A stretch of DNA of 64,000 nucleotides from Synechococcus sp. A15-62 (GTDB taxonomy: Bacteria > Cyanobacteriota > Cyanobacteriia > PCC-6307 > Cyanobiaceae): contig NZ_CP047950.1 in the NCBI RefSeq assembly GCF_014280075.1, forward strand, positions 992,001 to 1,056,000. The letters run 5' to 3'. The notes under the pieces were generated by a model. The model worked only from the letters and a program-made list of their open reading frames with translations, searched no databases and was not told the origin of the DNA. The position numbers and the translations under genes were made by a program. Below, piece after piece: positions 1 to 64,000 of this stretch. Position 1 is the stretch's first letter. Each line of letters opens with the position of its first letter.

Positions 1-2880
1 AAGCAGGACGTTGAAGCCCACGATGCCTTGCTCTGCGTGCTCACCGGCAAGCTGATCACCGATGAGAAGCGGCTGCGTTACACCGGCACCGAATACATCA
101 AAACCGAAGAGGAGATGGGCCTTCTCTTCGGGGATCACCTCGAGCCTGAGGTGGTTCAGGAAGCGATCGCCAACACCGTCAAGGTGGCCGAGAAGGTGGA
201 GCCTTACGACATCCTTGGCCGCTATCAAATGCCCCGCTTCCCCATCCCCGAGGGCCACACCCCCGTCAGCTACCTGCGGGAGGTGACGGAGCAGGGATTG
301 CGGGATCGGCTCGAGCTGAGTCCTGAGGCTTCCTTGCCCGACGACTATGCCGAGCGCATGGCCCATGAGCTCAAGATCATGGAGCAGATGGGATTCCCCA
401 CCTACTTCCTGGTGGTCTGGGATTACATCCGTTTCGCCCGGGAACAGAACATTCCCGTCGGTCCGGGTCGTGGCTCCGCCGCAGGGTCGCTTGTCGCGTA
501 CTGCCTGGGAATCACCAACATTGATCCGATCACCAACTGCCTGTTGTTCGAGCGCTTCCTTAATCCGGAACGCAAGTCGATGCCTGATATCGACACCGAC
601 TTCTGCATCGAGCGTCGTGGTGAGGTGATCGACTACGTCACAGAGCGCTATGGCGAGGACAAGGTGGCCCAGATCATCACCTTCAACCGGATGACGTCAA
701 AGGCGGTTTTGAAGGATGTGGCCAGGGTGCTCGACATCCCCTACGGCGATGCCGACCGTCTGGCGAAGCTGATCCCGGTGGTTCGTGGCAAGCCCGCGAA
801 GCTCAAGGCGATGATCGGCGAGGAATCCCCCAACCCCGAGTTTCGCGAGAAATACGAGGCGGATCCAACGGTGAAGCGTTGGGTGGACATGGCGATGCGG
901 ATTGAAGGCACCAACAAAACCTTCGGTGTTCACGCAGCTGGTGTGGTCATCGCTGCTGACCCTCTCGATGAACTGGTGCCGCTGCAGCGCAACAACGATG
1001 GTCAGGTGATCACGCAGTACTTCATGGAAGACGTGGAATCCATGGGTCTGTTGAAGATGGATTTCCTGGGGTTGAAGAACCTCACGATGATCGAAAAGAC
1101 CCTCGAACTGGTGGAGGTCAGCAGTGGCACCCGTGTCGATCCCGACAAACTGCCGCCCCAGGATGAAGAGACCTTTGCACTTCTGGCGAGAGGTGATCTG
1201 GAGGGGATCTTCCAGTTGGAATCCAGCGGAATGCGGCAGATCGTGCGTGATCTCAAGCCGTCATCCCTGGAAGACATCTCCTCGATTCTTGCCCTCTACA
1301 GACCGGGTCCCCTCGATGCTGGCCTGATTCCCAAATTCATCAACCGCAAGCACGGCCGGGAGGCGATCGACTTCGCCCACGCGATTCTTGAGCCGATCCT
1401 GTCCGAGACCTACGGAATCATGGTGTATCAGGAACAGATCATGCGGATAGCGCAGGATCTGGCCGGCTATTCTCTGGGTCAGGCCGACCTGCTTCGGCGT
1501 GCGATGGGCAAGAAAAAAGTATCCGAGATGCAGAAGCACCGCGGCATTTTCGTTCAGGGTGCTGGAGAGCGCGGCGTTGATGAAAAGGTCGCCGACGAAC
1601 TGTTCGATCAGATGGTTCTCTTCGCTGAATACTGCTTCAACAAGAGCCATTCCACGGCCTATGGAGCCGTCACGTATCAGACGGCTTACCTGAAGGCGCA
1701 TTACCCGGTCGCTTACATGGCGGCCCTGCTCACGGTGAATGCTGGAGCTGCCGACAAGGTGCAGCGCTACATCTCCAATTGCAATGCAATGGGCATTGAG
1801 GTGATGCCTCCGGATGTGAATGCCTCACTCACCGATTTCACCCCCAATGGCGATCGGATCCTGTTCGGACTCTCCGCCGTTCGCAACCTTGGTGATGGCG
1901 CGATCCGTCAATTGATTGCCGCCCGCGATAGCGATGGTCCCTTCCGCTCTCTGGCGGATCTGTGCGACCGGATTCCGTCCTCGGTGCTCAACCGTCGTGG
2001 TCTGGAGTCGTTGGTTCACTGCGGTGCCCTGGATGCCATGGATCCGCAGGCCAACCGTGCTCAGTTGATGGCTGATCTGGATCTGCTGCTCGACTGGGCC
2101 TCCTCACGGGCCAAAGACCGAGACAGCGGCCAGGGCAACCTCTTTGATCTGATGGCTCCTGCCGCCGATGCTGATGGGCCGGCGGATCTCAGCCATGCAC
2201 CCAAGGCGGCACCGGTGCCGGACTATCCCCCAACGGAGAAGCTTCGTCTCGAAAAAGATCTGGTGGGCTTCTACCTTTCTGATCACCCGCTCAAACAGCT
2301 CACACCCTCGTCGAAGTTGCTGGCGCCCATCGGTCTGGGCTCTCTTGAAGAACAGCCAGACAAAGCCAAGGTGAGTGCCATTGCGATGGTGGCTGAAATG
2401 CGCCAGGTCACCACACGCAAGGGCGATCGCATGGCGATCCTGCAGCTCGAGGATCTCACCGGAAGTTGCGAGGCTGTGGTGTTTCCCAAGAGCTACGCCC
2501 GCCTTGCGGATCACCTGATGGCTGAGGCCCGCCTTTTGGTGTGGGCTGGCGTCGATCGGCGTGACGAGCGCGTGCAGCTGATCATCGACGACTGCCGCGC
2601 CGTTGATGAGCTCAATCTGTTGCTGGTTCAGCTCCCCTCTGATCAGGCCAGCGACATCGCTATCCAGCACAAGCTGAGGGAATGCCTCAACCAACACCGC
2701 CCTGAGCGGGATGAGCTGGGCGTGAAGGTGCCTGTCGTCGCCGAGGTTTGTCACGGCGATAGCGTTCGCTATGTGCGACTCGGCTCCCAGTTCTGCGTCA
2801 AGGACGTGGATGCAGCGATTGCTTCACTGCGCACTCAATCCTTTGAAGCTCGAAGCAGCGACCGTCTGGTGCTCTCCTGA
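1..2880 (+). CDS. dnaE: DNA polymerase III alpha subunit, 3' part (partial at window edge)
   Basis: This is the replicative DNA polymerase catalytic subunit. The reading frame is open from base 1, so the N-terminal PHP region lies outside the window and about 959 codons are present. The palm motif PDIDTDFC (about 583-606) carries two catalytic aspartates. YRPGPLDAGL follows near 1300, and the C-terminal OB-fold (QLEDLTGSCEAVVF) is near 2440-2480. The sequence EYCFNKSHST is uninterrupted at 1627-1656. That is the site where several other cyanobacteria split DnaE with a trans-splicing intein, so here the protein is made in one piece. The stop lies just before a convergent gene. Confidence 0.97.
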   Translation, partial: KQDVEAHDALLCVLTGKLITDEKRLRYTGTEYIKTEEEMGLLFGDHLEPEVVQEAIANTVKVAEKVEPYDILGRYQMPRFPIPEGHTPVSYLREVTEQGLRDRLELSPEASLPDDYAERMAHELKIMEQMGFPTYFLVVWDYIRFAREQNIPVGPGRGSAAGSLVAYCLGITNIDPITNCLLFERFLNPERKSMPDIDTDFCIERRGEVIDYVTERYGEDKVAQIITFNRMTSKAVLKDVARVLDIPYGDADRLAKLIPVVRGKPAKLKAMIGEESPNPEFREKYEADPTVKRWVDMAMRIEGTNKTFGVHAAGVVIAADPLDELVPLQRNNDGQVITQYFMEDVESMGLLKMDFLGLKNLTMIEKTLELVEVSSGTRVDPDKLPPQDEETFALLARGDLEGIFQLESSGMRQIVRDLKPSSLEDISSILALYRPGPLDAGLIPKFINRKHGREAIDFAHAILEPILSETYGIMVYQEQIMRIAQDLAGYSLGQADLLRRAMGKKKVSEMQKHRGIFVQGAGERGVDEKVADELFDQMVLFAEYCFNKSHSTAYGAVTYQTAYLKAHYPVAYMAALLTVNAGAADKVQRYISNCNAMGIEVMPPDVNASLTDFTPNGDRILFGLSAVRNLGDGAIRQLIAARDSDGPFRSLADLCDRIPSSVLNRRGLESLVHCGALDAMDPQANRAQLMADLDLLLDWASSRAKDRDSGQGNLFDLMAPAADADGPADLSHAPKAAPVPDYPPTEKLRLEKDLVGFYLSDHPLKQLTPSSKLLAPIGLGSLEEQPDKAKVSAIAMVAEMRQVTTRKGDRMAILQLEDLTGSCEAVVFPKSYARLADHLMAEARLLVWAGVDRRDERVQLIIDDCRAVDELNLLLVQLPSDQASDIAIQHKLRECLNQHRPERDELGVKVPVVAEVCHGDSVRYVRLGSQFCVKDVDAAIASLRTQSFEARSSDRLVLS

Positions 2881-2898
2881 TCCTCTGATCAGGTGTGG

Positions 2899-2920
2899 CT
2901 GATCAACAAAGCTTGATCAG
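2899..2920. repeat. 8-bp perfect inverted repeat between convergent genes
   Basis: CTGATCAA and TTGATCAG are separated by six bases between the dnaE stop and the stop codon of the convergent gene, which it overlaps. It could end transcripts from both sides. There is no clear T-run on either side, so a terminator role is only suggested. Confidence 0.4.
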
Positions 2921-3330
2921 GACTTTGACTGCTTTTGCTGCTGCTTCTGGGCCCGGATCGACTCCTTCATCCGCTGGATGTTGGGCTTGAAGTTTTCGAA
3001 GCCCAGCAGAGAACCCGGTTCGGGATCCCAGCTGGCGGTCAACACGCCAACGCTGAGGCCCACCAGTCCCAAGAGGAAAAACAGTCCGGATCCCGTCAGG
3101 GTCAGACCAGGGGCAATGTCGGCAATGCCACGGGTGACAAGGAAATAACTGCCAACAAAAACTCCCATCCCAGCGAGGGACGGGAGTCCTGCGAAGACAG
3201 CAACCCTGCGAGCCATCCGATCAGCCACGTAGCGAGGAATGGCTTCCTGCCGAGGCGTTCCCGAGACTGGCTTACTTCCCTTCCCAGACCCTTTGGGCTC
3301 GAAGGGAAGGGCATTGCGTTGCTCAGGCAT
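2917..3330 (-). CDS. PAM68-family photosystem II assembly protein
   Basis: The 137-residue protein has a basic, hydrophilic N-terminus, two membrane segments (about residues 43-64 and 76-101) and a C-terminal tail ending in a Gln/Lys-rich stretch. The pattern RYVADRMARRVAVFAG before the first helix and GFENFKPN after the second fits the PAM68 (DUF3464) family. In plants and cyanobacteria this family helps early photosystem II assembly in the thylakoid membrane. The gene lies 12 bases downstream of rpsO on the same strand and may be cotranscribed with it. The assignment rests on sequence pattern only. Confidence 0.8.
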   Translation of the reverse strand: MPEQRNALPFEPKGSGKGSKPVSGTPRQEAIPRYVADRMARRVAVFAGLPSLAGMGVFVGSYFLVTRGIADIAPGLTLTGSGLFFLLGLVGLSVGVLTASWDPEPGSLLGFENFKPNIQRMKESIRAQKQQQKQSKS

Positions 3331-3342
3331 GAGGCAGGTTGA

Positions 3343-3612
3343 TCAGCCGCGAATGCCCAGTTTGGCGATCGTGTCGGCGTACCGTTGCTCGCTCTTGCTG
3401 CGCATGTAGTTCAGCAGGCGCTTGCGGCGGCCAATCATTTTGAGCAGCCCCTGGCGAGAGGAGAAGTCATGGATGTTGTTCTGCAGATGGCTGCTGAGAC
3501 GGTTGATCCGCTCACTCAGCATGGCCACCTGGACCTCGGCCGAACCAGTGTCGGTGCCGTGGGTCTGGTGGGTGTTGATCAGCTGTTGCTTCTCGGTGGT
3601 ATCAAGCGACAT
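3343..3612 (-). CDS. rpsO: 30S ribosomal protein S15
   Basis: This is an 89-residue protein of normal S15 length with the typical start ([12 protein letters not shown]). It also has the conserved helical core around [20 protein letters not shown] and the C-terminal [12 protein letters not shown]15 binds 16S rRNA early in small-subunit assembly. It sits between ruvA (upstream, same strand) and the PAM68-like gene. Confidence 0.97.
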
Positions 3613-3668
3613 GCGCGGGGTGCAGCCCTGTCAGTGCAAACAGCAATCTTACCTTCGCGGGGGTCAGT

Positions 3669-4313
3669 TCAGGCCGAATCGCGGCTTAACCACTGAAGAC
3701 AGCCTCGCAGCCACGCGTCTTGATCGTCTCCAGGGGGTGGGGGACCGTCGGAACCCTCGGCGATGGCACGAATGGCGCGACGAATTTCGAGATCGTCATA
3801 CCCAAGCATTGAGAGGGTCGCTTCGACGTCAGCCCCGCTCTCTGGCATTTGTTCCGAGCTGACTCCCTCCGCGAGTGAAGGGGCTGGGTCCATTCCGGCA
3901 AATACCGCAATGGAGGCCCGGAGCTCCACCGCCAGACGCTCAGCGGTACGTTTGCCAATGCCTTGGGCCTTGCAGAGTCGGCGTAGATCGCCGTTGCTGA
4001 TCGCTTCGACAAGTTCTTGAGGCTTGCATTCCTGCATCAGTGCCATCCCTGCTTGCGGGCCAACCCCGTTGACACTGATTAATTCTCTGAAAATGTCTCG
4101 TTCTTGCGTTGATTTGAAACCGAAAAATTGCCAATTATCCGGGCTGATGGTTTGGTGAATCCAAAGTTGAATTGTTTGATCGTTTTCTAGGGTTAACCAT
4201 TCACGTTGTGTTATTTGAACTTCGTAGCCAACACCATTGCAGCTCAGAGTGATCTGACTTCGATTTCCTCGCTGTTGTTTGTAAACGATTAGACCCTCGA
4301 GCCAGCCGATCAT
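3669..4313 (-). CDS. ruvA: Holliday junction DNA helicase subunit RuvA
   Basis: The 214-residue protein starts with [11 protein letters not shown], the usual RuvA N-terminus; an in-frame upstream start at 4370 adds 19 atypical residues and was rejected. The N-terminal OB domain is followed by two helix-hairpin-helix motifs ([19 protein letters not shown]) and a C-terminal domain that contacts RuvB. RuvA binds four-way junctions and loads RuvB for branch migration. Base composition shifts inside the gene: 3841-3960 is 62% GC by hand count, but 4081-4140 is only 35%. The 5' half therefore shares the AT-rich character of the neighbouring Mrp block. Confidence 0.96.
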
Positions 4314-4385
4314 GAATACATACCAGTCCCCATATCTTAGTTGAGACGCAGGCTGTACTGCAAGCTGCAAATTCGCATCATTTGC

Positions 4386-4413
4386 TTGACGAAAAAAAGT
4401 ATCTCGTTAGCAT
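4386..4413 (+). promoter_or_regulatory. Candidate promoter of the Mrp-type operon
   Basis: A -35-like TTGACG (4386-4391) and a -10-like TAGCAT (4408-4413) are spaced by 16 bases. They lie just upstream of the first antiporter gene (ATG 4434), in the gap diverging from ruvA. The leader would be short, about 14 bases. This is a pattern match only. Confidence 0.4.
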
Positions 4414-4433
4414 GAAAATGCTATTAACTTCTT

Positions 4434-4778
4434 ATGGTGCTGACGCCCGAGAAAATAAGGTTGTTCCCGATCGTCTTGCTGATGATCATTGGTTGCTTTG
4501 GTTTACTTAATTCAAAATCAATTTTACGTTCGCTTCTTTCGCTTGATGTGATTGATACGGCCACCATCACTATTTTTGTATTCTTTGCTGCATCCTCTGG
4601 TTATCAGACGCCCATTGTTTCCGCACAGCGATACAGCGCTTATTCAGATCCATATCCGCAAGCCATCATTTTGACTGCAATTGTTATCGGCTTTGCCACC
4701 CAAGCTTTGCTTTGTTCGGTAGCACTTCGCCTCGGTAGGAAATCGCCAATGCTTCGCTATAGAGATCTTGAAAAATAA
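4434..4778 (+). CDS. mrpC: Mrp-type cation/H+ antiporter subunit C (NuoK-like)
   Basis: The 114-residue membrane protein has about three helices. The first contains GCFGLLNSKSILRSLLSLDVIDTATITIF, matching the MrpC/MnhC and NuoK pattern (gly-leu-...-k.l.r.liGl.ii...v). MrpC is a small membrane subunit of the multisubunit Na+(or K+)/H+ antiporter. It is the first gene of a coupled plus-strand series; its stop overlaps the next start in TAATG. Base composition is AT-rich compared with the core genes around it. Confidence 0.85.
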   Translation: MVLTPEKIRLFPIVLLMIIGCFGLLNSKSILRSLLSLDVIDTATITIFVFFAASSGYQTPIVSAQRYSAYSDPYPQAIILTAIVIGFATQALLCSVALRLGRKSPMLRYRDLEK

Positions 4779-6301
4779 TGGATTTACAGATTGTTTTCCC
4801 CGCACTTATATTCTTGCCTGCATTTTTGGGTTTTATAGGTTGCGTTTTCCCGAGAATTGTTTTCCCTTTTGGCGTTTTGAGTCTGCTTGGCTTTGCTGCA
4901 TCAAGCTTTGCTGCACTTCAAGGTGATTTTGCCTATGCATTCACGCTGGTCGGTGAGGGAGGGATTCAATTTTCTGTTGATTCTTATTCATTTCCTCTGA
5001 TATTTGGTAGCTGTATCACTCTACTTATCGTATTTGGTCTATTCGCGAATCGGTTTACTCATTATTTTTACCAAATATGTTTGGTTCTGCTCACCGCGTT
5101 GTTTATTTCCTTCAGTGCCGTTGACCTGGTTAGCTTGTTTATTTCATTAGAGTTACTTGGGTTTTGCGCTTTTCTGCTGGTTGCAGACCGTAATGATAAA
5201 AAGTCTTTGTTTAATTCTTTCCAGTATTTGATTGGAGGTGGATTGGCAATGCTCATCTATTTGATTGGCGTTGTGCAAGCTTTCACATTTACAGGTAGTT
5301 TCTTGTTAAAGGATTTGGTGAATGCTCCTGATACAGCGCTTTGCCTAATCATTGCTGGTTTACTGACTAAATCTGGAGTCTTTCTTTGTGGTTTGTGGGT
5401 CCCCAACATTTATTCCCACACCAACTGTCAGTCTTCCGCAATACTTTCAGGTTGTGTGACCTGTGCTGGCATCGCTCCGATCGCACGGATGAGTCAGATT
5501 CTGACTCCAATTAGCGATTCCATGATTGTTATTGGTGTGATCAGTGCTGTTGTTGCAGCCATCTATGCGGTTTTTGAGCGAGAGAGTGGGAGAGCACTCG
5601 GCTGGAGCTCTGTCTCTCAATTGGGTATCGCCATCCTATCTCCTGCCTATGGCTGCATTTATGCAATGCAGCATGGTATCTGCAAGGCATTACTATTTTC
5701 TACTCTGCACGATGATAACGATCATTCAAATAGTCTCACTAACTTCGATTCAACGTATTTCAATAATCGAAATTCACCGCAAGAACTTTTAAGAGTAATC
5801 GTTTTTGTTGTTGCCAGCCTATCCATTATGGGATTTCCATTTCTAGCAGGTTTTATCACAAAAACCTGGATTAAATACGATATTCCATTCGAAGCAAGGC
5901 TTATTTATACAACAGCCTCATTGCTCACTTCAACTGTTTACGCACGTTTGATTTTCGACAGAGTAAGTATCTTTATCAAAAGACAAAATTTGAACCAAGC
6001 GACGTCTTTTGATTTGGCATCTGCTTTAAATGACTTATTTTCAAAGCCGAAAAATTATATACTTATGTTGTCTATAATCTTACTGGTGTGTTCGTCCCTA
6101 CTTTTCCCTGAACTGTTAACACTAGGTTCGATTCAGTCAGCAGTTGTTTCTGCAGTCTTGGGTGGCATTCTATTTGTCTCAGTGGTTGGTATACAAGCCG
6201 ATGACTTTGTCAAGCCGGTGACACGCACACTGGATTTGGTTGGTGCACCTTTTCTAGTCGCTGCTCTATTACTTGCAAATCTCCTTTATCTGAAAATCTA
6301 A
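4778..6301 (+). CDS. mrpD: Mrp-type antiporter subunit D (proton-translocating NuoL/M/N-like)
   Basis: The 507-residue protein is the only large antiporter-like subunit in this cluster, with about 14 hydrophobic segments. Residues typical of the family are visible: a membrane glutamate in FISLELLGFCAF (TM5), a lysine in GLLTKSGVF (TM7) and a lysine in LAGFITKTW (TM12). The usual HxWLP segment is altered to GLWVP. Bacterial Mrp complexes normally have two such subunits (A and D); here no second one is encoded. The stop and the next start share TAATG. Confidence 0.85.
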   Translation: MDLQIVFPALIFLPAFLGFIGCVFPRIVFPFGVLSLLGFAASSFAALQGDFAYAFTLVGEGGIQFSVDSYSFPLIFGSCITLLIVFGLFANRFTHYFYQICLVLLTALFISFSAVDLVSLFISLELLGFCAFLLVADRNDKKSLFNSFQYLIGGGLAMLIYLIGVVQAFTFTGSFLLKDLVNAPDTALCLIIAGLLTKSGVFLCGLWVPNIYSHTNCQSSAILSGCVTCAGIAPIARMSQILTPISDSMIVIGVISAVVAAIYAVFERESGRALGWSSVSQLGIAILSPAYGCIYAMQHGICKALLFSTLHDDNDHSNSLTNFDSTYFNNRNSPQELLRVIVFVVASLSIMGFPFLAGFITKTWIKYDIPFEARLIYTTASLLTSTVYARLIFDRVSIFIKRQNLNQATSFDLASALNDLFSKPKNYILMLSIILLVCSSLLFPELLTLGSIQSAVVSAVLGGILFVSVVGIQADDFVKPVTRTLDLVGAPFLVAALLLANLLYLKI

Positions 6302-6738
6302 TGACAAATTTCATAAGGCTATCCTTAATTCTTTCGTTCCGGCTTTCGTTGTGGTGTTTGGTGACTGCAAGTTTTCAATCAAATAATATTCTAATAGGTT
6401 TAGTTGTTTGTCTATTCATACCATTTGGCGATTTCAGAAAGCTGAAATTATCTCCATTGATGTCTGAAATCTTGCTTACCTTACGACTGCCATTCGATAT
6501 GATTAAAGAAAGCATTCAGTTGATCTTAATTTCAGATCCTGTCGATGATTTTTCTGAACAGAGTCTTTCCAGGCGGGCATTAAATGGATCTAGGTATTCA
6601 AAGTTTCTCGATCTTTTTCGAATGACATTTACCCCAATGACACTGGTGACTCGCCTTGAGAAAAGTGATACTTGGAGGGTGCACAATGTCATATCTGCTT
6701 CCAGCCTGGATTCTCCTCAGGAGGTATCAAAGCAATGA
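6301..6738 (+). CDS. mrpE: Mrp-type antiporter subunit E
   Basis: The 145-residue protein has two N-terminal hydrophobic segments followed by a soluble region. The pattern LLTLRLPFDMIKESIQLILISDP and the later MTFTPMTLVTRLE agree with the MrpE/MnhE family (a stretch before 'tpGT', here TPMT). MrpE is a membrane subunit of the complex. The gene ends ATGA, sharing bases with the start of the F gene. It is assigned partly by position between D and F. Confidence 0.78.
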   Translation: MTNFIRLSLILSFRLSLWCLVTASFQSNNILIGLVVCLFIPFGDFRKLKLSPLMSEILLTLRLPFDMIKESIQLILISDPVDDFSEQSLSRRALNGSRYSKFLDLFRMTFTPMTLVTRLEKSDTWRVHNVISASSLDSPQEVSKQ

Positions 6739-7013
6739 CTCAATTCAATCCTGTTCGTCCTGAAGTTCTTGAATATATCATTATATATCTTATGTTATTA
6801 ATTAGCTTAATCCCCGTATTTGCTATTTCTAGGTCTAAAGACACGCCAGAGCGTATTGCCTATGCCTCTAGCTTTGGGCATAAGCTTGCGATGATGATAC
6901 TTTTTTTTGGTGTTTTTAGAGGTGATTGGATGATTGGTTGTATTGGTGCTTTCATTCTTATTGTTGGGGATGCCGGCATGCTCATTCTTTCTTTGCTTGA
7001 GATGAGGATTTAA
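6735..7013 (+). CDS. mrpF: Mrp-type antiporter subunit F
   Basis: The 92-residue protein has three helices, and the central segment RIAYASSFGHKLAMMILFFG is followed by GCIGAFILIVGDAGMLILSLLEMRI. This is typical of MrpF, which has R..A......k......a.....f.D.all.all.f. The ATG at 6735 overlaps the E stop by four bases. A longer in-frame ORF starting at 6672 lies inside E and is not needed. Confidence 0.82.
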   Translation: MTQFNPVRPEVLEYIIIYLMLLISLIPVFAISRSKDTPERIAYASSFGHKLAMMILFFGVFRGDWMIGCIGAFILIVGDAGMLILSLLEMRI

Positions 7014-7016
7014 GTC

Positions 7017-7292
7017 ATGACACTTTCTATACTTTCATACGCATTTCTATTTGTTGGCTTGTTCTTTTGGACGTGGGGAACTTTTCCTATTCTGAATCGT
7101 GAGCATTCCATCTTCTATAAATTGCACACTCTTACTGTTTCAGACAGTGTTGGTTCACTTTTAATTCTTCTTAGTTTAATAATTCGTTTCCCACAATATT
7201 GGCCCTTGTTAATTGTAACTGCTCTCTCTTTGTCGTTATGGAATACGATTTCCAGTTATATTCTTGGAAATATTTCTGATCGAAAACTATGA
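7017..7292 (+). CDS. mrpG: Mrp-type antiporter subunit G
   Basis: The 91-residue protein has three hydrophobic segments. The segment FYKLHTLTVSDSVGSLLILLSLIIRF matches the family pattern 'yarLHa.t..dtlG..l.llgl.i', including the His and Asp-Ser. MrpG is a small structural subunit. It starts three bases after F and ends in an ATGA overlap with the next gene. Confidence 0.82.
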   Translation: MTLSILSYAFLFVGLFFWTWGTFPILNREHSIFYKLHTLTVSDSVGSLLILLSLIIRFPQYWPLLIVTALSLSLWNTISSYILGNISDRKL

Positions 7293-7834
7293 ATAGCGCC
7301 ATTACCAGCACCGCTTTAATTTTCCCATTTGAACTTCTTCTTCCGGTTCTGGGAATTCTTCTCATACGTTCCCAATCACCAATCAATAGCCTTATTTATC
7401 GCTCATTCCTGGGAAGTATATCCGCACTTATTTATGCTCTTGTTGGTGCTCCTGATGTTGCATTGACTGAAGTCATGGTTGGTACCCTTTTGTCCTCATT
7501 GCTTTATATTGTAACCATTCGTTCTTGTTATTCAATTGTTTTAATCCATGATAAGGGTTCATCTGTTCCTGATTCATTGAGATTAAAGTTAAAAACATTA
7601 TTTGATGAGTTACATCTAAATATTGTTTATCAACCTGAGGATTTATATGTTGACAATGTCTCCATTCTTGATTGCTTGTCTTCCTCTAAATATTCAGGCT
7701 CGCCCCATGCGATCATGCATGAGTCAATAATTTATTTTGAGGCAAAAAGCCTTCTATTGGATGTGCAAAATACAGTCAGTTTTGATGATCTGAAACTTGA
7801 CCTTACTTTCTCCACGACCTCATCATTAGCATGA
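7289..7834 (+). CDS. Reduced MrpA (DUF4040 domain) with a soluble tail
   Basis: Residues 1-80 are three membrane helices with GAPDVALTEVMVGTLLSSLLYIV, the signature of the MrpA C-terminal/MbhD (DUF4040) segment. The large NuoL-like part of a standard MrpA is absent. The remaining hundred residues are hydrophilic, contain YQPEDLYVDNVSILDCL, and resemble nothing I can name. The domain split follows the cyanobacterial and MBH-like arrangement, where MrpA is broken up. The start overlaps the G stop (ATGA), and the stop overlaps the next start (ATGA). Confidence 0.75.
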   Translation: MNSAITSTALIFPFELLLPVLGILLIRSQSPINSLIYRSFLGSISALIYALVGAPDVALTEVMVGTLLSSLLYIVTIRSCYSIVLIHDKGSSVPDSLRLKLKTLFDELHLNIVYQPEDLYVDNVSILDCLSSSKYSGSPHAIMHESIIYFEAKSLLLDVQNTVSFDDLKLDLTFSTTSSLA

Positions 7835-8553
7835 CTTTACCATCCAAAACAACAGACTCAAGGCTCTTTCCTCCTTCAAGCCAATCCTTGAAGTCACTTG
7901 TTTACTTGTTGGCCATCACATCAGTAATGTTCATGGCCTTGTTCTCTCGAGATGAAACTCTTGGTAGAGACACACAGGCAATTGTTGACTATCTTTCTGC
8001 TTATACACAAATACCTAATTCGGTTACATCAGTTATACTGGTAACACGTCTTTTCGATACTGTTGGTGAGGTTAGTGTATTTACAATCGCCGGCCTTGGC
8101 GTAAAAATCTTGCTGCATGAGGAGGATTCTGAAGAGAGATTTGTTGGGGTTAATGATGAGGCTGTTCGCCTTCTTCTTGATATCGCGGCATTATTGAGTT
8201 TTTTCCTGGCGATTGATCTTGCCCTCAAAGGGCATTTAACGCCCGGTGGTGGCTTTGCATCAGGAGTTGCAGGAGCCACCTCCATCACTCTACTGATGAT
8301 CACTGGAAGGCTTCAAAAAGTTGAAGACTTTTATTTCAAAGCAAATGCACCTGCAATTGAAAAATTTGCTGTTGCTTGCTTCATATTATTAGCGTTGGCT
8401 ACTTTGTCTTCTTTTTTATATCCTGCTTCAATATTTTCAAGTCTTTCACCGGTTTTTTATATCCCAGCTTTGAATATTATCGCCGCTTTGAAAGTTACCT
8501 TTGGTGCCTGGTCTATTTTACGTTTATTTGTCATCAAGAGAGGCGTGCTCTGA
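7831..8553 (+). CDS. mrpB: MbhE-like plus MrpB domain protein
   Basis: The 240-residue protein has two parts. Residues about 25-95 hold a helix, a loop and NSVTSVILVTRLFDTVGE, typical of the MbhE or extreme C-terminal part of MrpA. From about residue 108 onward comes an MnhB domain with GHLTPGGGFASGVAGA, the hallmark of MrpB. So the last piece of MrpA appears joined to MrpB. It ends the antiporter gene set; the channel gene begins six bases after its stop. Confidence 0.82.
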   Translation: MTLPSKTTDSRLFPPSSQSLKSLVYLLAITSVMFMALFSRDETLGRDTQAIVDYLSAYTQIPNSVTSVILVTRLFDTVGEVSVFTIAGLGVKILLHEEDSEERFVGVNDEAVRLLLDIAALLSFFLAIDLALKGHLTPGGGFASGVAGATSITLLMITGRLQKVEDFYFKANAPAIEKFAVACFILLALATLSSFLYPASIFSSLSPVFYIPALNIIAALKVTFGAWSILRLFVIKRGVL

Positions 8554-8559
8554 TTCCAT

Positions 8560-9315
8560 ATGAAATATCCAGGCAAGGATCCGTGGTATTTCGGGGATTA
8601 TCTGGGTGGCCTCCCTGGCAATAACTATTCTTTGCTACTGAATTGCATAATCATACTGCTTTTAGCGCAAATCGCCTTGAGTACCGAACCATCATTAGAC
8701 ACGAAGGTTGGTCATTTTTATCTTGACTTTGCATTGAATTTGATTGAGGTTTTCTTTATCACTGATTATGTTGGTAAATTAGCTAATACATGGTCTTTAT
8801 CCGATTATTCTATTTCGGGTCTTGTTGCCTCTTTCTTCCAGAGAGGCGCTCTCATTGATCTTGGCATCGTCTTGATCTTGGTAACCGAAGTTTTCCCTAA
8901 CGACTCATTTGTTGTGATTGGAATATATATTTTGAAATCTTTGCTGTCTATATATTACTCGGGATTTCAACGTGTCTTAAAGCGTGTTCAGTTTATCTTG
9001 ACTGATTCTCCAGGTTATACATTCTTCCCCTTGGTTTTGCTTGCCATTGTGACTTACGTCATGGCTTTCTGTATCTATCTGCTCGAGCGGGATTTTGATT
9101 CAGAGCATTTTGGCTCAATCACCCGAGCCCTATGGTTTTCCATTGTCACGTCTACCACGATCGGTTATGGCGATGTAACCCCTTCAACAACCCTTGGTAA
9201 GTTTGTCGCAATCGGTTTTGGTATTGTAGGAATCGTTTGTGTTGCTCTTTTAACTGCTAATATTCTTGAGTCTAATTCAAGATTCAACGAACTTGAAGAG
9301 CCTTCTGACGCTTAA
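8560..9315 (+). CDS. Six-helix K+-channel-like membrane protein
   Basis: The 251-residue protein has S1-S6 arrangement. S1 is near residues 23-41, S2 57-78, S3 96-112, a short S4-like segment (about 118-146, KSLL..GFQRVLKRV), S5 155-176, pore helix 188-200 and S6 215-235. The selectivity filter is T200-I-G-Y-G-D205, the K+-selective signature. The S4 positive charges do not show a clear every-third-residue pattern, so voltage gating is doubtful. There is no obvious cytosolic ligand-binding (RCK) domain. Position within the Mrp operon suggests a role in moving K+ or balancing charge. Confidence 0.85.
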   Translation: MKYPGKDPWYFGDYLGGLPGNNYSLLLNCIIILLLAQIALSTEPSLDTKVGHFYLDFALNLIEVFFITDYVGKLANTWSLSDYSISGLVASFFQRGALIDLGIVLILVTEVFPNDSFVVIGIYILKSLLSIYYSGFQRVLKRVQFILTDSPGYTFFPLVLLAIVTYVMAFCIYLLERDFDSEHFGSITRALWFSIVTSTTIGYGDVTPSTTLGKFVAIGFGIVGIVCVALLTANILESNSRFNELEEPSDA

Positions 9316-9321
9316 GTTTAA

Positions 9322-10056
9322 ATGACTGATAATTCAATCTTAACTTTTGAATCGCTCAACCATGTTCTCGATGTTGGTACGCCTTTCCCTCTTTTTGAAT
9401 CCTACTTAAATTCATACTCAACCTATATTGATTTTTTGAAGTTTGGTTGGGGAAGTGCACTTGTAGACCCCGATTTTTCGCGAAAGTCAAATCTTTGCAA
9501 ACAGCTCAATGTTCGTCCTATCCTTGGTGGAACTTTCTTTGAGTATATGATTCATCGTCATAGCTTTGACGAATTTTTACGCCGAATAGAATCCTTTGGT
9601 CTTGATTGCGTTGAGCTTAGTCGTGGAACTATTGACCTTGATGACGCAACCTATTGCTCATACATCAGAAAACTTTCCTCAAATTTCTTTGTGATGAGTG
9701 AGGTGGGTCGTAAATCATCTGACCCGGAATTTGAATTAACTGCTCAGCAATGGATTGATCATTGCGAAATTTCAGCCCAATCGGGTGCTTCTCTTATCAT
9801 TCTTGAATCCAGGGAATCTGGCCGTTCTGGCTATGTTTCAGATGGTGGTCAAGTGGATAGTGTTTTGCTTGAGTCAATTACTGCAAGGCTTCCAATTGGT
9901 TGCTTTCTGTTTGAAGCTCCCATCAAATCAGTACAGACCTATCTGATTAAGCGTTACGGACCGAACGTGAACATGGGCAATATCTCTCTTGATGACCTCG
10001 TGGCTGTCGAATCTCTCCGTAAAGGATTACGCTCAGACACGTTATTGGCTGTGTAA
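9322..10056 (+). CDS. Phosphosulfolactate synthase (ComA/PslS family)
   Basis: The 244-residue TIM-barrel protein keeps the family's conserved blocks in order. They are YIDFLKFGWGS (35-45), LGGTFFEYM (68-76), VELSRGTIDL (97-106), VMSEVGRK (124-131), LESRESGRSG (161-170), FEAPIKSVQ (197-205), VNMGNI (216-221) and LRKGLRSDT (232-240). Known members add sulfite to phosphoenolpyruvate to give 2-phospho-3-sulfolactate, for coenzyme M in methanogens or sulfolactate in Bacillus spores. No ComB phosphatase or ComC dehydrogenase gene lies nearby. The gene starts six bases after the channel stop, so it is probably in the same operon. The family call is firm; the actual product here is unknown. Confidence 0.88.
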   Translation: MTDNSILTFESLNHVLDVGTPFPLFESYLNSYSTYIDFLKFGWGSALVDPDFSRKSNLCKQLNVRPILGGTFFEYMIHRHSFDEFLRRIESFGLDCVELSRGTIDLDDATYCSYIRKLSSNFFVMSEVGRKSSDPEFELTAQQWIDHCEISAQSGASLIILESRESGRSGYVSDGGQVDSVLLESITARLPIGCFLFEAPIKSVQTYLIKRYGPNVNMGNISLDDLVAVESLRKGLRSDTLLAV

Positions 10057-10119
10057 CGTCTACTTGTTTTCCATTTGCTGATTCGCCCTTGTTTTAATGC
10101 TAGCTTAAACGAATGTGTC

Positions 10120-10125
10120 TATAAT
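10120..10125 (+). promoter_or_regulatory. Consensus -10 box upstream of the binding-protein gene
   Basis: TATAAT occurs exactly once in the 70-base gap after the phosphosulfolactate synthase gene. No good -35 is visible at 17 bases. A start site about seven bases downstream would exclude the TTG at 10128 as the start codon and favour GTG at 10158. Confidence 0.45.
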
Positions 10126-10157
10126 ATTTGCATGGGTTCTTTGGCTTTTTTTGTTGC

Positions 10158-11009
10158 GTGTTTAATTCTTTTCTTAGATTAATTGTTGCATTCGCATGCG
10201 CATCTTTGCTTCTACTTTCTCCTCTCGAGGCCAACGCAGCCAATGACTTTGTGGATGCTATTCAAGCGAGAGGCTACCTCAAAGTAGGCTTGCCCCCTTA
10301 CAACACTCCTCCTGCTTACTTCCTTGAAGAGAACTCAGATGAGCTCCAAGGGTACGATGTTGATTTTGCAAGAACTCTAGCGAGCAAACTCGGCGTAGAA
10401 ATCCAATTTGATCGCTCGTCCAAGAGTTTCAATAATCTGGTTGAACGTGTGGGTAATGGTGATTTTGATATCGCAATTGGCAAACTTGGTCTTACATACA
10501 ATCGGCTTTTTGATGCTTTCCCGATTCAATATCTGAGTTTTCGCCATGCTTTCCTTGCTAATCGAGAATTTGTTGCTTCACTGGGTGTCGATCCAGATGA
10601 CCCTAAGTTTGGCGAGATACTGAAGAATTCAACCATAAGGATTGGTTCGATCAAAAACTCAACCTGGGAGACTGAGGCAAAAGCTAATTTTCCAAATGCT
10701 ACGTTTGTAGGGTTTAAGAATTGGCCAGCGGCCAAAAAAGCATTGTTTGAAAAAGACTCTGTGATTGATGCAATCTACCGTGATACCACTGAGATTAAGC
10801 CAATTGTTTATTCTCAACCTGATTTGTCGCTTGAGTATGTACCGATCCTCTTCGATGAGTTGATTGATCGAAAGTCCATCTACTTGTCCCAAGATGGAAG
10901 GCTTGGTCTTAAAGACTTTATCGACATGGCATTGCGCCGAGAATGGGGAGGAATCAAGACTGATATCAACATTCTGGACGAGTTCCAATCCTTCTATCTT
11001 CCCTCTTGA
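10158..11009 (+). CDS. Periplasmic solute-binding protein, family 3
   Basis: The protein is 283 residues from the GTG at 10158; a TTG at 10128 would add ten residues. It has a hydrophobic signal peptide ending near ANA-AND. The mature part shows the family-3 pattern: LKVGLPPYNTPPAYF, then LQGYDVDFARTLASKLGV, then GDFDIAIGKLG. These proteins normally deliver amino acids or organic anions to an ABC permease. No ABC permease or ATPase is nearby; instead an SDF symporter follows two bases after the stop. The ligand cannot be inferred. Confidence 0.85.
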   Translation: MFNSFLRLIVAFACASLLLLSPLEANAANDFVDAIQARGYLKVGLPPYNTPPAYFLEENSDELQGYDVDFARTLASKLGVEIQFDRSSKSFNNLVERVGNGDFDIAIGKLGLTYNRLFDAFPIQYLSFRHAFLANREFVASLGVDPDDPKFGEILKNSTIRIGSIKNSTWETEAKANFPNATFVGFKNWPAAKKALFEKDSVIDAIYRDTTEIKPIVYSQPDLSLEYVPILFDELIDRKSIYLSQDGRLGLKDFIDMALRREWGGIKTDINILDEFQSFYLPS

Positions 11010-11011
11010 TC

Positions 11012-12352
11012 ATGCGTATCAACTCCTCACTTGTTCAATCTCTATTTTCCTCCGTCTTCACCTTCCTGCCAAGGTTGCGAAAACCGCGCAACTTTTTCCT
11101 CTACATCTTGCCTTTTTCAATTGTTTTAGGCAGATTTATTCCACCTTCCTACTCATCCACGTTAAACGAAATCGGTGTTTCGTTGGTTCAGCTTATTGCC
11201 TTTCCAGCGATTCCACTGGTTTTATCCGCTGTGATGATTTCCATTGCCAATATCTTTGGCTCTGAAACCCGAAGCAACAGCGATCGTATTCGATTCGGTA
11301 CAAGGTTTGTTGTTTCATTGTTGGTGGCAATCTTATTTGCATCATCCCTAGCTTTGTTGCTTTCGCTTTATCAAAGCCCAGGTATTCTTTCCCCGAGCGC
11401 AAAGTTGTCGATTGGACGGTTCATGCTCGATGTTACCGACATTCGCATTGGTGCTGTTTCTACTGTCGCCCAAGTGAATGATATTTGGTTTTCGAGGCTC
11501 ATACCTAGCAACATTTTTGCTGATGCCTCTGATGGCCAAACATTGAAAGTCATCACTGGATCTGTCATTGCTGGTTTGGCAATTGCACGTCTCAGATCAG
11601 ATAGCACGCAACCCCTTCTTACTTTGCTTCGAAGCGTTAATACAACTTCAGTTCAAGTTTTAAGCATAGTACTGAATCTCGCTCCTCTGGTTCTTATATG
11701 CCTTATTTCTGCTGCGATTTCCACGATCAATGCTGAAATCGTTGTCGCCCTTCTTAATTTCACGATTTGCGTTTTCCTTACTGCAATCGCATCTCTGGGC
11801 ATCTCTAGACTCGTCTTCCGTCGTTTTACGTCTACGTCAGAACGCTCAGGCATTTCCGTGAATCCAGTGGATTCTGTTTTTCTGCTGAGCTTGTCCACAG
11901 GAAGCAGCATGACCGCTTACCCCTTGCTTTTTGACACTCTCACTGGCATGGGTCGTGATGAATCTGAAGTTGAGGCTTCGGCTTCACTGAGTTTGCTAAT
12001 TGCCAGGCTTGGGAATGTTTCTTATAACGTGATCGCCATTTTATTCGCTCTAAACCTTTATGACGTGAGCATCACTCCCGTAAGGGTTGTTGAAGTTATT
12101 GCCCTGGGTGCCATCACCGGGATTTCAGCAGCTGGGCTCACAGGGGTAGCGACTGTCCCCACCATCACTGTGGCGCTTCTTTATTTTCAAGTTCCTGCAC
12201 CTCCGATTCTCGTTCTTCTTTTAGCGATTGATCCAATTTTGACCCTCCCTCGAGCTGCAACCACCGGAGTTTTAGCGATGGCCATTGCCGTGGTTTCTTC
12301 TTACAAATCCCCTTCCCAGAAGGATTTGAAAGCTGCTGCATCAGCCGTCTGA
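11012..12352 (+). CDS. SDF-family (dicarboxylate/amino acid:cation symporter) transporter, divergent
   Basis: The 446-residue membrane protein has about eight helices. The order is typical of the DAACS family: IPPSYSSTLNEIG near the start, RLIPSNIFADASDGQTL (family: lPsN.f.a...g..l), an HP1-like serine-rich loop STGSSMTAYP, and an HP2-like AAGLTGVATVPT. The usual SSSAATLP motif, the NMDGT motif and the substrate-binding D-x3-T-x2-N of the last helix are all changed (IDPILTLPRAATTG). Substrate is therefore likely not glutamate or aspartate. Start: ATG two bases after the binding-protein stop; TTG at 11006 is an alternative. Confidence 0.82.
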   Translation: MRINSSLVQSLFSSVFTFLPRLRKPRNFFLYILPFSIVLGRFIPPSYSSTLNEIGVSLVQLIAFPAIPLVLSAVMISIANIFGSETRSNSDRIRFGTRFVVSLLVAILFASSLALLLSLYQSPGILSPSAKLSIGRFMLDVTDIRIGAVSTVAQVNDIWFSRLIPSNIFADASDGQTLKVITGSVIAGLAIARLRSDSTQPLLTLLRSVNTTSVQVLSIVLNLAPLVLICLISAAISTINAEIVVALLNFTICVFLTAIASLGISRLVFRRFTSTSERSGISVNPVDSVFLLSLSTGSSMTAYPLLFDTLTGMGRDESEVEASASLSLLIARLGNVSYNVIAILFALNLYDVSITPVRVVEVIALGAITGISAAGLTGVATVPTITVALLYFQVPAPPILVLLLAIDPILTLPRAATTGVLAMAIAVVSSYKSPSQKDLKAAASAV

Positions 12353-12365
12353 CTTTTCTCAAAGA

Positions 12366-12839
12366 ATGTTTCTCTCTCGATATCGAAACCTGTTGCATTC
12401 GCTTTCTGTGCGCATCCGGACTGCTGCACTAAATATTCTCTGCGTTCTCCTTCTTGGCTTCGCATCAACGTCGTGCTCCTTTAATTATGAACCGCCGAGA
12501 AGTCTTGTTATAGAGGCTCTGCAGGCGCAAATTGCTGTTACCCAATCATCGATCTCCGAGAGCCTTGGTCTGAATCCATCGATTAAGGTCCCCGAGGTTA
12601 GCCGTGTGCGTGTCGATCATCAAGAAACACTCAAAGTGGATGGTCAAAGCTTCATTCATCTCGAAGGAAGCTTTGATTGGCAACTCCCCCAAGATCCTGT
12701 GCGGGTTGATAGCTCTTTTGAGCTTTTCCTCCTAAAGGGGCAGCGCGGTGAGGGTTGGACCCTTGCACGGCCTGTTGCTGGCGAGGCGGGTGATCTTCAG
12801 CGTTGGCTCCTGTACCCCCTTGGGTTACCTCAAGCTTGA
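12366..12839 (+). CDS. Putative lipoprotein of unknown function
   Basis: The 157-residue protein has a basic N-terminus, a hydrophobic helix (about residues 22-34) and ASTSC, a weak lipobox. The rest is soluble and unrecognised. It starts 13 bases after the symporter stop. Base composition climbs along the gene, from 43% GC at 12361-12420 to 62% at 12721-12780 by hand count, so the edge of the AT-rich block falls inside it. The last 15 bases overlap the end of the convergent exporter gene. Confidence 0.65.
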   Translation: MFLSRYRNLLHSLSVRIRTAALNILCVLLLGFASTSCSFNYEPPRSLVIEALQAQIAVTQSSISESLGLNPSIKVPEVSRVRVDHQETLKVDGQSFIHLEGSFDWQLPQDPVRVDSSFELFLLKGQRGEGWTLARPVAGEAGDLQRWLLYPLGLPQA

Positions 12840-13733
12840 TCTCTTTTCACGTGCTGAGAGGCTGATCAGGGTGGCGGCCAGTACCAGCATCCCGCCACCT
12901 ACTTGCCAGGCATTGATTGATTCAGCAAACCAAATCCACCCCCAGCCAGCGGCAAAGACCACCTGCACGTAGTTGATCGATGTGGCTCGGGCGGCGGGCA
13001 GGCAGCGCAGGCCCTCGGTCACCCAGATCTGGCCCAGCTGGGTCATCACCCCGACCCCCAGGAGCCAGAACCATTCGATGCCTTGGGGCCAGACCCCTTG
13101 CTGCAGCACCCAGGGCAGGGTCAGGGGAACCGAGATCATCGGGAAATAGAGGATGATCACCAAGGGGTCCTCGGTTTTCGACAGACGCCGCACACTCACG
13201 TAGGCCAGGGCGGTCATCAGAGCGCCACCAATGCCGATCAGGGAAGGGATCAGTTGCGCAGTTTGCGCTGTTCCCGTGAGCCACTGCGGTTGCACCACCA
13301 GCGTGACTCCGATCCAGCCCAGCAGAACTGCTGCACCGATGCGTCGGCGCAGGGGCTCGCCCAATAGCAACAGCGCTGCCACGGCGGTGAAGGTCGGGTA
13401 GGTGTACTGGAGCACCGTCGCTGAAGCGAGCGGCAGCTGGTCAATCGCTTCGAAGAAGCAGAGCAGGGCCAAGCTGCCCAGCACCCCCCGCGCCACCAAC
13501 AGCCCCCGCCGTTGGCCCCACGGGGAGACCCCGGCCAGGCGCAGGCCCACAGCGGTCAGAACAATGCTGATCAGGGCCCGGCACAGCACGATTTCCGCCA
13601 CCGGAAGCCGACTGTTCAGTTGCTTGACGCAGACCGTCATCAGGCTGAAGGCCAGTGAGCTCAGGATCAGGGCACGGCTGCCCCGCACCGAGTCCCGGTT
13701 CCACCAGGGCTGTGGGGTCTGCGGTTCGGCCAT
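12825..13733 (-). CDS. EamA/DMT-family transporter
   Basis: The protein is 302 residues from MAEPQTPQPWW. The longer ORF beginning at 13811 would run into dnaG and adds unlikely sequence. It has ten hydrophobic segments in two EamA halves, with FSLMTVCVKQLNSRLPVAEIVLCRALIS early and YVQVVFAAGWGWIWFAESINAW in the second half. DMT proteins of this type export amino acids or metabolites across the inner membrane; the substrate is unknown. It diverges from dnaG. Confidence 0.88.
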   Translation of the reverse strand: MAEPQTPQPWWNRDSVRGSRALILSSLAFSLMTVCVKQLNSRLPVAEIVLCRALISIVLTAVGLRLAGVSPWGQRRGLLVARGVLGSLALLCFFEAIDQLPLASATVLQYTYPTFTAVAALLLLGEPLRRRIGAAVLLGWIGVTLVVQPQWLTGTAQTAQLIPSLIGIGGALMTALAYVSVRRLSKTEDPLVIILYFPMISVPLTLPWVLQQGVWPQGIEWFWLLGVGVMTQLGQIWVTEGLRCLPAARATSINYVQVVFAAGWGWIWFAESINAWQVGGGMLVLAATLISLSAREKRSSLR

Positions 13734-13786
13734 GGCTGTTCTGATGACGGGGTGCACGGAACCCTGCGACTTCGCAGAATGGACCG

Positions 13787-15835
13787 ATGGTGAACGCCCG
13801 CCTGCACCCAAGAACGATCGAGGCCGTCAAGGAACGGGCCGACATCGTTGATGTGGTGGGCGAGCACGTGGTGCTCAAGAAGAAGGGACGGGAATTCGTC
13901 GGGATCTGTCCGTTCCATGACGACAGCAAACCGTCGATGACGGTGTCGCCCGCCAAGCAGTTCTACTACTGCTTCTCCTGTGGTGCTGGCGGCAACTCCA
14001 TCAAGTTCCTGATGGAGTTCCAGCGCCAGAGTTTCAGCGATGTTGTGCTGGATCTGGCGCGGCGTTATCAGCTGCCGATCGAGACGGTGGATGGTCCGCA
14101 GCAGGAACGGCTGCGGCAACAGTTGTCTCGCAGGGACAAGCTGCAGCGGGCACTGGCTTTGGCTGCCGGTTGGTTTCGCAGCCAGTTGATGGCGCCTGCT
14201 GGCGCAGATGCCCTCAAGTACCTCAGTGATGGCAGAGGGTTGAGCCCCGCCACCCAGGAGAACTTCCAACTCGGCTATGCGCCGGATCAGTGGGATGGTC
14301 TGCTCAACCATCTTCAACAAGTTGAGGGGCTAGCGCCTGAGCTTCTCGAGGCTGCTGGGCTGGTGGTTCCCCGCAAGGGCGGCAACGGGTTCTATGACCG
14401 TTTTCGCCATCGGGTCATGGTCCCCATCCATGACCGTCAGGGCCGGGTGATCGGTTTCGGGGGACGCAGCCTTGATGGCAGCGAACCGAAATACCTCAAC
14501 TCCCCCGAGACCGAAGTGTTCGAGAAGGGGAAGCATCTGTTTGGTCTCGATAAGGCCTCCAATGCCATCCGCAAGGACGACAGGGCGGTGGTGGTGGAGG
14601 GCTATTTCGATGTGATTGCCCTGCATGCCGCCGGCATCACCAACGCGGTGGCCTCCCTCGGCACGGCTCTGAGCAGTCAGCAGATCACCCAGTTGTGCCG
14701 CGTCAGCGACAGCAAGAGGATCGTTCTGAATTTCGACGCCGACGGTGCCGGTGTCCGTGCAGCCAATCGGGCCATCGGCGAGGTGGAGCAGCTGGCGATG
14801 CAGGGCCAGCTGGAGCTTCGGGTTCTGCACCTTCCTTCAGGCAAGGACCCCGATGAGTTCCTCAAACAGAACGGGGCCGGCGATTACCGAGCTCTGCTCG
14901 ATCAGGCCCCCCTCTGGCTGGATTGGCAAATCGAGCAGGTGCTGGAGGAGCGCGATCTCAGCCGGGCCGACCAGTTCCAACAGGCGGTCACGGCCCTGGT
15001 GGGGCTGCTGGGCAAACTGCCCCAGTCCGCTGTGCGCACCCACTACCTCCAACGGGTGGCGGAGCGCCTCAGTGGTGGCCAGGGACGCCTGGCCCTTCAG
15101 CTCGAGGACGACCTGCGGCAGCAGGTGAAGGGCCAGCGATGGCATGGGCGCTCCAGCCGTCACGAGCAGCCCGGTGAATCCGGGCAGCGGGAGCGCTGTG
15201 AGGCCGATCTGCTGCGGCTGTATCTGCATTGCCCCCGGCATCGGGCCACGATTCGCCAGGAACTGCGCAAACGCGAACTGGAGGATTTCGCCATTCCCCA
15301 TCACCGCCATCTCTGGGCGGCCATCACGGATCTCGAGGAGACCAACCTGGGTGAGGGGCGCTTGGAGTCGATCAGCCGTTGCGACGACGACGGCGAGGGT
15401 CTGGATCTCATCGATCTGCCCCGCTTGCTCACCGATCAGCTTCTGCTGGAGAGCAGTGCGCTGGTGTCCCGCCTGACGCCCCTTTTGGAGCCAGGTGAAT
15501 TGCAGCGTGTTGCCCTGGCGGAGCCCCTGGAGCAGCTGCGGGGCATTGCTGCCCTGCTGGAGCGTCAGAAAAGCTTGAAGCGCTGCCGGCACCTGTTGGA
15601 GGCCTGGGGCGGCCAGCGTCTGCAAACCCTCGAATCTTGCATCGCTGTTCTGATTGATCAGGAGGCTTCGTCAGATCAGGCCTCCGTGGACATGGAGGTG
15701 CGGATTCAGGCCCTCTTCGATGACCTCAACCGTGATGCGCTGCGCTACCAGGAGCTGTATTACACCGAGCGAAAACACATCGGCCATCTGGATCAGCAAC
15801 GTTGCGCCAGTTACACCGTTCCCCCGGCCGCCTGA
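13787..15835 (+). CDS. dnaG: DNA primase
   Basis: The 682-residue protein has a CHC2-type zinc ribbon (C41, H44, C62, C65 in CPFHDDS...YYCFSCG). The catalytic core follows, with a TOPRIM segment VVVEGYFDVIALHAAG (near residues 265-280) and LNFDADGAG. The C-terminal part is the DnaB-interacting helical region. It makes RNA primers at the fork. The start ATG fits the conserved N-terminus (RLHPRTIEAVKERADIVDVVG). Confidence 0.97.
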   Translation: MVNARLHPRTIEAVKERADIVDVVGEHVVLKKKGREFVGICPFHDDSKPSMTVSPAKQFYYCFSCGAGGNSIKFLMEFQRQSFSDVVLDLARRYQLPIETVDGPQQERLRQQLSRRDKLQRALALAAGWFRSQLMAPAGADALKYLSDGRGLSPATQENFQLGYAPDQWDGLLNHLQQVEGLAPELLEAAGLVVPRKGGNGFYDRFRHRVMVPIHDRQGRVIGFGGRSLDGSEPKYLNSPETEVFEKGKHLFGLDKASNAIRKDDRAVVVEGYFDVIALHAAGITNAVASLGTALSSQQITQLCRVSDSKRIVLNFDADGAGVRAANRAIGEVEQLAMQGQLELRVLHLPSGKDPDEFLKQNGAGDYRALLDQAPLWLDWQIEQVLEERDLSRADQFQQAVTALVGLLGKLPQSAVRTHYLQRVAERLSGGQGRLALQLEDDLRQQVKGQRWHGRSSRHEQPGESGQRERCEADLLRLYLHCPRHRATIRQELRKRELEDFAIPHHRHLWAAITDLEETNLGEGRLESISRCDDDGEGLDLIDLPRLLTDQLLLESSALVSRLTPLLEPGELQRVALAEPLEQLRGIAALLERQKSLKRCRHLLEAWGGQRLQTLESCIAVLIDQEASSDQASVDMEVRIQALFDDLNRDALRYQELYYTERKHIGHLDQQRCASYTVPPAA

Positions 15836-15890
15836 GCCATGGGCCGGTGGTCTGGGCAAACTGCATCAGGATCTGTTCCTCGAGCTGAAG

Positions 15891-16148
15891 ATGTCTGAAT
15901 TCTTCGAAGCGATCTGGCACGGCGAGGGCGTCGGCGATGGCGGTGATCTGGAGGAAGCGCTGCAGGCCTACGTCGCGGTGAAGCCGGAGGAGGGGGATTG
16001 GGTTGAGGCTTGCGCCGCCGAGGGGGCCGACCCCGTGATCGAGCGCTTCGCTTCCTTTGACGCCTACCTCGACAATGCTGATCCGCTTGAGCGCATTGCC
16101 GTCACCCCGCAGATGATCAGCGAAGCCCTTGCGTTGTTGCCGTCCTGA
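15891..16148 (+). CDS. Conserved small acidic protein, unknown
   Basis: The 85-residue acidic protein (MSEFFEAIWHGEG...) has no membrane segment and no motif I recognise. The start ATG was chosen because the longer ORF overlaps dnaG. It begins 55 bases after dnaG, and its stop overlaps the next start in TGATG, so the two small genes are probably translated together. Confidence 0.65.
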   Translation: MSEFFEAIWHGEGVGDGGDLEEALQAYVAVKPEEGDWVEACAAEGADPVIERFASFDAYLDNADPLERIAVTPQMISEALALLPS

Positions 16149-16444
16149 TGACTGATTCGCAGCTGGATTTCGCCGCGCTCGATCCGGTCAACCACCTCTG
16201 GCCGGCCTTCGTGGAGCGTCTGGGCTCCGACAAAGCCCAGCGGGCTGTCCGACAGGCGTTGGATCTGCAGGGCATGCAGGGGCATCAAGGCACCCTGCCG
16301 GTGCTGTTCACCGAAACCGGCGGCTTGGCGCTGGCCAGCACCGATCTGGTGCGGGAGCAGACAGGGCTTAACGCCCACGGTGAGCGAATGGTGTTGCTGC
16401 TCAGCACCCGTGAACAGGTCATCCAGTTGCTGCAGGAGGTCTGA
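16148..16444 (+). CDS. Small protein of unknown function
   Basis: The 98-residue soluble protein contains LDPVNHLWPAFVERLGSDKAQRAVRQAL and ends in VLLLSTREQVIQLLQEV. I do not recognise a family. It is translationally coupled to the gene before it and convergent with umuC. Confidence 0.6.
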   Translation: MTDSQLDFAALDPVNHLWPAFVERLGSDKAQRAVRQALDLQGMQGHQGTLPVLFTETGGLALASTDLVREQTGLNAHGERMVLLLSTREQVIQLLQEV

Positions 16445-16473
16445 GGCCTGGCTCAAAGCTGTGGCTCAGGCCT
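16444..16473. repeat. Inverted repeat between convergent genes
   Basis: AGGCCTG (16444-16450) and CAGGCCT (16467-16473) flank a 16-base loop between the stops of the small protein gene and umuC. It may serve as a bidirectional terminator, though no T-run follows. Confidence 0.3.
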
Positions 16474-17740
16474 TCACCACCGGTAGATCCTGCAGACGGG
16501 TGGTGGCGGCGCGGCTGAGTTGCTCACGCCGCATCAACCAGCTGGGCTGCAGTCCGCAACCGGCCCATTGCAGGGTTCCACGCCCGTAACGCCGATTGAT
16601 CCGGTCGATGGTCTGCATCAGGCACTCCCGTTTCTGCTGCTGCTCCTCACTCATCGGCACCATCAGATGGGTCTGCAGGATGTCGTGGCTCTGCAGGTGC
16701 TGCATCAGCACGCCGGCCTTGGCCAGTGGACGGTGGGGCCGGAAGATCCGTGCCACCAAGGGGCGTGCCGCTTGCAGCAGCACAGCTGTGTCATTGCTCG
16801 GCAGGTCCAGCTGCGTGCTGGCCGCTTGGCTGTAAAACCCAGGAGCAAACGGGCTGGTGCGGGTGTAGATGGTGAGAGCCGCTGCCCGTTGCCGTTGCTT
16901 GCGCAATTTCTCGGCGGCGCGCACCACGTAGGTGGCGATGGCCTGGTGCAGCTCCTCCTGGCTGGTGATGGGGCGGCTGAAACTGCGGCTCACGCAGGTT
17001 TCCTGCTTCGGTGCTGGTGCCAGCTCCAGCGGCAGGCAGGCATGGCCTCGCAGCTCCCGTTGCAGCCGCAGACCCACCACGCCGCATTTGGCGCGCAGTT
17101 CACCGCTCGGCATGTCCCGGAGATGTCGTGCGTTGCTGATGCCCCGCAGGCGGCACCAATGGGCCAATTGGCGACCGATTCCCCAGACATCTTCGATCGC
17201 AATGGTTTCCAGCCAGCGATCGGGGTTGTCGCACTGGCCGAGGTCGAACATTCCGGCATGGTCCGGGGTCTGTTTGGCCAGGCGATTGGCCAGCTTGGCC
17301 TGCGCCTTGCTGGCCCCTAGGCCGATGGCGATCGGAAGGCCGAGGTTCTGCCGTGCCCGTGCCCGCAGCTGGCGTGCCCAACCCTGCAGGTCGCCATTGC
17401 GGGGACGACGAATCCTCCCGAAGGCCTCGTCAATCGAATACACCTCCAGCTCTTCACAGTGGGCCTCCAGCAGGCTCATCATCCGCTGGCTCATGTCGGC
17501 ATAGAGGGCGTAGTTCGAACTGCGCACCACCACGTTGTGCCGTTCAAGTTCCCGGCGTGCCTTGAAGTACGGCGTTCCCATGCGGATGCCGAGGGCACGG
17601 GCTTCGGCACTGCGCGCAACGATGCAGCCGTCGTTGTTGGACAGCACCACCACGGGCTGACCGATCAGAGCCGGATCCAGGCTCTGTTCGCAGGAGGCAT
17701 AGAAGTTGTTTCCATCGATCAGGGCCGTGGCCTGAGGCAT
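16466..17740 (-). CDS. umuC: Y-family DNA polymerase V subunit UmuC
   Basis: The 424-residue protein starts ATALIDGNNFYASCE and has the catalytic YSIDEAF motif. The UmuC-type helix-hairpin-helix region (VWGIGRQLAHWCR) follows, then a C-terminal little-finger domain. It carries out error-prone translesion synthesis once bound to processed UmuD. It lies 12 bases downstream of umuD in the same operon. Confidence 0.95.
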   Translation of the reverse strand: MPQATALIDGNNFYASCEQSLDPALIGQPVVVLSNNDGCIVARSAEARALGIRMGTPYFKARRELERHNVVVRSSNYALYADMSQRMMSLLEAHCEELEVYSIDEAFGRIRRPRNGDLQGWARQLRARARQNLGLPIAIGLGASKAQAKLANRLAKQTPDHAGMFDLGQCDNPDRWLETIAIEDVWGIGRQLAHWCRLRGISNARHLRDMPSGELRAKCGVVGLRLQRELRGHACLPLELAPAPKQETCVSRSFSRPITSQEELHQAIATYVVRAAEKLRKQRQRAAALTIYTRTSPFAPGFYSQAASTQLDLPSNDTAVLLQAARPLVARIFRPHRPLAKAGVLMQHLQSHDILQTHLMVPMSEEQQQKRECLMQTIDRINRRYGRGTLQWAGCGLQPSWLMRREQLSRAATTRLQDLPVVKA

Positions 17741-17752
17741 GGCGATGTCGCT

Positions 17753-18184
17753 TCAGAGCGGATGGATCACGTGGATTGCGACGCCCCAGATCTGCACTTC
17801 GCCGCAGCGGTGAAGCTCCAGCGGCGGATAGTCCGGATGGGCGGCTTCCAGGCGCAACCGGCCGCGATGACGCATCAGGCGTTTGAGGGTGAAGGCACCG
17901 TCGAGCACAGCCACAACCACCTGGCCCGGGCGCGGGTCGAGGCTGCGATCGACCACCAGAAGATCGCCGTCATGGATGCCGGCGTCGGTCATCGATTCGC
18001 CGCTCACATGCAGGAAAAAGGTGCTGGTGGGATGCCGGATCAGCTGGTCATTGAGGTCGATCCCCACGTCGACGTAGTCATCGGCTGGGGACGGGAAGCC
18101 AGCGGCGACGCGTTCCCCAGCCAGGGGCAGCGTGAGCCGACTGCGCTTGGGCTGCAGGGGAAGCGGTCTGTGTTGGAGCTCCAC
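17753..18184 (-). CDS. umuD: UmuD, LexA-type self-cleaving S24 peptidase
   Basis: The 143-residue protein has the cleavage region AAGFPSPADDY near residues 27-37 (Ala-Gly scissile bond). The catalytic serine is in VSGESM and the catalytic lysine in AFTLKRL. After RecA-stimulated autocleavage, UmuD' binds UmuC to form Pol V. The gene is first in umuDC and has a LexA-like box just upstream. Confidence 0.95.
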   Translation of the reverse strand: MELQHRPLPLQPKRSRLTLPLAGERVAAGFPSPADDYVDVGIDLNDQLIRHPTSTFFLHVSGESMTDAGIHDGDLLVVDRSLDPRPGQVVVAVLDGAFTLKRLMRHRGRLRLEAAHPDYPPLELHRCGEVQIWGVAIHVIHPL

Positions 18185-18208
18185 GGCAGCAGCGACAACT
18201 GGCTAAAT

Positions 18209-18222
18209 AGTACGCATGTGCT
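18209..18222 (-). promoter_or_regulatory. Putative LexA (SOS) box before umuD
   Basis: AGTACGCATGTGCT fits the cyanobacterial LexA consensus RGTACNNNDGTWCB with one mismatch (G in place of W). It starts 25 bases upstream of the umuD ATG. It also covers the first possible start codon (18216) of the divergent gene. Confidence 0.55.
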
Positions 18223-18662
18223 GCTTGCTGTGGGGAGGGTTCGGTGAGGATGGTGGCCTTCGACATCTGGTGTTGGCTGACTCCCCTTACCTCGTGGCCA
18301 TGGCGCTGATCGATCAGCAGGGCCAGCGCGCCCTGCCCCTGGGGGGACGGTCTCAGAAAGAGGTGGCTCCGCAGGGTGAGGCTCCGGAGGCGTTGGGTCA
18401 TGCTCTGGTGCTGGAGCTGCTGCTGCGGGTGTGGCAGCGCAGTGATCAGGGTGTGCTGCAGCGTGCGGCTGGAGTCGACAGCCTGCTGCTGGTGGAGCTG
18501 CCGATGGAACGGCTGCCGGAGGACGTGCCCAGGCTCAAGGCGGACTGGTTGAACACGGGAGATACGGCTGCGTTCAAGGGGGGATTGCAGGCTTTCTCTC
18601 CGCGGGCCTGGACGGTTTCGATCGAAAAATTCAAGCCTGTGGCTCTGCAGCCGTTGTGGTGA
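18216..18662 (+). CDS. Protein of unknown function divergent from umuDC
   Basis: At most 148 residues; the start is uncertain because the ATG at 18216 sits inside the LexA-like box. GTG at 18270 or ATG at 18300 are alternatives. The sequence has ALIDQQGQRALPLGG near the start and ends FKPVALQPLW. I recognise no family. Its 3' end overlaps the convergent oxygenase gene by 32 bases. Confidence 0.6.
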   Translation: MCCLLWGGFGEDGGLRHLVLADSPYLVAMALIDQQGQRALPLGGRSQKEVAPQGEAPEALGHALVLELLLRVWQRSDQGVLQRAAGVDSLLLVELPMERLPEDVPRLKADWLNTGDTAAFKGGLQAFSPRAWTVSIEKFKPVALQPLW

Positions 18663-19230
18663 GGGGCGCTTGCTCCCAGATGTTCACGGCCACGGAATAG
18701 CGCTCGCCTTCGAAGGGATTGATCCGATGCAGGATGCCGGGGGAGAACAGCACCAGGCGGTTCACCACCGGTGGGATCGAGATCACCGAGCGGAATGTGG
18801 GTAACGGCCCCTGGTATCCGTTCTCGATCGGAGGGTTGTCGGCCAGCAGCAGTTCGCCGCCAGCGCAGCTCACGTGGGGGTAGAACACGGTGGACAGCAA
18901 GGGCAGCAGGAAACGGCCGCTGCGTTGGCCTTCCAGCTCGTCCTTGTCGATGTGCCAGTCGAGATCGTTGTTGGTGTTGCACCACCACTCGACTCCGGCC
19001 CGTTGGGGGGCAAATGGTGTTGCCAGAGGGAGCAGGGCCTCGTCGAGGTAGCGATCGACGACGGCTTGCTGAGCGGCTGCGTGAATCGAGCGGGGAGAAC
19101 CGGTTTCAGGGCGCCAGCTGAATTGAGCATCACCATCGTGTTGCTCCTTGAGCCGCCCGTGGATGTCACAGAGGTCGCGCAGGTCCTGGAGGGCGCTGGC
19201 GGGCAGAAGGTTGTCGATGACGTGCAGCAC
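18631..19230 (-). CDS. 2-oxoglutarate/Fe(II)-dependent oxygenase family protein
   Basis: The 199-residue protein has the HxD iron motif in DWHIDKDE (residue about 97), a distal His in GILHRINPFEG, and the following Arg in GERYSVAVNIW for 2-oxoglutarate binding. It resembles prolyl hydroxylase-type oxygenases. The substrate is unknown. It lies two bases after the next gene in the minus-strand run. Confidence 0.8.
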   Translation of the reverse strand: MLHVIDNLLPASALQDLRDLCDIHGRLKEQHDGDAQFSWRPETGSPRSIHAAAQQAVVDRYLDEALLPLATPFAPQRAGVEWWCNTNNDLDWHIDKDELEGQRSGRFLLPLLSTVFYPHVSCAGGELLLADNPPIENGYQGPLPTFRSVISIPPVVNRLVLFSPGILHRINPFEGERYSVAVNIWEQAPLTTTAAEPQA

Positions 19231-19232
19231 GG

Positions 19233-20066
19233 TCAGGCCTCCTCTGCGGCTTGTGCCTGCAGATGCATCAAGTGCTGAAACGCTTCGCTGTCCGTATCAC
19301 GACCGATTTTTTTGATACCGAACTGATCGCCTTTTTGAAGCAGTCGATCGATCGCTTTGCGGGGTACTTTTTTTTCTTTTGGTACGTCAATAAGAGGGCG
19401 CTGAAAGACGGCGTCCTGGCCTTCTAGAAAATGAAGAATGCTGGGAATCGCGATTTCGGTGACTGGCCAGACGCGTTGGGGTTTCTTCTTGAAGTAATCA
19501 TCTTTGAAGTAATGGTTGTAGATGACGCCGAAGAGCTGGAAGACAGGCCAAGGCATAAAGGCACCGCAGACTCGTCCGCTTCGCAGTTTTGAAACGTCTC
19601 CATCCAACATCTCTTGGGTGAATCGTTGGATTCGACGATCTGCTTTGGCTTTTTCTGTCCATTTCCAACGGACATTGCTGAACTTGAACAAGTTGTTCCC
19701 GCAGCCAATGCGGTGGTTTTGGAGCTGATCTTTTGCTTTGCCTGAAACCAGGAGGTCTGTATCGGTGTGAATCAGAACCTTGTCGTGGATGTGCTGATCG
19801 GCGAGTGCCGTTTTGATCAGTTCACACAGGGCGTAGGCCGTGCAAACTCGCCAAGTGGGTTGCTGCCGTTGTGTGAACACGATGCTGTGCCCCTCCCGTT
19901 CGGCGAAGGCGGTGAGTTCGGATTGGAGATCAGGGTGACTCTCCAGAGACACGTGGAAGTAATGACGCAACTCAAAGGGCGCAAGAAAGACCCTGTAGTT
20001 CTCCAGTTGTCGGGCGATGTGATCAATCGACTGGCCGTGGATCGGGGACAGCAGAGCCAGACGCAT
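19233..20066 (-). CDS. Possible glycosyltransferase-like protein, unknown
   Basis: The protein is 277 residues from MRLALLSPIHGQ; an ATG at 20093 would add nine residues. The early segment with SPIHG, a middle KVLIHTDTDLLV with a DxD-like DTD, and the later VWPVTEIAIPSIL look like a GT-A type nucleotide-sugar fold. No family signature is certain. The 3' half is less GC-rich than its neighbours. It may act with the downstream oxygenase. Confidence 0.6.
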   Translation of the reverse strand: MRLALLSPIHGQSIDHIARQLENYRVFLAPFELRHYFHVSLESHPDLQSELTAFAEREGHSIVFTQRQQPTWRVCTAYALCELIKTALADQHIHDKVLIHTDTDLLVSGKAKDQLQNHRIGCGNNLFKFSNVRWKWTEKAKADRRIQRFTQEMLDGDVSKLRSGRVCGAFMPWPVFQLFGVIYNHYFKDDYFKKKPQRVWPVTEIAIPSILHFLEGQDAVFQRPLIDVPKEKKVPRKAIDRLLQKGDQFGIKKIGRDTDSEAFQHLMHLQAQAAEEA

Positions 20067-20102
20067 GGTCGAGGGGGAAAGATCAGCGGCCATCCGTGAA
20101 CC

Positions 20103-20537
20103 CTAGGCGCGGTGATAGGGGCTGCCTTGGACAATCGCCTGGGCCCGGAACAGTTGTTCCACAAGCATCAGCCGCGCCAGTTCGTGGGGGAAGGTCATCG
20201 GGGAGAGGCTCAGTCGCCATTGGGCCTGCGCCTTGAGCTCAGCGGTGAGACCGTCGGCTCCACCAATCACAAAGGCCAGCCGCTGGTTGCCGAATTGTTC
20301 GAGTCGTTGTGCGAAGGGAACCGACGCCAAGGTGTCGCCCTGCTCCATCAGCGCAATCAGGGTTTCATCGGGCCGCAGGGCTGCCCTGATGGCATCGGCT
20401 TCCTTGTCTGGGTTGCTGTCGCGCAGTTCGCTGATGGTCAACCCAGGCAGGCGTTTCAGGTAGAGGTCAATGCCATCCTGAATCCAGCCACGACGCACTT
20501 TCCCCACCGCAAGAATCCGGCAACGGGCCGGGTTCAA
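20103..20537 (-). CDS. rlmH: 23S rRNA pseudouridine-1915 N3-methyltransferase
   Basis: The 144-residue SPOUT methyltransferase has the SAM-binding knot loop FVIGGADGL and the conserved C-terminus [21 protein letters not shown]...GSPYHRA. It methylates Psi1915 in helix 69 of the large subunit. The TTG start overlaps the previous stop. Confidence 0.95.
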
Positions 20538-20962
20538 ATGTCGTCTCCTTCGTCCTCGAGCAGCAGCTGCCCGAAAGCCACGTAGAGGCTTTCCTCCTCG
20601 CTGCCCGGGTCCACCTTCGGCCGTTTTGGCTGGGTGTTTTTTCCCGGTCCTGGCTGGCTGCGCACTGGTGGGGCAAGGGCTGGGGAGTCGTGGTTGCTGT
20701 TGAACGACGATGGTGGAGCCGATGGTTTGCGTTGGGCCTCCAGCTGTTTGAGGCGGTCCATCAGGTGCTCAGGAACGGTGCCGTCCTGGCTGGCCTTCAT
20801 CAGTTCCCGGAAGAGCTCCTCGGGGTTCTTCTCGGTTTCAACGCGATGGCGCACCTGGCTGGCTTTGGGCGCTGCCGCAGGCTTCTCCGGTTCCGGCAGG
20901 CGTGCGGGGAGTTGGCGCCCCAACTCGCGCAGGCGCTCGAGGCTGCGGGGATCAAAACTCAT
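20534..20962 (-). CDS. Cyanobacterial conserved hypothetical, charged and proline-rich
   Basis: The 142-residue protein has an N-terminal helix with repeated Arg and Leu ([12 protein letters not shown]), a [16 protein letters not shown] segment, a Pro/Ser-rich low-complexity middle, and an acidic end with [16 protein letters not shown]. No known domain is recognised. It overlaps rlmH by four bases and probably forms a unit with it. Confidence 0.7.
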
Positions 20963-20965
20963 GGT

Positions 20966-21463
20966 TCAAGCGCAACCGAGACTCTCGCGGGTGCTGCGGC
21001 CCGTGACGGAATTCGTTCCGTCGGCAACGGCGCAGAGGCTTTTGAGTTGGTCCCCGCGCATGGGAACGTCGGTGAAGTCGGCTCCCGTGATCAACACATC
21101 ACTGAAGCGGGTGTTGAAGGCAAAGGCCCCTTCCAGCACGGCATCTTCAAGGTTGGTGCCTGTCATCACGGCGGCGTCCAGGGTGGCTTCGCGCAGGTCG
21201 GTGCCGCTGAGGTCGGCATCCTGCAGCTTCGCGCCGTAAAGGCTGGCTCCCCGCAGATCCGATCCGGAGAGGTTGGCTTCGCGCAGGTTGCTGAGGTTGA
21301 AGGTGGCCCCCCGCAGGTCCTTGTTCGAGTAGTCGGCACCGATCAGCACCTGTTTGGCCACATCCATCGCGGCGTGGGCTGGAGCCGCCAACAGCCACTG
21401 GCATGAGAACACCACCAGAGAGATCAGTACGGCCGTGAAGCGTCTGCGCATGATCGAAACCAT
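20966..21463 (-). CDS. Secreted pentapeptide-repeat protein (probably thylakoid lumen)
   Basis: The protein is 165 residues from ATG 21463; GTG at 21466 and ATG at 21451 are alternatives. A signal peptide with twin basic residues and a hydrophobic core ends AAPAHA-A. Then come about ten pentapeptide repeats with the A(D/N)LxG form (ANLSGSDLRGASL, ADLSGTDLREATL), folding as a right-handed beta-helix. The C-terminus has a Cys pair (SLCAVADG...SLGCA). Lumenal members of this family are common in cyanobacteria. Confidence 0.88.
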   Translation of the reverse strand: MVSIMRRRFTAVLISLVVFSCQWLLAAPAHAAMDVAKQVLIGADYSNKDLRGATFNLSNLREANLSGSDLRGASLYGAKLQDADLSGTDLREATLDAAVMTGTNLEDAVLEGAFAFNTRFSDVLITGADFTDVPMRGDQLKSLCAVADGTNSVTGRSTRESLGCA

Positions 21464-21529
21464 CACCGCTGAACCCTAGAACTGTTCCAGGGGGGAATGG
21501 TTTGAACCAGGACGTGATGGTTCAAGCCA

Positions 21530-21892
21530 GTGGGGTGTCAATGCAGCGGTGGCTGGGCAGAGCAGCAGGCCTTGCAGCAGCTGGAAGCGCAGGGATGGCG
21601 CTTGCTGGACCGCAATTGGCACTGCCGTTGGGGCGAGCTCGATCTGGTGCTGGAGCAGCAGCAGCAGCTGCTGGTGGTGGAGGTGAAGGGGCGTCGTACG
21701 GGGCATCACGACCGCCATGGCCTTGATGCCTTTCATTCCGCCAAACGGCGCCGCATGGCTCGCGCGATCAGTTGCTGGAGAGCGGTGCATCCGGCGTCAG
21801 CTGAGCAGCTGCTTCGGGTCAAGCTGGCCCTTGTTCCCCTAACAGCACCCTGTCGAACGATTCGCTGGATTGATGTGGAACGGCTGTGCTGA
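21530..21892 (+). CDS. YraN-family (UPF0102) endonuclease-like protein
   Basis: The 120-residue protein has a GTG start; an in-frame TGA just upstream rules out an earlier one. It contains the YraN/PD-(D/E)xK core: [20 protein letters not shown] followed by [10 protein letters not shown]. The family is predicted to be a Holliday-junction resolvase-like nuclease. It is 15 bases upstream of rsmA. Confidence 0.85.
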
Positions 21893-21906
21893 TGCACAGT
21901 TGACCC

Positions 21907-22731
21907 ATGGGTTTCTCCGGACATCACGCCCGCAAGCGTTTCGGTCAGCACTGGTTGCGGGACGAATCCGTGCTGCAACTAATCATCGAAGCAGCTGATC
22001 TGCAGTCCACCGATCGGGTGCTTGAGGTGGGGCCCGGTCGCGGGGCGTTGACCGAGCGTCTGCTGGCCGCGGGGCTGAAGGCGGTGCATGCGATTGAGCT
22101 CGACCGCGATCTGGTGCAAGGCCTTCGGGAGCGTTTTGAGGTTCAGCCTGGGTTCAGCCTCCATCAAGGCGATGTTCTTGATGCCCCACTGGAATTAAGT
22201 GATGGCCGCATCGCCGACAAGGTGGTGGCGAACATCCCTTACAACATCACTGGCCCACTGCTGGAGCGGTTGGTGGGCCGACTGGACCGGCCGGTCTATC
22301 CGCCCTACCAACGGCTTGTGTTGCTGGTGCAGAAAGAGGTGGCTGAGCGGATTCGTGCCCGGCCGGGCCACAGCAGCTTCAGCGCCCTGAGTGTTCGCAT
22401 GCAGTTGCTGGCTCGGTGCCATTCGGTGTGTCCGGTGCCGCCGCGCTGTTTCCAGCCGCCACCAAAGGTGCAATCGGAAGTGATCTGCCTGGAGCCCTTG
22501 CCGGCCTCGGAGCGGGTGGAGCCGGCCCTGGCCGCCCGGGTGGAATCGCTGCTGAAGCAGGCGTTTCTGGCGCGGCGCAAGATGTTGCGCAACACCCTGG
22601 CGGGTGTGGCTGAGCCAAACCGCTTGAAGGATTTGGCGGCCTCTGCGGGTTTCAGCCTGCAGCAACGCCCCCAGGAACTCGCGCCCGCCACCTGGGTCGC
22701 CCTGGCCAGGGGTTTGAATCGGGGCGACTGA
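21907..22731 (+). CDS. rsmA: 16S rRNA A1518/A1519 dimethyltransferase
   Basis: The 274-residue protein starts HARKRFGQHWLRD, the typical KsgA opening. It has the SAM site EVGPGRGALTERLL and the catalytic NIPYNITGPLL. It dimethylates two adjacent adenosines in helix 45, a late step of 30S maturation. It is followed nine bases later by ispE, a frequent pairing. Confidence 0.97.
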   Translation: MGFSGHHARKRFGQHWLRDESVLQLIIEAADLQSTDRVLEVGPGRGALTERLLAAGLKAVHAIELDRDLVQGLRERFEVQPGFSLHQGDVLDAPLELSDGRIADKVVANIPYNITGPLLERLVGRLDRPVYPPYQRLVLLVQKEVAERIRARPGHSSFSALSVRMQLLARCHSVCPVPPRCFQPPPKVQSEVICLEPLPASERVEPALAARVESLLKQAFLARRKMLRNTLAGVAEPNRLKDLAASAGFSLQQRPQELAPATWVALARGLNRGD

Positions 22732-22740
22732 ACAACCACC

Positions 22741-23664
22741 ATGATCACGGTGTCGGCCCCGGCCAAAGTCAACCTGCACCTGGAGGTCCTGGGGCTGCGT
22801 TCGGACGGTTTCCATGAGCTGGCCATGGTGATGCAGAGCATCGACTTGGCGGATCGCCTGAGCTTTCAGAACACCGCCGATGCACAACTCAGCCTCACCT
22901 GCGATGACGCCAGCCTCAGCGTCGGCGACGACAACCTGATCCTCCGGGCCGCCCAGTTGCTGCGGGACCGTTCGGGTTTCAGTGAATTGGGGGCGTCAAT
23001 TCATCTGGAGAAGCGCATCCCCATCGGTGCTGGCCTGGCTGGTGGCTCCAGCGACGGCGCCGCGGCACTGGTTGGTCTGAATGCTCTGTGGGGCTTGGGC
23101 CACAGCCCCGCGGATCTGGAGCGAATGGCCGCTGAGCTCGGTTCCGACATGCCTTTCTGTGTGGCCGGAGGATGTCAGCTCTGCTTCGGGCGAGGTGAAC
23201 AACTGGAAGCCGTGCCGCCAACGCCCCAACCCCTGGCGGTGCTCTTGGTCAAAGACCCCACGGTGAGCGTCTCAACGCCCTGGGCTTACAAGCGTTGCCG
23301 CGAACTCAAGCAATCCCACTACCTCGCTGATGAGGCGGCTTTTGAACAACGCCGGCAAGCGTTGCGCAGCGTTGATTGGCTCCAGCCATTGCGTAGAGAT
23401 CTGCCACCTCCTTTGCGCAATGACCTGCAGGACGTGGTGGCGCCCGAAACAGCTGCAGTGCGTTCGGCGCTCGATCTGTTGAACAGCGTTCCCCAAAGCT
23501 TGGCGGTGGCCATGAGCGGTTCTGGACCCAGTTGCTTCGGGCTGTTCTCCGATCTGGCGTCGTGCCGCCAGGCACAGGATCAGCTTGCTCCTCAGCTGGA
23601 GCGCGCCGGCCTGAAGGCCTGGTCTTGCGCCCTCCGCAGCGATGGCGTGAGGATCGAGGCATGA
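22741..23664 (+). CDS. ispE: 4-diphosphocytidyl-2-C-methyl-D-erythritol kinase
   Basis: The 307-residue GHMP kinase has [13 protein letters not shown] at the N-terminus, the ATP loop [17 protein letters not shown] and the C-terminal [10 protein letters not shown]. It phosphorylates CDP-ME in the MEP isoprenoid pathway that feeds carotenoid, chlorophyll and quinone synthesis. The stop overlaps the next start (ATGA). Confidence 0.97.
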
Positions 23665-23978
23665 CTGATGTCCCCACACCAGAGAGCCCCGAACCACGGG
23701 ATCCGCGCAAAGGTCCGCTCAGTTTTCTCTCTGGAGCCCTGACGGCTGGGCTTTTGGCCTGGCTGGCCCTGGGGTTGAGTCGGCGGATGGTGGTGTACTT
23801 CGCCGTTCATCCCCCGCACTACAGCTCGCCGATTGCCCAAAACATCGCCGTCACCCTCAAGACCCTGCTGGTGGGTTTGTCCTTCCTGGCCACCTTCAGC
23901 ACCGCTTTTGTGGCCCTCGGCCTGACCCTGGTGTTTCTTCGCAGTCTCTTTACGGCTCGCGATCAGAACCCTGCCTAG
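23661..23978 (+). CDS. DUF3082-family membrane protein
   Basis: The 105-residue protein has an acidic, proline-rich N-terminus and two membrane helices (about 25-45 and 70-96). It contains [41 protein letters not shown]. The pattern resembles DUF3082, a cyanobacterial membrane family. It overlaps ispE by four bases and is probably cotranscribed with it. Confidence 0.75.
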
Positions 23979-24002
23979 CGTCCGCTCATTGCCAGGGTTC
24001 GG

Positions 24003-24098
24003 ATGACGCCCCACGACCTCGGCCAGCTGGCGTTGCTGCTGTCTCCGGCCATGCTCCTTTCAGTGCTGTTGCTGTTCACTTTCGCGGCCGGCGGTTGA
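24003..24098 (+). CDS. Possible 31-residue single-helix membrane protein
   Basis: A short ORF beginning MTPHDLGQLALLLSP and ending in AAGG encodes a soluble turn followed by one hydrophobic helix. It lies between the DUF3082 gene and pdhB, a gap with no other gene. Such short proteins are common in thylakoid complexes, but nothing here identifies one. Confidence 0.45.
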   Translation: MTPHDLGQLALLLSPAMLLSVLLLFTFAAGG

Positions 24099-24160
24099 CC
24101 CTGCGCTGACTGAGATAGCTTGGCCTCACCACCCGGACAGGCCGGGATCACTGTGACGCC

Positions 24161-25144
24161 GTGGCAGGAACACTTCTCTTCAACGCCCTTCGGGAAGCCA
24201 TCGACGAGGAGATGGGCAGAGACCCCCACGTCTGCGTGATGGGGGAGGACGTCGGTCATTACGGCGGCAGCTACAAGGTCACCAAGGATCTGGCGGAGAA
24301 ATACGGCGATCTCAGGGTGCTCGACACACCAATTGCTGAGAACGGCTTCACCGGAATGGCGGTTGGTGCGGCGATGACCGGTCTCCGGCCGATCGTTGAG
24401 GGCATGAACATGGGCTTCCTGCTCCTGGCCTTCAACCAGATCTCCAACAACATGGGGATGCTCCGCTACACCAGCGGGGGCAACTTCACCATTCCCACCG
24501 TGGTGCGCGGTCCAGGCGGTGTTGGTCGTCAGCTAGGCGCTGAGCACAGCCAACGGCTTGAGGCCTACTTCCATGCCGTTCCCGGCATCAAGATCGTGGC
24601 CTGCAGCACGCCCACCAATGCCAAAGGCCTGATGAAGGCCGCGATTCGCGATAACAATCCTGTGCTCTTCTTCGAGCACGTTCTGCTGTACAACCTCAGC
24701 GAGGAGCTCCCCGAAGGCGACTACACCTGTGCCCTCGACCAGGCGGATCTGGTGAAGGAAGGCACCGATGTGACGATCCTCACCTACTCCCGGATGCGTC
24801 ATCACTGCCTCAAGGCTGTGGAGCAACTGGAGGCAGAGGGTGTGAGCGTTGAACTGATCGATCTGATCAGCCTCAAGCCCTTCGACATGGAGACAATCAG
24901 CCGCTCCATCCGCAAGACCAACAAGGTCATCGTGGTGGAGGAATGCATGAAGACCGGCGGCATCGGGGCTGAGTTGATTGCGCTGATCACCGAGCAGTGC
25001 TTCGACGACCTGGATGCCCGGCCTGTGCGTCTTTCCAGTCAGGACATCCCCACCCCCTACAACGGTTCCCTGGAGAACCTCACGATCATTCAGCCGCATC
25101 AGATCGTTGAGGCGGCTAATGCGTTGGTCAACAAGGGCATCTGA
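24161..25144 (+). CDS. pdhB: Pyruvate dehydrogenase E1 component beta subunit
   Basis: The 327-residue protein has a GTG start. It has the transketolase pyrimidine-binding part ([36 protein letters not shown]) and the C-terminal transketolase domain ([17 protein letters not shown]). With E1 alpha it binds thiamine diphosphate and decarboxylates pyruvate to supply acetyl-CoA. The alpha subunit gene is not in this window. Confidence 0.96.
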
Positions 25145-25149
25145 CGTTG

Positions 25150-26631
25150 ATGGCGCGTTATCAGGGTTGGTTTGCCCTTGTTCTTGCCCTGGCGATCGCC
25201 GCCGGGATGTTTTTGGTTCGTACGCCGCTGGAACTGGGCCTCGATCTACGGGGCGGCAGTCAGCTCACCGTTGAAGTGAAGCCAGCCGGCGAGATCACCC
25301 GGGTTGGCGCCGAAGAGATGGAAGCGGTGAAAGCCGTGCTCGATCGTCGGGTCAACGGTCTTGGTGTGGCTGAGTCCACCCTGCAGACGGTGGGTGAGTC
25401 GCAGCTGGTGTTGCAGCTCCCCGGCGAGCAGGATCCCACCGCCGCCGCGCGGGTTCTGGGTGATACGGCCCTGCTCGAGTTTCGTGCCCAAAAGGCCGAC
25501 ACCGAGGCTGAGTTCCGTGGGCTGAGACAGCTCCGTTCCCAGGTGGAAGCGATCCTCAGGTTGCGTGAGGATCAGATCCGCCGTGGTGAGACCCCGGAGC
25601 CTCTGGATCTGGATCAGCTGAAGTCAACCCAGCAGACCCTGGGTCTTGATGGCCAGGCCAGCTCAGAGGAGGAGCAGCTGCGTCAGCTTCTGAACAAAGT
25701 TGATTCCGATCTGCTCACGATGCTTGAGCCGGCAGCGCTGACGGGCAAGCAGCTGGTGACAGCAGGCCGCCAACCGCTCCAGAACAATCCGAACAACTGG
25801 GAGGTGACCCTCAATTTCGATGGTGAGGGTGCTGAGGCCTTCGCTGATCTCACCAAATCGATTGCCGGTACCGACCGGTTGCTGGCCATCACCTTGGACG
25901 ATCAGCTAATCAGTGCAGCCAGCGTTGGCCCCCAATTCAAAAGCGCAGGAATCTCAGGTGGAGCAGCCACCATCAGTGGCAATTTCAGCGCCGAAACGGC
26001 CCGTGAGCTGGAGGTGAAGCTGCGGGGCGGCTCCCTGCCCCTCCCGGTTGAAGTGATCGAGGTCCGCACCATCGGGCCCACGCTGGGAGCAGAGAACATC
26101 CGCCGCAGCCTGGTGGCTTCCCTCTCGGGTCTGGCTCTGGTTGCGGTGTTCATGGTGGTGGCCTATCGCCTGCCGGGGGCGGTGGCCGTGATGGCCCTGA
26201 GCCTTTATGCCCTGTTCAACCTGGCGGTGTACGCCTTGATTCCGGTCACCCTCACGTTGCCGGGAATCGCTGGTTTCATTCTCTCGATCGGCATGGCCGT
26301 GGATGCCAATGTTCTGATTTTTGAGCGGATCAAGGATGAATTACGGCGGGGCAACACCTTGATCCGGTCGATCGATACAGGCTTCTCTGAAGCCTTCTCA
26401 TCGATCGTTGATGGTCACCTGACCACGTTGATCAGCTGCGCAGCTCTGTTCTTCCTCGGCACCGGCCTGGTCAAGGGCTTTGCCGCGACCCTGGGCATTG
26501 GTGTTCTGCTGAGTTTGTTCACGGCCCTGACGTGCACCCGCACCCTGCTTCGTTTCCTGATGGGCTACGCCGGTCTGCGTCGTGCCAGCAATTTTCTGCC
26601 CACCGGGCAACTTTCTTCCCCCACCGCCTGA
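25150..26631 (+). CDS. secD: Protein translocase subunit SecD
   Basis: The 493-residue protein starts at ATG 25150 (TTG at 25147 is possible). It has the N-terminal helix, the GLDLRGGSQLTVEV motif and a large periplasmic P1 domain. The four or five C-terminal RND-like helices contain IGPTLGAENIRRSL, and GMAVDANVLIFERIKDE carries the conserved Asp. With SecF it uses the proton motive force to drive late steps of export across plasma or thylakoid membranes. Confidence 0.96.
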   Translation: MARYQGWFALVLALAIAAGMFLVRTPLELGLDLRGGSQLTVEVKPAGEITRVGAEEMEAVKAVLDRRVNGLGVAESTLQTVGESQLVLQLPGEQDPTAAARVLGDTALLEFRAQKADTEAEFRGLRQLRSQVEAILRLREDQIRRGETPEPLDLDQLKSTQQTLGLDGQASSEEEQLRQLLNKVDSDLLTMLEPAALTGKQLVTAGRQPLQNNPNNWEVTLNFDGEGAEAFADLTKSIAGTDRLLAITLDDQLISAASVGPQFKSAGISGGAATISGNFSAETARELEVKLRGGSLPLPVEVIEVRTIGPTLGAENIRRSLVASLSGLALVAVFMVVAYRLPGAVAVMALSLYALFNLAVYALIPVTLTLPGIAGFILSIGMAVDANVLIFERIKDELRRGNTLIRSIDTGFSEAFSSIVDGHLTTLISCAALFFLGTGLVKGFAATLGIGVLLSLFTALTCTRTLLRFLMGYAGLRRASNFLPTGQLSSPTA

Positions 26632-26634
26632 ACC

Positions 26635-27624
26635 ATGACTGAAGCTTCGTCATCGGCACAAGCGGCCACGGTCCTCAGCCTGCGCTGGTCCCTCAGCAGC
26701 ATGCGCCGCAAGGTGTGGCTGATCTCTGGTCTGGTGGTTCTGATCAGCCTGTTGGGCTTGTTGCTTAGTTGGTTGGACCCTGCGATTCGTGCTCCCCTCC
26801 GTCCAGGTCTGGATTTCACCGGCGGCACACAGATCCAACTGGAACGCCGTTGTGATGACGCCTGCGCTGAGCTCAAGGCGATTGATGTCTCGGATGTGAT
26901 CCGCAGCCTGGAGCTGCCTCAGGAGGAGGGCCAACCTCTCCCCAACCTGGGCGCTCCCCGGGTGCAGCTTCTGGATGGCGGTCAGTCATTGTTGCTGCGC
27001 CTGCCAACGTTGTCGGCTGCCCAGGGCCAAGCGGTGATTGAGGCGGTTGAACCCGTTGCAGGGCCGTTCCTCTCCGGTGGTCAATCAGTAGACACGATCG
27101 GGCCGAGCCTGGGCAAGCAACTGCTGCGCAGCAGCCTGATCTCTCTGTTGGTGGCGTTTGGCGGTATTGCGGCCTACATCAGCTTCCGCTACGACCGCCG
27201 CTACGCCTTTCTTGCTCTGGTGGCGCTGGCCCATGACGTGGCGATCGTCTGTGGTGTCTTTGCCTGGCTCGGAGTTGTGCTTCAGCTGGAGGTGGACAGC
27301 CTGTTTGCGGTTTCACTGCTGACGATTGCTGGGTATTCGGTAAACGACACGGTGGTGGTCTTCGATCGCATCCGCGAACGCAGCAAGGACGCCGCCGATC
27401 TGCCGCTCTCACTGCAGGTGGATCAAGCGGTTTCCGCCACATTGACCCGCACGCTCTACACCAGCGGAACCACCTTGCTGCCTCTCTTGGCGCTCGTGTT
27501 TTTCGGTGGAGCAACGCTCTATTGGTTTGCGATCGCCCTCGCCCTCGGGGTTGTCGTTGGTTCCTGGTCGAGCATTGCCCTGGCACCGTCGCTGCTCACG
27601 CTTTGGGACCGCTCCCGTGACTAA
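26635..27624 (+). CDS. secF: Protein translocase subunit SecF
   Basis: The 329-residue partner of SecD has GLDFTGGTQIQLE, SIGPSLGKQL-type (here TIGPSLGKQLL) and GYSVNDTVVVFDRIRE. It begins three bases after the secD stop, forming the usual secDF operon, and its stop overlaps the start of the next small gene. Confidence 0.96.
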   Translation: MTEASSSAQAATVLSLRWSLSSMRRKVWLISGLVVLISLLGLLLSWLDPAIRAPLRPGLDFTGGTQIQLERRCDDACAELKAIDVSDVIRSLELPQEEGQPLPNLGAPRVQLLDGGQSLLLRLPTLSAAQGQAVIEAVEPVAGPFLSGGQSVDTIGPSLGKQLLRSSLISLLVAFGGIAAYISFRYDRRYAFLALVALAHDVAIVCGVFAWLGVVLQLEVDSLFAVSLLTIAGYSVNDTVVVFDRIRERSKDAADLPLSLQVDQAVSATLTRTLYTSGTTLLPLLALVFFGGATLYWFAIALALGVVVGSWSSIALAPSLLTLWDRSRD

Positions 27625-27838
27625 TGCCAGTGGTGAATCAGAACGGAGACGCCGTGCTGTCCCAGCTCGTTGGTTCCCGATTCTGTTGATCCTGCTGGCT
27701 CTCGCTGATCTGCGCACCGAAGTCCTGCTGCTCAGTGATCAGTTCACCCTCACAGGTCTTGGTTATGCCATTCGGCATCATCAGCTTGCTGTGGTGGTCT
27801 TGCTTGGTTCCGGCTCTCTCTGGCGTCGTTTCGGTTAG
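27617..27838 (+). CDS. Small membrane protein after secDF
   Basis: The protein is 73 residues from GTG 27617, which overlaps the secF end by eight bases; the longer ORF frame inside secF is not credible. An Arg-rich N-terminus precedes two hydrophobic segments (FPILLILLALADLRTEVLLL and LAVVVLLGSGSLW). Function unknown; coupling suggests expression with secDF. Confidence 0.65.
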   Translation: MTNASGESERRRRAVPARWFPILLILLALADLRTEVLLLSDQFTLTGLGYAIRHHQLAVVVLLGSGSLWRRFG

Positions 27839-28071
27839 CGCTTTGGGCTGTTGCCGAATTCATGCCAGATCGAATCCCAGGTGCGTTGTTTGACCTCCGC
27901 ATTCCACTGACCCTGGCTGTGGGTGGAGGCCCACCACGATTCGAACAGGTCGTGGGCTTCCTCGTGCAACAACTCAGGATCCAGATTCTCGCGAACCAAC
28001 TGCATCACAGCCTGCCTCAGTTCCTCGTAACGGGAGAAATTGAAGATGACGTCCAAGCCTGTTCGTCTCAA
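27835..28071 (-). CDS. Small protein of unknown function
   Basis: The 78-residue soluble protein is rich in Trp and acidic residues (AHDLFESWWASTHSQGQWNAEVKQRTWDSIWHEFG). No family is recognised. It overlaps the preceding convergent gene by four bases and diverges from the next one. Confidence 0.6.
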   Translation of the reverse strand: MRRTGLDVIFNFSRYEELRQAVMQLVRENLDPELLHEEAHDLFESWWASTHSQGQWNAEVKQRTWDSIWHEFGNSPKR

Positions 28072-28094
28072 GATCTCTTGGACACACTATTGGA

Positions 28095-28364
28095 TTGAAG
28101 GGCTTGGAGGTGGTTTTTCGGTATCGCGATGAACGTCAGTTCTTGGGAAGCCTGAGCTACGACACCTTTGGTTGCTCAGGTTCCATGGAGTTGAATCCTG
28201 GTCTCAGCGAGGTGGTCTTCGGCTTGCGTGCTGAGGTGGAAGCTCTGAAGACGCGCTTGAACAAAATTGAGCGTGGTCAAGAGGTGGCGGTCTCTGCGGC
28301 CTATTGGCAGGCTGTTGAGCGGGAGCGTGATTCGAGCGAAAAAAAGAAACGTCACCTGCTCTGA
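28095..28364 (+). CDS. Small protein of unknown function
   Basis: The 89-residue protein has a TTG start. An N-terminal beta-like part (LEVVFRYRDERQFLGSLSYD) is followed by a predicted coiled helix (VVFGLRAEVEALKTRLNKIERG) and a basic tail. Not recognised. It is divergent from the gene before it. Confidence 0.55.
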   Translation: MKGLEVVFRYRDERQFLGSLSYDTFGCSGSMELNPGLSEVVFGLRAEVEALKTRLNKIERGQEVAVSAAYWQAVERERDSSEKKKRHLL

Positions 28365-28372
28365 TGCGGTCG

Positions 28373-28402
28373 AAAAAAATGGGACCCTCTCTCAAGAGTC
28401 CC
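28373..28402 (-). terminator. Rho-independent terminator
   Basis: Read on the minus strand, a GGGAC...GTCCC stem (28381-28402, with a small bulge) is followed by seven T residues (28379-28373). It would end transcripts from the AI-2E gene pair or from the candidate small RNA upstream. Confidence 0.6.
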
Positions 28403-28474
28403 AAGGCTCGACGCGTCGTTCTCACGACCCAGTAAAAATACTCACACAGTGCGGGTCTCAGGTGTGACCCCTGC
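28373..28474 (-). ncRNA. Candidate small structured RNA
   Basis: The minus strand between a -10-like CATACT (28486-28481) and the T-run contains three stem-loops. They are GGGTC...GACCC (28470-28456), GTCGT-GAGA-ACGAC (28428-28415) and the terminal hairpin. Alternative pairing TCACAC with GTGTGA is possible. No ORF occupies the region. It could equally be the structured 3' end of the AI-2E mRNA. Confidence 0.3.
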
Positions 28475-28513
28475 TACAGTATGTTCCGTGGGTTACATCT
28501 TTCGAGGGCATTG

Positions 28514-29503
28514 TCAGGCCCAGCGGTCCATGATCTGCTGCACCACCACCCGCTGCATTAACACCTGAAGCACCACCACCAAAGGAAGGGCCAGCAGCAC
28601 GCCCGGGAGCCCCAGGAGGGCACCAAGGCTGAGCTGGGCCGTTAAGGCCACCGTGGGCAGCAAATTTACGGTTTTGCGCAGCAGCAGTGGTGTGAGCAGA
28701 AAAGCCTCCAGGTTCTGCAGCACCAGCCGGAACACCAGCACCGACACCATCAATTGCGGCGACTGCAACAGGGCCAATCCCGTGGGAAGCAACGTTGCCG
28801 CCGTAGGACCAATGGTCGGCACGAACGTGAGCAGGCCACAGACCAGGGCACTCAACAGGGCCAGGGGGGCCTTCATCAGTAAAAGGCCTCCCCAGGTGAG
28901 CAGAAACACGGTGGTGGCGGAGAGGGTCATGCCACTGAGCCAACCCCCCAAGGCTTGCCGGCATTCATCCAGCAGATGTTCCATCTGCTCCCGGGCGGGT
29001 CGGGGCGTCATGGCCACCACCATGCGCCGATGGGCGTTTGGATCCAAGGCCAGCAGGATCGCGAGCAGCACCATCAAGAACAATTGAATCAGCGAATTGG
29101 CTGCACCTCCTGCGAACCCCAGCAACGGCTGAAGTCCTTTCAGGTTGAGGCCCTCACCCACTGCGTCATTCAGTTGCGCCAGGCGAGGCTCATTGCTCAG
29201 CAGGTCGGACACCTTGTTGACCAACTGCGGGAGATCCCGACCCAGTTGCTGGAACTGGTTGATCAGTTCCGGCACCAGCAGCTGCCCCAGCAGTCCACCG
29301 GTCAAGATCAAAATCCCCAGCACGGCCGCCAGGGCCTGGGGGCGCTTCAGTGGGGTTCGCTTCTGAACCTGCGCAATCAGCACATCCAGGGCTACGGCCA
29401 CCACCACGGCGCCGAAGAGCACCAGCAGCACCCAACGCAGGTGCCAGAGCAACAGCACCAGCACCACCAAGGTGAGTGCAACAAGAAAGGTGCCGGCTGT
29501 CAT
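28514..29503 (-). CDS. AI-2E transporter family protein (copy 1)
   Basis: The protein is 329 residues from ATG 29503, which shares ATGA with the stop of the next gene. It has about eight membrane helices with a long loop after the third, and contains LLTFVPTIGPTAATLLPTGLALL, the family hallmark (...ipyvG...). Members move small molecules or Na+/H+; AI-2 export itself is not established here. It is paired with a paralogue. Confidence 0.85.
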   Translation of the reverse strand: MTAGTFLVALTLVVLVLLLWHLRWVLLVLFGAVVVAVALDVLIAQVQKRTPLKRPQALAAVLGILILTGGLLGQLLVPELINQFQQLGRDLPQLVNKVSDLLSNEPRLAQLNDAVGEGLNLKGLQPLLGFAGGAANSLIQLFLMVLLAILLALDPNAHRRMVVAMTPRPAREQMEHLLDECRQALGGWLSGMTLSATTVFLLTWGGLLLMKAPLALLSALVCGLLTFVPTIGPTAATLLPTGLALLQSPQLMVSVLVFRLVLQNLEAFLLTPLLLRKTVNLLPTVALTAQLSLGALLGLPGVLLALPLVVVLQVLMQRVVVQQIMDRWA

Positions 29504-30579
29504 TGAACCGGCTCCAGGCGTTTCCAACGATCCAAGACATCGTGGATCAGCACTTCACGAATGATCACCTGCAGAACCACCGCCAACGGCAGCGCCATCA
29601 GCAGGCCGAGGGGACCAAACAGGAGTGTGAAAAGGAATTGAGCTGCAAGAGTCAATCCGGGCAGCAGCTTCACCTGGTGGTGCATCACCGATGGTGTGAT
29701 CACGTAACTCTCGATGTTCTGGATCACCACGTAGGCACCCAGCACCGCAGCTGCCTTCCAGGGGGCATCCAACAGGGCCACCGCCATCGGGAAGATCGTG
29801 CTCATGGTGGGTCCCACATTGGGGATCACGTTCAACAGCCCTGCAAGGAGTGCATTGGCAAGAACGAGCTTCACGCCCAACAGCGTTAACGCAATGCTGC
29901 AAAGCACAAATACGGCCAGGGAGCTGATCAAAACACCCACCATCCAGCTGCTCAAGGCAGCACCGCACTGATCCAGGATCCGACGCCCTCGGCGTCGGTA
30001 GAAGGAGGGAATCAACTGCAGACCAACATTTCGATAGGCCTGGGGCTGAATGCTGATCATCAGAGCCACCGCCAGCACGAACAACAGGCGCAAAACGCCG
30101 TTGCCGAGGTTGCCGGCCAAACCGAGCAGGCCCAGCACCCCACTGCCCAGGCCAGCGGCGAGTGATGAACCGTCGGGCACGAGTTGGCGTGGACCGTTCA
30201 GTCCCAGGTCATCGAGGTCGGGGAATGCATCAGCGCCGTAAATGGCCTCAGTGATGTTGTCGATCCAACCGAGGCCAAGTCGCATCAGGGTCTGCCCCGC
30301 TTCGGGCAGCTTCTGCATCAGCAGTGCAAATTCCTCGAGGAACGGGGGGACAACAACACCAGCTGCACCCGCTACAAGCAACAACAACCCAACGATGCAG
30401 AGAAACAGTGCGAGAGGCCTTTGCATTGGCCGCCGCTCGCGAAGGATGCCGACCAGCGTGCACAGAGCCATGGCCAGAACCACTGCTGCAAAGATCAGCA
30501 GCAGCAGCTCACGCAGCGACCACAACAGGAAGATGGCTGCAACGAACGCTGTCATTAGCAGCCACTGGGGCAGTCTCAA
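29500..30579 (-). CDS. AI-2E transporter family protein (copy 2)
   Basis: The 359-residue protein has the same layout as its downstream neighbour: two N-terminal helices, a third, a soluble stretch, then [21 protein letters not shown] and four C-terminal helices ending [10 protein letters not shown]. It likely arose by tandem duplication with copy 1. It overlaps the psb28 stop by four bases, so it may be in one transcript with psb28. Confidence 0.86.
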
Positions 30580-30959
30580 GCTTGTTGGTCGTTGGCCCCT
30601 TCAGTCTGATCGGAATCCTGGCTTTGTGAATAACCCAAGCCATTGGCATCGGCGTAGCGCTGGGCGAAACGCATGAACCGTTCGAAGTCCTGTTCGGATT
30701 TCCATGAGTAAACGGCTTCAAGGGCACTGGCGGTGCCGTTCACGAATTTGCCATTCACTTCCCGGGTGACCATTTCGCCTTCTTCATCCACCATCCACAT
30801 TCCGGTGATGTCACCCATGGTTTCGGGCGCAATCGCAGCTGGCTGTTCGAAACGGAAGGTGGCTTGCCCTGTGCGGCCGTCACGGCTGCGGGTCAGACGG
30901 ATGTCAGGCACCACAGGCTCGTTGACTCCCCGAAAGAACTGAATCGCTGCTTTGCTCAC
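30576..30959 (-). CDS. psb28: Photosystem II assembly protein Psb28
   Basis: The 127-residue protein begins [28 protein letters not shown], the family signature. It contains [23 protein letters not shown] and a C-terminal [17 protein letters not shown]. Psb28 binds assembly intermediates of photosystem II containing CP47 on the cytoplasmic face. The tail beyond residue 115 is a Gln/Asp-rich extension. Confidence 0.95.
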
Positions 30960-30989
30960 GTCGTTCTCGAACCATCGATGAGGGCGATC

Positions 30990-32024
30990 TTAATCGGGGA
31001 TTTCAACGAACCCTCGGTTGATCAAGGTCTCGGCGGCTTGATCAGCGCTGAGCCCTGAGAGATCGATCGCGTTGCGTCTGGGCGATCGCGCCAGTTCATG
31101 GTCGTAACAGCGGTCGTAGTAATCGAGCGTTGCGCGGCAGGCGCTGGCCCAGTCTTCCCTGGCAATGGCTTCGAGGGCTTCCTTGGTGCGCTGGGGGCCC
31201 AGGCGTCGACTGATCCGTTCGGTCGCCTCAGCCAGGGCGTCTCCCCCTTGGTGGCCGTACACCTGCACCAATTGGTTCACCCGTTCTGTCAGGTCGCGCT
31301 GAATCTCCAGCACAGGCGCCTCTTGCATCTGATCGAACAGGGGCTTGGGAATGCGGCAGCGGCCCACCTGGATGCTTTCCGCTTCCAACCAGATCGCCGT
31401 GGCGCCACGGCGTTGGTGTTGATCCAGAACCTCAGCCAGTTGGTTCTCGTAGTGCTCGGTACTGGGCTGATCCGGAAGGCCCAACCCGCCGAAACTGCTG
31501 CCGCGATGGTTGGCCAGCCCTTCCAGATCCACCACGGCTGCACCGCGAGTCGCCATGGCCAACAGCAGATCGGTTTTCCCTGTGCCCGTGCGTCCGCCCA
31601 TCACCCGAAGAGGCCAGGCTTGCTCAAAGCGGCTCTGTGCCCAGCGCCGATAGCTCTTGTAGCCCCCCTGAAGGAGCCTGGGCTTGAGATCGATCTGCTG
31701 GGCCAGCCAGGCCACGCTGGCCGAACGCATTCCGCCCCGCCAGCAGTAAATCCGTGGATCCCCCTGGTAGCGAAGGCTTTCCAGTTGACCGGCCAGGCTG
31801 CTCAGCTTGGGTCCGGTGAGTTCAAGCCCCAGGTGCATTGCTGGAGTGCGCCCCTGCTGCTTGTAGGCGGTGCCGACTGCGGCACGTTCCTCATCGTCGA
31901 AAAGAGGCACGTTGATGGCCCCAGGCCAGTGGCCTTTCGCGAATTCACCGGGGCTGCGAACGTCCACCAGCGGACCCTTCAGCTCGCGAAGCTGCTGAAT
32001 CTCGATTGAACCTGTTTCGCCCAT
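30990..32024 (-). CDS. mnmH: tRNA 2-selenouridine synthase
   Basis: The protein is 344 residues from MGETGS (ATG at 32033 also possible). The N-terminal rhodanese domain has VDVRSPGEF and the catalytic Cys94 in YCWRGGMRS. The C-terminal P-loop domain has GGRTGTGKTD (about 142-151). MnmH (SelU) replaces the sulfur of wobble 2-thiouridine with selenium, using selenophosphate. The selenophosphate synthase gene is not in this window. It diverges from gun4. Confidence 0.92.
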   Translation of the reverse strand: MGETGSIEIQQLRELKGPLVDVRSPGEFAKGHWPGAINVPLFDDEERAAVGTAYKQQGRTPAMHLGLELTGPKLSSLAGQLESLRYQGDPRIYCWRGGMRSASVAWLAQQIDLKPRLLQGGYKSYRRWAQSRFEQAWPLRVMGGRTGTGKTDLLLAMATRGAAVVDLEGLANHRGSSFGGLGLPDQPSTEHYENQLAEVLDQHQRRGATAIWLEAESIQVGRCRIPKPLFDQMQEAPVLEIQRDLTERVNQLVQVYGHQGGDALAEATERISRRLGPQRTKEALEAIAREDWASACRATLDYYDRCYDHELARSPRRNAIDLSGLSADQAAETLINRGFVEIPD

Positions 32025-32072
32025 GCCTGACATAGTGGCCAACACCGAGCCAGTTGGGGCCGGTTGCGACTC

Positions 32073-32792
32073 ATGCTCTCCGGTTCCACACCCGCTACCA
32101 AACTCAGCGTTGATCAGCTGCTGGATCGTTTCGCGAAGGGAACACCTCGCCAGCGACGTCCGCTGATCAAGCAGATCGAAACCCGCGCCGTGGAGTTGGC
32201 TGGGGTGGGCCCGGACCTTCTCTCTGGTTTCGACCCCGCCGGTGATGACTGGGCTGCAGGTTGGATCTTGCAGGTGTTGCAGAGCCACCAGCCCGATGCA
32301 GTCACCGCGCTCATCGCTTCGACCGATCAAGGCTGGTTGACCACTGATTCCGGGGTTGGCCTGGATTACGGACCGCTGCAGCAGGAGCTGCTCGAACAGA
32401 ACTTTGAAGAGGCGGATCGCATCACCAGCCAGTGTCTGCGCGAATTGGCCGGTGATGCCGCCGTGAAACGCGGGTACGTCTACTTCACAGAAGTTGCGCC
32501 GATGTCAGGCGTTGATCTGGTCAGTCTTGATCGGCTCTGGACGGTGTATTCCCAAGGTCGCTTCGGCTTTACAGCCCAGTCCCAGTTGCTGTCAGCCCTT
32601 GATGGGCGTTACGAACGCCTTTGGCCCCGGATTGGTTGGAAATGCGATGGCGTCTGGACGCGTTATCCCGGTGCCTTCACCTGGTCCATCGAGGCTCCAG
32701 AGGGACACATGCCGTTGATCAATCAGCTCCGTGGCGTTCGCCTGATGGATTCCCTGTTGAATCATCCGGCGCTTGTGGCCCGCAGATCCTGA
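32073..32792 (+). CDS. gun4: GUN4-domain protein, Mg-chelatase activator
   Basis: The 239-residue protein has an alpha-helical N-terminal domain with HEAT-like character (about 1-95). The GUN4 core follows: LLEQNFEEADRITSQCLREL, RLWTVYSQGRFGFTAQSQLL and GAFTWSIEAPEGHMPL. GUN4 binds protoporphyrin IX and its Mg form and stimulates Mg-chelatase in chlorophyll synthesis. Length fits the cyanobacterial form. TTG at 32064 is an alternative start. Confidence 0.92.
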   Translation: MLSGSTPATKLSVDQLLDRFAKGTPRQRRPLIKQIETRAVELAGVGPDLLSGFDPAGDDWAAGWILQVLQSHQPDAVTALIASTDQGWLTTDSGVGLDYGPLQQELLEQNFEEADRITSQCLRELAGDAAVKRGYVYFTEVAPMSGVDLVSLDRLWTVYSQGRFGFTAQSQLLSALDGRYERLWPRIGWKCDGVWTRYPGAFTWSIEAPEGHMPLINQLRGVRLMDSLLNHPALVARRS

Positions 32793-32845
32793 CGGGGCTT
32801 CCCATCAACGGTAAGTTCGAAAGACCGACGTCAACGGGCCCCACT

Positions 32846-33283
32846 GTGCCGTCCAAGAGGTTTCGCTGGGCTGAGTTCACCTTGCCGTCGACCCTGCAGC
32901 TGGCTCCTCTGCTGGAGCTGCTGACTGAGCCCGTCGGTTGTGTGCTCACCAGTCAGCGGATTGAGCTGGGATTGCATGAAGCCCTGGTCAATGCCGTTCG
33001 CCATGGCAACGCTGAGAACCCCGCCAAGAAGCTTCGTGTTCGCCGCATCCTTACACCCAATTGGATGGTCTGGCAGGTTCAGGATGAGGGTTGCGGCCTT
33101 CCACAACAGTCCCGAACAGCAACCCTGCCGCCGTCCCTCGATGCTCCCAGCGGCCGTGGGTTGTTCCTGATCCATCAATGTTTTGATGATGTGCGCTGGA
33201 GCCGCCGGGGGAATCGCCTGCAGCTGGCCTGCCGTCGGCCCGTCAGTGACGCGGACAGCCCGGATCCTTCAGCTCTCCTTTGA
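32846..33283 (+). CDS. Anti-sigma-factor-like GHKL ATPase
   Basis: The protein is 145 residues from a GTG start. The ATP-binding motifs are an N-box HEALVNAVRHGNA, a G1 box DEGCGLP, and a G2 box SGRGLFLI. It lacks a histidine phosphoacceptor, so it fits the RsbW/SpoIIAB-type serine kinase anti-sigma group rather than a full sensor kinase. No partner sigma or anti-anti-sigma gene lies nearby. The end overlaps the next convergent gene by 41 bases. Confidence 0.82.
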   Translation: MPSKRFRWAEFTLPSTLQLAPLLELLTEPVGCVLTSQRIELGLHEALVNAVRHGNAENPAKKLRVRRILTPNWMVWQVQDEGCGLPQQSRTATLPPSLDAPSGRGLFLIHQCFDDVRWSRRGNRLQLACRRPVSDADSPDPSALL

Positions 33284-33497
33284 ACCACCCGAGCGCCTGT
33301 TGGGTCAGGTTCTCCACGTCGGCGCTGTTTCCTTGACTGAGCAGTTGCACCATTGCTGCTGCCAGTAATTCAGCTCCACGGCGCTGTCGGTTGCTCTTGA
33401 GCTGATGCCAGTCGCGATCGCCGATGCGGAGCAACTGGTGCAGTTCTTCCGCCTTGGCTGTGGCGGAGTCGGGCCATGGGGCGTCGGATGAAGTCAT
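33243..33497 (-). CDS. Small cyanobacterial protein, possibly DUF6439
   Basis: The protein is 84 residues from ATG 33497; a longer frame to 33560 is less likely. It is helical and contains AEELHQLLRIGDRDWHQLKSNRQRRGAELLAAAMVQLL. I think it is a member of a small cyanobacterial DUF family but cannot confirm which. Function unknown. Confidence 0.65.
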   Translation of the reverse strand: MTSSDAPWPDSATAKAEELHQLLRIGDRDWHQLKSNRQRRGAELLAAAMVQLLSQGNSADVENLTQQALGWFKGELKDPGCPRH

Positions 33498-33546
33498 CCC
33501 TGAATCAGCAGATCGATCTAGTTTCGGGTGATGTGGGTGCAACGGC

Positions 33547-33816
33547 GTGGAACAGCGCAAAGGCCAACGACGCGTTCGTGAACTGCGTTGGTTGCACCAT
33601 GCTTCACGGTTGGTGTTGCAAGGGCAATGTCAGGCCCATGTCCTATCGGGTGTTGCGGCGCGGCGATGGGTGCAGCGCCGCAAACTTGCTGCAAATCTGA
33701 TCAGTCAATGGCCCGTGGGTTGGGCCAGCTCACCAGTGTCTGGAGAGCGCTTCTGGAGAGCATTGCGTTTCGGTGGAGCAGGCTTTGCTTTGGCCTGGTT
33801 GCTGGCGCAGCTTTGA
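33547..33816 (+). CDS. Possible small Arg-rich protein
   Basis: An 89-codon frame with GTG start (an in-frame TGA precedes it) encodes a very Arg-rich N-terminal half and a C-terminal helix (FGGAGFALAWLLAQL). It fills the gap between two convergent genes. No family recognised; it may be real but the evidence is only the open frame. Confidence 0.45.
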   Translation: MEQRKGQRRVRELRWLHHASRLVLQGQCQAHVLSGVAARRWVQRRKLAANLISQWPVGWASSPVSGERFWRALRFGGAGFALAWLLAQL

Positions 33817-33853
33817 ACGCAATAGAAGATCAGGCCACCCGTTGACGATGGGC

Positions 33854-34168
33854 CTAGCCCACCACCACCAGAGAATTGGAAGCCGGTGCGTCCTCCTTCG
33901 TCGGTGAAACCCCTGTGGGCTGTGCCATGTCCTGACCGCGAAGCCAGGCATTGTGCAGGGCTCGCCTGCGTCGATCTTCAGACAACACCAAACGATCGGC
34001 AGCTGAATGGGGACTTTCCCCCGGCATCACGGCCGTGCGCAGGCAGATACCGAAACCATGGGCTTCGACCTGCACATGGCCTTCCATCAGCACCACCTGG
34101 AATGTCCAGCCCTGAAGCCAACGCAGCCGGAAGGGATTGGTCATGAAGTTCCCTTCGAGATCCTGCAT
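33854..34168 (-). CDS. Small protein of unknown function
   Basis: Up to 104 residues; ATG at 34144 would give 96. It contains FRLRWLQGWTFQVVLMEGHVQVEAHGFGICLRTAVMPGESPHSAADRLV and an acidic C-terminal tail. A small all-beta fold is plausible; no family recognised. It lies downstream of the methyltransferase. Confidence 0.55.
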   Translation of the reverse strand: MQDLEGNFMTNPFRLRWLQGWTFQVVLMEGHVQVEAHGFGICLRTAVMPGESPHSAADRLVLSEDRRRRALHNAWLRGQDMAQPTGVSPTKEDAPASNSLVVVG

Positions 34169-34218
34169 ACCCTATGGCTCGCAGCCGTTCACGCAAGGGA
34201 CGTTGTCAGGGAATCCTC

Positions 34219-35292
34219 TCAGCTGGCCTCCGCGATCGGTTTGCGTGCCGACCAAACCCGCGTCATGAAATGGGTTTCCGCGGTGATGCCTTCGAACCCT
34301 GAAGCTGCGAGGCGGGCGTCGATGTCGTCGCCGATGTAGTCGCGGTAATAGGGCTCATGGAAGACCCGCCGGAAGTTCTCCATCACGGAGGCGAATTTGG
34401 CTGAATCAGCCATTTGCACAGAGTCGGCAAGCACGAAAACACCGCCGGGTTCGAGCACGCGCCAGGCCTCGTTCAGCACGTTCTGGCGGGCCTCCGCCGG
34501 CAGTTCATGCAGCAGGAACACACTGGTGACAGCTTGAACCGATCCATCGGCCAAGGGCAGGGATTCGCCATTGGCACGGATTAGCTGAACCAGCGATGCA
34601 TCGCCGTCATTCAGCCAGCGATTGGCTTGACGCAGGTACGACTCGGAGAGATCGGTTCCGATCAGCTGCGCATGTGGCACAGCAGCGCGGATCTGCTGCA
34701 GGGTCCGACCGGTGCCGGTGGCCACATCGAGAATTTTGAGGGAACCCGGAGCACGGTCTGCGAAGTGCTTCAAGCCGCGTTTCAGCGGAGCCAAAACCCT
34801 GCGTCGCATGGCATCGGCGGTGCCATTGAAGAGGATCTCCACCTGCAGGTCGTAAAGACCAGCCGAGTGGTCACTCAGGTAGCCGTCGGTTTGATGGTGA
34901 AAATTCTGGAGGTAGTACTCGGGGTAGAGCGCTTTGTCGGTCTGCTTGGGCAGATCCCGCACATTTCGTTCGCGACGACGATCCCAGGTGGAGGGCAGGT
35001 CCATCCAGACCTGGGGGTAGCGGCTGACCCAGTCGAGCCAAGGTGCATCGAACAACAACTGCTCGGGGTAGATCCCCTGTTCGGCGTCTTGCCAGTCCTG
35101 TTCTTGCAGCTTGTTCATGTCGAGCCGGAGCTCTCCAAGAACTTCGGCGGACACGGGCTCTGTTTTCGGCACCGCATCCGGCGCCAACAGCTCCATCAGC
35201 TTGGTGCTCAGCTCCTTGTGGGCCAGGCCCGCGATGCTTTTGCCTTGCTGAAGCGTTTGGTACGCAAGCTTGCTCAGGGGCGATGACGCCAT
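34219..35292 (-). CDS. Class I SAM-dependent methyltransferase
   Basis: The protein is 357 residues from MASSPLSKLAYQ (a start at 35337 would add 15). A roughly 180-residue N-terminal part carries many aromatic residues (YPEYYLQNFHHQTDGYLSDHSAGLYDLQVEILF). The methyltransferase domain has ILDVATGTGRTLQQ, LIGTDLSESYL and VFLLHELPAEAR. It resembles cyanobacterial proteins of the UbiE-like group; substrate unknown. It is upstream of the unknown 33854 gene and downstream of glnA. Confidence 0.82.
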   Translation of the reverse strand: MASSPLSKLAYQTLQQGKSIAGLAHKELSTKLMELLAPDAVPKTEPVSAEVLGELRLDMNKLQEQDWQDAEQGIYPEQLLFDAPWLDWVSRYPQVWMDLPSTWDRRRERNVRDLPKQTDKALYPEYYLQNFHHQTDGYLSDHSAGLYDLQVEILFNGTADAMRRRVLAPLKRGLKHFADRAPGSLKILDVATGTGRTLQQIRAAVPHAQLIGTDLSESYLRQANRWLNDGDASLVQLIRANGESLPLADGSVQAVTSVFLLHELPAEARQNVLNEAWRVLEPGGVFVLADSVQMADSAKFASVMENFRRVFHEPYYRDYIGDDIDARLAASGFEGITAETHFMTRVWSARKPIAEAS

Positions 35293-35357
35293 CGCAGATT
35301 CAGACAACAGCACCATTCCAACGAATGAGGCGCGCAATCGCGTGGCCAGCAGTCCAC

Positions 35358-35385
35358 AAAAAAACCCGCCTCCAAAGAGGCGGGT
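35358..35385 (-). terminator. Rho-independent terminator of glnA
   Basis: On the minus strand a perfect 9-bp stem (ACCCGCCTC/GAGGCGGGT, four-base loop) is followed by a run of T (35364-35358). It lies 21 bases after the glnA stop. Confidence 0.9.
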
Positions 35386-35406
35386 CTTGGGATGTACGGG
35401 CGCTGA

Positions 35407-36828
35407 TCAGGCGTCGTAGTACATGGTGAATTCGTGGGGGTGCGGCCGCTGGCGCAGCTGCTGCACCTCCTCGTACTTCAGGTCGATCCAGTTGTCGATG
35501 AAGTCGTCGCTGAACACGCCGCCAGCGGTGAGGAAGCCGCGATCAGCATTCAGCGCTTCCAGGGCACCGTTGAGTGATGCAGGAACCGTTGCGATCTTCG
35601 AGAGCTCTTCAGCCGGAAGTTCAAACAGGTCGCGGTCTTCGCCATCGCCTGGATCGATCTGGTTCTTGATTCCGTCCAGACCGGCCATCATCATGGCGCT
35701 GAAGGCCAGATAGGGGTTGGCGAGGGCGTCGCCGGAACGGAACTCGAGGCGCTTGGCCTTCGGGCTCGGGCCAGTGAGCGGGATCCGCACGGCGGCCGAG
35801 CGGTTGCCCTCGGAGTAGACGAGGTTCACCGGGGCTTCGAAGCCGGGCACCAGACGCTTGTAGCTGTTTGTGGTGGGGTTGGTGAAGGCCAGGAAGGCGG
35901 GGGCGTGCTTGAGAATGCCGCCGATGTACCAGCGGGCCGTCTGCGAAAGGTTCGCGTAGGTGCCTTCGCCGAAGAACAGGGGCTGTCCGCCCTTCCAGAG
36001 GCTCTGGTGCACGTGCATACCGGTGCCGTTGTCGTTGAAGACCGGCTTGGGCATGAAGGTGGCTGTCTTGCCGTATTTCTTGGCCACGTTGCGCACGACG
36101 TACTTGTACGTCATCACGTTGTCGGCGGCCTGGATCAGCTCAGCAAATTTCATGCCGAGTTCGTGCTGGCCCGCGCCGGCCACCTCGTGGTGGTGCTTCT
36201 CCGTGGGGATGCCCAGCTGACCCATCAGTAGGAGCATCTCGGAGCGGATGTCCTGAGCGGTGTCGTTGGGAGCTACGGGGAAGTAGCCCTCCTTCTCTTG
36301 AATCTTGTAAGCGAGGTTGCCGCCTTCCTCGATCCGTCCGGTGTTCCAGGCTGCTTCGATGGTGTCAACGCTGTAGAAGGAGCCACCTTCAGCCGAGTTG
36401 TAGCGGACGTCGTCGAAGAGGAAGAACTCGGGCTCAGGGCCAAAGAAGGCCATGTCGGCCAGACCGGTGCTGGCCAGGTGATTCAGAGCCCGCTGGGCCA
36501 GGGCACGGGGGCAGCGCTCGTAGGGCTGGCCAGTGCGTGGCTCCTGAATCGAGCAGATCATGCTCAGGGTTTTGTGCCGGTAGAAGGGATCCACCCAGGC
36601 CGTATTTGCGTCCGGCACCATGGCCATGTCGGAGGCCTGGATGCCCTTCCAGCCGCGGATGGATGAGCCGTCAAAAGCAAGGCCCTCAGTGAAGGATTCT
36701 TCCTCCAGAAGATCGGTGCAGACCGTCAGGTGCTGCCACTTGCCGTGCAGATCGGTGAATTTGAGGTCGATCAGTTCGATGCCTTCGTCCTTGATTTGGC
36801 GCAGGACGTCCTGGGGGGATTTCGACAT
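35407..36828 (-). CDS. glnA: Glutamine synthetase type I
   Basis: The protein is 473 residues from [16 protein letters not shown]; a frame reaching back to 36900 runs through the promoter. It has [26 protein letters not shown] (metal site), [33 protein letters not shown] and NRSAAVRIP. The C-terminal tyrosine in EFTMYYDA is close to the adenylylation-loop region of other bacteria. It makes glutamine from glutamate and ammonia, and is expected to be controlled by NtcA through the site upstream. Confidence 0.97.
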
Positions 36829-36865
36829 AAGAAAGGACTGCTCGACTGAATTGTGCAGTGATGTG

Positions 36866-36907
36866 ACCGTATATAGCCACAAGACACCATTTTGTATCAA
36901 GAGGTAC
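36866..36907 (-). promoter_or_regulatory. NtcA-activated glnA promoter
   Basis: On the minus strand GTA-N8-TAC (36907-36894) is followed after exactly 22 bases by a -10 box TACGGT (36871-36866). This is the canonical GTAN8TAC-N22-TAN3T form. It lies 37 to 79 bases upstream of the glnA ATG. The GTAN8TAC core reads the same on both strands. Confidence 0.88.
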
Positions 36908-37034
36908 GTTTCAGGCGCCAGAGGGTGGCTGCGTAACCGTTTCTGTCAACTTGGCTGAAATGCAGGCATGCCAAAGGATCTGCCCGCCTCAACGGTGTTA
37001 GCTTCCGCTGGGGATCCTCTGGAGATTCAGGGAC

Positions 37035-37559
37035 ATGCGCGATGCAATCAGCGGTCTGATCGGTCGCTACGACCAACTGGGTCGTTATTTCGATCGTCCG
37101 GCGATCGACAGCATCAATGCGTATCTGGATGAATCCACGCTGCGGATTCAGGCCGTTGAGCTGATCAACGGTTCCTCCGCCGAGATTGTGCGTGAGGCCA
37201 GCCAGCGCCTGTTCCGGGATGAACCCGACCTGCTGCTGCCCGGTGGCAACGCCTACACAACCCGCCGGCTCGCCGCCTGCCTGCGGGATATGGACTATTT
37301 CCTGCGTTACGCCAGCTACGCCCTGGTGGCCGGTGACTCCACGATCCTCAATGAGCGTGTGCTGAACGGGCTCGACGACACCTACAAGAGCCTCGGGGTT
37401 CCCACCGGCCCAACGGTCCGCAGCATCGTTCTGCTCGGAGAAGTTGTTGCCGAGATGCTTATGGCCAACGGCGCTGCGTCCGATCAGCTCGCCACCGTTC
37501 TTCAGCCGTTTGACCACCTGGCCAAGGGGCTCGGCGAAACCAACGTGCGTCAGCGCTGA
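37035..37559 (+). CDS. apcF: Allophycocyanin beta-18 core subunit ApcF
   Basis: The 174-residue phycobiliprotein starts MRDAISGLIGRYDQLGRYFD. It has the chromophore Cys in RRLAACLRDMDYFLRYASY and, before it, DEPDLLLPGGNAYTTRR, which is closer to ApcF than to ApcB. ApcF is a minor beta-type subunit in the terminal emitter of the phycobilisome core and helps pass energy to photosystem II. The C-terminal about 15 residues extend beyond the usual length. It diverges from glnA across a 206-base gap. Confidence 0.9.
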   Translation: MRDAISGLIGRYDQLGRYFDRPAIDSINAYLDESTLRIQAVELINGSSAEIVREASQRLFRDEPDLLLPGGNAYTTRRLAACLRDMDYFLRYASYALVAGDSTILNERVLNGLDDTYKSLGVPTGPTVRSIVLLGEVVAEMLMANGAASDQLATVLQPFDHLAKGLGETNVRQR

Positions 37560-37655
37560 GCCTGAAGGTTGAGCGCAGGATTTGAACAGATTGCAATCGA
37601 CCCATTCCCACCCCTCCAATGGGGCGTGACTGCGTAGGCTCAACACTTCGAACCA

Positions 37656-38852
37656 ATGATCAGGGCTTTGGCGACGACGAACTCACTCCTTCCCGTTGAC
37701 GATCGTCACCGCAAAGCCTTTGCACCGATCGGCACACCCGACCGCCTCCTGCTTGGACCAGGCCCCTCCAACGCCCATCCAACGGTTCTGAAGGCTCTGT
37801 CGAGAACTCCGATTGGTCACCTTGATCCTCTCTATGTGGATCTGATGGGTGAGGTGCAGGAACTGCTGCGTTACGCCTGGCAGACCGACAACCGCCTCAC
37901 ACTTCCTATGAGCGGCACCGGCAGTGCTGCCATGGAGGCAACCATCGCCAACACCGTCGAGCCTGGAGACACCGTTCTGGTGGCGGTGAAGGGGTACTTC
38001 GGTCTGCGTCTGGCTGACATGGCCGGCCGCTACCGCGCTGAGGTGAAAACCATTGAGAAGCCCTGGGGTGAGTGGTTTTCTCTCGATGAGCTGGAAGCTG
38101 CCCTGATTGAGCACAAACCGGCCATCCTGGCGATGGTTCATGCCGAAACCTCAACGGGTGTCTGTCAACCCGTGGAGGGCATCGGCGACCTCTGCCGGAA
38201 GCATGATTGCCTTCTGCTGCTCGACACCGTCACCTCTCTGGGGGGTGTGCCGCTCTACATCGATGAGTGGAAAGTCGATCTCGCCTACAGCTGCAGCCAG
38301 AAGGGCCTGAGCTGCCCTCCAGGTCTCGGACCCTTCACCATGGGTCCCCGTGCCGAAGCCAAGATGACAGCGCGTCAGGGCAAGGTTCCCAACTGGTATC
38401 TGGACGTCTCCTTGCTGAACCAGTACTGGGGCAGTGACCGCGTCTACCACCACACCGCGCCGGTTAACATGAACTTCGGCATGCGTGAGGCCCTGCGGCT
38501 GTTGGCTGAAGAAGGTCTCGACCAGGCCTGGGCACGCCATCGCAGCAATGCTGAGATGCTCTGGAACGGGCTAGAAAGTCTGGGCCTTTCGATGCACGTG
38601 CCGGCCGAGCGCCGACTCCCCACCCTCACCACGGTTCGCATTCCTGACGGTGTGGATGGCAAGGCCTTCAGCCAGCACCTGCTCAACAACCACGGCATTG
38701 AAGTAGGTGGTGGACTCGGCACCCTGGCCGGCAAAATCTGGCGGATTGGCCTGATGGGATACAACTCCAGCCCTGAAAACGTGAACCGTCTGCTCAACCT
38801 GTTTGAGACAGAGCTGCCTCGCTTCAGCGGTTCCGTCGCCGCCGCTGCCTGA
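37656..38852 (+). CDS. Alanine/serine--glyoxylate aminotransferase family
   Basis: The 398-residue class V PLP enzyme has the N-terminal LLGPGPSNAHPTVL and the family MSGTGSAAMEA. It also has the lysine-bearing YSCSQKGLSCPPGLG and the C-terminal GIEVGGGLGTLAGKIWRIGLMGYNS. Members transaminate glyoxylate to glycine, the main role being in photorespiration. Which amino donor (Ala or Ser) is preferred cannot be told. The 3' end overlaps convergent tadA by 29 bases. Confidence 0.92.
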   Translation: MIRALATTNSLLPVDDRHRKAFAPIGTPDRLLLGPGPSNAHPTVLKALSRTPIGHLDPLYVDLMGEVQELLRYAWQTDNRLTLPMSGTGSAAMEATIANTVEPGDTVLVAVKGYFGLRLADMAGRYRAEVKTIEKPWGEWFSLDELEAALIEHKPAILAMVHAETSTGVCQPVEGIGDLCRKHDCLLLLDTVTSLGGVPLYIDEWKVDLAYSCSQKGLSCPPGLGPFTMGPRAEAKMTARQGKVPNWYLDVSLLNQYWGSDRVYHHTAPVNMNFGMREALRLLAEEGLDQAWARHRSNAEMLWNGLESLGLSMHVPAERRLPTLTTVRIPDGVDGKAFSQHLLNNHGIEVGGGLGTLAGKIWRIGLMGYNSSPENVNRLLNLFETELPRFSGSVAAAA

Positions 38853-39327
38853 ACCAGCGCTCCAGCTGCTCCCTCGCCTCCGGCCCGCGCACGCCCTGAA
38901 TCACCTTCATGTGGTGATGGGCACTGGCATGGGTGGAGAGATCAAGGCTCCCCCCCAGACCACCGCGCTTGGGATCTGACGCCGCAAACACCACTGTTCC
39001 CATACGGGCCTGCACCAAGGCACCCGCACACATGGGGCAGGGTTCGAGGGTGACGATCAGGGTGCAGTTGTTGAATCTCCAGTCGTTCTGAACGATCGCT
39101 GCCTGTTGCAAGGCCACCAGTTCGGCATGCCCGAGGGGATCCCTGTTGTTCTGGCGACGGTTGCGTCCATGGCCGATGGCTCGCCCCTGTCCATCCAGGA
39201 TCACAGCGGCCACCGGCACCTCTCCTTCCAATCCAGCCTCCTCCGCACGCTGGAGCAGGACGTCCATCCAGCGCGTGATCTCAACCCGCTGATCCACCGC
39301 TGTCCAACGTTGTCCTTTGAGCACCAT
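38824..39327 (-). CDS. tadA: tRNA-specific adenosine deaminase
   Basis: The protein is 167 residues from ATG 39327 (ATG at 39348 also open). It has the zinc-deaminase motifs HAELVALQQAA and EPCPMCAGALVQ. It converts the wobble adenosine of tRNA-Arg(ACG) to inosine. It diverges from the decarboxylase gene, and its likely start lies within the extended N-terminus of that ORF. Confidence 0.93.
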   Translation of the reverse strand: MVLKGQRWTAVDQRVEITRWMDVLLQRAEEAGLEGEVPVAAVILDGQGRAIGHGRNRRQNNRDPLGHAELVALQQAAIVQNDWRFNNCTLIVTLEPCPMCAGALVQARMGTVVFAASDPKRGGLGGSLDLSTHASAHHHMKVIQGVRGPEAREQLERWFRQRRRRNR

Positions 39328-39448
39328 CCCACGAGACGCGAAGATCACTGCAGTTCACGGGTCTCCGTTGCAAGCCTGTTCCGAGTCTCAGCACCCACCG
39401 GATCGGCTTGCTCCGTTCGCCATCCCCTCGGCTACAGACCCGGTGCTG

Positions 39449-40777
39449 ATGGACTTCCTGCATCGCAGTTCAGATCTGCTCTGCCGTTGGATCGGCTCCG
39501 CTGATCGATCAAGCCCGGTCCCCGTCATGCGCCCCTTGCCTGACGTGGCCCCGGGGGCTCAGGGGGCCAGCGTTGAATCGCTGCTTAGCGACCTTCAGCA
39601 GGTGATGGACGGGGCGTATCAGCCGTCCCATCCCGGTGCTCTGGCCCATCTTGATCCGCCCCCGCTTACAGCGTCCATCGCGGCGGAATTGGTCTGTGCA
39701 GGTCTCAACAACAACCTTCTTGCCGAGGAGCTTTCGCCTGGTCTGACCGGCCTGGAACATGACCTCTGCCGTTGGTTCTGCCACAGGATTGGCTTGCCCT
39801 CCGGTTCCGGAGGGGTGCTGGCCAGCGGCGGGACCCTGAGCAATCTCATGGCCTTGGTGGCGGCACGGGCGGCGTTGGGGTCCACCCATCGGGATCCTGT
39901 GCTGCTGTGCAGTCAAGACGCCCACGTCTCGATCAACAAGGCCGCAAAGGTGATGGGGCTGGCGGACGATGCGCTCCAGACGCTTCCCGTGGCCACAGAC
40001 GGAGGCCTTTGCCTCGAGGCTTTGGCCGAGCGTTTGAGGTCCCTGGAAGCGGAGGGGCGGCCGTGTCTGGCGGTGGTGGCCACGGCCGGCACCACGGTGC
40101 GCGGAGCCATCGATCCTCTCTCGGATCTGGCAACCCTCTGCCGTGATGCCGAGGTCTGGCTGCATGTAGATGCCGCCATCGGAGGTGTTTTCGCACTGAG
40201 TTCCACCCACTCTTCGCTGATGGATGGCATGGAACTGGCCGATTCGATCACGCTGAATCCTCAGAAATTGCTGGGCATCACCAAGGCGTCATCCCTGCTG
40301 TTGCTGCGGGATCGAACCCGTCTCCGTCAGGCCTTTTCCACAGGATTGCCCTACATGGAGGCGCCCAAGGGGATGGATCACGGCGGGGAGATCGGCTTGC
40401 AGGGCACCCGACCTGCGGAGATCCTCAAGCTTTGGCTGGGTCTGCGTCAGTTGGGCGAGGCAGGCATCGATGCGACGCTCAGCAGCGCGTTGCAACGGCG
40501 AACCGCCTTCGCAGCCCACTTGGATCCAGAGAAGTTCACTTTGTTGGCGGGTGACCTGCACCTGCTGGCCTTCCATCCCAGACACGGGGAGGTTGCTGCA
40601 GCCGGCCGTTGGAGTGAAGACACCCGGCAAATGCTGCTGTCTCACGGCTACATGCTGTCGCGACCCTTCTACGGGGATCGTTTCTGCCTCAAGGCGGTTT
40701 TTGGAAACCCCCACACCACGGCTCAGCACCTCAGCGACTTGTCGGAACGACTGAATCAATCGTTGGTTCCAGCCTGA
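39449..40777 (+). CDS. Group II PLP-dependent amino acid decarboxylase
   Basis: The protein is 442 residues from MDFLHRSSDLL (GTG 39443 or TTG 39317 are other starts). Features include FCHRIGLPSGSGGVLASGGTLSN, the aspartate in VWLHVDAAIGGVF, and the Schiff-base lysine in NPQKLLG. These place it with L-2,4-diaminobutyrate, aromatic-amino-acid and glutamate decarboxylases. Substrate specificity is not decidable from sequence alone. No siderophore or polyamine genes flank it. Confidence 0.88.
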   Translation: MDFLHRSSDLLCRWIGSADRSSPVPVMRPLPDVAPGAQGASVESLLSDLQQVMDGAYQPSHPGALAHLDPPPLTASIAAELVCAGLNNNLLAEELSPGLTGLEHDLCRWFCHRIGLPSGSGGVLASGGTLSNLMALVAARAALGSTHRDPVLLCSQDAHVSINKAAKVMGLADDALQTLPVATDGGLCLEALAERLRSLEAEGRPCLAVVATAGTTVRGAIDPLSDLATLCRDAEVWLHVDAAIGGVFALSSTHSSLMDGMELADSITLNPQKLLGITKASSLLLLRDRTRLRQAFSTGLPYMEAPKGMDHGGEIGLQGTRPAEILKLWLGLRQLGEAGIDATLSSALQRRTAFAAHLDPEKFTLLAGDLHLLAFHPRHGEVAAAGRWSEDTRQMLLSHGYMLSRPFYGDRFCLKAVFGNPHTTAQHLSDLSERLNQSLVPA

Positions 40778-40810
40778 TCGTTCAAAATCGCCATCGTTTG
40801 AGACGCTCCC

Positions 40811-41053
40811 ATGCCGGAACAGCAGCAGGGTTCACGCTGGGTTGCCATCGTCACCGGGGCGATCTCCGTGGCGATTGGTGTGCTCTATCTGCTCCTGATC
40901 ACCGTTCTGGATGCCCGGGGGCCGATGCTTCCCCCTCCTGCTGAGGCTCTGGCTGGGGTGGAAGACGTCCCGCCGCCGAATGCTGAAGCGGTTCAACCAC
41001 TTGCCGCATGGCACTGGCCAGAAACCGCTGCAGGGAGAGTTCCCGTCGGTTGA
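40811..41053 (+). CDS. Small single-helix membrane protein
   Basis: The 80-residue ORF has a membrane helix near residues 12-33 (VAIVTGAISVAIGVLYLLLI) and a Pro-rich tail (RGPMLPPPAEALAG). The first half looks like a genuine small cyanobacterial membrane protein. The second half is antisense to the 3' end of the convergent GTPase gene for 155 bases, a long overlap, so its tail may be an extension. Function unknown. Confidence 0.6.
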   Translation: MPEQQQGSRWVAIVTGAISVAIGVLYLLLITVLDARGPMLPPPAEALAGVEDVPPPNAEAVQPLAAWHWPETAAGRVPVG

Positions 41054-42488
41054 GCTCAAAGGCCTGTTGCACCACGGTCTGCATGCCGCCGTCACCCCAG
41101 TCCTGGTCCTGCTCGAAGTAGCGCATGAAACTGCTTCCGGCGATGCGGGTGAGCCATGCGGTCACCACCCCCTGGAGCACCTGCCCCAGCACCAAAGTGG
41201 GCAAGCTCAGGCTCAGGCTGGTGCCCAGCAAGCTCATCGCTCCTTTGACGATGCCCAGCTTGCCCAAGGTTTGTCCAAGGGACAGGGCTAAATCCTTGGC
41301 GCGATCACGGGACATCTCAACCCCGTAGATCTTGGCCATCTCCAGGATCATCTGGGCATTCACCGCTGCGGTGCTCAACAGATCCACCCCTGGCAGCGGG
41401 TTGGCAGCGACAATCCCCGCCCCCATCCAGCTGTAGCGGTCAATGCAGCGTTTGGCTTCCCGAGACCGCTGCTCGTTCAACAGGTCGCGCCCACGGTTGT
41501 CGAGGGATCGGCACTGCAAAAGGATGTTGTCGGCAATCAATTCCTCCCCCTCGGCGTGCAGTACAACGGCGAGGCGCTGCAGCAGATCGCTGACGTCAGG
41601 CAGCGGCTGCAGCGGGCGACGCCCGGGTTGAGGAATCGATTGAGGGGAGGCACTGCAGGCCACCACATCAGCAGGGTTGAGCTGTCCCTGGCAACGGGAG
41701 CGAAGCACCTGCAGGAGCCTTTTCTCCTCCTCGACCCCGCGTAAATCCCGCTTGTTCAGCACCAGGAGCAGCCGTTTGCCGAGCCCGGCGAGCGACGTCA
41801 CGACGGCGTATTCCGAGGCTCGGAGGTCTCCGTCCACCACCACGATCAACAGATCGGCGCGAACCGCCCGACGACGGGCTGTTTCCTCCCGGCTGAGGCC
41901 TTCGTCTCCGGCTTCCAAGATTCCTGGGGTGTCCACGAGCTGAAGTCCACGCTCCAGACCTTTCAAACGCAGGCGGTAGGCGCGGCTGGTTTTGGTCACG
42001 CCCATGGGCGCTCCCACATCGCCGACCATTTCTTTGAGCAAGGCGCGGATCAGCGATGTCTTGCCGCTGGATCCAGTGCCGAACACCACAACCACCAGAT
42101 CGCCTCGCTTCAGCTCCTCAGCGACCCGGTCACGTTCCTTCTGAAGGCTGCGGCGACTGATGTCGTCCTGGATGCGTTCGATCAGACGATCCACGTGGCC
42201 AAGGCTGGTGGACGCAGCATCCCGGCGATTCCGGGGAGCGGCGGTGGGTTGAGGTTGGCGTTGGGCGGGGCGCGATTTCAGACGTTTCCACATCGGCCAA
42301 CCCACCTGCACCGCAACAGTGGCCAACAGCACGAGCCCCAGCAGCAGCACCGGCGTGAGCAACCAGGGAGGCAGGAAGTAACTCAGATCCCAAAGCAGGC
42401 TGCGGATGGTCTGAACGGCAACGCCGATCAGCACGAGAGCCATAAAGGCAACGGCGAGACCGATGACCAACCGGGTTTGGCGTTTCAT
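40899..42488 (-). CDS. DUF697 (YcjF-like) GTPase, membrane-associated
   Basis: The 529-residue protein has two N-terminal helices (about 7-28 and 38-65) and a GTPase domain with G1 GTGSSGKTS, G3 DTPG and G4 NKRD. The DUF697 region follows (YSWMGAGIVAANPLPGVDLLSTAAVNAQMI). Related cyanobacterial proteins are dynamin-like or Era-like membrane GTPases of unknown role. The extreme C-terminus is Pro/Gln-rich and overlaps the small membrane gene on the other strand. Confidence 0.88.
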   Translation of the reverse strand: MKRQTRLVIGLAVAFMALVLIGVAVQTIRSLLWDLSYFLPPWLLTPVLLLGLVLLATVAVQVGWPMWKRLKSRPAQRQPQPTAAPRNRRDAASTSLGHVDRLIERIQDDISRRSLQKERDRVAEELKRGDLVVVVFGTGSSGKTSLIRALLKEMVGDVGAPMGVTKTSRAYRLRLKGLERGLQLVDTPGILEAGDEGLSREETARRRAVRADLLIVVVDGDLRASEYAVVTSLAGLGKRLLLVLNKRDLRGVEEEKRLLQVLRSRCQGQLNPADVVACSASPQSIPQPGRRPLQPLPDVSDLLQRLAVVLHAEGEELIADNILLQCRSLDNRGRDLLNEQRSREAKRCIDRYSWMGAGIVAANPLPGVDLLSTAAVNAQMILEMAKIYGVEMSRDRAKDLALSLGQTLGKLGIVKGAMSLLGTSLSLSLPTLVLGQVLQGVVTAWLTRIAGSSFMRYFEQDQDWGDGGMQTVVQQAFELNRRELSLQRFLASAMRQVVEPLQHSAAGRLPPQPEPQQEGEASAPGHPER

Positions 42489-42522
42489 GCCTGCGTCACA
42501 CCAGCCTCAGGGCAATTTTGGT

Positions 42523-43014
42523 TCAGCCACGGCTGTTGTCACGAAGGCTGCTGTCATCCCGGCGGGTCCATAGGTCGATGGCAAAGCAGAGCACTGCGAG
42601 ATTGATGGCGACGTCCGCAGCGTTGAAGATCGGGAAATCGATCGGTTCGAGCGCAAGAAAATCCACCACATGACCCAGGCGCCAACGGTCAATCCCATTG
42701 CCCACGGTGCCGCCCAGAAGCGCAGCAGCGGCGAGGGCCTGCCAGAAGGGCAGCACCCGCTCACGCCAGATCCACAGGATCAGCCCGATGCCCACCCCCA
42801 AGCTGAGCAGCCCAAGCAGTGCAGTGGAGCCCTGCAGAACACTGAAGGCTGCGCCGGTGTTGTGAACCAATTGCAGCGACAGCAGATGAGGCAGCAGGGG
42901 CAGGGATTGGCCCCTTTGCAAAGCACTGGAGGCCGCCGCCTTGCTCAGCTGATCCACCACCACGATGAGCAGGGCAATCAGCAGGGTTGAGCGACGCGGA
43001 AGTGGTCTCGTCAT
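42523..43014 (-). CDS. lspA: Lipoprotein signal peptidase
   Basis: The protein is 163 residues from MTRPLPRRSTLL; the longer frame upstream lies inside bioY. It has four helices. Catalytic aspartates are in VGNGIDRWR and FNAADVAI, and VHNTGAAF is the conserved third block. It cleaves prolipoproteins after lipidation. The start overlaps the bioY stop by four bases. Confidence 0.96.
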   Translation of the reverse strand: MTRPLPRRSTLLIALLIVVVDQLSKAAASSALQRGQSLPLLPHLLSLQLVHNTGAAFSVLQGSTALLGLLSLGVGIGLILWIWRERVLPFWQALAAAALLGGTVGNGIDRWRLGHVVDFLALEPIDFPIFNAADVAINLAVLCFAIDLWTRRDDSSLRDNSRG

Positions 43015-43580
43015 GGCTCGATGATCAACAACCGGCGCAACACCACCGAGAGAAAACCAGCACCGATGCAGAGCAACATCTGAGCCGGCAGCGGACCGAA
43101 CGAAAATTGCATCAGCAGCTCGGGGAAGCCAAGGTTCCATCGCCCCAGAAGTGCCCCGAGGGCGAGATTCAGCACTCCGCAGATCTGGAGAAGGAACAGT
43201 CCTCCAAGGGCGCAGAGCGACTGTCTGGGCAGGTCATCCATGCCGTCCTGCTGTGCCAGACGACCGGTGAGCCAGGCCGCGGGCACGAAGCCCGCCAGAT
43301 AGCCGAAACCCGGTTCCAGCACGTAGCTCAGCCCGCCACCGCCATGGAACACCGGCAGACTGAACAAACCCAGGCTCAGATAGCCAACAGCGGCCATCAC
43401 GCCGGCGCGCGGGCCACTGACCATGGCGCAGAGAAGCAGCGCTGGCACCTGCCAGGTGACCGGCAGGGGGAGAAGGACCGGCTCGGGTGCAGGCAGGAGC
43501 AAAGCGGCCGGCACCAGGCCACCGATGAGGATGGCCAGCAGACCCGCCAGGGCACCACACCAGTAGGCGAGAGCCCTCAC
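43011..43580 (-). CDS. bioY: Biotin transporter substrate-binding component BioY
   Basis: The 189-residue membrane protein with GTG start has about six helices. The S-component pattern AGVMAAVGYLSLGLFSLPVFHGGGGLSYVLEPGFGYLAGF is typical of BioY. It captures biotin for an ECF transporter; the energising A and T components are not in the window. Coupled to lspA. Confidence 0.9.
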   Translation of the reverse strand: MRALAYWCGALAGLLAILIGGLVPAALLLPAPEPVLLPLPVTWQVPALLLCAMVSGPRAGVMAAVGYLSLGLFSLPVFHGGGGLSYVLEPGFGYLAGFVPAAWLTGRLAQQDGMDDLPRQSLCALGGLFLLQICGVLNLALGALLGRWNLGFPELLMQFSFGPLPAQMLLCIGAGFLSVVLRRLLIIEP

Positions 43581-43636
43581 AGCATTCGCTCAACTCGGTC
43601 CATCCTGCTCGAGAATGCAGATCCTGCCCAGTTCAG

Positions 43637-43864
43637 ATGACGGTATCGATTGGTGATCAGCTGCGCCTGTCGCAGCAGCTTCCTTACCTCAAGTCGGCGG
43701 ATCCGATGCCGATGCTGCGACCACCGGATCTGGTGGCGGCCGGTGAAGTGGGCGAGGTGGTTGCGCTTCATCCAATGGAGACGGTTGCCGTGCGTTTTCG
43801 CCGGGGTACGTTCCTGATCCCCCTCGACCGGCTGGATCCGGTTGATGCCGCTGAGGCGGACTAA
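43637..43864 (+). CDS. sipA: SipA-like regulator (DUF3148)
   Basis: The 75-residue protein has LRLSQQLPYLKSADPMPMLRPPDLV followed by GEVVALHPMETVAVRFRRGTFLIP. It matches the SipA small SH3-like protein known to bind the histidine kinase NblS and modulate its activity in Synechococcus. It ends four bases into the convergent protease gene. Confidence 0.88.
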   Translation: MTVSIGDQLRLSQQLPYLKSADPMPMLRPPDLVAAGEVGEVVALHPMETVAVRFRRGTFLIPLDRLDPVDAAEAD

Positions 43865-45117
43865 GCAGTGGCGCGGCGCCGCCAGCGCCGGCCGAGCTGC
43901 TCCAGTGCGGCGGAGGTTCCGCACAGGCTGAGTTGTGGTTCCCCCAGCCAACGTTGGGCGGCCTGGCGCACATCCGTGGGTGTCAGACCCGCGAGAGCCT
44001 CCACACAGCGTTGGTCATGATCGTCGGGCAGACCCTGGGCCTTCAGCTGAACCCGTCGCTCCGCCCGTTGGGAGCAGGTCTGCAGCCCCTGCGCGAGCTG
44101 GCCGATGTACTTGGCCCGTGCGAGCTCGAGAGCGGCTTCACTGAGAGGTTGCTCACTCAGCTCATCCCAGATGTTCAGCAGCAACTCAAGAGCGAGCTCT
44201 GAGCGCTCCTCCACACTGGAGGCCATCAGCACAAACGGCGCTGGCCCCGCCAAGGCAGGGAAGTGCGCGGCCACGTCGTAGGCCACGCCATGGTCTTCCC
44301 GCAGGCGTTGGAACAGCAGGCTCGACATGCCCACCCCCAGGTGGCACTGCAACAGACGCAGCGCCAGTTCATCCGGGTGGCCATGCCCCAGCGTCGCCTG
44401 CCCAAGCATCAGAACCACCTGTTCGGTGTCCATCGGTTCAAGTTGGATCGTCTCGGTCCCAACCGCTTCGGCATAGGGGCGGCGTCCTGAGGGATCGTTG
44501 CTGCTCCCCTGAGGCCAGTCGCAAAAGTCCTCAAGCGAGCCAATCGTCTCGATGATTTGTGGCGGGACGCTGCCCGCCAGGGCGAGAATGCTCGATGCCC
44601 GCGGGAGCCGTTCGGCCAGCGGGCGCAGTGCGTTCCGATCCAGATCAACCAGCTCCTCAGCGATGCCCATGGGGTCGTGGCCGTAGCCCCCGTTGCCGTA
44701 GACCAGTTGTCTCCAACCGGTCGTGGCGCAATGGAAGGGGTCCTCTCGTTGGCGTTGCAAGGCCTGAATCGTGAGCGAACGCTCAAGGGTCACCTGGCCA
44801 GGCTCAAGTTGGGGAGAACGAACCATCTGTGCCAACAGGGGCAGGAGCTGCCCTGCGTCTTCCACCGTGCAGCGCAGGCTCAGCACAAGGGCGTCCTCCT
44901 GGGCATCGCAGCGCAGACCAGCTCCGCATCCCTCAACAAGGTCCGCCAGGTCCACGTGGTTGTGTTGTCCACAGCCGCGGCTGAGCAGGGATGCCAGCAG
45001 GTCATGGGCGCCCCGTGTTCCGGCAGGGTCGTCGGCGCTGCCGAAGGGAAGCAGCAGTTTCGCGGCCAGAATCCCCGGGCTGGAGACCGGTTCGATCAGC
45101 AGTTCGGGGTTGCTCAT
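43861..45117 (-). CDS. M16-family peptidase, probably non-catalytic partner
   Basis: The protein is 418 residues from [10 protein letters not shown]. It has the M16 fold pattern (GTRGAHDLLASLLSRGCGQHNHVDLADLVEGCGA, then LRLLQCHLGVGMSSLLFQRLREDHGVAYDVA). It lacks the zinc-binding HxxEH at the expected site, so it probably complements the active protein encoded just upstream, as beta-type subunits do. The start overlaps that gene's stop (ATGA). Confidence 0.88.
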   Translation of the reverse strand: MSNPELLIEPVSSPGILAAKLLLPFGSADDPAGTRGAHDLLASLLSRGCGQHNHVDLADLVEGCGAGLRCDAQEDALVLSLRCTVEDAGQLLPLLAQMVRSPQLEPGQVTLERSLTIQALQRQREDPFHCATTGWRQLVYGNGGYGHDPMGIAEELVDLDRNALRPLAERLPRASSILALAGSVPPQIIETIGSLEDFCDWPQGSSNDPSGRRPYAEAVGTETIQLEPMDTEQVVLMLGQATLGHGHPDELALRLLQCHLGVGMSSLLFQRLREDHGVAYDVAAHFPALAGPAPFVLMASSVEERSELALELLLNIWDELSEQPLSEAALELARAKYIGQLAQGLQTCSQRAERRVQLKAQGLPDDHDQRCVEALAGLTPTDVRQAAQRWLGEPQLSLCGTSAALEQLGRRWRRRATA

Positions 45118-46397
45118 CCGTTTTTCGTCTTGGCTTGGGCGGTCAGCACAAATGCCTGTTCGGGTTGAAGCCTTGGAAACAGGTCTGAGCGAAGCCGCTC
45201 GGCCGTCCATGGCAACAGGAAGGCCAGGGGGTGGAGCAGATCCTGCTGTCGATCCCAGAGGGTCTGGCTGGCGCTGAGCCCAGACACCTGGCCCGTCGAT
45301 TCCAAGGCATAGCGCAGTCCGTTGCTCACCAGCTGCTGGCCCCGTTTCAGCTCCTGATCGCTGACCAGCTCATCTGCCATGGCATGCAGCTGCCGGTTCA
45401 CCTCGTCTTCCACCGCCTCCAGATGCTCGTCGGGGCAGATCACCTCCAGAGTGATCAGGCTTCCCTGCTCCAGAACCGAAAGGTCCATCGACACACTTTC
45501 AACGATCTGCAGTTCCTCCCTCAAGCGGTTCACGAGACGGCTGCGTCGCCCTTCCCCCAGAAGGGTTGTGGCGAGATCAGCTGCCATCACGCCTGCCTGA
45601 TCCTTGGCTGGGGGTGCTTCCCAGAGCATCAGCAGTCGGGCGGATTCGAGCCGGTCCACAACAACGCTCTCGCGTCCAGGACGCACGCTCAGGGGTAATG
45701 ACGCTGAAGACGGATCTGTGGCATCCAGGAGGCCCGCCAGAGCCGAGGACCCCGGGGCACTGCGCAGCTCAGTGGATGGCGGGCCCGCTATCGCCAGGCA
45801 GCAGTTGGAACCGCGGTACTGCCGCTGATGAAACGCCCGCATGGCCTCGGGCGTCATGCTCTTCAGGCTGCGGGGTGTCCCCAGGATGGGTCGGCCGTAG
45901 GGGTGCTGGTCACAGCCCTTGCTCAACAGCAGTTGCAGCACCTGCTCATTGGGTTGATCGGCGTATTGGGCGATCTCTTCAAGCACCACCCCACGTTCCG
46001 TGTGGAACCCGTCAGCCTCGAGGCTTGGTTGTAACACCAGTTCCAACAACAGATCCAACGCTTCGCGGGCTCGATCCGGTGGTGCCAATACGTGGAAGTG
46101 AACGTCATCAAAGCCAGTGGCGGCATTGCTGCTGCCCCCCAGAGCTTCGATGGCCTCGTCGAACGCCCCAGCCTCCAGATGCTCACTTCCCTTGAACACC
46201 ATGTGTTCGAGGAAATGGGCCATGCCCTCTTCCCCTGGCTGCTCACTGGCACTGCCGGCACGGCACCACAGATCAAGACAGGTCAGGGGTGCATCCGGCA
46301 TGTCGGCCGTCACGCAGAGCACTCCGTTGGGGAGGGTCCAATGGTCGAGTGGGGGACCGGAGAACGGAAGGTTCAGAACTGCGTGGCAAAGTTCCAT
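45114..46397 (-). CDS. M16-family zinc peptidase (catalytic)
   Basis: The protein is 427 residues from [14 protein letters not shown]; the longer ORF upstream is antisense to pcyA. The zinc motif HFLEH lies in [21 protein letters not shown], and the downstream Glu is in [17 protein letters not shown]. It likely forms a heterodimer with the following gene and degrades peptides. Its start is 18 bases from the divergent pcyA start. Confidence 0.9.
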
Positions 46398-46415
46398 TCT
46401 GTGCCTGCCCGTTCG

Positions 46416-47159
46416 ATGCAGCCCAAGCCACTGGCGCCCCCGCCAGGACAGCATCCCCTCGTGCAGGCCTTGGCGGCGTCGATCCGTAGTGCCTGGGCGG
46501 GATTGCCCGGATTGGAGATCCTCCCCTGCGATGAGGATTTGCGCTTCATCCAGGGGCAACTCGATGGCGAAGGCCTGTCGATCGGCAACGAGCTTTTTCG
46601 TTGCATCGGTCTTCGCAAGCTTCATTTGGAGGTTGCGCGACTCGGCAACGGTCTGCAGATCCTCCACAGCGTCTGGTTTCCCGACCCCCACTACGACCTG
46701 CCGATCTTCGGGGCCGACATCGTGGCCGGCCCTGCGGGCATCTCCGCCGCGATCGTCGATCTCTCCCCCACATCTGATGCCCTGCCGGAACAGCTGATCC
46801 AACGGCTTGAGGCCAGGCCATGGCCGGTGTTCCGTCAGGTTCGGGAGCTGCCGGCCTGGGGCTCCGCCATCTTCTCGAACAAGGTGTGCTTCATCCGCCC
46901 AGATGGTGCTGACGAGGAAGCAGCCTTTCAGCAGCTGGTGAGCCACTACCTGCAGGTGATGGCCACCAGCGTGATCGAGGCGACTCCCGAACCGTCAACG
47001 GCTCTCACTACAGTCCGCCGGTACGAGGGTCAGTTGAACTATTGCCTTCAGCAGAAACGCAACGACAAGACCCGCCGCGTGCTCGAAAAGGCCTTCGATT
47101 CAGCCTGGGCCGATCGCTACATCGACATGCTTCTGTTCGACAACCCACCGGAACTCTGA
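46416..47159 (+). CDS. pcyA: Phycocyanobilin:ferredoxin oxidoreductase
   Basis: The 247-residue bilin reductase contains [24 protein letters not shown], which includes the conserved His and the catalytic Asp. The later segment [24 protein letters not shown] is also typical. It reduces biliverdin IXalpha to phycocyanobilin, the chromophore for phycobiliproteins such as ApcF. Its stop overlaps the next start (TGATG), so it is coupled to a DevB-like gene. Confidence 0.94.
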
Positions 47160-48055
47160 TGACCCCCAAGCGCTGGTCTGTTCTGGCTGGAAGTTTGGTC
47201 ATTGCGGTCATCGGCGGATGGTTGCTGCGGCCGACGCCCGAACCCAAGCCGGTTGAACCAGCGCCTGCTCGCACGGTTCGTCCCGAAGCGGTTGCTGCCC
47301 TGGGGCAGCTGGAGCCCGCCGGGGACATCCGCAATCTGGCGGCTCCCAATGCGGGGATGGCAGGCACACCGCGGGTGTCAGCCCTCAATGTGAATGAGGG
47401 TGATTTGATCAAGCGGGGCCAGGTGTTGGCGTCCTTCGATCACCGGGATGGCCTGCTCGCTGATCTGGAGCGCGTCGATGCGCAGCTGCGCAGCCTCGAC
47501 CAGGAGATACAGCTTCAGGCCCTTGAGGTGGAGCGCTTCAGCAAAGCCGCCTATTGGGGTGCGGCCGAATTGACTCTGGTGGACAACAAGCGTGAAGAGC
47601 TGGTGCGTCTTCAGGGAAAGCGGGATCAGGCCCTGGCGGAGCGCAAAGGGCTGCAGGCCGACATCGTGCTTAGTCAGCTGATCTCGCCCCTTGATGGTGT
47701 TGTGCTCAAGCTGCATGCCCGTGCAGGCGAGCGCCCCGGTGCAGAGGGGGTGATGGATGTGGGGGCCAATCAGGCGATGCAGGCCAGCATCGAGGTCTAC
47801 GAATCCGATATCTCCCTGATCCGCCTCGACCAGTCCGTGCGCCTCATCAGCGAGAACGGTGGTTTCCGGGGTGAACTCGTCGGACGCGTCCTGCGCATCA
47901 GCCCGCAGGTGGAACAACGGTCTGTTCTCTCCACCGATCCCACCGGCGATGCCGACGCCCGCGTTGTGGCGGTTGATGTGGTGCTCAACCCTGAAGATGC
48001 CGCCAAGGTCAGCCGTCTGGCTGGTTTGAAGGTGATCGCCCGCTTCGATCCATGA
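47159..48055 (+). CDS. devB: DevB-like HlyD-family membrane fusion protein
   Basis: The 298-residue protein has an N-terminal anchor helix (8-24), a lipoyl-like half (VSALNVNEGDLIKRGQVLASFD), a coiled-coil region (about 95-165), the second lipoyl half (LISPLDGVVLKLHARAGERP) and a beta-barrel. It is the adapter of a DevBCA-type ABC exporter, which in heterocyst formers exports glycolipids; here the cargo is unknown. Confidence 0.85.
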   Translation: MTPKRWSVLAGSLVIAVIGGWLLRPTPEPKPVEPAPARTVRPEAVAALGQLEPAGDIRNLAAPNAGMAGTPRVSALNVNEGDLIKRGQVLASFDHRDGLLADLERVDAQLRSLDQEIQLQALEVERFSKAAYWGAAELTLVDNKREELVRLQGKRDQALAERKGLQADIVLSQLISPLDGVVLKLHARAGERPGAEGVMDVGANQAMQASIEVYESDISLIRLDQSVRLISENGGFRGELVGRVLRISPQVEQRSVLSTDPTGDADARVVAVDVVLNPEDAAKVSRLAGLKVIARFDP

Positions 48056-49221
48056 ACCGGTTCTGGCGGGGCCGTCGGATTCCCCTCTCCTGGCTGTTGC
48101 TGACGCGCCAGCCCGTGCGGTTGCTGGTGGCACTCGCCGGCATCAGCTTCGCGGGAATCCTGATGTTCATGCAGCTCGGATTCCGTGATGGCCTTTTTGA
48201 TGCCAGCGTCACGGCGCACCGGCTGTTCGATGCCGATGTCGTTCTGATCAGTCCCCGCTCCGCCAGCTCCGTGAGCATGGAAGCCTTTCCAAGGCGGAGG
48301 CTGGTTCAGACCCTGGCTGATCCAGCTGTCGATGGGGTGACCCCGGTGCACTGGGGGCTGATGCTCTGGCGGAACCCTGAAACGCGGCGCAACCGGTCGA
48401 TCCTCGCCTTGGGCTTCAACCCTGACGACCCCTTCTTCGTCGACCCCTCCCTGGCTGAAAAAACTGACGCTCTCAAGCAGAAAGGGCGGATCCTGTTCGA
48501 TCAGCTGTCACGCCCTGAATTCGGACCCATTGCCGATTGGTATCGCGATGGCCGAGTGGTGGAGACCGAGATCGCTGGCAACCGCGTCCGGGTGGCGGGT
48601 TTGGTGAGCCTGGGCACCAGCTTCGGTGCTGACGGCAATCTGCTCACGAGCACCGAGACGTTTCTCGATCTGATGCCTCAGAAGCCGCCTGGGGCGATCG
48701 AAGTGGGTCTAGTGCGCTTAAAGCCAGGAGCGGATCCTGAGCAGGTGGTGTCCCGATTAAGCCAGCGGCTGCCCAAGGATGTTTCGGTGCTGACCAAGCA
48801 GGGCTTCATCGATTTCGAGCAGAACTACTGGAAGAGCAGCACTTCCATCGGTTTCATCTTCAGCCTCGGTGCTGCCATGGGCTTCGTGGTGGGCTGCGTG
48901 ATCGTGTACCAGGTGCTCTACACCGATGTGAGTGATCACCTGCCGGAGTACGCCACCTTGATGGCCATGGGCTATCGCCTCAGCCACCTCTTGGGAGTGG
49001 TGGTTCGTGAGGGCTTCTATTTGGCGGCGATGGGGTACGTCCCCGCCTACCTGGCTGGTCAGGGGCTGTACTGGTTCGTTCGTGACGCCACCAAGCTGCC
49101 CGTCGGCATGGATTTGTCCCGGGCGTTGACCGTTCTGGTGATGATCCTGGTGATGTGCATGTTGTCGTCGTTCCTGGCCATGCGTCGTCTCATTGATGCA
49201 GACCCTGCGGAGATCTTCTGA
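48052..49221 (+). CDS. devC: DevC-like ABC exporter permease
   Basis: The 389-residue permease has the FtsX/MacB-like topology. An N-terminal helix is followed by a large periplasmic domain (about 60-260) and three C-terminal helices (SIGFIFSLGAAMGFVVGCVIVYQVLY; the last ends MCMLSSFLAMRRLIDADP). It overlaps devB and devA by a few bases. Confidence 0.87.
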   Translation: MNRFWRGRRIPLSWLLLTRQPVRLLVALAGISFAGILMFMQLGFRDGLFDASVTAHRLFDADVVLISPRSASSVSMEAFPRRRLVQTLADPAVDGVTPVHWGLMLWRNPETRRNRSILALGFNPDDPFFVDPSLAEKTDALKQKGRILFDQLSRPEFGPIADWYRDGRVVETEIAGNRVRVAGLVSLGTSFGADGNLLTSTETFLDLMPQKPPGAIEVGLVRLKPGADPEQVVSRLSQRLPKDVSVLTKQGFIDFEQNYWKSSTSIGFIFSLGAAMGFVVGCVIVYQVLYTDVSDHLPEYATLMAMGYRLSHLLGVVVREGFYLAAMGYVPAYLAGQGLYWFVRDATKLPVGMDLSRALTVLVMILVMCMLSSFLAMRRLIDADPAEIF

Positions 49222-49898
49222 TGGCCGCTGTTGTTGTCGACAACCTCTTCCATGCCTTCGGTCAAGGGGAGATGCGCCGCGAGGTTCTTCAGAACATCAG
49301 CTTCAGCATCGAGCCGGGCGAAGTGGTGTTGCTCACCGGTCCCTCCGGCTGTGGCAAGACAACGCTGCTCACATTGATCGGCGCCTTGCGGACGGTTCAG
49401 CAGGGCCAGGTGTCTGTGCTTGGTCAATCCCTGGATGGAGCTGGTCGTCGTCGTCGCCAGCAGCTGCGCCGGCGCATTGGAATGATTTTTCAGGGGCACA
49501 ACCTCCTGCGCTGCCTCACGGCTGAACAGAACGTGCAGATGGGAGCTGATCTTCTGCCTGATCTCAGCTACAGGGCCCGTCGGGATGAGGCCCGTCAGTG
49601 GCTCCGTGCCGTCGGCCTGGAGGACCACATGGCCAAAGTCCCCCATGACCTGTCCGGAGGACAAAAGCAACGGGTCGCCATTGCCCGTGCCCTTGCCGCC
49701 AACCCCCGTCTTCTTCTTGCTGATGAACCCACCGCTGCCTTGGACAGCCGTACGGGCCGGGAGGTGGTGGAGCTGCTTCGCCGACTGGCCCGTGAACAAT
49801 CCTGCGCGGTGCTGATGGTGACCCATGACCCGCGCATCGTTGATGTTGCCGATCGCTTGCTCCAGATGGAGGACGGGCGATTAAAGAATGCTGTTTAG
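49221..49898 (+). CDS. devA: DevA-like ABC exporter ATPase
   Basis: The 225-residue ATPase has Walker [11 protein letters not shown]-loop region, signature [16 protein letters not shown], Walker B LLLADEPT and H-loop VTHD. It completes the exporter. The start shares one base with the devC stop. Confidence 0.92.
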
Positions 49899-49934
49899 TA
49901 AGATGAATGTTGATATCAGAGCCCGCAGTTCCGC

Positions 49935-50090
49935 ATGGCCAAGCGCAGAAACCTGAAGAAAGAAAAGCAGGAGCGGAACCGCGCCTACGCGCGCAAGTTC
50001 AAGAAGCGCAAGATGCGGAACGATGGCCGTGGTGAAGGCGCAGGTAACGGTGTGACCGGAACCGCCAACAACGGTGGTGCCGCCGACTGA
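49935..50090 (+). CDS. 51-residue very basic protein, unknown
   Basis: A short ORF starting MAKRRNLKKEKQERN, with a Lys/Arg-rich first half (RAYARKFKKRKMRN) and a Gly/Asn/Ala-rich tail. The composition suggests RNA or DNA binding. It is 36 bases downstream of devA and is followed within 22 bases by a strong terminator, so it is probably expressed. Confidence 0.65.
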   Translation: MAKRRNLKKEKQERNRAYARKFKKRKMRNDGRGEGAGNGVTGTANNGGAAD

Positions 50091-50111
50091 TCAGCGGTTC
50101 AAATCATCCAT

Positions 50112-50138
50112 AAAAGGGGGCCTGAGGGCCCCTTTTTT
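50112..50138 (+). terminator. Rho-independent terminator
   Basis: GGGGCC/GGCCCC stem with loop TGAG, flanked by A's on the 5' side and a run of six T's (50133-50138) on the 3' side. It ends the transcript of the small basic protein and probably the pcyA-dev operon. Confidence 0.9.
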
Positions 50139-50179
50139 GTTGTTCGTAGGGTGGGTGGCCATCTGCATCGGCTGTCGCG

Positions 50180-51112
50180 ATGTTCGTCAGCGTCGTTATT
50201 CCGACCTACAACCGACGCCCGATCCTTGAGAAATGCCTCTCGGCACTGGAAGATCAGCAGCTTGCTGGAGCTCTTCAGGACTACGAGGTTGTTGTGGTCG
50301 ACGACGGGTCCACCGATGGAACGCCGTCATGGCTGAGTGAGCAGGCCCATCGTTTTCCCCATGTACGCCTGTTTGAGCAGGAGCACGGTGGCCCTGCGGA
50401 GGGCCGGAACCGAGGCGTGGATCACGCCCGTGGCGATGTGATCGTCTTCATAGACAGCGACCTGGTGGTCACAGAAACCTTCCTGGCCACCCATGCACGG
50501 GCGTTGAAGCAGTGCTGGCAACGGCGGGGTGATCAGCTCTGCTTCACCTATGGCGCGGTCATCAACACCGCCAACTTCGAAGCACCCTGCTCGGAACGCC
50601 ACAAATTACGTGACTTGTCCTGGGCTTATTTCGCCACCGGCAATGTGGCCATCGATCGGGAGGTGCTGGAGCGCTCAGGCTTGTTTGACACCGGTTTCCG
50701 CCTTTATGGCTGGGAAGACTTGGAACTCGGTGAGCGTCTGCGGCGGATGGGGGTTGAGTTGGTCAAGTGTCCGGACGCTGTCGGGTACCACTGGCACCCA
50801 GCCCTGAGTCTCGACCAGATCCCCCGTCTTGTGGAAGTGGAGGGAGAACGGGCGCGTATGGGGCTTGTCTTTTACCGCAAGCATCCAACCAGGCGGGTGC
50901 GCTTGATCATTCAGTTCACCTGGTTCCATCGCATCCTTTGGGAAGTGCTCACCCTCTGTGGGCTGATCAATCCCTCCAGCATTCGCCCACTGCTCCGCTG
51001 GCTGATTCGGCACGGCTATCCGGGAACGGCGATGGAGCTGCTTCGTTTGCCCCTCAATCGCATCGGTGTGCGTGCCCTGTTCCGCGAGGCCAGAGCAGCC
51101 GGACTTCGCTGA
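50180..51112 (+). CDS. Family 2 glycosyltransferase
   Basis: The 310-residue GT-A protein has SVVIPTYNR, VVVVDDGSTDGT, a DSD metal motif in VIVFIDSDLVV, and the acceptor-side GWEDLELGERLRR. A possible C-terminal amphipathic region follows. It transfers an unknown sugar, perhaps to surface polysaccharide; no other such genes are near. Confidence 0.88.
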   Translation: MFVSVVIPTYNRRPILEKCLSALEDQQLAGALQDYEVVVVDDGSTDGTPSWLSEQAHRFPHVRLFEQEHGGPAEGRNRGVDHARGDVIVFIDSDLVVTETFLATHARALKQCWQRRGDQLCFTYGAVINTANFEAPCSERHKLRDLSWAYFATGNVAIDREVLERSGLFDTGFRLYGWEDLELGERLRRMGVELVKCPDAVGYHWHPALSLDQIPRLVEVEGERARMGLVFYRKHPTRRVRLIIQFTWFHRILWEVLTLCGLINPSSIRPLLRWLIRHGYPGTAMELLRLPLNRIGVRALFREARAAGLR

Positions 51113-51152
51113 TCAACGTTTTGATACCTTCTATAGGTCCTTTCACTCCGCA

Positions 51153-51217
51153 CACCTGCCCGTTTCGGGTGCACCGTGAGACCAGCTCTGGCTGGTTGTT
51201 CAGGTCCCTGGCAGGTG
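51153..51217 (+). promoter_or_regulatory. Structured rpsB leader
   Basis: CACCTGCC (51153-51160) can pair with GGCAGGTG (51210-51217), enclosing a perfect 6-bp hairpin ACCAGC-TCTG-GCTGGT (51181-51196) and a small CCCG-TTT-CGGG stem. Such a folded leader is compatible with autoregulation by ribosomal protein S2, which is known in other bacteria; the role here is inferred. Confidence 0.4.
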
Positions 51218-51242
51218 GAGGCGAACCCGAAACCCTCAAGCC

Positions 51243-51959
51243 ATGGCTGTCGTCACCCTCGCCGAGATGATGGAAGCTGGCGCCCACTTTGGGCACCAGA
51301 CCCGTCGTTGGAACCCCAAGATGTCGCGCTACATCTATTGCGCGCGCAACGGCGTTCACATCATCGACCTCGTGCAGACTGCCGTCTGCATGAACAACGC
51401 TTACAAGTGGACCCGTTCTGCTGCCCGCAGCGGCAAGCGTTTCCTCTTCGTTGGTACCAAGAAGCAAGCCTCTGAAGTGGTGGCGCTTGAAGCCGCCCGC
51501 TGCGGAGCCTCCTATGTGAACCAGCGCTGGTTGGGCGGCATGCTCACCAACTGGACCACCATGAAGGCCCGGATCGACCGCCTCAAGGATCTGGAGCGGA
51601 TGGAGTCCAGTGGTGCCATCGCCATGCGCCCCAAGAAAGAGGGTGCGGTGCTGCGTCGCGAACTCGAGCGTCTCCAGAAGTACCTGGGTGGTCTCAAGAA
51701 CATGCGTCGCCTGCCCGACGTTGTGGTTCTGGTGGACCAGCGTCGTGAGTCGAATGCCGTGCTCGAAGCCCGCAAGCTCGACATTCCCCTGGTCTCCATG
51801 CTGGACACCAACTGCGATCCAGACCTCTGTGAGGTGCCGATTCCCTGCAACGACGACGCCGTTCGTTCTGTTCAACTGATTCTGGGCCGTTTGGCCGATG
51901 CGATCAATGAGGGCCGTCACGGTTCCAACGATCAGCGTGGTGGCGACAGCGAAGGCTGA
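51243..51959 (+). CDS. rpsB: 30S ribosomal protein S2
   Basis: The 238-residue protein has [19 protein letters not shown]-type start (here [19 protein letters not shown]), [13 protein letters not shown] and the DTNCDPD motif. It binds the 30S body. First gene of the rpsB-tsf unit. Confidence 0.97.
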
Positions 51960-51981
51960 TCTCCTCTCACCGCTAAGTTCA

Positions 51982-52013
51982 CGCCGCTGATTCCAAACAG
52001 GGAATCGGCGGCG
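51982..52013 (+). terminator. Stem-loop between rpsB and tsf (attenuator-like)
   Basis: A 13-bp stem (51982-51994 with 52001-52013; one G-T wobble) with a six-base loop lies in the 84-base gap. It is GC-rich, and only a weak T-rich stretch follows, so it may partly terminate or stabilise the rpsB message rather than end it fully. Confidence 0.6.
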
Positions 52014-52043
52014 ATTCAATTTCCCTTCTCACTGCTCCGACCG

Positions 52044-52706
52044 ATGGCTGCTGCCGTATCCGCCAAGCTTGTCAAAGAACTGCGCGACAAGACTGGCGCG
52101 GGGATGATGGATTGCAAAAAGGCCCTGGCCGCCACGGAAGGCGATGCCAACAAGGCCGTTGAGTGGCTTCGCCAGAAAGGCATCGCCAGCGCTGAAAAGA
52201 AATCCGGTCGCACCGCCGCCGAGGGTGCCATCGGCAGCTACATCCACACCGGTGCCCGCGTCGGTGTTCTGGTTGAGGTGAACTGCGAAACCGACTTCGT
52301 GGCCCGGGGCGACATGTTCCAGTCGCTTCTGCGTGATGTCTCCATGCAGGTGGCGGCATGCCCCAACGTGGAGTACGTCACCACCGACGAGATCCCCAAC
52401 GAGATCCGTGAGCGGGAAAAGGCGATCGAGATGGGCCGTGACGATCTCGAGGGCAAGCCGGAGCAGATGAAGGAAAAGATCGTTGAAGGTCGCATTGGCA
52501 AGCGCCTCAAGGAACTCGCTCTCATGGAGCAACCTTTCATCAAGGACAGCTCCATCACCGTTGCTGACCTCGTGAAGCAAACCGCCGGCAAAATCGGCGA
52601 GAACGTGAAAGTTCGTCGCTTCACCCGTTACACCCTGGGCGAGGGCATCGAGGTGGAAGAGAACGATTTCGCTGCTGAAGTGGCGTCCATGCAGAACGCC
52701 GGCTGA
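52044..52706 (+). CDS. tsf: Elongation factor Ts
   Basis: The 220-residue protein has [19 protein letters not shown], the N-terminal UBA-like module. The dimerisation and EF-Tu-contact part carries [12 protein letters not shown]. It is shorter than the E. coli protein, as in other cyanobacteria. It recycles EF-Tu-GDP. Confidence 0.97.
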
Positions 52707-52711
52707 TTCCC

Positions 52712-53833
52712 TTGTCCGACCCGGACGTCAGGCCTGCTTACGACCCGTCAGAACAGCTGGCACGCCTTCAAAGGTTGTGCCGGCTGCGGGCCATCGCCCT
52801 GTACAGAGAGCAGGCTCTCTATCTCCAGGTGCTGCGGGAACTGCTGGAAGGAGCAACCCGTCAGGCTTTGTTCAATCTTCTCGGTGAGGTTGATCCCTCC
52901 CGTTTCAGTCGGCTTCCGGAGTCGACCCGTCAAAACTTCCACGCATCGGTCAAAGACTTGACCGATCGCTGCAGCGTCCTGCTCACGGTGGAGCAGCTGA
53001 TGCAACTGGTGCGGCAGATGCAGGAGGAGCAACGGCGCCAGCAGGCCCATGCCAGCAGAAGCATGTTGCAGAAGCTCAGTCGCCAGACCCAGGACAGTGC
53101 GCCTGAACCCGAGCCACCCACGTCTGAGCTGCCGCGGGAGGAACCCAGTGGATCTATTCAGCTGAGCTTGGCCTCACCGCTTGAATCCCCCCAGATGACC
53201 TCTGCTCAGGATCCCATCAAAGAACCGGTTCCTGAACCAGCAGACAGCAATTCCTCGGGAGATTTGGATGTGCTCCGCTCACTGTTCGAGCTGGCCGGTG
53301 ACGCGATGCAGCAGGCCCACCAGCCCCTTGAGCCCGGTGCTGCCCATGACCCATCGCTGGAAGAAAACCAACACTTTCTCCCGAATGAACCGGATGCGTT
53401 GTTGAACTGGATCCACGCCATGGATCAGGCGCTTGAGCGACGCCTGCGCAACCTGTCCCATGCGGTAAATGTGCAGATGCTGCGGTCAGGACTGGCCCAG
53501 ACCCTTCTGCCCATAAGCCTGCTGGATGCTGTCTTAAAGGGACAGGTCGAAACGCAGCCAACGGCCACGAATGTGCTTCGCCTCCGCCTCCCTCTGGCTG
53601 TCGGCGAGCTCGACCAGGGAATGGATGTGCTCTGTGTGCTCTTACGCAGCAACGATCTGGAGTTCGACAGCCCACGTCTGCGTCAGTGCCGCAAACGATT
53701 GCGCGCTCACCACCATGCTCTGCTCACAATGGTGCGGCAGCAGCGTCATTGGCAGCGTCGCTCCCTGGATCGTGAGGCCCGGACCCATTGGCAGACCCCA
53801 TCCGATTCAACGCAGCAGCTGAGCGGGGACTGA
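52712..53833 (+). CDS. Cyanobacterial hypothetical protein upstream of recG
   Basis: The 373-residue protein has a TTG start. An alpha-helical N-terminal third (LCRLRAIALYREQALYLQVLRELLEG), a Gln/Pro/Ser-rich low-complexity middle (about 125-225) and a second helical part with LRNLSHAVNVQMLRSGL and LRLPLAVGELDQGMDVL. No known domain. Its end overlaps the recG start by 46 bases, suggesting coupling and perhaps a DNA-repair link. Confidence 0.7.
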   Translation: MSDPDVRPAYDPSEQLARLQRLCRLRAIALYREQALYLQVLRELLEGATRQALFNLLGEVDPSRFSRLPESTRQNFHASVKDLTDRCSVLLTVEQLMQLVRQMQEEQRRQQAHASRSMLQKLSRQTQDSAPEPEPPTSELPREEPSGSIQLSLASPLESPQMTSAQDPIKEPVPEPADSNSSGDLDVLRSLFELAGDAMQQAHQPLEPGAAHDPSLEENQHFLPNEPDALLNWIHAMDQALERRLRNLSHAVNVQMLRSGLAQTLLPISLLDAVLKGQVETQPTATNVLRLRLPLAVGELDQGMDVLCVLLRSNDLEFDSPRLRQCRKRLRAHHHALLTMVRQQRHWQRRSLDREARTHWQTPSDSTQQLSGD

Positions 53834-56304
53834 CCAGCGAGCAGCTTTCGCTGCTTCTGGCCTGGATGCTTCCCATTCAGCGTTCGCTGGGGTTGGAGGC
53901 TGATCGTGGTTTTCAGAATCTGCAGGGTCGCCAGCAGCGCTTTCACGCTTTTCTGCAACAGCAACTCGCAGCGCCACCGGCCTTGCCCTTTCCCCAGGGG
54001 GTCAGTGAGCGCATGTCCAAGCTCAGCTCAGGTTTTGCTGATTATCCAAACCTCGCTGATCCCGCCCGCCGTCGCCTGGTCACCGATGCCCGGCAGTGGC
54101 TGCATGAACTGCGCCATCGCTTGGAACCCTCGGCTCCCATGGCACCGCCACGCCTGAAGGTTCAGGCGTCTCCCCAGCAGCGGACCAGCTCACCACTGCA
54201 GCTCGACAGTCCCATCACCCAGATCCGTGGTGTGGGCCCGAAATTCGCGGCTCGACTGGCCTCGATCGGCCTGCTTCTGGTGCGTGATCTGCTCCGTTAT
54301 TACCCCCGCGACCATGTCGATTACTCAGCGATGCGCCGCATTGAGGCGCTGGTGTCGGGTAAAACGGCCACGATCGTCGCCACGATTCGCCGGTGCAACG
54401 GATTCGTCAGCGCGAGGAACACCAACCTCGCCATCATCGAGCTCCAGCTGCAGGATCCGACCGGGCGCCTGAAGGTGAGCCGCTTCCTGGCGGGCAAACG
54501 CTTCAGCTCTCCGGCCTACCTCAAAGGCCAGCAGCGCCTCTACCCCGTTGGTGCAACTGTGGCTGTGAGTGGTCTGGTGAAAGATGGGCCCTATGGCATC
54601 ACCTTTCAGGATCCATTGATCGAGGTGCTGGATAGCCCCTCGTCTCCGGTCAAATCCCCCAGCATCGGTCGGCTTCTCCCCGTGTATCCCCTCACCGAAG
54701 GAGTCGGAGCGGACCGTTTCCGCAGCCTGATCGATCAGGTTTTGCCCCTGGCGGCATCGTGGCCTGATCCGCTTCCCGCCCTGCTGCAGCGGCAATTCCA
54801 GCTGCCGGCACTGTCGGATGCCCTGCAGGCCCTGCATGCGCCCAGGGACCGCGAAAGCCTCGATCAGGGACGCCGCCGGCTGGTGTTCGATGAGTTTCTG
54901 CTCCTGCAGCTCGGTCTGTTGCGCCGACGCCAGGCCCTGCGCTCCCGGACGGGACCGCAGCTGGATCTCCAGTCCAGCTCCAGCGGGCTTGTGGGGGAGT
55001 TCATGGATCTGCTGCCCTTCCGCTTCACCGCAGCTCAGCAACGGGTGTTTCAGGAGATCGAAGTTGATCTGGCGCGCAGCGAACCCATGGCCCGGTTGGT
55101 GCAGGGGGACGTCGGCTCGGGAAAGACGGTGGTGGCCATTGCAGCGTTGCTCAGCACCATTGCCTCGGGCTGGCAGGGGGCCCTGATGGCCCCCACGGAG
55201 GTGTTGGCCGAGCAGCATTACCGCAACCTCTGCCAGTGGCTGCCGCAGCTCCATGTCAGCGTCGCGTTGCTGACGGGATCCACGCTGCGGCCTCGCCGTC
55301 GGGAGCTGCTGGATGACCTGGCCAACGGTTCGCTGAAGGTGCTGGTGGGTACCCATGCCTTGCTAGAGGATCCGGTTTTTTTCAACCGCCTGGGGCTTGT
55401 GGTGGTGGATGAACAGCACCGTTTCGGTGTGCATCAACGGGATCGCCTGCTCAACAAGGGCTTGCAGCCCCATCTGCTCACCATGACGGCAACACCGATC
55501 CCACGGACCCTGGCGCTCTCGATGCATGGGGATTTGGATGTCAGCCAGATCGATGAATTGCCGCCAGGGCGAACGCCGATTCGCACCCGCATGCTCACGG
55601 CTGCGAAGCGGGAGAAGGCCTATGAGTTGATCCGTGAGGAGGTGAAGCTGGGCCAGCGGGCCTATGTCGTTCTGCCTCTGGTGGACGAGTCGGAAAAGCT
55701 CGAGCTTCGCTCGGCCGTGGAAGTTCACGCTGAATTGGCCTCGGAGGTCTTTCCTGATATGGCCGTTGGTTTGCTGCACGGGCGTCTCTCCAGTGCCGAC
55801 AAGCAGGCGGTGCTGACCGACTTCGCTGCTGGCAAGACCCAGGTTCTGGTTTCAACCACGGTGGTGGAAGTGGGGGTGGATGTGCCTGAAGCCAGCGTGA
55901 TGGTGATCGACCATGCCGAACGCTTCGGTCTGGCGCAGCTGCATCAGTTGCGGGGGCGGGTCGGCCGAGGTGCTGCTGCCTCCCACTGCCTGTTGATCAA
56001 TGGCAGCTCCAACCCCCTGGCCCGCCAGCGTCTCGATGTGCTGGTGCGCTCCACCGATGGTTTCGAGATCGCCGAGATGGATCTGCGCCTGCGCGGACCT
56101 GGACAGGTGCTGGGGACCCGTCAGTCGGGCCTGCCTGATCTGGCTCTGGCCAGCCTCGCCGATGATGGTGCTGTTCTGGAGGATGCACGAACAGCCGCCC
56201 AGGAGCTGTTGAAGAGCGATCCTGAGCTCGAGCAGCACCCGTTGCTGCGCGAGACCCTGGATGCACAGCAGCGTCGTCTTAGCGGCGGCACCCCCTTGAA
56301 CTGA
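53788..56304 (+). CDS. recG: ATP-dependent DNA helicase RecG
   Basis: The 838-residue protein has a TTG start. An N-terminal extension precedes the OB wedge domain (around residues 190-260). The helicase core has Walker A QGDVGSGKT, the DEQHRFG box, TATPIPRTLALS and the C-terminal QLRGRVGRG. It remodels stalled forks and Holliday junctions. Length is within the long cyanobacterial form. Confidence 0.96.
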   Translation: MADPIRFNAAAERGLTSEQLSLLLAWMLPIQRSLGLEADRGFQNLQGRQQRFHAFLQQQLAAPPALPFPQGVSERMSKLSSGFADYPNLADPARRRLVTDARQWLHELRHRLEPSAPMAPPRLKVQASPQQRTSSPLQLDSPITQIRGVGPKFAARLASIGLLLVRDLLRYYPRDHVDYSAMRRIEALVSGKTATIVATIRRCNGFVSARNTNLAIIELQLQDPTGRLKVSRFLAGKRFSSPAYLKGQQRLYPVGATVAVSGLVKDGPYGITFQDPLIEVLDSPSSPVKSPSIGRLLPVYPLTEGVGADRFRSLIDQVLPLAASWPDPLPALLQRQFQLPALSDALQALHAPRDRESLDQGRRRLVFDEFLLLQLGLLRRRQALRSRTGPQLDLQSSSSGLVGEFMDLLPFRFTAAQQRVFQEIEVDLARSEPMARLVQGDVGSGKTVVAIAALLSTIASGWQGALMAPTEVLAEQHYRNLCQWLPQLHVSVALLTGSTLRPRRRELLDDLANGSLKVLVGTHALLEDPVFFNRLGLVVVDEQHRFGVHQRDRLLNKGLQPHLLTMTATPIPRTLALSMHGDLDVSQIDELPPGRTPIRTRMLTAAKREKAYELIREEVKLGQRAYVVLPLVDESEKLELRSAVEVHAELASEVFPDMAVGLLHGRLSSADKQAVLTDFAAGKTQVLVSTTVVEVGVDVPEASVMVIDHAERFGLAQLHQLRGRVGRGAAASHCLLINGSSNPLARQRLDVLVRSTDGFEIAEMDLRLRGPGQVLGTRQSGLPDLALASLADDGAVLEDARTAAQELLKSDPELEQHPLLRETLDAQQRRLSGGTPLN

Positions 56305-56324
56305 TCCCATCTGTTGCCGCCTCG

Positions 56325-57026
56325 ATGCGTCCCTGGAGCCCGATTCCCATCGCAGAGTGCGGCGAGCCGATGCAAGAGCTGCCTCCAGCTTTGTTGCGGA
56401 TGGAGCCTCATCCGTACATGGCGCTTGGGGCGCCCTATGGGGCATCGGGGACTCCCTTCAAACTGCGCCTGGGGGTGGTTCAGCGCCTGCTTGACGCCCA
56501 GCAGCAGCTGGTTGAGCACGATCCCAGTCTGCGCCTGAGCATTTTTGATGCTTGGAGGCCGATTGCCGTGCAGGCCTTCATGGTGGATCACAGCATTGCC
56601 GAACTCTGCCGTGAACGTGGTGTTGAACTGCCCTCGGGGGACGCCTTTGATCAGGTGGTGGCCGATGTGGGGCGGTTCTGGGCAGCTCCCAGTCGGGACC
56701 CCATGACACCGCCACCCCACAGCACCGGTGCTGCTGTCGACCTCACCCTCAGCAGCAGCGATGGAACGCCTTTGGCCATGGGGGGAGAGATTGATGCCAT
56801 TGGTGCGGTGTCTGAACCGCAGCACTACGCCGGTCGGGAGGACTCGAATGCTCGGCGCTGGCATCAACGCCGGCAGTTGCTGGCTGAAGTGATGGGAGCA
56901 GCGGGGTTTGCCCAGCATCCGAACGAGTGGTGGCACTACTCGTTCGGAGATCAGCTCTGGGCCTGGCGAAGGGGTGCCGCTGTGGCGATCTACGCCGAGG
57001 CCGTCAACAGCTCGCTCACTTCCTGA
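56325..57026 (+). CDS. VanX-like D-Ala-D-Ala dipeptidase (M15D)
   Basis: The 233-residue protein has the zinc site HSTGAAVDLTL (His and Asp) and the C-terminal NEWWHYSFGD. The middle DAWRPIAVQ is typical of M15D. It hydrolyses D-Ala-D-Ala or related dipeptides, probably in cell wall recycling rather than vancomycin resistance. No signal peptide is evident, so it is probably cytoplasmic. It overlaps the 3' end of sir by 37 bases. Confidence 0.88.
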   Translation: MRPWSPIPIAECGEPMQELPPALLRMEPHPYMALGAPYGASGTPFKLRLGVVQRLLDAQQQLVEHDPSLRLSIFDAWRPIAVQAFMVDHSIAELCRERGVELPSGDAFDQVVADVGRFWAAPSRDPMTPPPHSTGAAVDLTLSSSDGTPLAMGGEIDAIGAVSEPQHYAGREDSNARRWHQRRQLLAEVMGAAGFAQHPNEWWHYSFGDQLWAWRRGAAVAIYAEAVNSSLTS

Positions 57027-58726
57027 TCACCCAGCTTCTCGATGTGGTCCCCGAAACTGCGACGTCCACCGGCGGCTTTCCAGCTGAGCAGAAGCGGTTC
57101 AAGGGTTTTTTCCAGATCATCTAGGGGGAGTTTTTCCATGTAAGGGCGCGCCAGACGCTGGAGGTTGGGGGTGCCGCCGAGCCAGAGCTGGTACTGGTTG
57201 ACCCCGTTGCCCACCAAACCCAGCTCGGCCATGTAGGGGCGGGCGCAGCCGTTGGGGCAGCCGGTCATCCTCACCAGCAGGGACTTCTCAATCTCAAGCC
57301 GCCGCAGCTGGGCATCGAGGCGATCGAGAACATCCGGAAGGATGCGCTCTGATTCGGTGATGGCGAGCCCGCAGGTGGGTAGAGCTGGACAAGCGATCGC
57401 ATGCCTGGCCAGAGGTGCTGGGGCTTCAGGCACCTCAAATCCGAGGGCTTCCAGCTGGGTGCGGATGCTGGCCCGCTGGGAGGTGCCGATGTTGCACAGC
57501 AGCAGGTCTTGATTGGCGGTGAGGCGAATCTCCAACTGATACGTCTCCACGAGCTGCCTGAGGCCGGCCTTGAGATCTCCATTCAGGCGACCGCAGAGCA
57601 GGGGCAACCCCACGAACCACATCCCTGCCTTCTGGCGATGCCAGCCGAGGTAGTCCAAAAGTTTGGCCTTGGGCTCATTGCGCAGCCCCTTGAGGTCTCC
57701 CTTGAAGTAGGTCGCGCACAGGGTGTCGCGGAACCATTGGATTCCCTTGTCGTGCAGCAGGTACTTCATGCGGGAGTGCTTGCGCATCTCCCGATCACCG
57801 TGGTCCCGTTGCAGCGCCAGTATCGCCTGAACCACATCCAGAACGTCGGCGGCATCGACGTAACCCAATGGATCCGCCGTGCGGGCGAAGGTCTCCTCCT
57901 TGTTGTGGGTGCGGCCCATGCCACCGCCCACGTAAACGTTGCAGCCCCGCAGATCGCCGGAGGGGTCGGTGAAGGCCACCAGGCCGATGTCCTGGGTGAG
58001 CAGGTCAACGGAGTTGTCCCCGGGCACGGTGACGGCCACCTTGAATTTCCGGGGTAAGTAGGTGTCTCCATAGAGAGGTTCCTCAGTGCTGCCGGAAAAC
58101 ACGCCGCCTTCGCTCTGGCGCTTTCTGGCCTTCTGAACGGCTCGGCTGGGCTTGAAGCGATAACTCAGGTCACCATCCACCCAGAGGTCGAGATAGGCCC
58201 CTTCGGCCGCCTCGGGGCTGAGCAGATCGGCAATTTCATCGGCCAGACGCCGTGCCACGGGATAGCCGCCTTTCTCAAAAGGAGCTGGTGGTGCCATCAC
58301 ATTGCGGTTGATGTCCCCGCAGGCCGCCAGGGTCGAGCCCATGTTGCGAACGATGGTGCCAATCACCTCTTTCAAGTCGGCCTTGGCGATGCCGTGCATC
58401 TGGAAGGCCTGACGGGTGGTAGCCCGCAGGGTTCCGTCCCCAAGGCGGTTGGAGAGGTTATCGAGGGCGAGGAACAGCCGGGCAGGGATGCGTCCGCCCG
58501 GACTGCGCAGCCGCAGCATCATTTGCCAGCTGCGGATCTTGTCCGTTTTGCGCAGTTCGCGGTGGTGCTGTTGGTAGCTGCCGTGAAACTTCAGCAGTTG
58601 AACGGCATCTTCCGTGAAGCGCACATCGTCGTTGCTGAGCTCGCTCAACAACGGGTCGCGAAGATGGTCGCTGTCCAGCTTGCGCTGCTCCGCCTTGGAC
58701 AGCGATTGAGTTCCTGTTTCCGCCAC
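56990..58726 (-). CDS. sir: Ferredoxin-dependent sulfite reductase
   Basis: The protein is 578 residues from a GTG at 58726, chosen because GGAAGG lies ten bases upstream; the longer frame to 58966 runs over glyS. The siroheme-[4Fe-4S] ligands are in CPALPTCGLA and GCPNGCARP. Substrate-site arginines are in TLRATTRQAFQMHG and NVMAPPAP. It reduces sulfite to sulfide with ferredoxin, competing for the sulfite that a phosphosulfolactate synthase would also need. Confidence 0.93.
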   Translation of the reverse strand: MAETGTQSLSKAEQRKLDSDHLRDPLLSELSNDDVRFTEDAVQLLKFHGSYQQHHRELRKTDKIRSWQMMLRLRSPGGRIPARLFLALDNLSNRLGDGTLRATTRQAFQMHGIAKADLKEVIGTIVRNMGSTLAACGDINRNVMAPPAPFEKGGYPVARRLADEIADLLSPEAAEGAYLDLWVDGDLSYRFKPSRAVQKARKRQSEGGVFSGSTEEPLYGDTYLPRKFKVAVTVPGDNSVDLLTQDIGLVAFTDPSGDLRGCNVYVGGGMGRTHNKEETFARTADPLGYVDAADVLDVVQAILALQRDHGDREMRKHSRMKYLLHDKGIQWFRDTLCATYFKGDLKGLRNEPKAKLLDYLGWHRQKAGMWFVGLPLLCGRLNGDLKAGLRQLVETYQLEIRLTANQDLLLCNIGTSQRASIRTQLEALGFEVPEAPAPLARHAIACPALPTCGLAITESERILPDVLDRLDAQLRRLEIEKSLLVRMTGCPNGCARPYMAELGLVGNGVNQYQLWLGGTPNLQRLARPYMEKLPLDDLEKTLEPLLLSWKAAGGRRSFGDHIEKLGDQEVSELLTASA

Positions 58727-58820
58727 TGCCAAGGAGCCTTCCCCCACCCCGAAAAGGATTTCTTGATTTGAACGTAGCGAAACGGCTTCCAATACAGTCG
58801 CTTCCGGCTTTGACCTTGGC

Positions 58821-60986
58821 GTGACGGCAACCTTTCTTCTGGAAATCGGCACCGAGGAGCTTCCTGCTGATTTCGTCCGGCAAGCGCTTGACCAACTGCA
58901 GCAGCGGGTCAGTCGTGACCTGCGTGAGGCAAGGCTGGGCCATGGAGTGGTGTCGGTGTTCGGCACCCCCCGGCGATTGGTGGTCTCCGTCGCTGAGTTG
59001 GAGGACCGCCAACCCGATCTTCAGGAAGAACGCAAGGGCCCTCCCGTGGCTCAGGCCTTCAAGGACGGTGTCCCAGGGCCAGCGGCGATCGGTTTCGCCA
59101 AGCGCTGCGGTGTTGACCCCTCAGATCTTGAGCAGCGTGACACTCCGAAGGGGCCTTGCGTCTTCGCAACCGTTCTCACCCCGGGGCAAGCCAGTGTTGA
59201 ACTGCTCCAGGGGCTGATTCCTCAATGGATTGATGCTCTTCAGGGTCGGCGGTTCATGCGCTGGGGCACTGGAGCCCAGCGCTTCAGCCGCCCCATCCGC
59301 TGGCTGCTGGCGCTCAAGGGTTCTGAGCTGATCCCTGTGGTCCTCGATGGTGCTGACCCCGAGGTCCGCAGCGATCGTTTCAGCCGAGCCCACCGTCTCC
59401 ATGGTGACGAGCCACTGCCCATTGCATCAGCGGAGCAGTTTGGAGAAACCCTCGCAGCCGCCGGTGTTGTTGTTGATCGTGCGGAGCGGGCCAAACGGAT
59501 CCGCACCAGCCTTGATCAGTCGGCTCAGGCCGCCAACGGAACACCCGACTGCCCGGCGTCGCTGTTCGAAGAACTGGTGGACCTGGTTGAAGACCCGAGG
59601 ATTCTCGAGGGGACCATCGCTGAGCGGTTCCTGCAGCTTCCCCCGGAGGTGATCAGCACGGTGATGCAGGCCCATCAGCGTTATGTGCCGCTGCAGGTGC
59701 CTGGTCTGGAGGCAGACCCCCTGCGACTCACTGCTGAGGCTGTGCTTCGTCCCCAGTTCCTGTTGGTGGGTAACGGATTAGCCCCTGCGTCGTCCTTGAT
59801 CGTTCGCGGGAATGAACGCGTGCTTGGAGCGCGCCTGGCGGACGCCGAATTTTTCCTCGATGTCGACCGGCGGCAGTCCAGCGCCTCCCGGCGTGAAGCC
59901 CTCGACCGTGTCACCTTCGCCGAGGGCCTGGGCAGTCTTCTGGACCGCTCCGAGCGAATCGAGCGGCTCACGGGCCTGCTGTTGAAGCAACTCGGCCTTG
60001 ATCAGAGCGTGGCGGATGCGGCCCAGCGTGCCTCTCATTTCAGCAAGAACGACCTGGTCAGCCAGATGGTGGGGGAGTTCCCTGAACTTCAGGGCCTGAT
60101 GGGTGGCAAATACCTCCTGGAGGAGGGAGAAACCCGTGAAGTCGCTCTCGCTGTGGTGGAACACTATTTGCCCCGGGGAGCCGGTGATGCTCTGCCCGCA
60201 ACCCCCGCGGGAGCAGTTGTGGCCTTGGCGGAACGGCTCGAGCTGCTGCTCAGCATCTTTGCTAAGGGAGAGCGACCAACCGGATCTTCCGACCCCTATG
60301 CCCTGCGGCGGGCCGGTAATGGTGTGGTGCAGATTCTCTGGGGCATGGCCTGGCGCCTAGACCTCATGGCGTTCCTGAGCAAGGCCGTGGAGGAGTGGGC
60401 TGCTCTGTTCCCGGCCTTTGCGGTGGATGCCAGCCAACTGCACAACGACCTCTGTCAGCTGATGCGGCAGCGGATCGTGTCTCAACTGGAAGACGACGGC
60501 TTTGCGCCTGATCTGGTGCAGGCTGTGGCTGGTGATGCCGTCTCCAGCCAGCGTCTGCTCAGTGATCCCCTGGATGTGAAACAGCGGATTCAACTGTTGC
60601 GTGACCTTCGGGACAGTGGTCAGCTGGATGCTGTTCAGGCGGTGGTGCAGCGGGCCGCGAAGCTTGCTGAAAAAGGTGATCTGGCACGGGATCAGCTTGT
60701 GGCCAGCGATGTGGTTGAGCCCGAACGCTTCGAGTCCGCCAGTGAGAAGGATCTGTTCGCAGCTCTCGAGCAGCTGCAGCCACTGGCTCAGCAGCGGTCG
60801 TATCAGGCCCTTGCCGATGCGCTTGTTGCGGCAACCCCGGCTCTCCAGGCTTTCTTTGATGGAGAGACCAGTGTGATGGTGATGGTCGACGATTCCGCGC
60901 TGCGGCTCAATCGCCTCAACCTGTTGGCGGTCCTGCGCAATCAAGCCTCGGTGTTGGCCGAATTTGAATCGATTCAATCCAAATGA
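58821..60986 (+). CDS. glyS: Glycyl-tRNA synthetase beta subunit
   Basis: The 721-residue protein starts with GTG and TFLLEIGTEELPADFV. It has PRRLVV, FMRWG, FSRPIRW and the late RLNRLNLLAVLR segment. It is the tRNA-binding subunit of the two-subunit GlyRS; the alpha subunit gene is elsewhere. Divergent from sir. Confidence 0.96.
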   Translation: MTATFLLEIGTEELPADFVRQALDQLQQRVSRDLREARLGHGVVSVFGTPRRLVVSVAELEDRQPDLQEERKGPPVAQAFKDGVPGPAAIGFAKRCGVDPSDLEQRDTPKGPCVFATVLTPGQASVELLQGLIPQWIDALQGRRFMRWGTGAQRFSRPIRWLLALKGSELIPVVLDGADPEVRSDRFSRAHRLHGDEPLPIASAEQFGETLAAAGVVVDRAERAKRIRTSLDQSAQAANGTPDCPASLFEELVDLVEDPRILEGTIAERFLQLPPEVISTVMQAHQRYVPLQVPGLEADPLRLTAEAVLRPQFLLVGNGLAPASSLIVRGNERVLGARLADAEFFLDVDRRQSSASRREALDRVTFAEGLGSLLDRSERIERLTGLLLKQLGLDQSVADAAQRASHFSKNDLVSQMVGEFPELQGLMGGKYLLEEGETREVALAVVEHYLPRGAGDALPATPAGAVVALAERLELLLSIFAKGERPTGSSDPYALRRAGNGVVQILWGMAWRLDLMAFLSKAVEEWAALFPAFAVDASQLHNDLCQLMRQRIVSQLEDDGFAPDLVQAVAGDAVSSQRLLSDPLDVKQRIQLLRDLRDSGQLDAVQAVVQRAAKLAEKGDLARDQLVASDVVEPERFESASEKDLFAALEQLQPLAQQRSYQALADALVAATPALQAFFDGETSVMVMVDDSALRLNRLNLLAVLRNQASVLAEFESIQSK

Positions 60987-61036
60987 AGGTAGCCCTGGCC
61001 TCTGCGGCTAAGCAGGGGCCAGTCCATGCAGCCTCA

Positions 61037-61261
61037 ATGTCTGATCAAGAGACGAACACCACCCAGCAGCCTGTGCTGATCCGCCAGGGAGGCAATGGTC
61101 TGGGAACCGTGCTTGCAGCCTTGATCATTGCTGGCGCTGGTATTTACGCCATCAACGTCTGGTCGACGACCAAAAAAGAAACATCCCCCGCCAAGAACAT
61201 TGAGCAGGGGATTGAGCGGATCAAGGATGCCGCTGGCAAAGCGATCGAGTCGCGCAACTAA
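61037..61261 (+). CDS. Small single-helix membrane protein
   Basis: The protein is 74 residues from ATG 61037; a frame from 60983 adds 18 residues and overlaps glyS. One helix (LGTVLAALIIAGAGIYAINVW) is followed by a charged amphipathic C-terminal part (IEQGIERIKDAAGKAIESRN). Not recognised. Confidence 0.65.
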   Translation: MSDQETNTTQQPVLIRQGGNGLGTVLAALIIAGAGIYAINVWSTTKKETSPAKNIEQGIERIKDAAGKAIESRN

Positions 61262-61298
61262 CCAGCAGCTTCAACACAGATGTTGGAGTGATGTTGTG

Positions 61299-61330
61299 GG
61301 CCGGCCTCCGTCAGGAGACGCCGGCCTTTT
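61299..61330 (+). terminator. Rho-independent terminator, overlapping chlP stop
   Basis: GGCCGGC-CTCC-GTCA-GGAG-AC-GCCGGCC, then TTTT. It ends the glyS and small membrane protein transcript and overlaps the last codons of convergent chlP. Confidence 0.85.
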
Positions 61331-62678
61331 CCTTCGACTCGGAACCTTTGGATTCGCCAGCCTGTGCCTTGATCTGCTGGGCAGCTTCCTCCGCCAGGAA
61401 ATCGCCGTCGGAACGGCCAACGGCCGAAGGAACAGGGTTGTAATCGGACGGAGCTAGGGCCTCGCCCCGGATCAGGCTGCCCAGGGTGCGGAGGGTGAGC
61501 TTGATCTGCTGCCAGGGGTTCATCATCACCACCCGCTTGTACAGATAGCTGTCGAAGGTCAGCTTCTGCACGTCCTTGTCGTCGCACATTTCGACGAAGG
61601 CTTCCCGGGCAGCGTCGTTGCGGTAGAAGATTCGCTGCAGGATGTCGAGAACCGCATAAGTGGCGCCGTATTTGCGGTCCCAGCGTTTGAGGTAGGTCGA
61701 CTTGATCTGCTTCTCAGTGGGGATGGAAGCACCGTTGTTGGAGATTTCCACAATCGCTTCGGCACACATCCGGCCGCTCTTGGCTGCGAAGTAGATGCCT
61801 TCACCGGAGCTCTTGGTGACGTAGCCGGCGGCATCGCCCACCAGCGCCATGCGGCCCACGACGCGTCGGGGACGGGGGTGCTCAGGAATTGGGTGGGCTT
61901 CCACCTTGATCACTTCACCCTGGAACAGACGCTTGTTGGCCCGCTCCCGGATGCCCCTTTGCAGACCCTTGATCAGGCTCTGGTTTTGCTGCATGGTTCC
62001 CGTTCCAACGGCCACGTGGTCGTATTTGGGGAACACCCAGGCGTAGAAGTCAGGTGAGACGTCTGTTCCGACGTACATCTCAGCCAGATCTTCGTAGTAA
62101 GTCATCTCCTCAGCAGGAAGCTTGATCCGCTCTTGGAAGGCGATGGCCACGTTGTAATCGCCGGCGTCCATGGCTTTCGCCACCCGGGAGTTGGCGCCAT
62201 CGGCACCAATGATCAGATCCACAGCCAAGGTCTTCTGCTCACCGGTTGGGCCACCGCCGCTGTAGTCGGCGTAATGGATGGTGTAGGGGCCCTGACGGTC
62301 TGCGCCGGTGTCGATCTTTTGCACCAGGCCATTGATCAGGGTTGTGCCCAGATCGGCAGCCCGGTTGCGCAGGAAGGCATCGAACACCTCACGACGGCAC
62401 ATGCCGATGTAGGCGTTTTCGTCGTAGCCGAGGGGATCGAGCTTGATGTCCACCTCCCTGTTGGAAGGGGAAATCATCTTCATGTTGCGGACCTTGCGGT
62501 CGATGATTTCGTCGGGCAGGTCGAACTCCTCGACCATGCAGAGCGGAATGGCCCCACCACAGGGTTTGGCGTTGTCGAGTTTGCGCTCGAACAGCCAAGT
62601 CTCAATTCCCGCCTTGGCCAGAATTTCGGCAGCACAGGAGCCACTGGGGCCACCACCGATCACCGCAACTCGCAACAT
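61311..62678 (-). CDS. chlP: Geranylgeranyl diphosphate/chlorophyll reductase
   Basis: The 455-residue flavoprotein starts MLRVAVIGGGPSGSCAAEIL (FAD-binding Rossmann motif). It has AKPCGGAIPLCMVEEF, GADGANSRVAKAM and ALVGDAAGYVTKSSGEGIYFAAKSG. It reduces the geranylgeranyl chain to phytyl for chlorophyll and tocopherol. The tail after residue 420 is hydrophilic. Confidence 0.96.
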   Translation of the reverse strand: MLRVAVIGGGPSGSCAAEILAKAGIETWLFERKLDNAKPCGGAIPLCMVEEFDLPDEIIDRKVRNMKMISPSNREVDIKLDPLGYDENAYIGMCRREVFDAFLRNRAADLGTTLINGLVQKIDTGADRQGPYTIHYADYSGGGPTGEQKTLAVDLIIGADGANSRVAKAMDAGDYNVAIAFQERIKLPAEEMTYYEDLAEMYVGTDVSPDFYAWVFPKYDHVAVGTGTMQQNQSLIKGLQRGIRERANKRLFQGEVIKVEAHPIPEHPRPRRVVGRMALVGDAAGYVTKSSGEGIYFAAKSGRMCAEAIVEISNNGASIPTEKQIKSTYLKRWDRKYGATYAVLDILQRIFYRNDAAREAFVEMCDDKDVQKLTFDSYLYKRVVMMNPWQQIKLTLRTLGSLIRGEALAPSDYNPVPSAVGRSDGDFLAEEAAQQIKAQAGESKGSESKEKAGVS

Positions 62679-62786
62679 CTCAGCCCGTCTCCGCTGGATT
62701 GTTTTTTGAAGCTATCACTGTCACAACAACCATTGTGGGTTGACCTGGCTGTTGCCTTTACGATCGAAACAACACGCATCAGCGCC

Positions 62787-63539
62787 TTGGTTCGGGCCTC
62801 CTCTGCGCGACGCACCGAGCGGGAGGACATTCCGGTCGCCCGTCGAACACGACAGCCGCGACAACGCAAGGGAAACAGCGCGGCTGGTCTGCTGTTCGGG
62901 CTTGTTCTTGTCTGTGCCGGAAGCCTTGCTGTGGTGATGCTGGTTCCCACCCTGCTGTCACGGCGCCAGCCCACGCAGAGCCTCGAGATTTCAGGCTTTC
63001 GCGAACGTCCCGATGCCGATGGCCGTCTTCTGGGTCACTTCCCCTATGACGAAGCGGATGCCGATCAACTCATCGTCTTTGAGCCAGGGATTGAGCTGAA
63101 TGTGGAGGCCGCCGATGCCCTCGACACGATGATGCGATCCGCCTCGGCAGACGGGGTTGATCTGCGTCTGCTCAGCGGATTTCGCTCCCTGGCCCTCCAG
63201 GAATCGATCTTTTTTGACGTGGCCTCCGAACGGAACCAAACCGCCGAAGAACGAGCTCAGGTTTCGGCTCCACCCGGCTACTCCGAACACAGCACCGGTT
63301 ATGCCGTGGATCTCGGCGATGGCCGTTTTCCTGAGACCAACCTCTCCCAGAGCTTTCAAGACACCGCAGCCTTTCGCTGGTTGCAGGACCATGCGGCCCG
63401 GTATCACTTCGTGTTGTCCTTCCCCGAAGGCAACAAACAGGGTGTGATGTACGAACCCTGGCATTGGCGCTACCAGGGCAATGCGGATGCACTGCGATTG
63501 TTCGAGCCGGCCAGCCGGTTCTCCAGGCGCGACCCTTGA
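62787..63539 (+). CDS. VanY-type D-alanyl-D-alanine carboxypeptidase (M15B)
   Basis: The protein is 250 residues from a TTG at 62787; the start is uncertain because the frame is open from 62133. An Arg-rich head is followed by one helix (AAGLLFGLVLVCAGSLAVVMLV), so it is probably a signal-anchored periplasmic protein. Zinc motifs are SGFRSLALQESIF, SEHSTGYAVDLGD and EPWHWRY. It trims peptidoglycan stem peptides. Confidence 0.88.
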   Translation: MVRASSARRTEREDIPVARRTRQPRQRKGNSAAGLLFGLVLVCAGSLAVVMLVPTLLSRRQPTQSLEISGFRERPDADGRLLGHFPYDEADADQLIVFEPGIELNVEAADALDTMMRSASADGVDLRLLSGFRSLALQESIFFDVASERNQTAEERAQVSAPPGYSEHSTGYAVDLGDGRFPETNLSQSFQDTAAFRWLQDHAARYHFVLSFPEGNKQGVMYEPWHWRYQGNADALRLFEPASRFSRRDP

Positions 63540-64000
63540 ACGTCCCCGAACTGCTATCTCCCGCCGGCGACTGGGCTGCGATGAAGGCGGCTGCTGCCTC
63601 CGGTGCCGATGCGGTCTATTTCGGTGTTGATGCTTTCAACGCCCGCCAGCGGGCTGAAAATTTCCGACTGCAAGACCTTTCTGAGCTGATGCAGTGGCTG
63701 CATCAGCGGGGTTTGAAGGGATTCCTCACCTTCAACGTGTTGGTGTTCAGCGATGAATTGGAGGCAGCAGCTCAGCTGCTGATTGCTGCAGATCGAGCCG
63801 GCGTGGATGCGGTGATCGTCCAGGACGTGGGTCTCTGTCGCCTGGCCCAGCGGCTGGTGCCGAATCTCTGTGTGCACGGTTCAACCCAGATGTCGATCAC
63901 CAGTGCAGCGGGCATCGCCCAGGCTGCTGCACTCGGTTGTCAGCGGGTGGTGCTGGCCCGGGAGCTGGCTTTGCGTGATCTTGAGCGCCTGCAGACACAA
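63536..64000 (+). CDS. U32-family peptidase, 5' part (partial at window edge)
   Basis: 155 codons are present, starting at TTG 63536, which overlaps the previous stop. MNVPELLSPAGDWAAMKAAAASGADAVYFGV is typical of U32 peptidases, and VHGSTQMSITSAAG carries the next conserved block. Some members act in rRNA or tRNA modification or in prephenate-type pathways, so the exact role is open. Confidence 0.88.
   Translation, partial: MNVPELLSPAGDWAAMKAAAASGADAVYFGVDAFNARQRAENFRLQDLSELMQWLHQRGLKGFLTFNVLVFSDELEAAAQLLIAADRAGVDAVIVQDVGLCRLAQRLVPNLCVHGSTQMSITSAAGIAQAAALGCQRVVLARELALRDLERLQTQ

Follow-up and report, generated by a model that had tools for sequence, protein, structure and literature searches.

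A candidate binding-protein-dependent SDF-fold carrier beside an Mrp-type module and a K+ channel in a putative low-GC island of marine picocyanobacteria

Results and Discussion

The window, a 64,000-nucleotide stretch of the Synechococcus sp. A15-62 genome, carries eleven adjoining genes whose open reading frames (ORFs) all lie within 4434-12352 on the plus strand, just as the first-pass annotation had described them. Neighbouring island ORFs overlap by 1-4 bases or are spaced by 3-6 bases. The single longer gap, placed at 10057-10157 in that annotation, was confirmed in front of the binding protein gene and measures 71-101 bases depending on the choice of start. The genes and their two immediate neighbours are listed below.

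3669..4370 (-): ruvA, bordering the island on its left and outside the system; RuvA domains
4434..4778 (+): mrpC-like (NuoK-type) subunit; Oxidored_q2 E=6.9e-18, NCBIfam PRK07375.1-5 above cut-off
4778..6301 (+): mrpD-like, sole antiporter-type subunit in the cluster; Proton_antipo_M E=8.8e-27
6301..6738 (+): mrpE-like; MNHE E=0.0021, under the family cut-off
6735..7013 (+): candidate mrpF, its ATG overlapping the mrpE stop by 4 bases; named by position and conservation only
7017..7292 (+): mrpG-like; PhaG_MnhG_YufB E=7.2e-15
7289..7834 (+): MbhD/DUF4040 protein (a piece of the MrpA tail) with a C-terminal half without family match; MbhD E=4.6e-15 over residues 16-79 of 181
7831..8553 (+): fusion of an MbhE-like part and MrpB; MnhB E=5.9e-14, MbhE 9e-4 (below cut-off), NCBIfam PRK12567.1-2 above cut-off
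8560..9315 (+): K+ channel (Kch) with a TTIGYGD filter; Ion_trans_2 E=4e-17, Ion_trans 4.5e-11
9322..10056 (+): ComA, phosphosulfolactate synthase-like, optional member; ComA E=1.6e-64, alignments with 1u83 and 1qwg
10128..11009 (+): family-3 binding protein (SBP) with a signal-like N-terminus; longest ORF, the true start may be near 10158; SBP_bac_3 E=8.1e-11
11006..12352 (+): SDF-fold carrier without the canonical Na+/H+ coupling residues; SDF E=6.8e-36
12366..12839 (+): orf157, part of the native ruvA-orf157-eamA-dnaG order and outside the island; placed by synteny

A promoter scan of the locus stayed at shuffle level (17 sites found versus a mean of 17.2), and 11 terminator-like sites compare with 8.3 in shuffles. 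Measured on longest ORFs, 25-328 bases separate the SBP gene from its upstream neighbour in 11/11 loci without a VOC gene, whereas in four VOC-bearing loci the VOC gene occupies this space and abuts or overlaps the SBP gene, with 18-86 bases free before comA instead. A division into two transcription units was rejected as weakly suggested at most, the gap being start-dependent and, in 4 of 15 loci, taken up by the VOC gene.

The GC content of the island is 34-46% per gene, compared to 53-64% for ruvA, eamA and dnaG and about 60% for the genome. Of 34 same-genus genomes, 14 possess the SDF gene, and the order ruvA-orf157-eamA-dnaG was found closed up in 15 of 16 neighbourhoods, all from genomes without the island; this check covered 15 of the 20 SDF-less same-genus genomes, four having no dnaG match and one a fragment only. 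The wider sample comprised 386 genomes, 194 of them with a match, at most four candidates scored per genome and at least 30 loci. Synteny holds in 20 of 22 assessable loci, which span high-GC Synechococcus, low-GC Prochlorococcus and several points of insertion. Its persistence in proteins that share 53-94% of their amino acids with those of the window shows that the genes are not grouped by chance; the earlier view of a common ion-transport gene set is supported in so far as the genes are inherited together. No account of the eleven genes as a unit was found in open-licence papers, in agreement with the first-pass annotation, which did not recognise the set as a described system, and six of the single-cell genomes are named in no paper found.

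The SBP-SDF pair is constant, the SBP gene lying immediately 5' of the SDF gene in 22/22 assessable loci (G279, where the SDF contig begins inside SDF, is left out of this count, and one SBP gene is broken into two frames). Among the 16 loci measured, the window included, nine show a 4-base overlap of the two genes. The channel is missing in one and the Mrp genes in two of 22 assessable loci, counts that leave out L107, whose contig begins inside comA. ComA is present in 14 and missing in 9 of 23 loci; absence was scored at the locus, not genome-wide in every case, and the 23 exclude G127 (32%, contig ending inside SDF) and G047, with duplicates of one genome taken as one. Separability in most genomes, which had been named as decisive against a common system, was not observed, Mrp staying linked in 20 of the 22, although parts are separable in some loci: two Prochlorococcus loci hold Kch-SBP-SDF without Mrp, one locus is Kch-less and SBP-SDF occurs alone elsewhere. 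One inseparable system, as originally envisaged, is at odds with these loci; Mrp and Kch each being separable from SBP-SDF is an observation against a joint system.

Across 66 pairs from 12 genomes, cluster and flank identities co-vary (Pearson 0.86, Spearman 0.81; the pairs are not independent, the identity and GC comparison excludes comA, and the GC figures exclude mrpE and mrpF too), for which reason a recent single transfer was rejected as the whole story. The nearest relatives without the island have ruvA alleles at 73-76% and orf157 alleles at 47-50%, yet their eamA genes are 91-97% alike; because of these different ruvA and orf157 alleles, a purely vertical history was rejected as well. 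We give even odds to the view that this low-GC accessory island, mobile among marine picocyanobacteria, unites two linked functions.

The seven-part Mrp-like antiporter of the first-pass annotation is correct in its gene count. Two antiporter-type subunits, MrpA and MrpD, are expected of Mrp (CPA3), but the cluster contains a single PF00361 gene and no MrpA-type subunit; six other PF00361 genes are located elsewhere in the genome. Among the small subunits, B, C and G score above their Pfam cut-offs, E scores below and F has no match. The candidate mrpF gave no significant Pfam or PDB match, and neither did its homologues in the second Mrp type. MrpD residues E125, K198, K303 and K362 are invariant in 14/14 aligned sequences, taken from 20 Mrp-linked copies; its closest Mrp/MBH-type solved chain is 6cfw_H, while the top match overall is the NDH-1 subunit 6hum_F. 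No hydrogenase or redox module was detected among the eleven island proteins, ruvA, orf157 and eamA. An mrp set of WH7803, of uncertain Mrp type and not taken as support, is mentioned in PMC7771541 and PMC7393227, the latter describing it as mostly up at night.

The annotated TIGYGD channel was borne out by its T-x-G-Y-G-D filter, which reads TTIGYGD, and by the Ion_trans_2 match given above; its best PDB chains belong to Kv channel subfamily D member 2. TT[IV]GYGD is present in 13/13 aligned channels, drawn from 19 Mrp-linked copies, and GYGD is lost in 2/2 Mrp-less copies. As the loss of the filter accompanies the loss of Mrp, the channel appears tied to Mrp, a correlation that comes from one lineage with two single-cell genomes.

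ComA clearly belongs to its family (PF02679, 218 bits versus a cut-off of 25.2) and shares the main motifs of the solved 1qwg and 1u83 in the alignment, motifs whose residues we take to be catalytic. The earlier call as a phosphosulfolactate synthase stands at family level, and the 191.8 bits against NCBIfam arch_ComA lie below the 280-bit equivalog cut-off. ComA is an optional extra of the island. A ComA-VOC pair is located elsewhere in one genome (G155). The PF04029 phosphatase family was detected in 16 of 18 genomes, the two misses being incomplete genomes that carry ComA, and is not tied to the island because it is present in all six genomes without island ComA. A single salt or pH system for the synthesis or transport of a sulfonated solute, as proposed in the first-pass annotation, would fit the position of a motif-bearing ComA in the window operon and a PF04029 gene in the same genome. 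The patchy occurrence of ComA and the independence of PF04029 argue against it, no open-licence paper was found that connects these organisms with the synthesis of sulfolactate, and PMC7771541, citing a euryhaline strain without mrp, argues that adaptation to salinity might be unrelated to mrp. We consider this reading very improbable, and a sulfonate osmolyte route was rejected on the grounds that ComA is optional and PF04029 unlinked.

The family-3 assignment of the binding protein was confirmed (PF00497, 42.3 bits versus a cut-off of 26.4). R126, R218, D219 and E222 are invariant in 20/20 aligned sequences, and from alignment and general knowledge we take R126 and D219 to be amino-acid contacts. 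The SBP model, to which VIA-align was applied, resembles amino-acid and glutamate-receptor binding folds with Z about 18-19, including that of GluR0 (1ii5), presumably the glutamate-gated K+ channel of Synechocystis.

The carrier is a member of the SDF/DAACS family as annotated, with 124.6 bits for PF00375 (cut-off 27.9) and a GltPh fold. All 50 Foldseek matches listed are GltPh/GltTk/SLC1-type or a reconstructed ancestor, and among the matches listed the closest solved chains by profile and fold are 9bgz, 9bgy and 9bh0 of an ancestral uncoupled aspartate transporter. No substrate was indicated by Pfam or PDB. PMC12668577 gives [S/T]92-93, N310, [M/S]311, [D/E]312 and [D/E]405 as Na+ signature, and a hydrophobic residue at 92, L311 and N405 for H+ coupling. 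A motif table was compiled for the window SDF and 50 distinct SDF rows. By the published criteria, the window SDF retains 1/5 Na+ positions and 0/3 H+ positions; all SBP-linked rows keep 0-1 of 5 and 0-2 of 3, never the full H+ set, compared to 2-5 of 5 Na+ positions in canonical SDFs. The expectation of a cation-driven transporter thus finds no counterpart in these residues. In the window SDF, N310, M311, D312 and D405 are lost and an arginine stands at 311, while the substrate site still has its D390 and R397. With the Na+-coordinating N-M-D and D405 gone and R311 in place, the carrier probably works without Na+ co-transport. R311 is not exclusive to SBP-linked SDFs, as it also occurs in loci L091, L126, L127 and L154. 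In Mrp-linked SDFs D394, which in GltPh presumably binds the amino group, is replaced by T or S, and the SBP pocket is still of amino-acid type, hinting at slightly different substrates for the two parts.

The SBP-SDF pair also occurs without Mrp in four other cyanobacteria (G047, G560, G551 and G630) and on four proteobacterial plasmids, found with SBP and SDF search profiles built from alignments that already held distant cyanobacterial pairs. Plasmid records matched numbered 110 and 313 (2 in another search), and nine hand-chosen ones were examined, four with and five without SBP. An Asp/Glu racemase gene adjoins SBP-SDF in 7/8 Mrp-less loci outside picocyanobacteria, and none lies within the island. 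The Gemmobacter set has as a neighbour an ion transporter that is channel-like and contains SIGYGD. Beside canonical SDFs an SBP was found in 0/27 cases, in loci of the 386-genome sample with about 0.2-1.5 kb of flank, so that a more distant SBP would escape; the NMD-less SDFs of G484 and G618 have no SBP either. In a tree of 63 SDF rows, which contains several very long branches and from which rows below 380 aa and identical sequences were dropped, the 27 canonical rows form one clade (100/100), 18 of them coming from one family (f31). The SBP label, which includes second SDFs in the same run not directly beside the SBP, requires 2 changes on this tree versus a shuffled mean of 21. Transporters of the uncoupled clade that neighbour amino-acid enzymes have been described before in PMC12668577, whose text does not contain the term 'binding protein'.

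The lost coupling residues, an SBP fold near the glutamate-receptor binding cores and the neighbouring K+ channel, or the SIGYGD protein in Gemmobacter, could also describe a ligand-gated anion conductance or sensor instead of a carrier, which together with K+ channel and Mrp would trim membrane potential and pH. SLC1 proteins are able to conduct anions. This possibility appears improbable to us, as racemase genes in seven other loci fit the metabolism of a transported amino acid and the substrate-site residues D390 and R397 are kept.

We instead propose, with as much confidence as doubt, a binding-protein-dependent SDF carrier that does not run on Na+ and that picocyanobacteria have combined with a K+ channel and an Mrp module of one antiporter subunit. 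The Mrp/MBH-type cation/proton antiporter module and the channel would carry protons, Na+ and K+ through the membrane, and the periplasmic SBP would bind its ligand, an acidic amino acid or a dicarboxylate, via R126 and D219 and pass it to the SDF elevator. Adjacency, co-occurrence and the tree are consistent with such a transport pair; we infer a physical SBP-SDF interaction, the substrate and direction, and an ion movement through Mrp and channel that would balance the carrier. With the membrane negative inside, an anion cannot be accumulated by an uncoupled carrier, which implies an unseen coupling or immediate consumption of the substrate. A TRAP or TTT reading was dismissed, no DctQ/DctM or TctA/TctB family being present among the eleven island proteins.

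Alternatively, the island may hold independent accessory cargo that shares an insertion site and is passed on together without a joint mechanism: Mrp antiporter and channel would both be of the ordinary kind, ComA a further item and SBP-SDF an uptake pair of its own. The Mrp-less, Kch-less and ComA-less loci, the longer gap before the SBP gene in all VOC-less loci, the ComA-VOC pair apart from the island and the Mrp-free SBP-SDF pairs of other cyanobacteria and plasmids all favour such a composition. We nonetheless think it unlikely in view of an order kept down to about 53% identity across both genera and several insertion points, of VOC genes abutting the SBP gene and of the joint loss of channel filter and Mrp.

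Conclusion

Taken more broadly, the pair may represent a fourth binding-protein-dependent class besides ABC, TRAP and TTT: an SDF (SLC1-fold) elevator without Na+/H+ coupling, with arginine replacing M311 of the NMD loop and dependent on a family-3 SBP, of single origin, common to cyanobacteria and Proteobacteria, normally accompanied by an Asp/Glu racemase and joined to Mrp and K+ channel in marine picocyanobacteria. We put this forward tentatively, leaning slightly towards doubt. If true, it would add another family to the three named in the review PMC5812351. It would also provide extant transporters of the SLC1 fold that lack Na+ coupling, a kind that PMC12668577 (2025) approached via reconstructed ancestors, leaving functional studies of living descendants open. 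It would further give a function to an island gained and lost by ocean picocyanobacteria at low GC.

Compared to known systems, the antiporter module resembles Mrp (CPA3) and the membrane Mrp module of MBH (PDB 6cfw) in its C, D, G, MbhD and MbhE/B subunits and conserved glutamate and lysine residues, but has one PF00361 subunit, no MrpA body and no hydrogenase module in the cluster. ComA shares family and main motifs with the phosphosulfolactate synthases 1qwg and 1u83; unlike archaeal ComA it is sub-threshold for the equivalog, optional in the island and followed 3' by a VOC gene in four loci. As in GluR0, a K+ channel is combined with a family-3-like amino-acid binding domain, here in separate genes and with an SDF carrier and Mrp in addition. 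With GltPh and the ancestral uncoupled Anc-Int (9bgz) the carrier has PF00375, the fold, R397 and D390 in common, whereas it lacks N310, M311, D312 and D405, bears an arginine at 311 and adjoins a family-3 SBP. In outline the predicted pair is reminiscent of TRAP and TTT, an SBP with a secondary-type carrier for a carboxylate, yet an SDF membrane protein replaces DctQM or TctAB, the SBP is of family 3 and no Na+ site is recognisable.

Gene content and distribution of the island

ORF calling in the window bore out the first-pass annotation's observation of eleven plus-strand genes, for which domain searches gave the following order:

4434-12352, plus strand: all eleven island genes, mrpC-D-E-F-G, MbhD/DUF4040 gene, MbhE-MrpB fusion, TTIGYGD channel, ComA, family-3 binding protein (SBP), PF00375 carrier (SDF)

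The names MrpE and MrpF rest on position and conservation, as the mrpE-like protein matched its family under the cut-off and the mrpF candidate found no family match in these searches. Functional statements on all island parts are drawn from homology, neighbourhood and residue patterns. The neighbours ruvA, orf157, eamA and dnaG lie outside the island; GC is 34-46% per island gene, 53% in ruvA and 63-64% in eamA and dnaG, with orf157 in between at 51%.

A genus search found the SDF in 14 of 34 same-genus genomes (6 of 19 at ≥90% completeness) and MrpB in 16, these being the 14 SDF carriers and two genomes with a different Mrp set of 40% identity and normal GC, beside which no SBP, SDF or channel match was found within the 12 kb fetched. 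This second Mrp type, with one MrpD-like gene matched, lies at L057:2610-6628 and L058:5374-9420, both loci of island-less same-genus genomes. Of 400 family genomes, 20 gave a match to the SDF. In 18 the matched part is ≥53% identical; the others are G047, at 33%, and G127, where the match is a fragment at the end of a contig. Named GTDB contigs, mostly of Synechococcus and Prochlorococcus single-cell genomes, contributed 17 loci, 12 from genomes already counted, and the five added bring the number of distinct loci to 23. Except for one contig that was too short, the SBP stands immediately 5' of the SDF at every locus (22/22, one SBP being in two frames), and the channel is present at 21 of 22, another contig being too short for that count. 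The SBP in two frames, that of AG-432-D11 (L115:4261-5122), is either a pseudogene or a sequencing error. Locus L107, labelled as a Rubripirellula MAG, is a contig with a picocyanobacterial comA-SBP-SDF-orf157 end and probably represents contamination.

The further claim that the eleven genes form one ion-coupled salt or pH system holds in part: Mrp adjoins at 20 of the 22 loci with a long enough contig, whereas ComA is present at 14 of 23 and the SBP-SDF pair also occurs beyond the island. ComA is rare in the family (12/300 genomes). At four loci a VOC/glyoxalase gene separates ComA from the SBP and leaves no such gap before the latter as the 25-328 bases that precede the SBP in the 11 loci without VOC, which would allow room for a second promoter. 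ComA and a VOC/glyoxalase-like gene also overlap in G155 (L059:6915-8068), at an unrelated place without Mrp near an AMP-binding/carrier-protein gene. A PF04029 phosphosulfolactate phosphatase-family gene lies outside the window at G000:C1:967830-968519 in the same genome; a search of 18 genomes showed such a gene in 16, six of them without ComA at the island.

Movement of the island

Sixteen dnaG neighbourhoods were fetched. Fifteen belong to genomes that lack the island SDF and show ruvA-orf157-eamA-dnaG consecutively with no island gene matched, while the sixteenth (G305) carries the island at another place. Compared with the window, the nine closest island-less neighbourhoods retain 91-97% identity in eamA, but only 73-76% in ruvA and 47-50% in orf157; the island carrier G216 reaches 94% and 89% for the latter two, so the flanking alleles seem to travel along with the island, as would be expected of exchange by homologous recombination. 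Its place differs in other genomes: past orf157 in G302, and across ruvA on the other side in G267 and G186. Among 12 genomes, the identity of the island rises and falls with that of the flanks (Pearson 0.86; 66 dependent pairs). Over eight genes in 11 loci besides the window, island GC is 39-43% and GC3 32-42%, against 51-61% and 45-71% in the flanks. The contrast is least in locus L051, and the low GC seems to have persisted through much divergence.

Mrp and channel

MrpD residues E125, K198, K303 and K362 are conserved in 14/14 aligned sequences, which fits a proton-moving subunit. The two Mrp-less loci belong to Prochlorococcus AG-432-D11 and AG-439-O21, whose genomes gave MrpD matches at NDH-1-subunit level only (28% identity); as the former is 53% complete and no completeness is given for the latter, this absence is no proof. 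Their channel homologues (L115:3306-4043, L116:8147-8887) have MISFAFDG in place of the GYGD filter, whereas TT[IV]GYGD is kept in 13/13 aligned Mrp-linked channels. This loss in one lineage suggests that K+ conduction by the predicted channel matters only together with Mrp.

The SBP-SDF pair beyond the island

Profile searches detected the pair at 23-35% identity without adjoining Mrp in G047, where it adjoins Na_H_Exchanger, and in G560, G551 and G630, where it adjoins an Asp/Glu racemase. The order SBP-SDF-racemase-SDF recurs on plasmids of Cupriavidus sp. P-10, Paraburkholderia sp. PGU19 and P. phymatum, and in Gemmobacter aquarius, followed there by a convergent ion transporter with SIGYGD. 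Among the racemases of these plasmid sets, Pfam confirmed two and our own profile the rest. Beside canonical SDFs, SBP profile matches numbered 0/27; the flanks were small for 20 of these SDFs, and a single family supplied 18. NMD-less SDFs of G484 and G618 lack an SBP and have a kinase-type neighbour instead. In our tree, which has long branches and no known root, they nest within the SBP-linked set, so that two changes of the SBP label are required, which would most simply be one gain and one loss. SBP-less NMD-less SDFs with a kinase gene lie at L122:8394-11458 and L123:7695-10742; the kinase is an FHA-PAS-Ser/Thr kinase by Pfam in L123 and a homologue of it in L122, and L123 also holds an Mrp set about 5 kb away.

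Structure and coupling residues

The SBP model (pLDDT 87.9) resembles amino-acid-binding proteins and glutamate-receptor cores (Z about 18-19), and its residues R126, R218, D219 and E222 are invariant in 20/20 aligned SBPs. For the SDF model (pLDDT 78.6) and profile, chains 9bgz, 9bgy and 9bh0 ('ancestral uncoupled aspartate transporter') ranked at or near the top, closely followed by GltPh and SLC1 chains. Reddy et al. 2025 (PMC12668577) list signature residues for coupling; scored by alignment against them, SBP-linked SDFs have 0-1 of five Na+ and 0-2 of three H+ residues, the most H+ residues being in Gemmobacter SDF1; SBP-less canonical SDFs have 2-5 of the five Na+ residues. The M311 position holds R in all SBP-linked SDFs but one (Q in L051), and also in four canonical SDFs retaining D312 (L091, L126, L127, L154). 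In CaiT, a Na+-independent carnitine exchanger, an arginine stands in for the sodium ion, which by analogy offers a lead on how the SBP-linked carrier might work. The window SDF retains D390 and R397. At the position of D394, the amino-group contact in GltPh, Mrp-linked SDFs have T (S in L052), both Mrp-less Prochlorococcus SDFs have D, and the racemase-linked first SDFs have D except for N in G560; G047 has M.

The link of uncoupled SDFs to enzymes is not new, since transporters of the uncoupled clade often adjoin amino-acid enzymes according to PMC12668577, from whose text the term 'binding protein' is absent. Searches of the open literature, which took in few subscription journals, listed no paper on an SBP-SDF pair of this kind. 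Three families of SBP-dependent transporters are given in PMC5812351. The pair is wider than the island and is the most interesting part of the locus.
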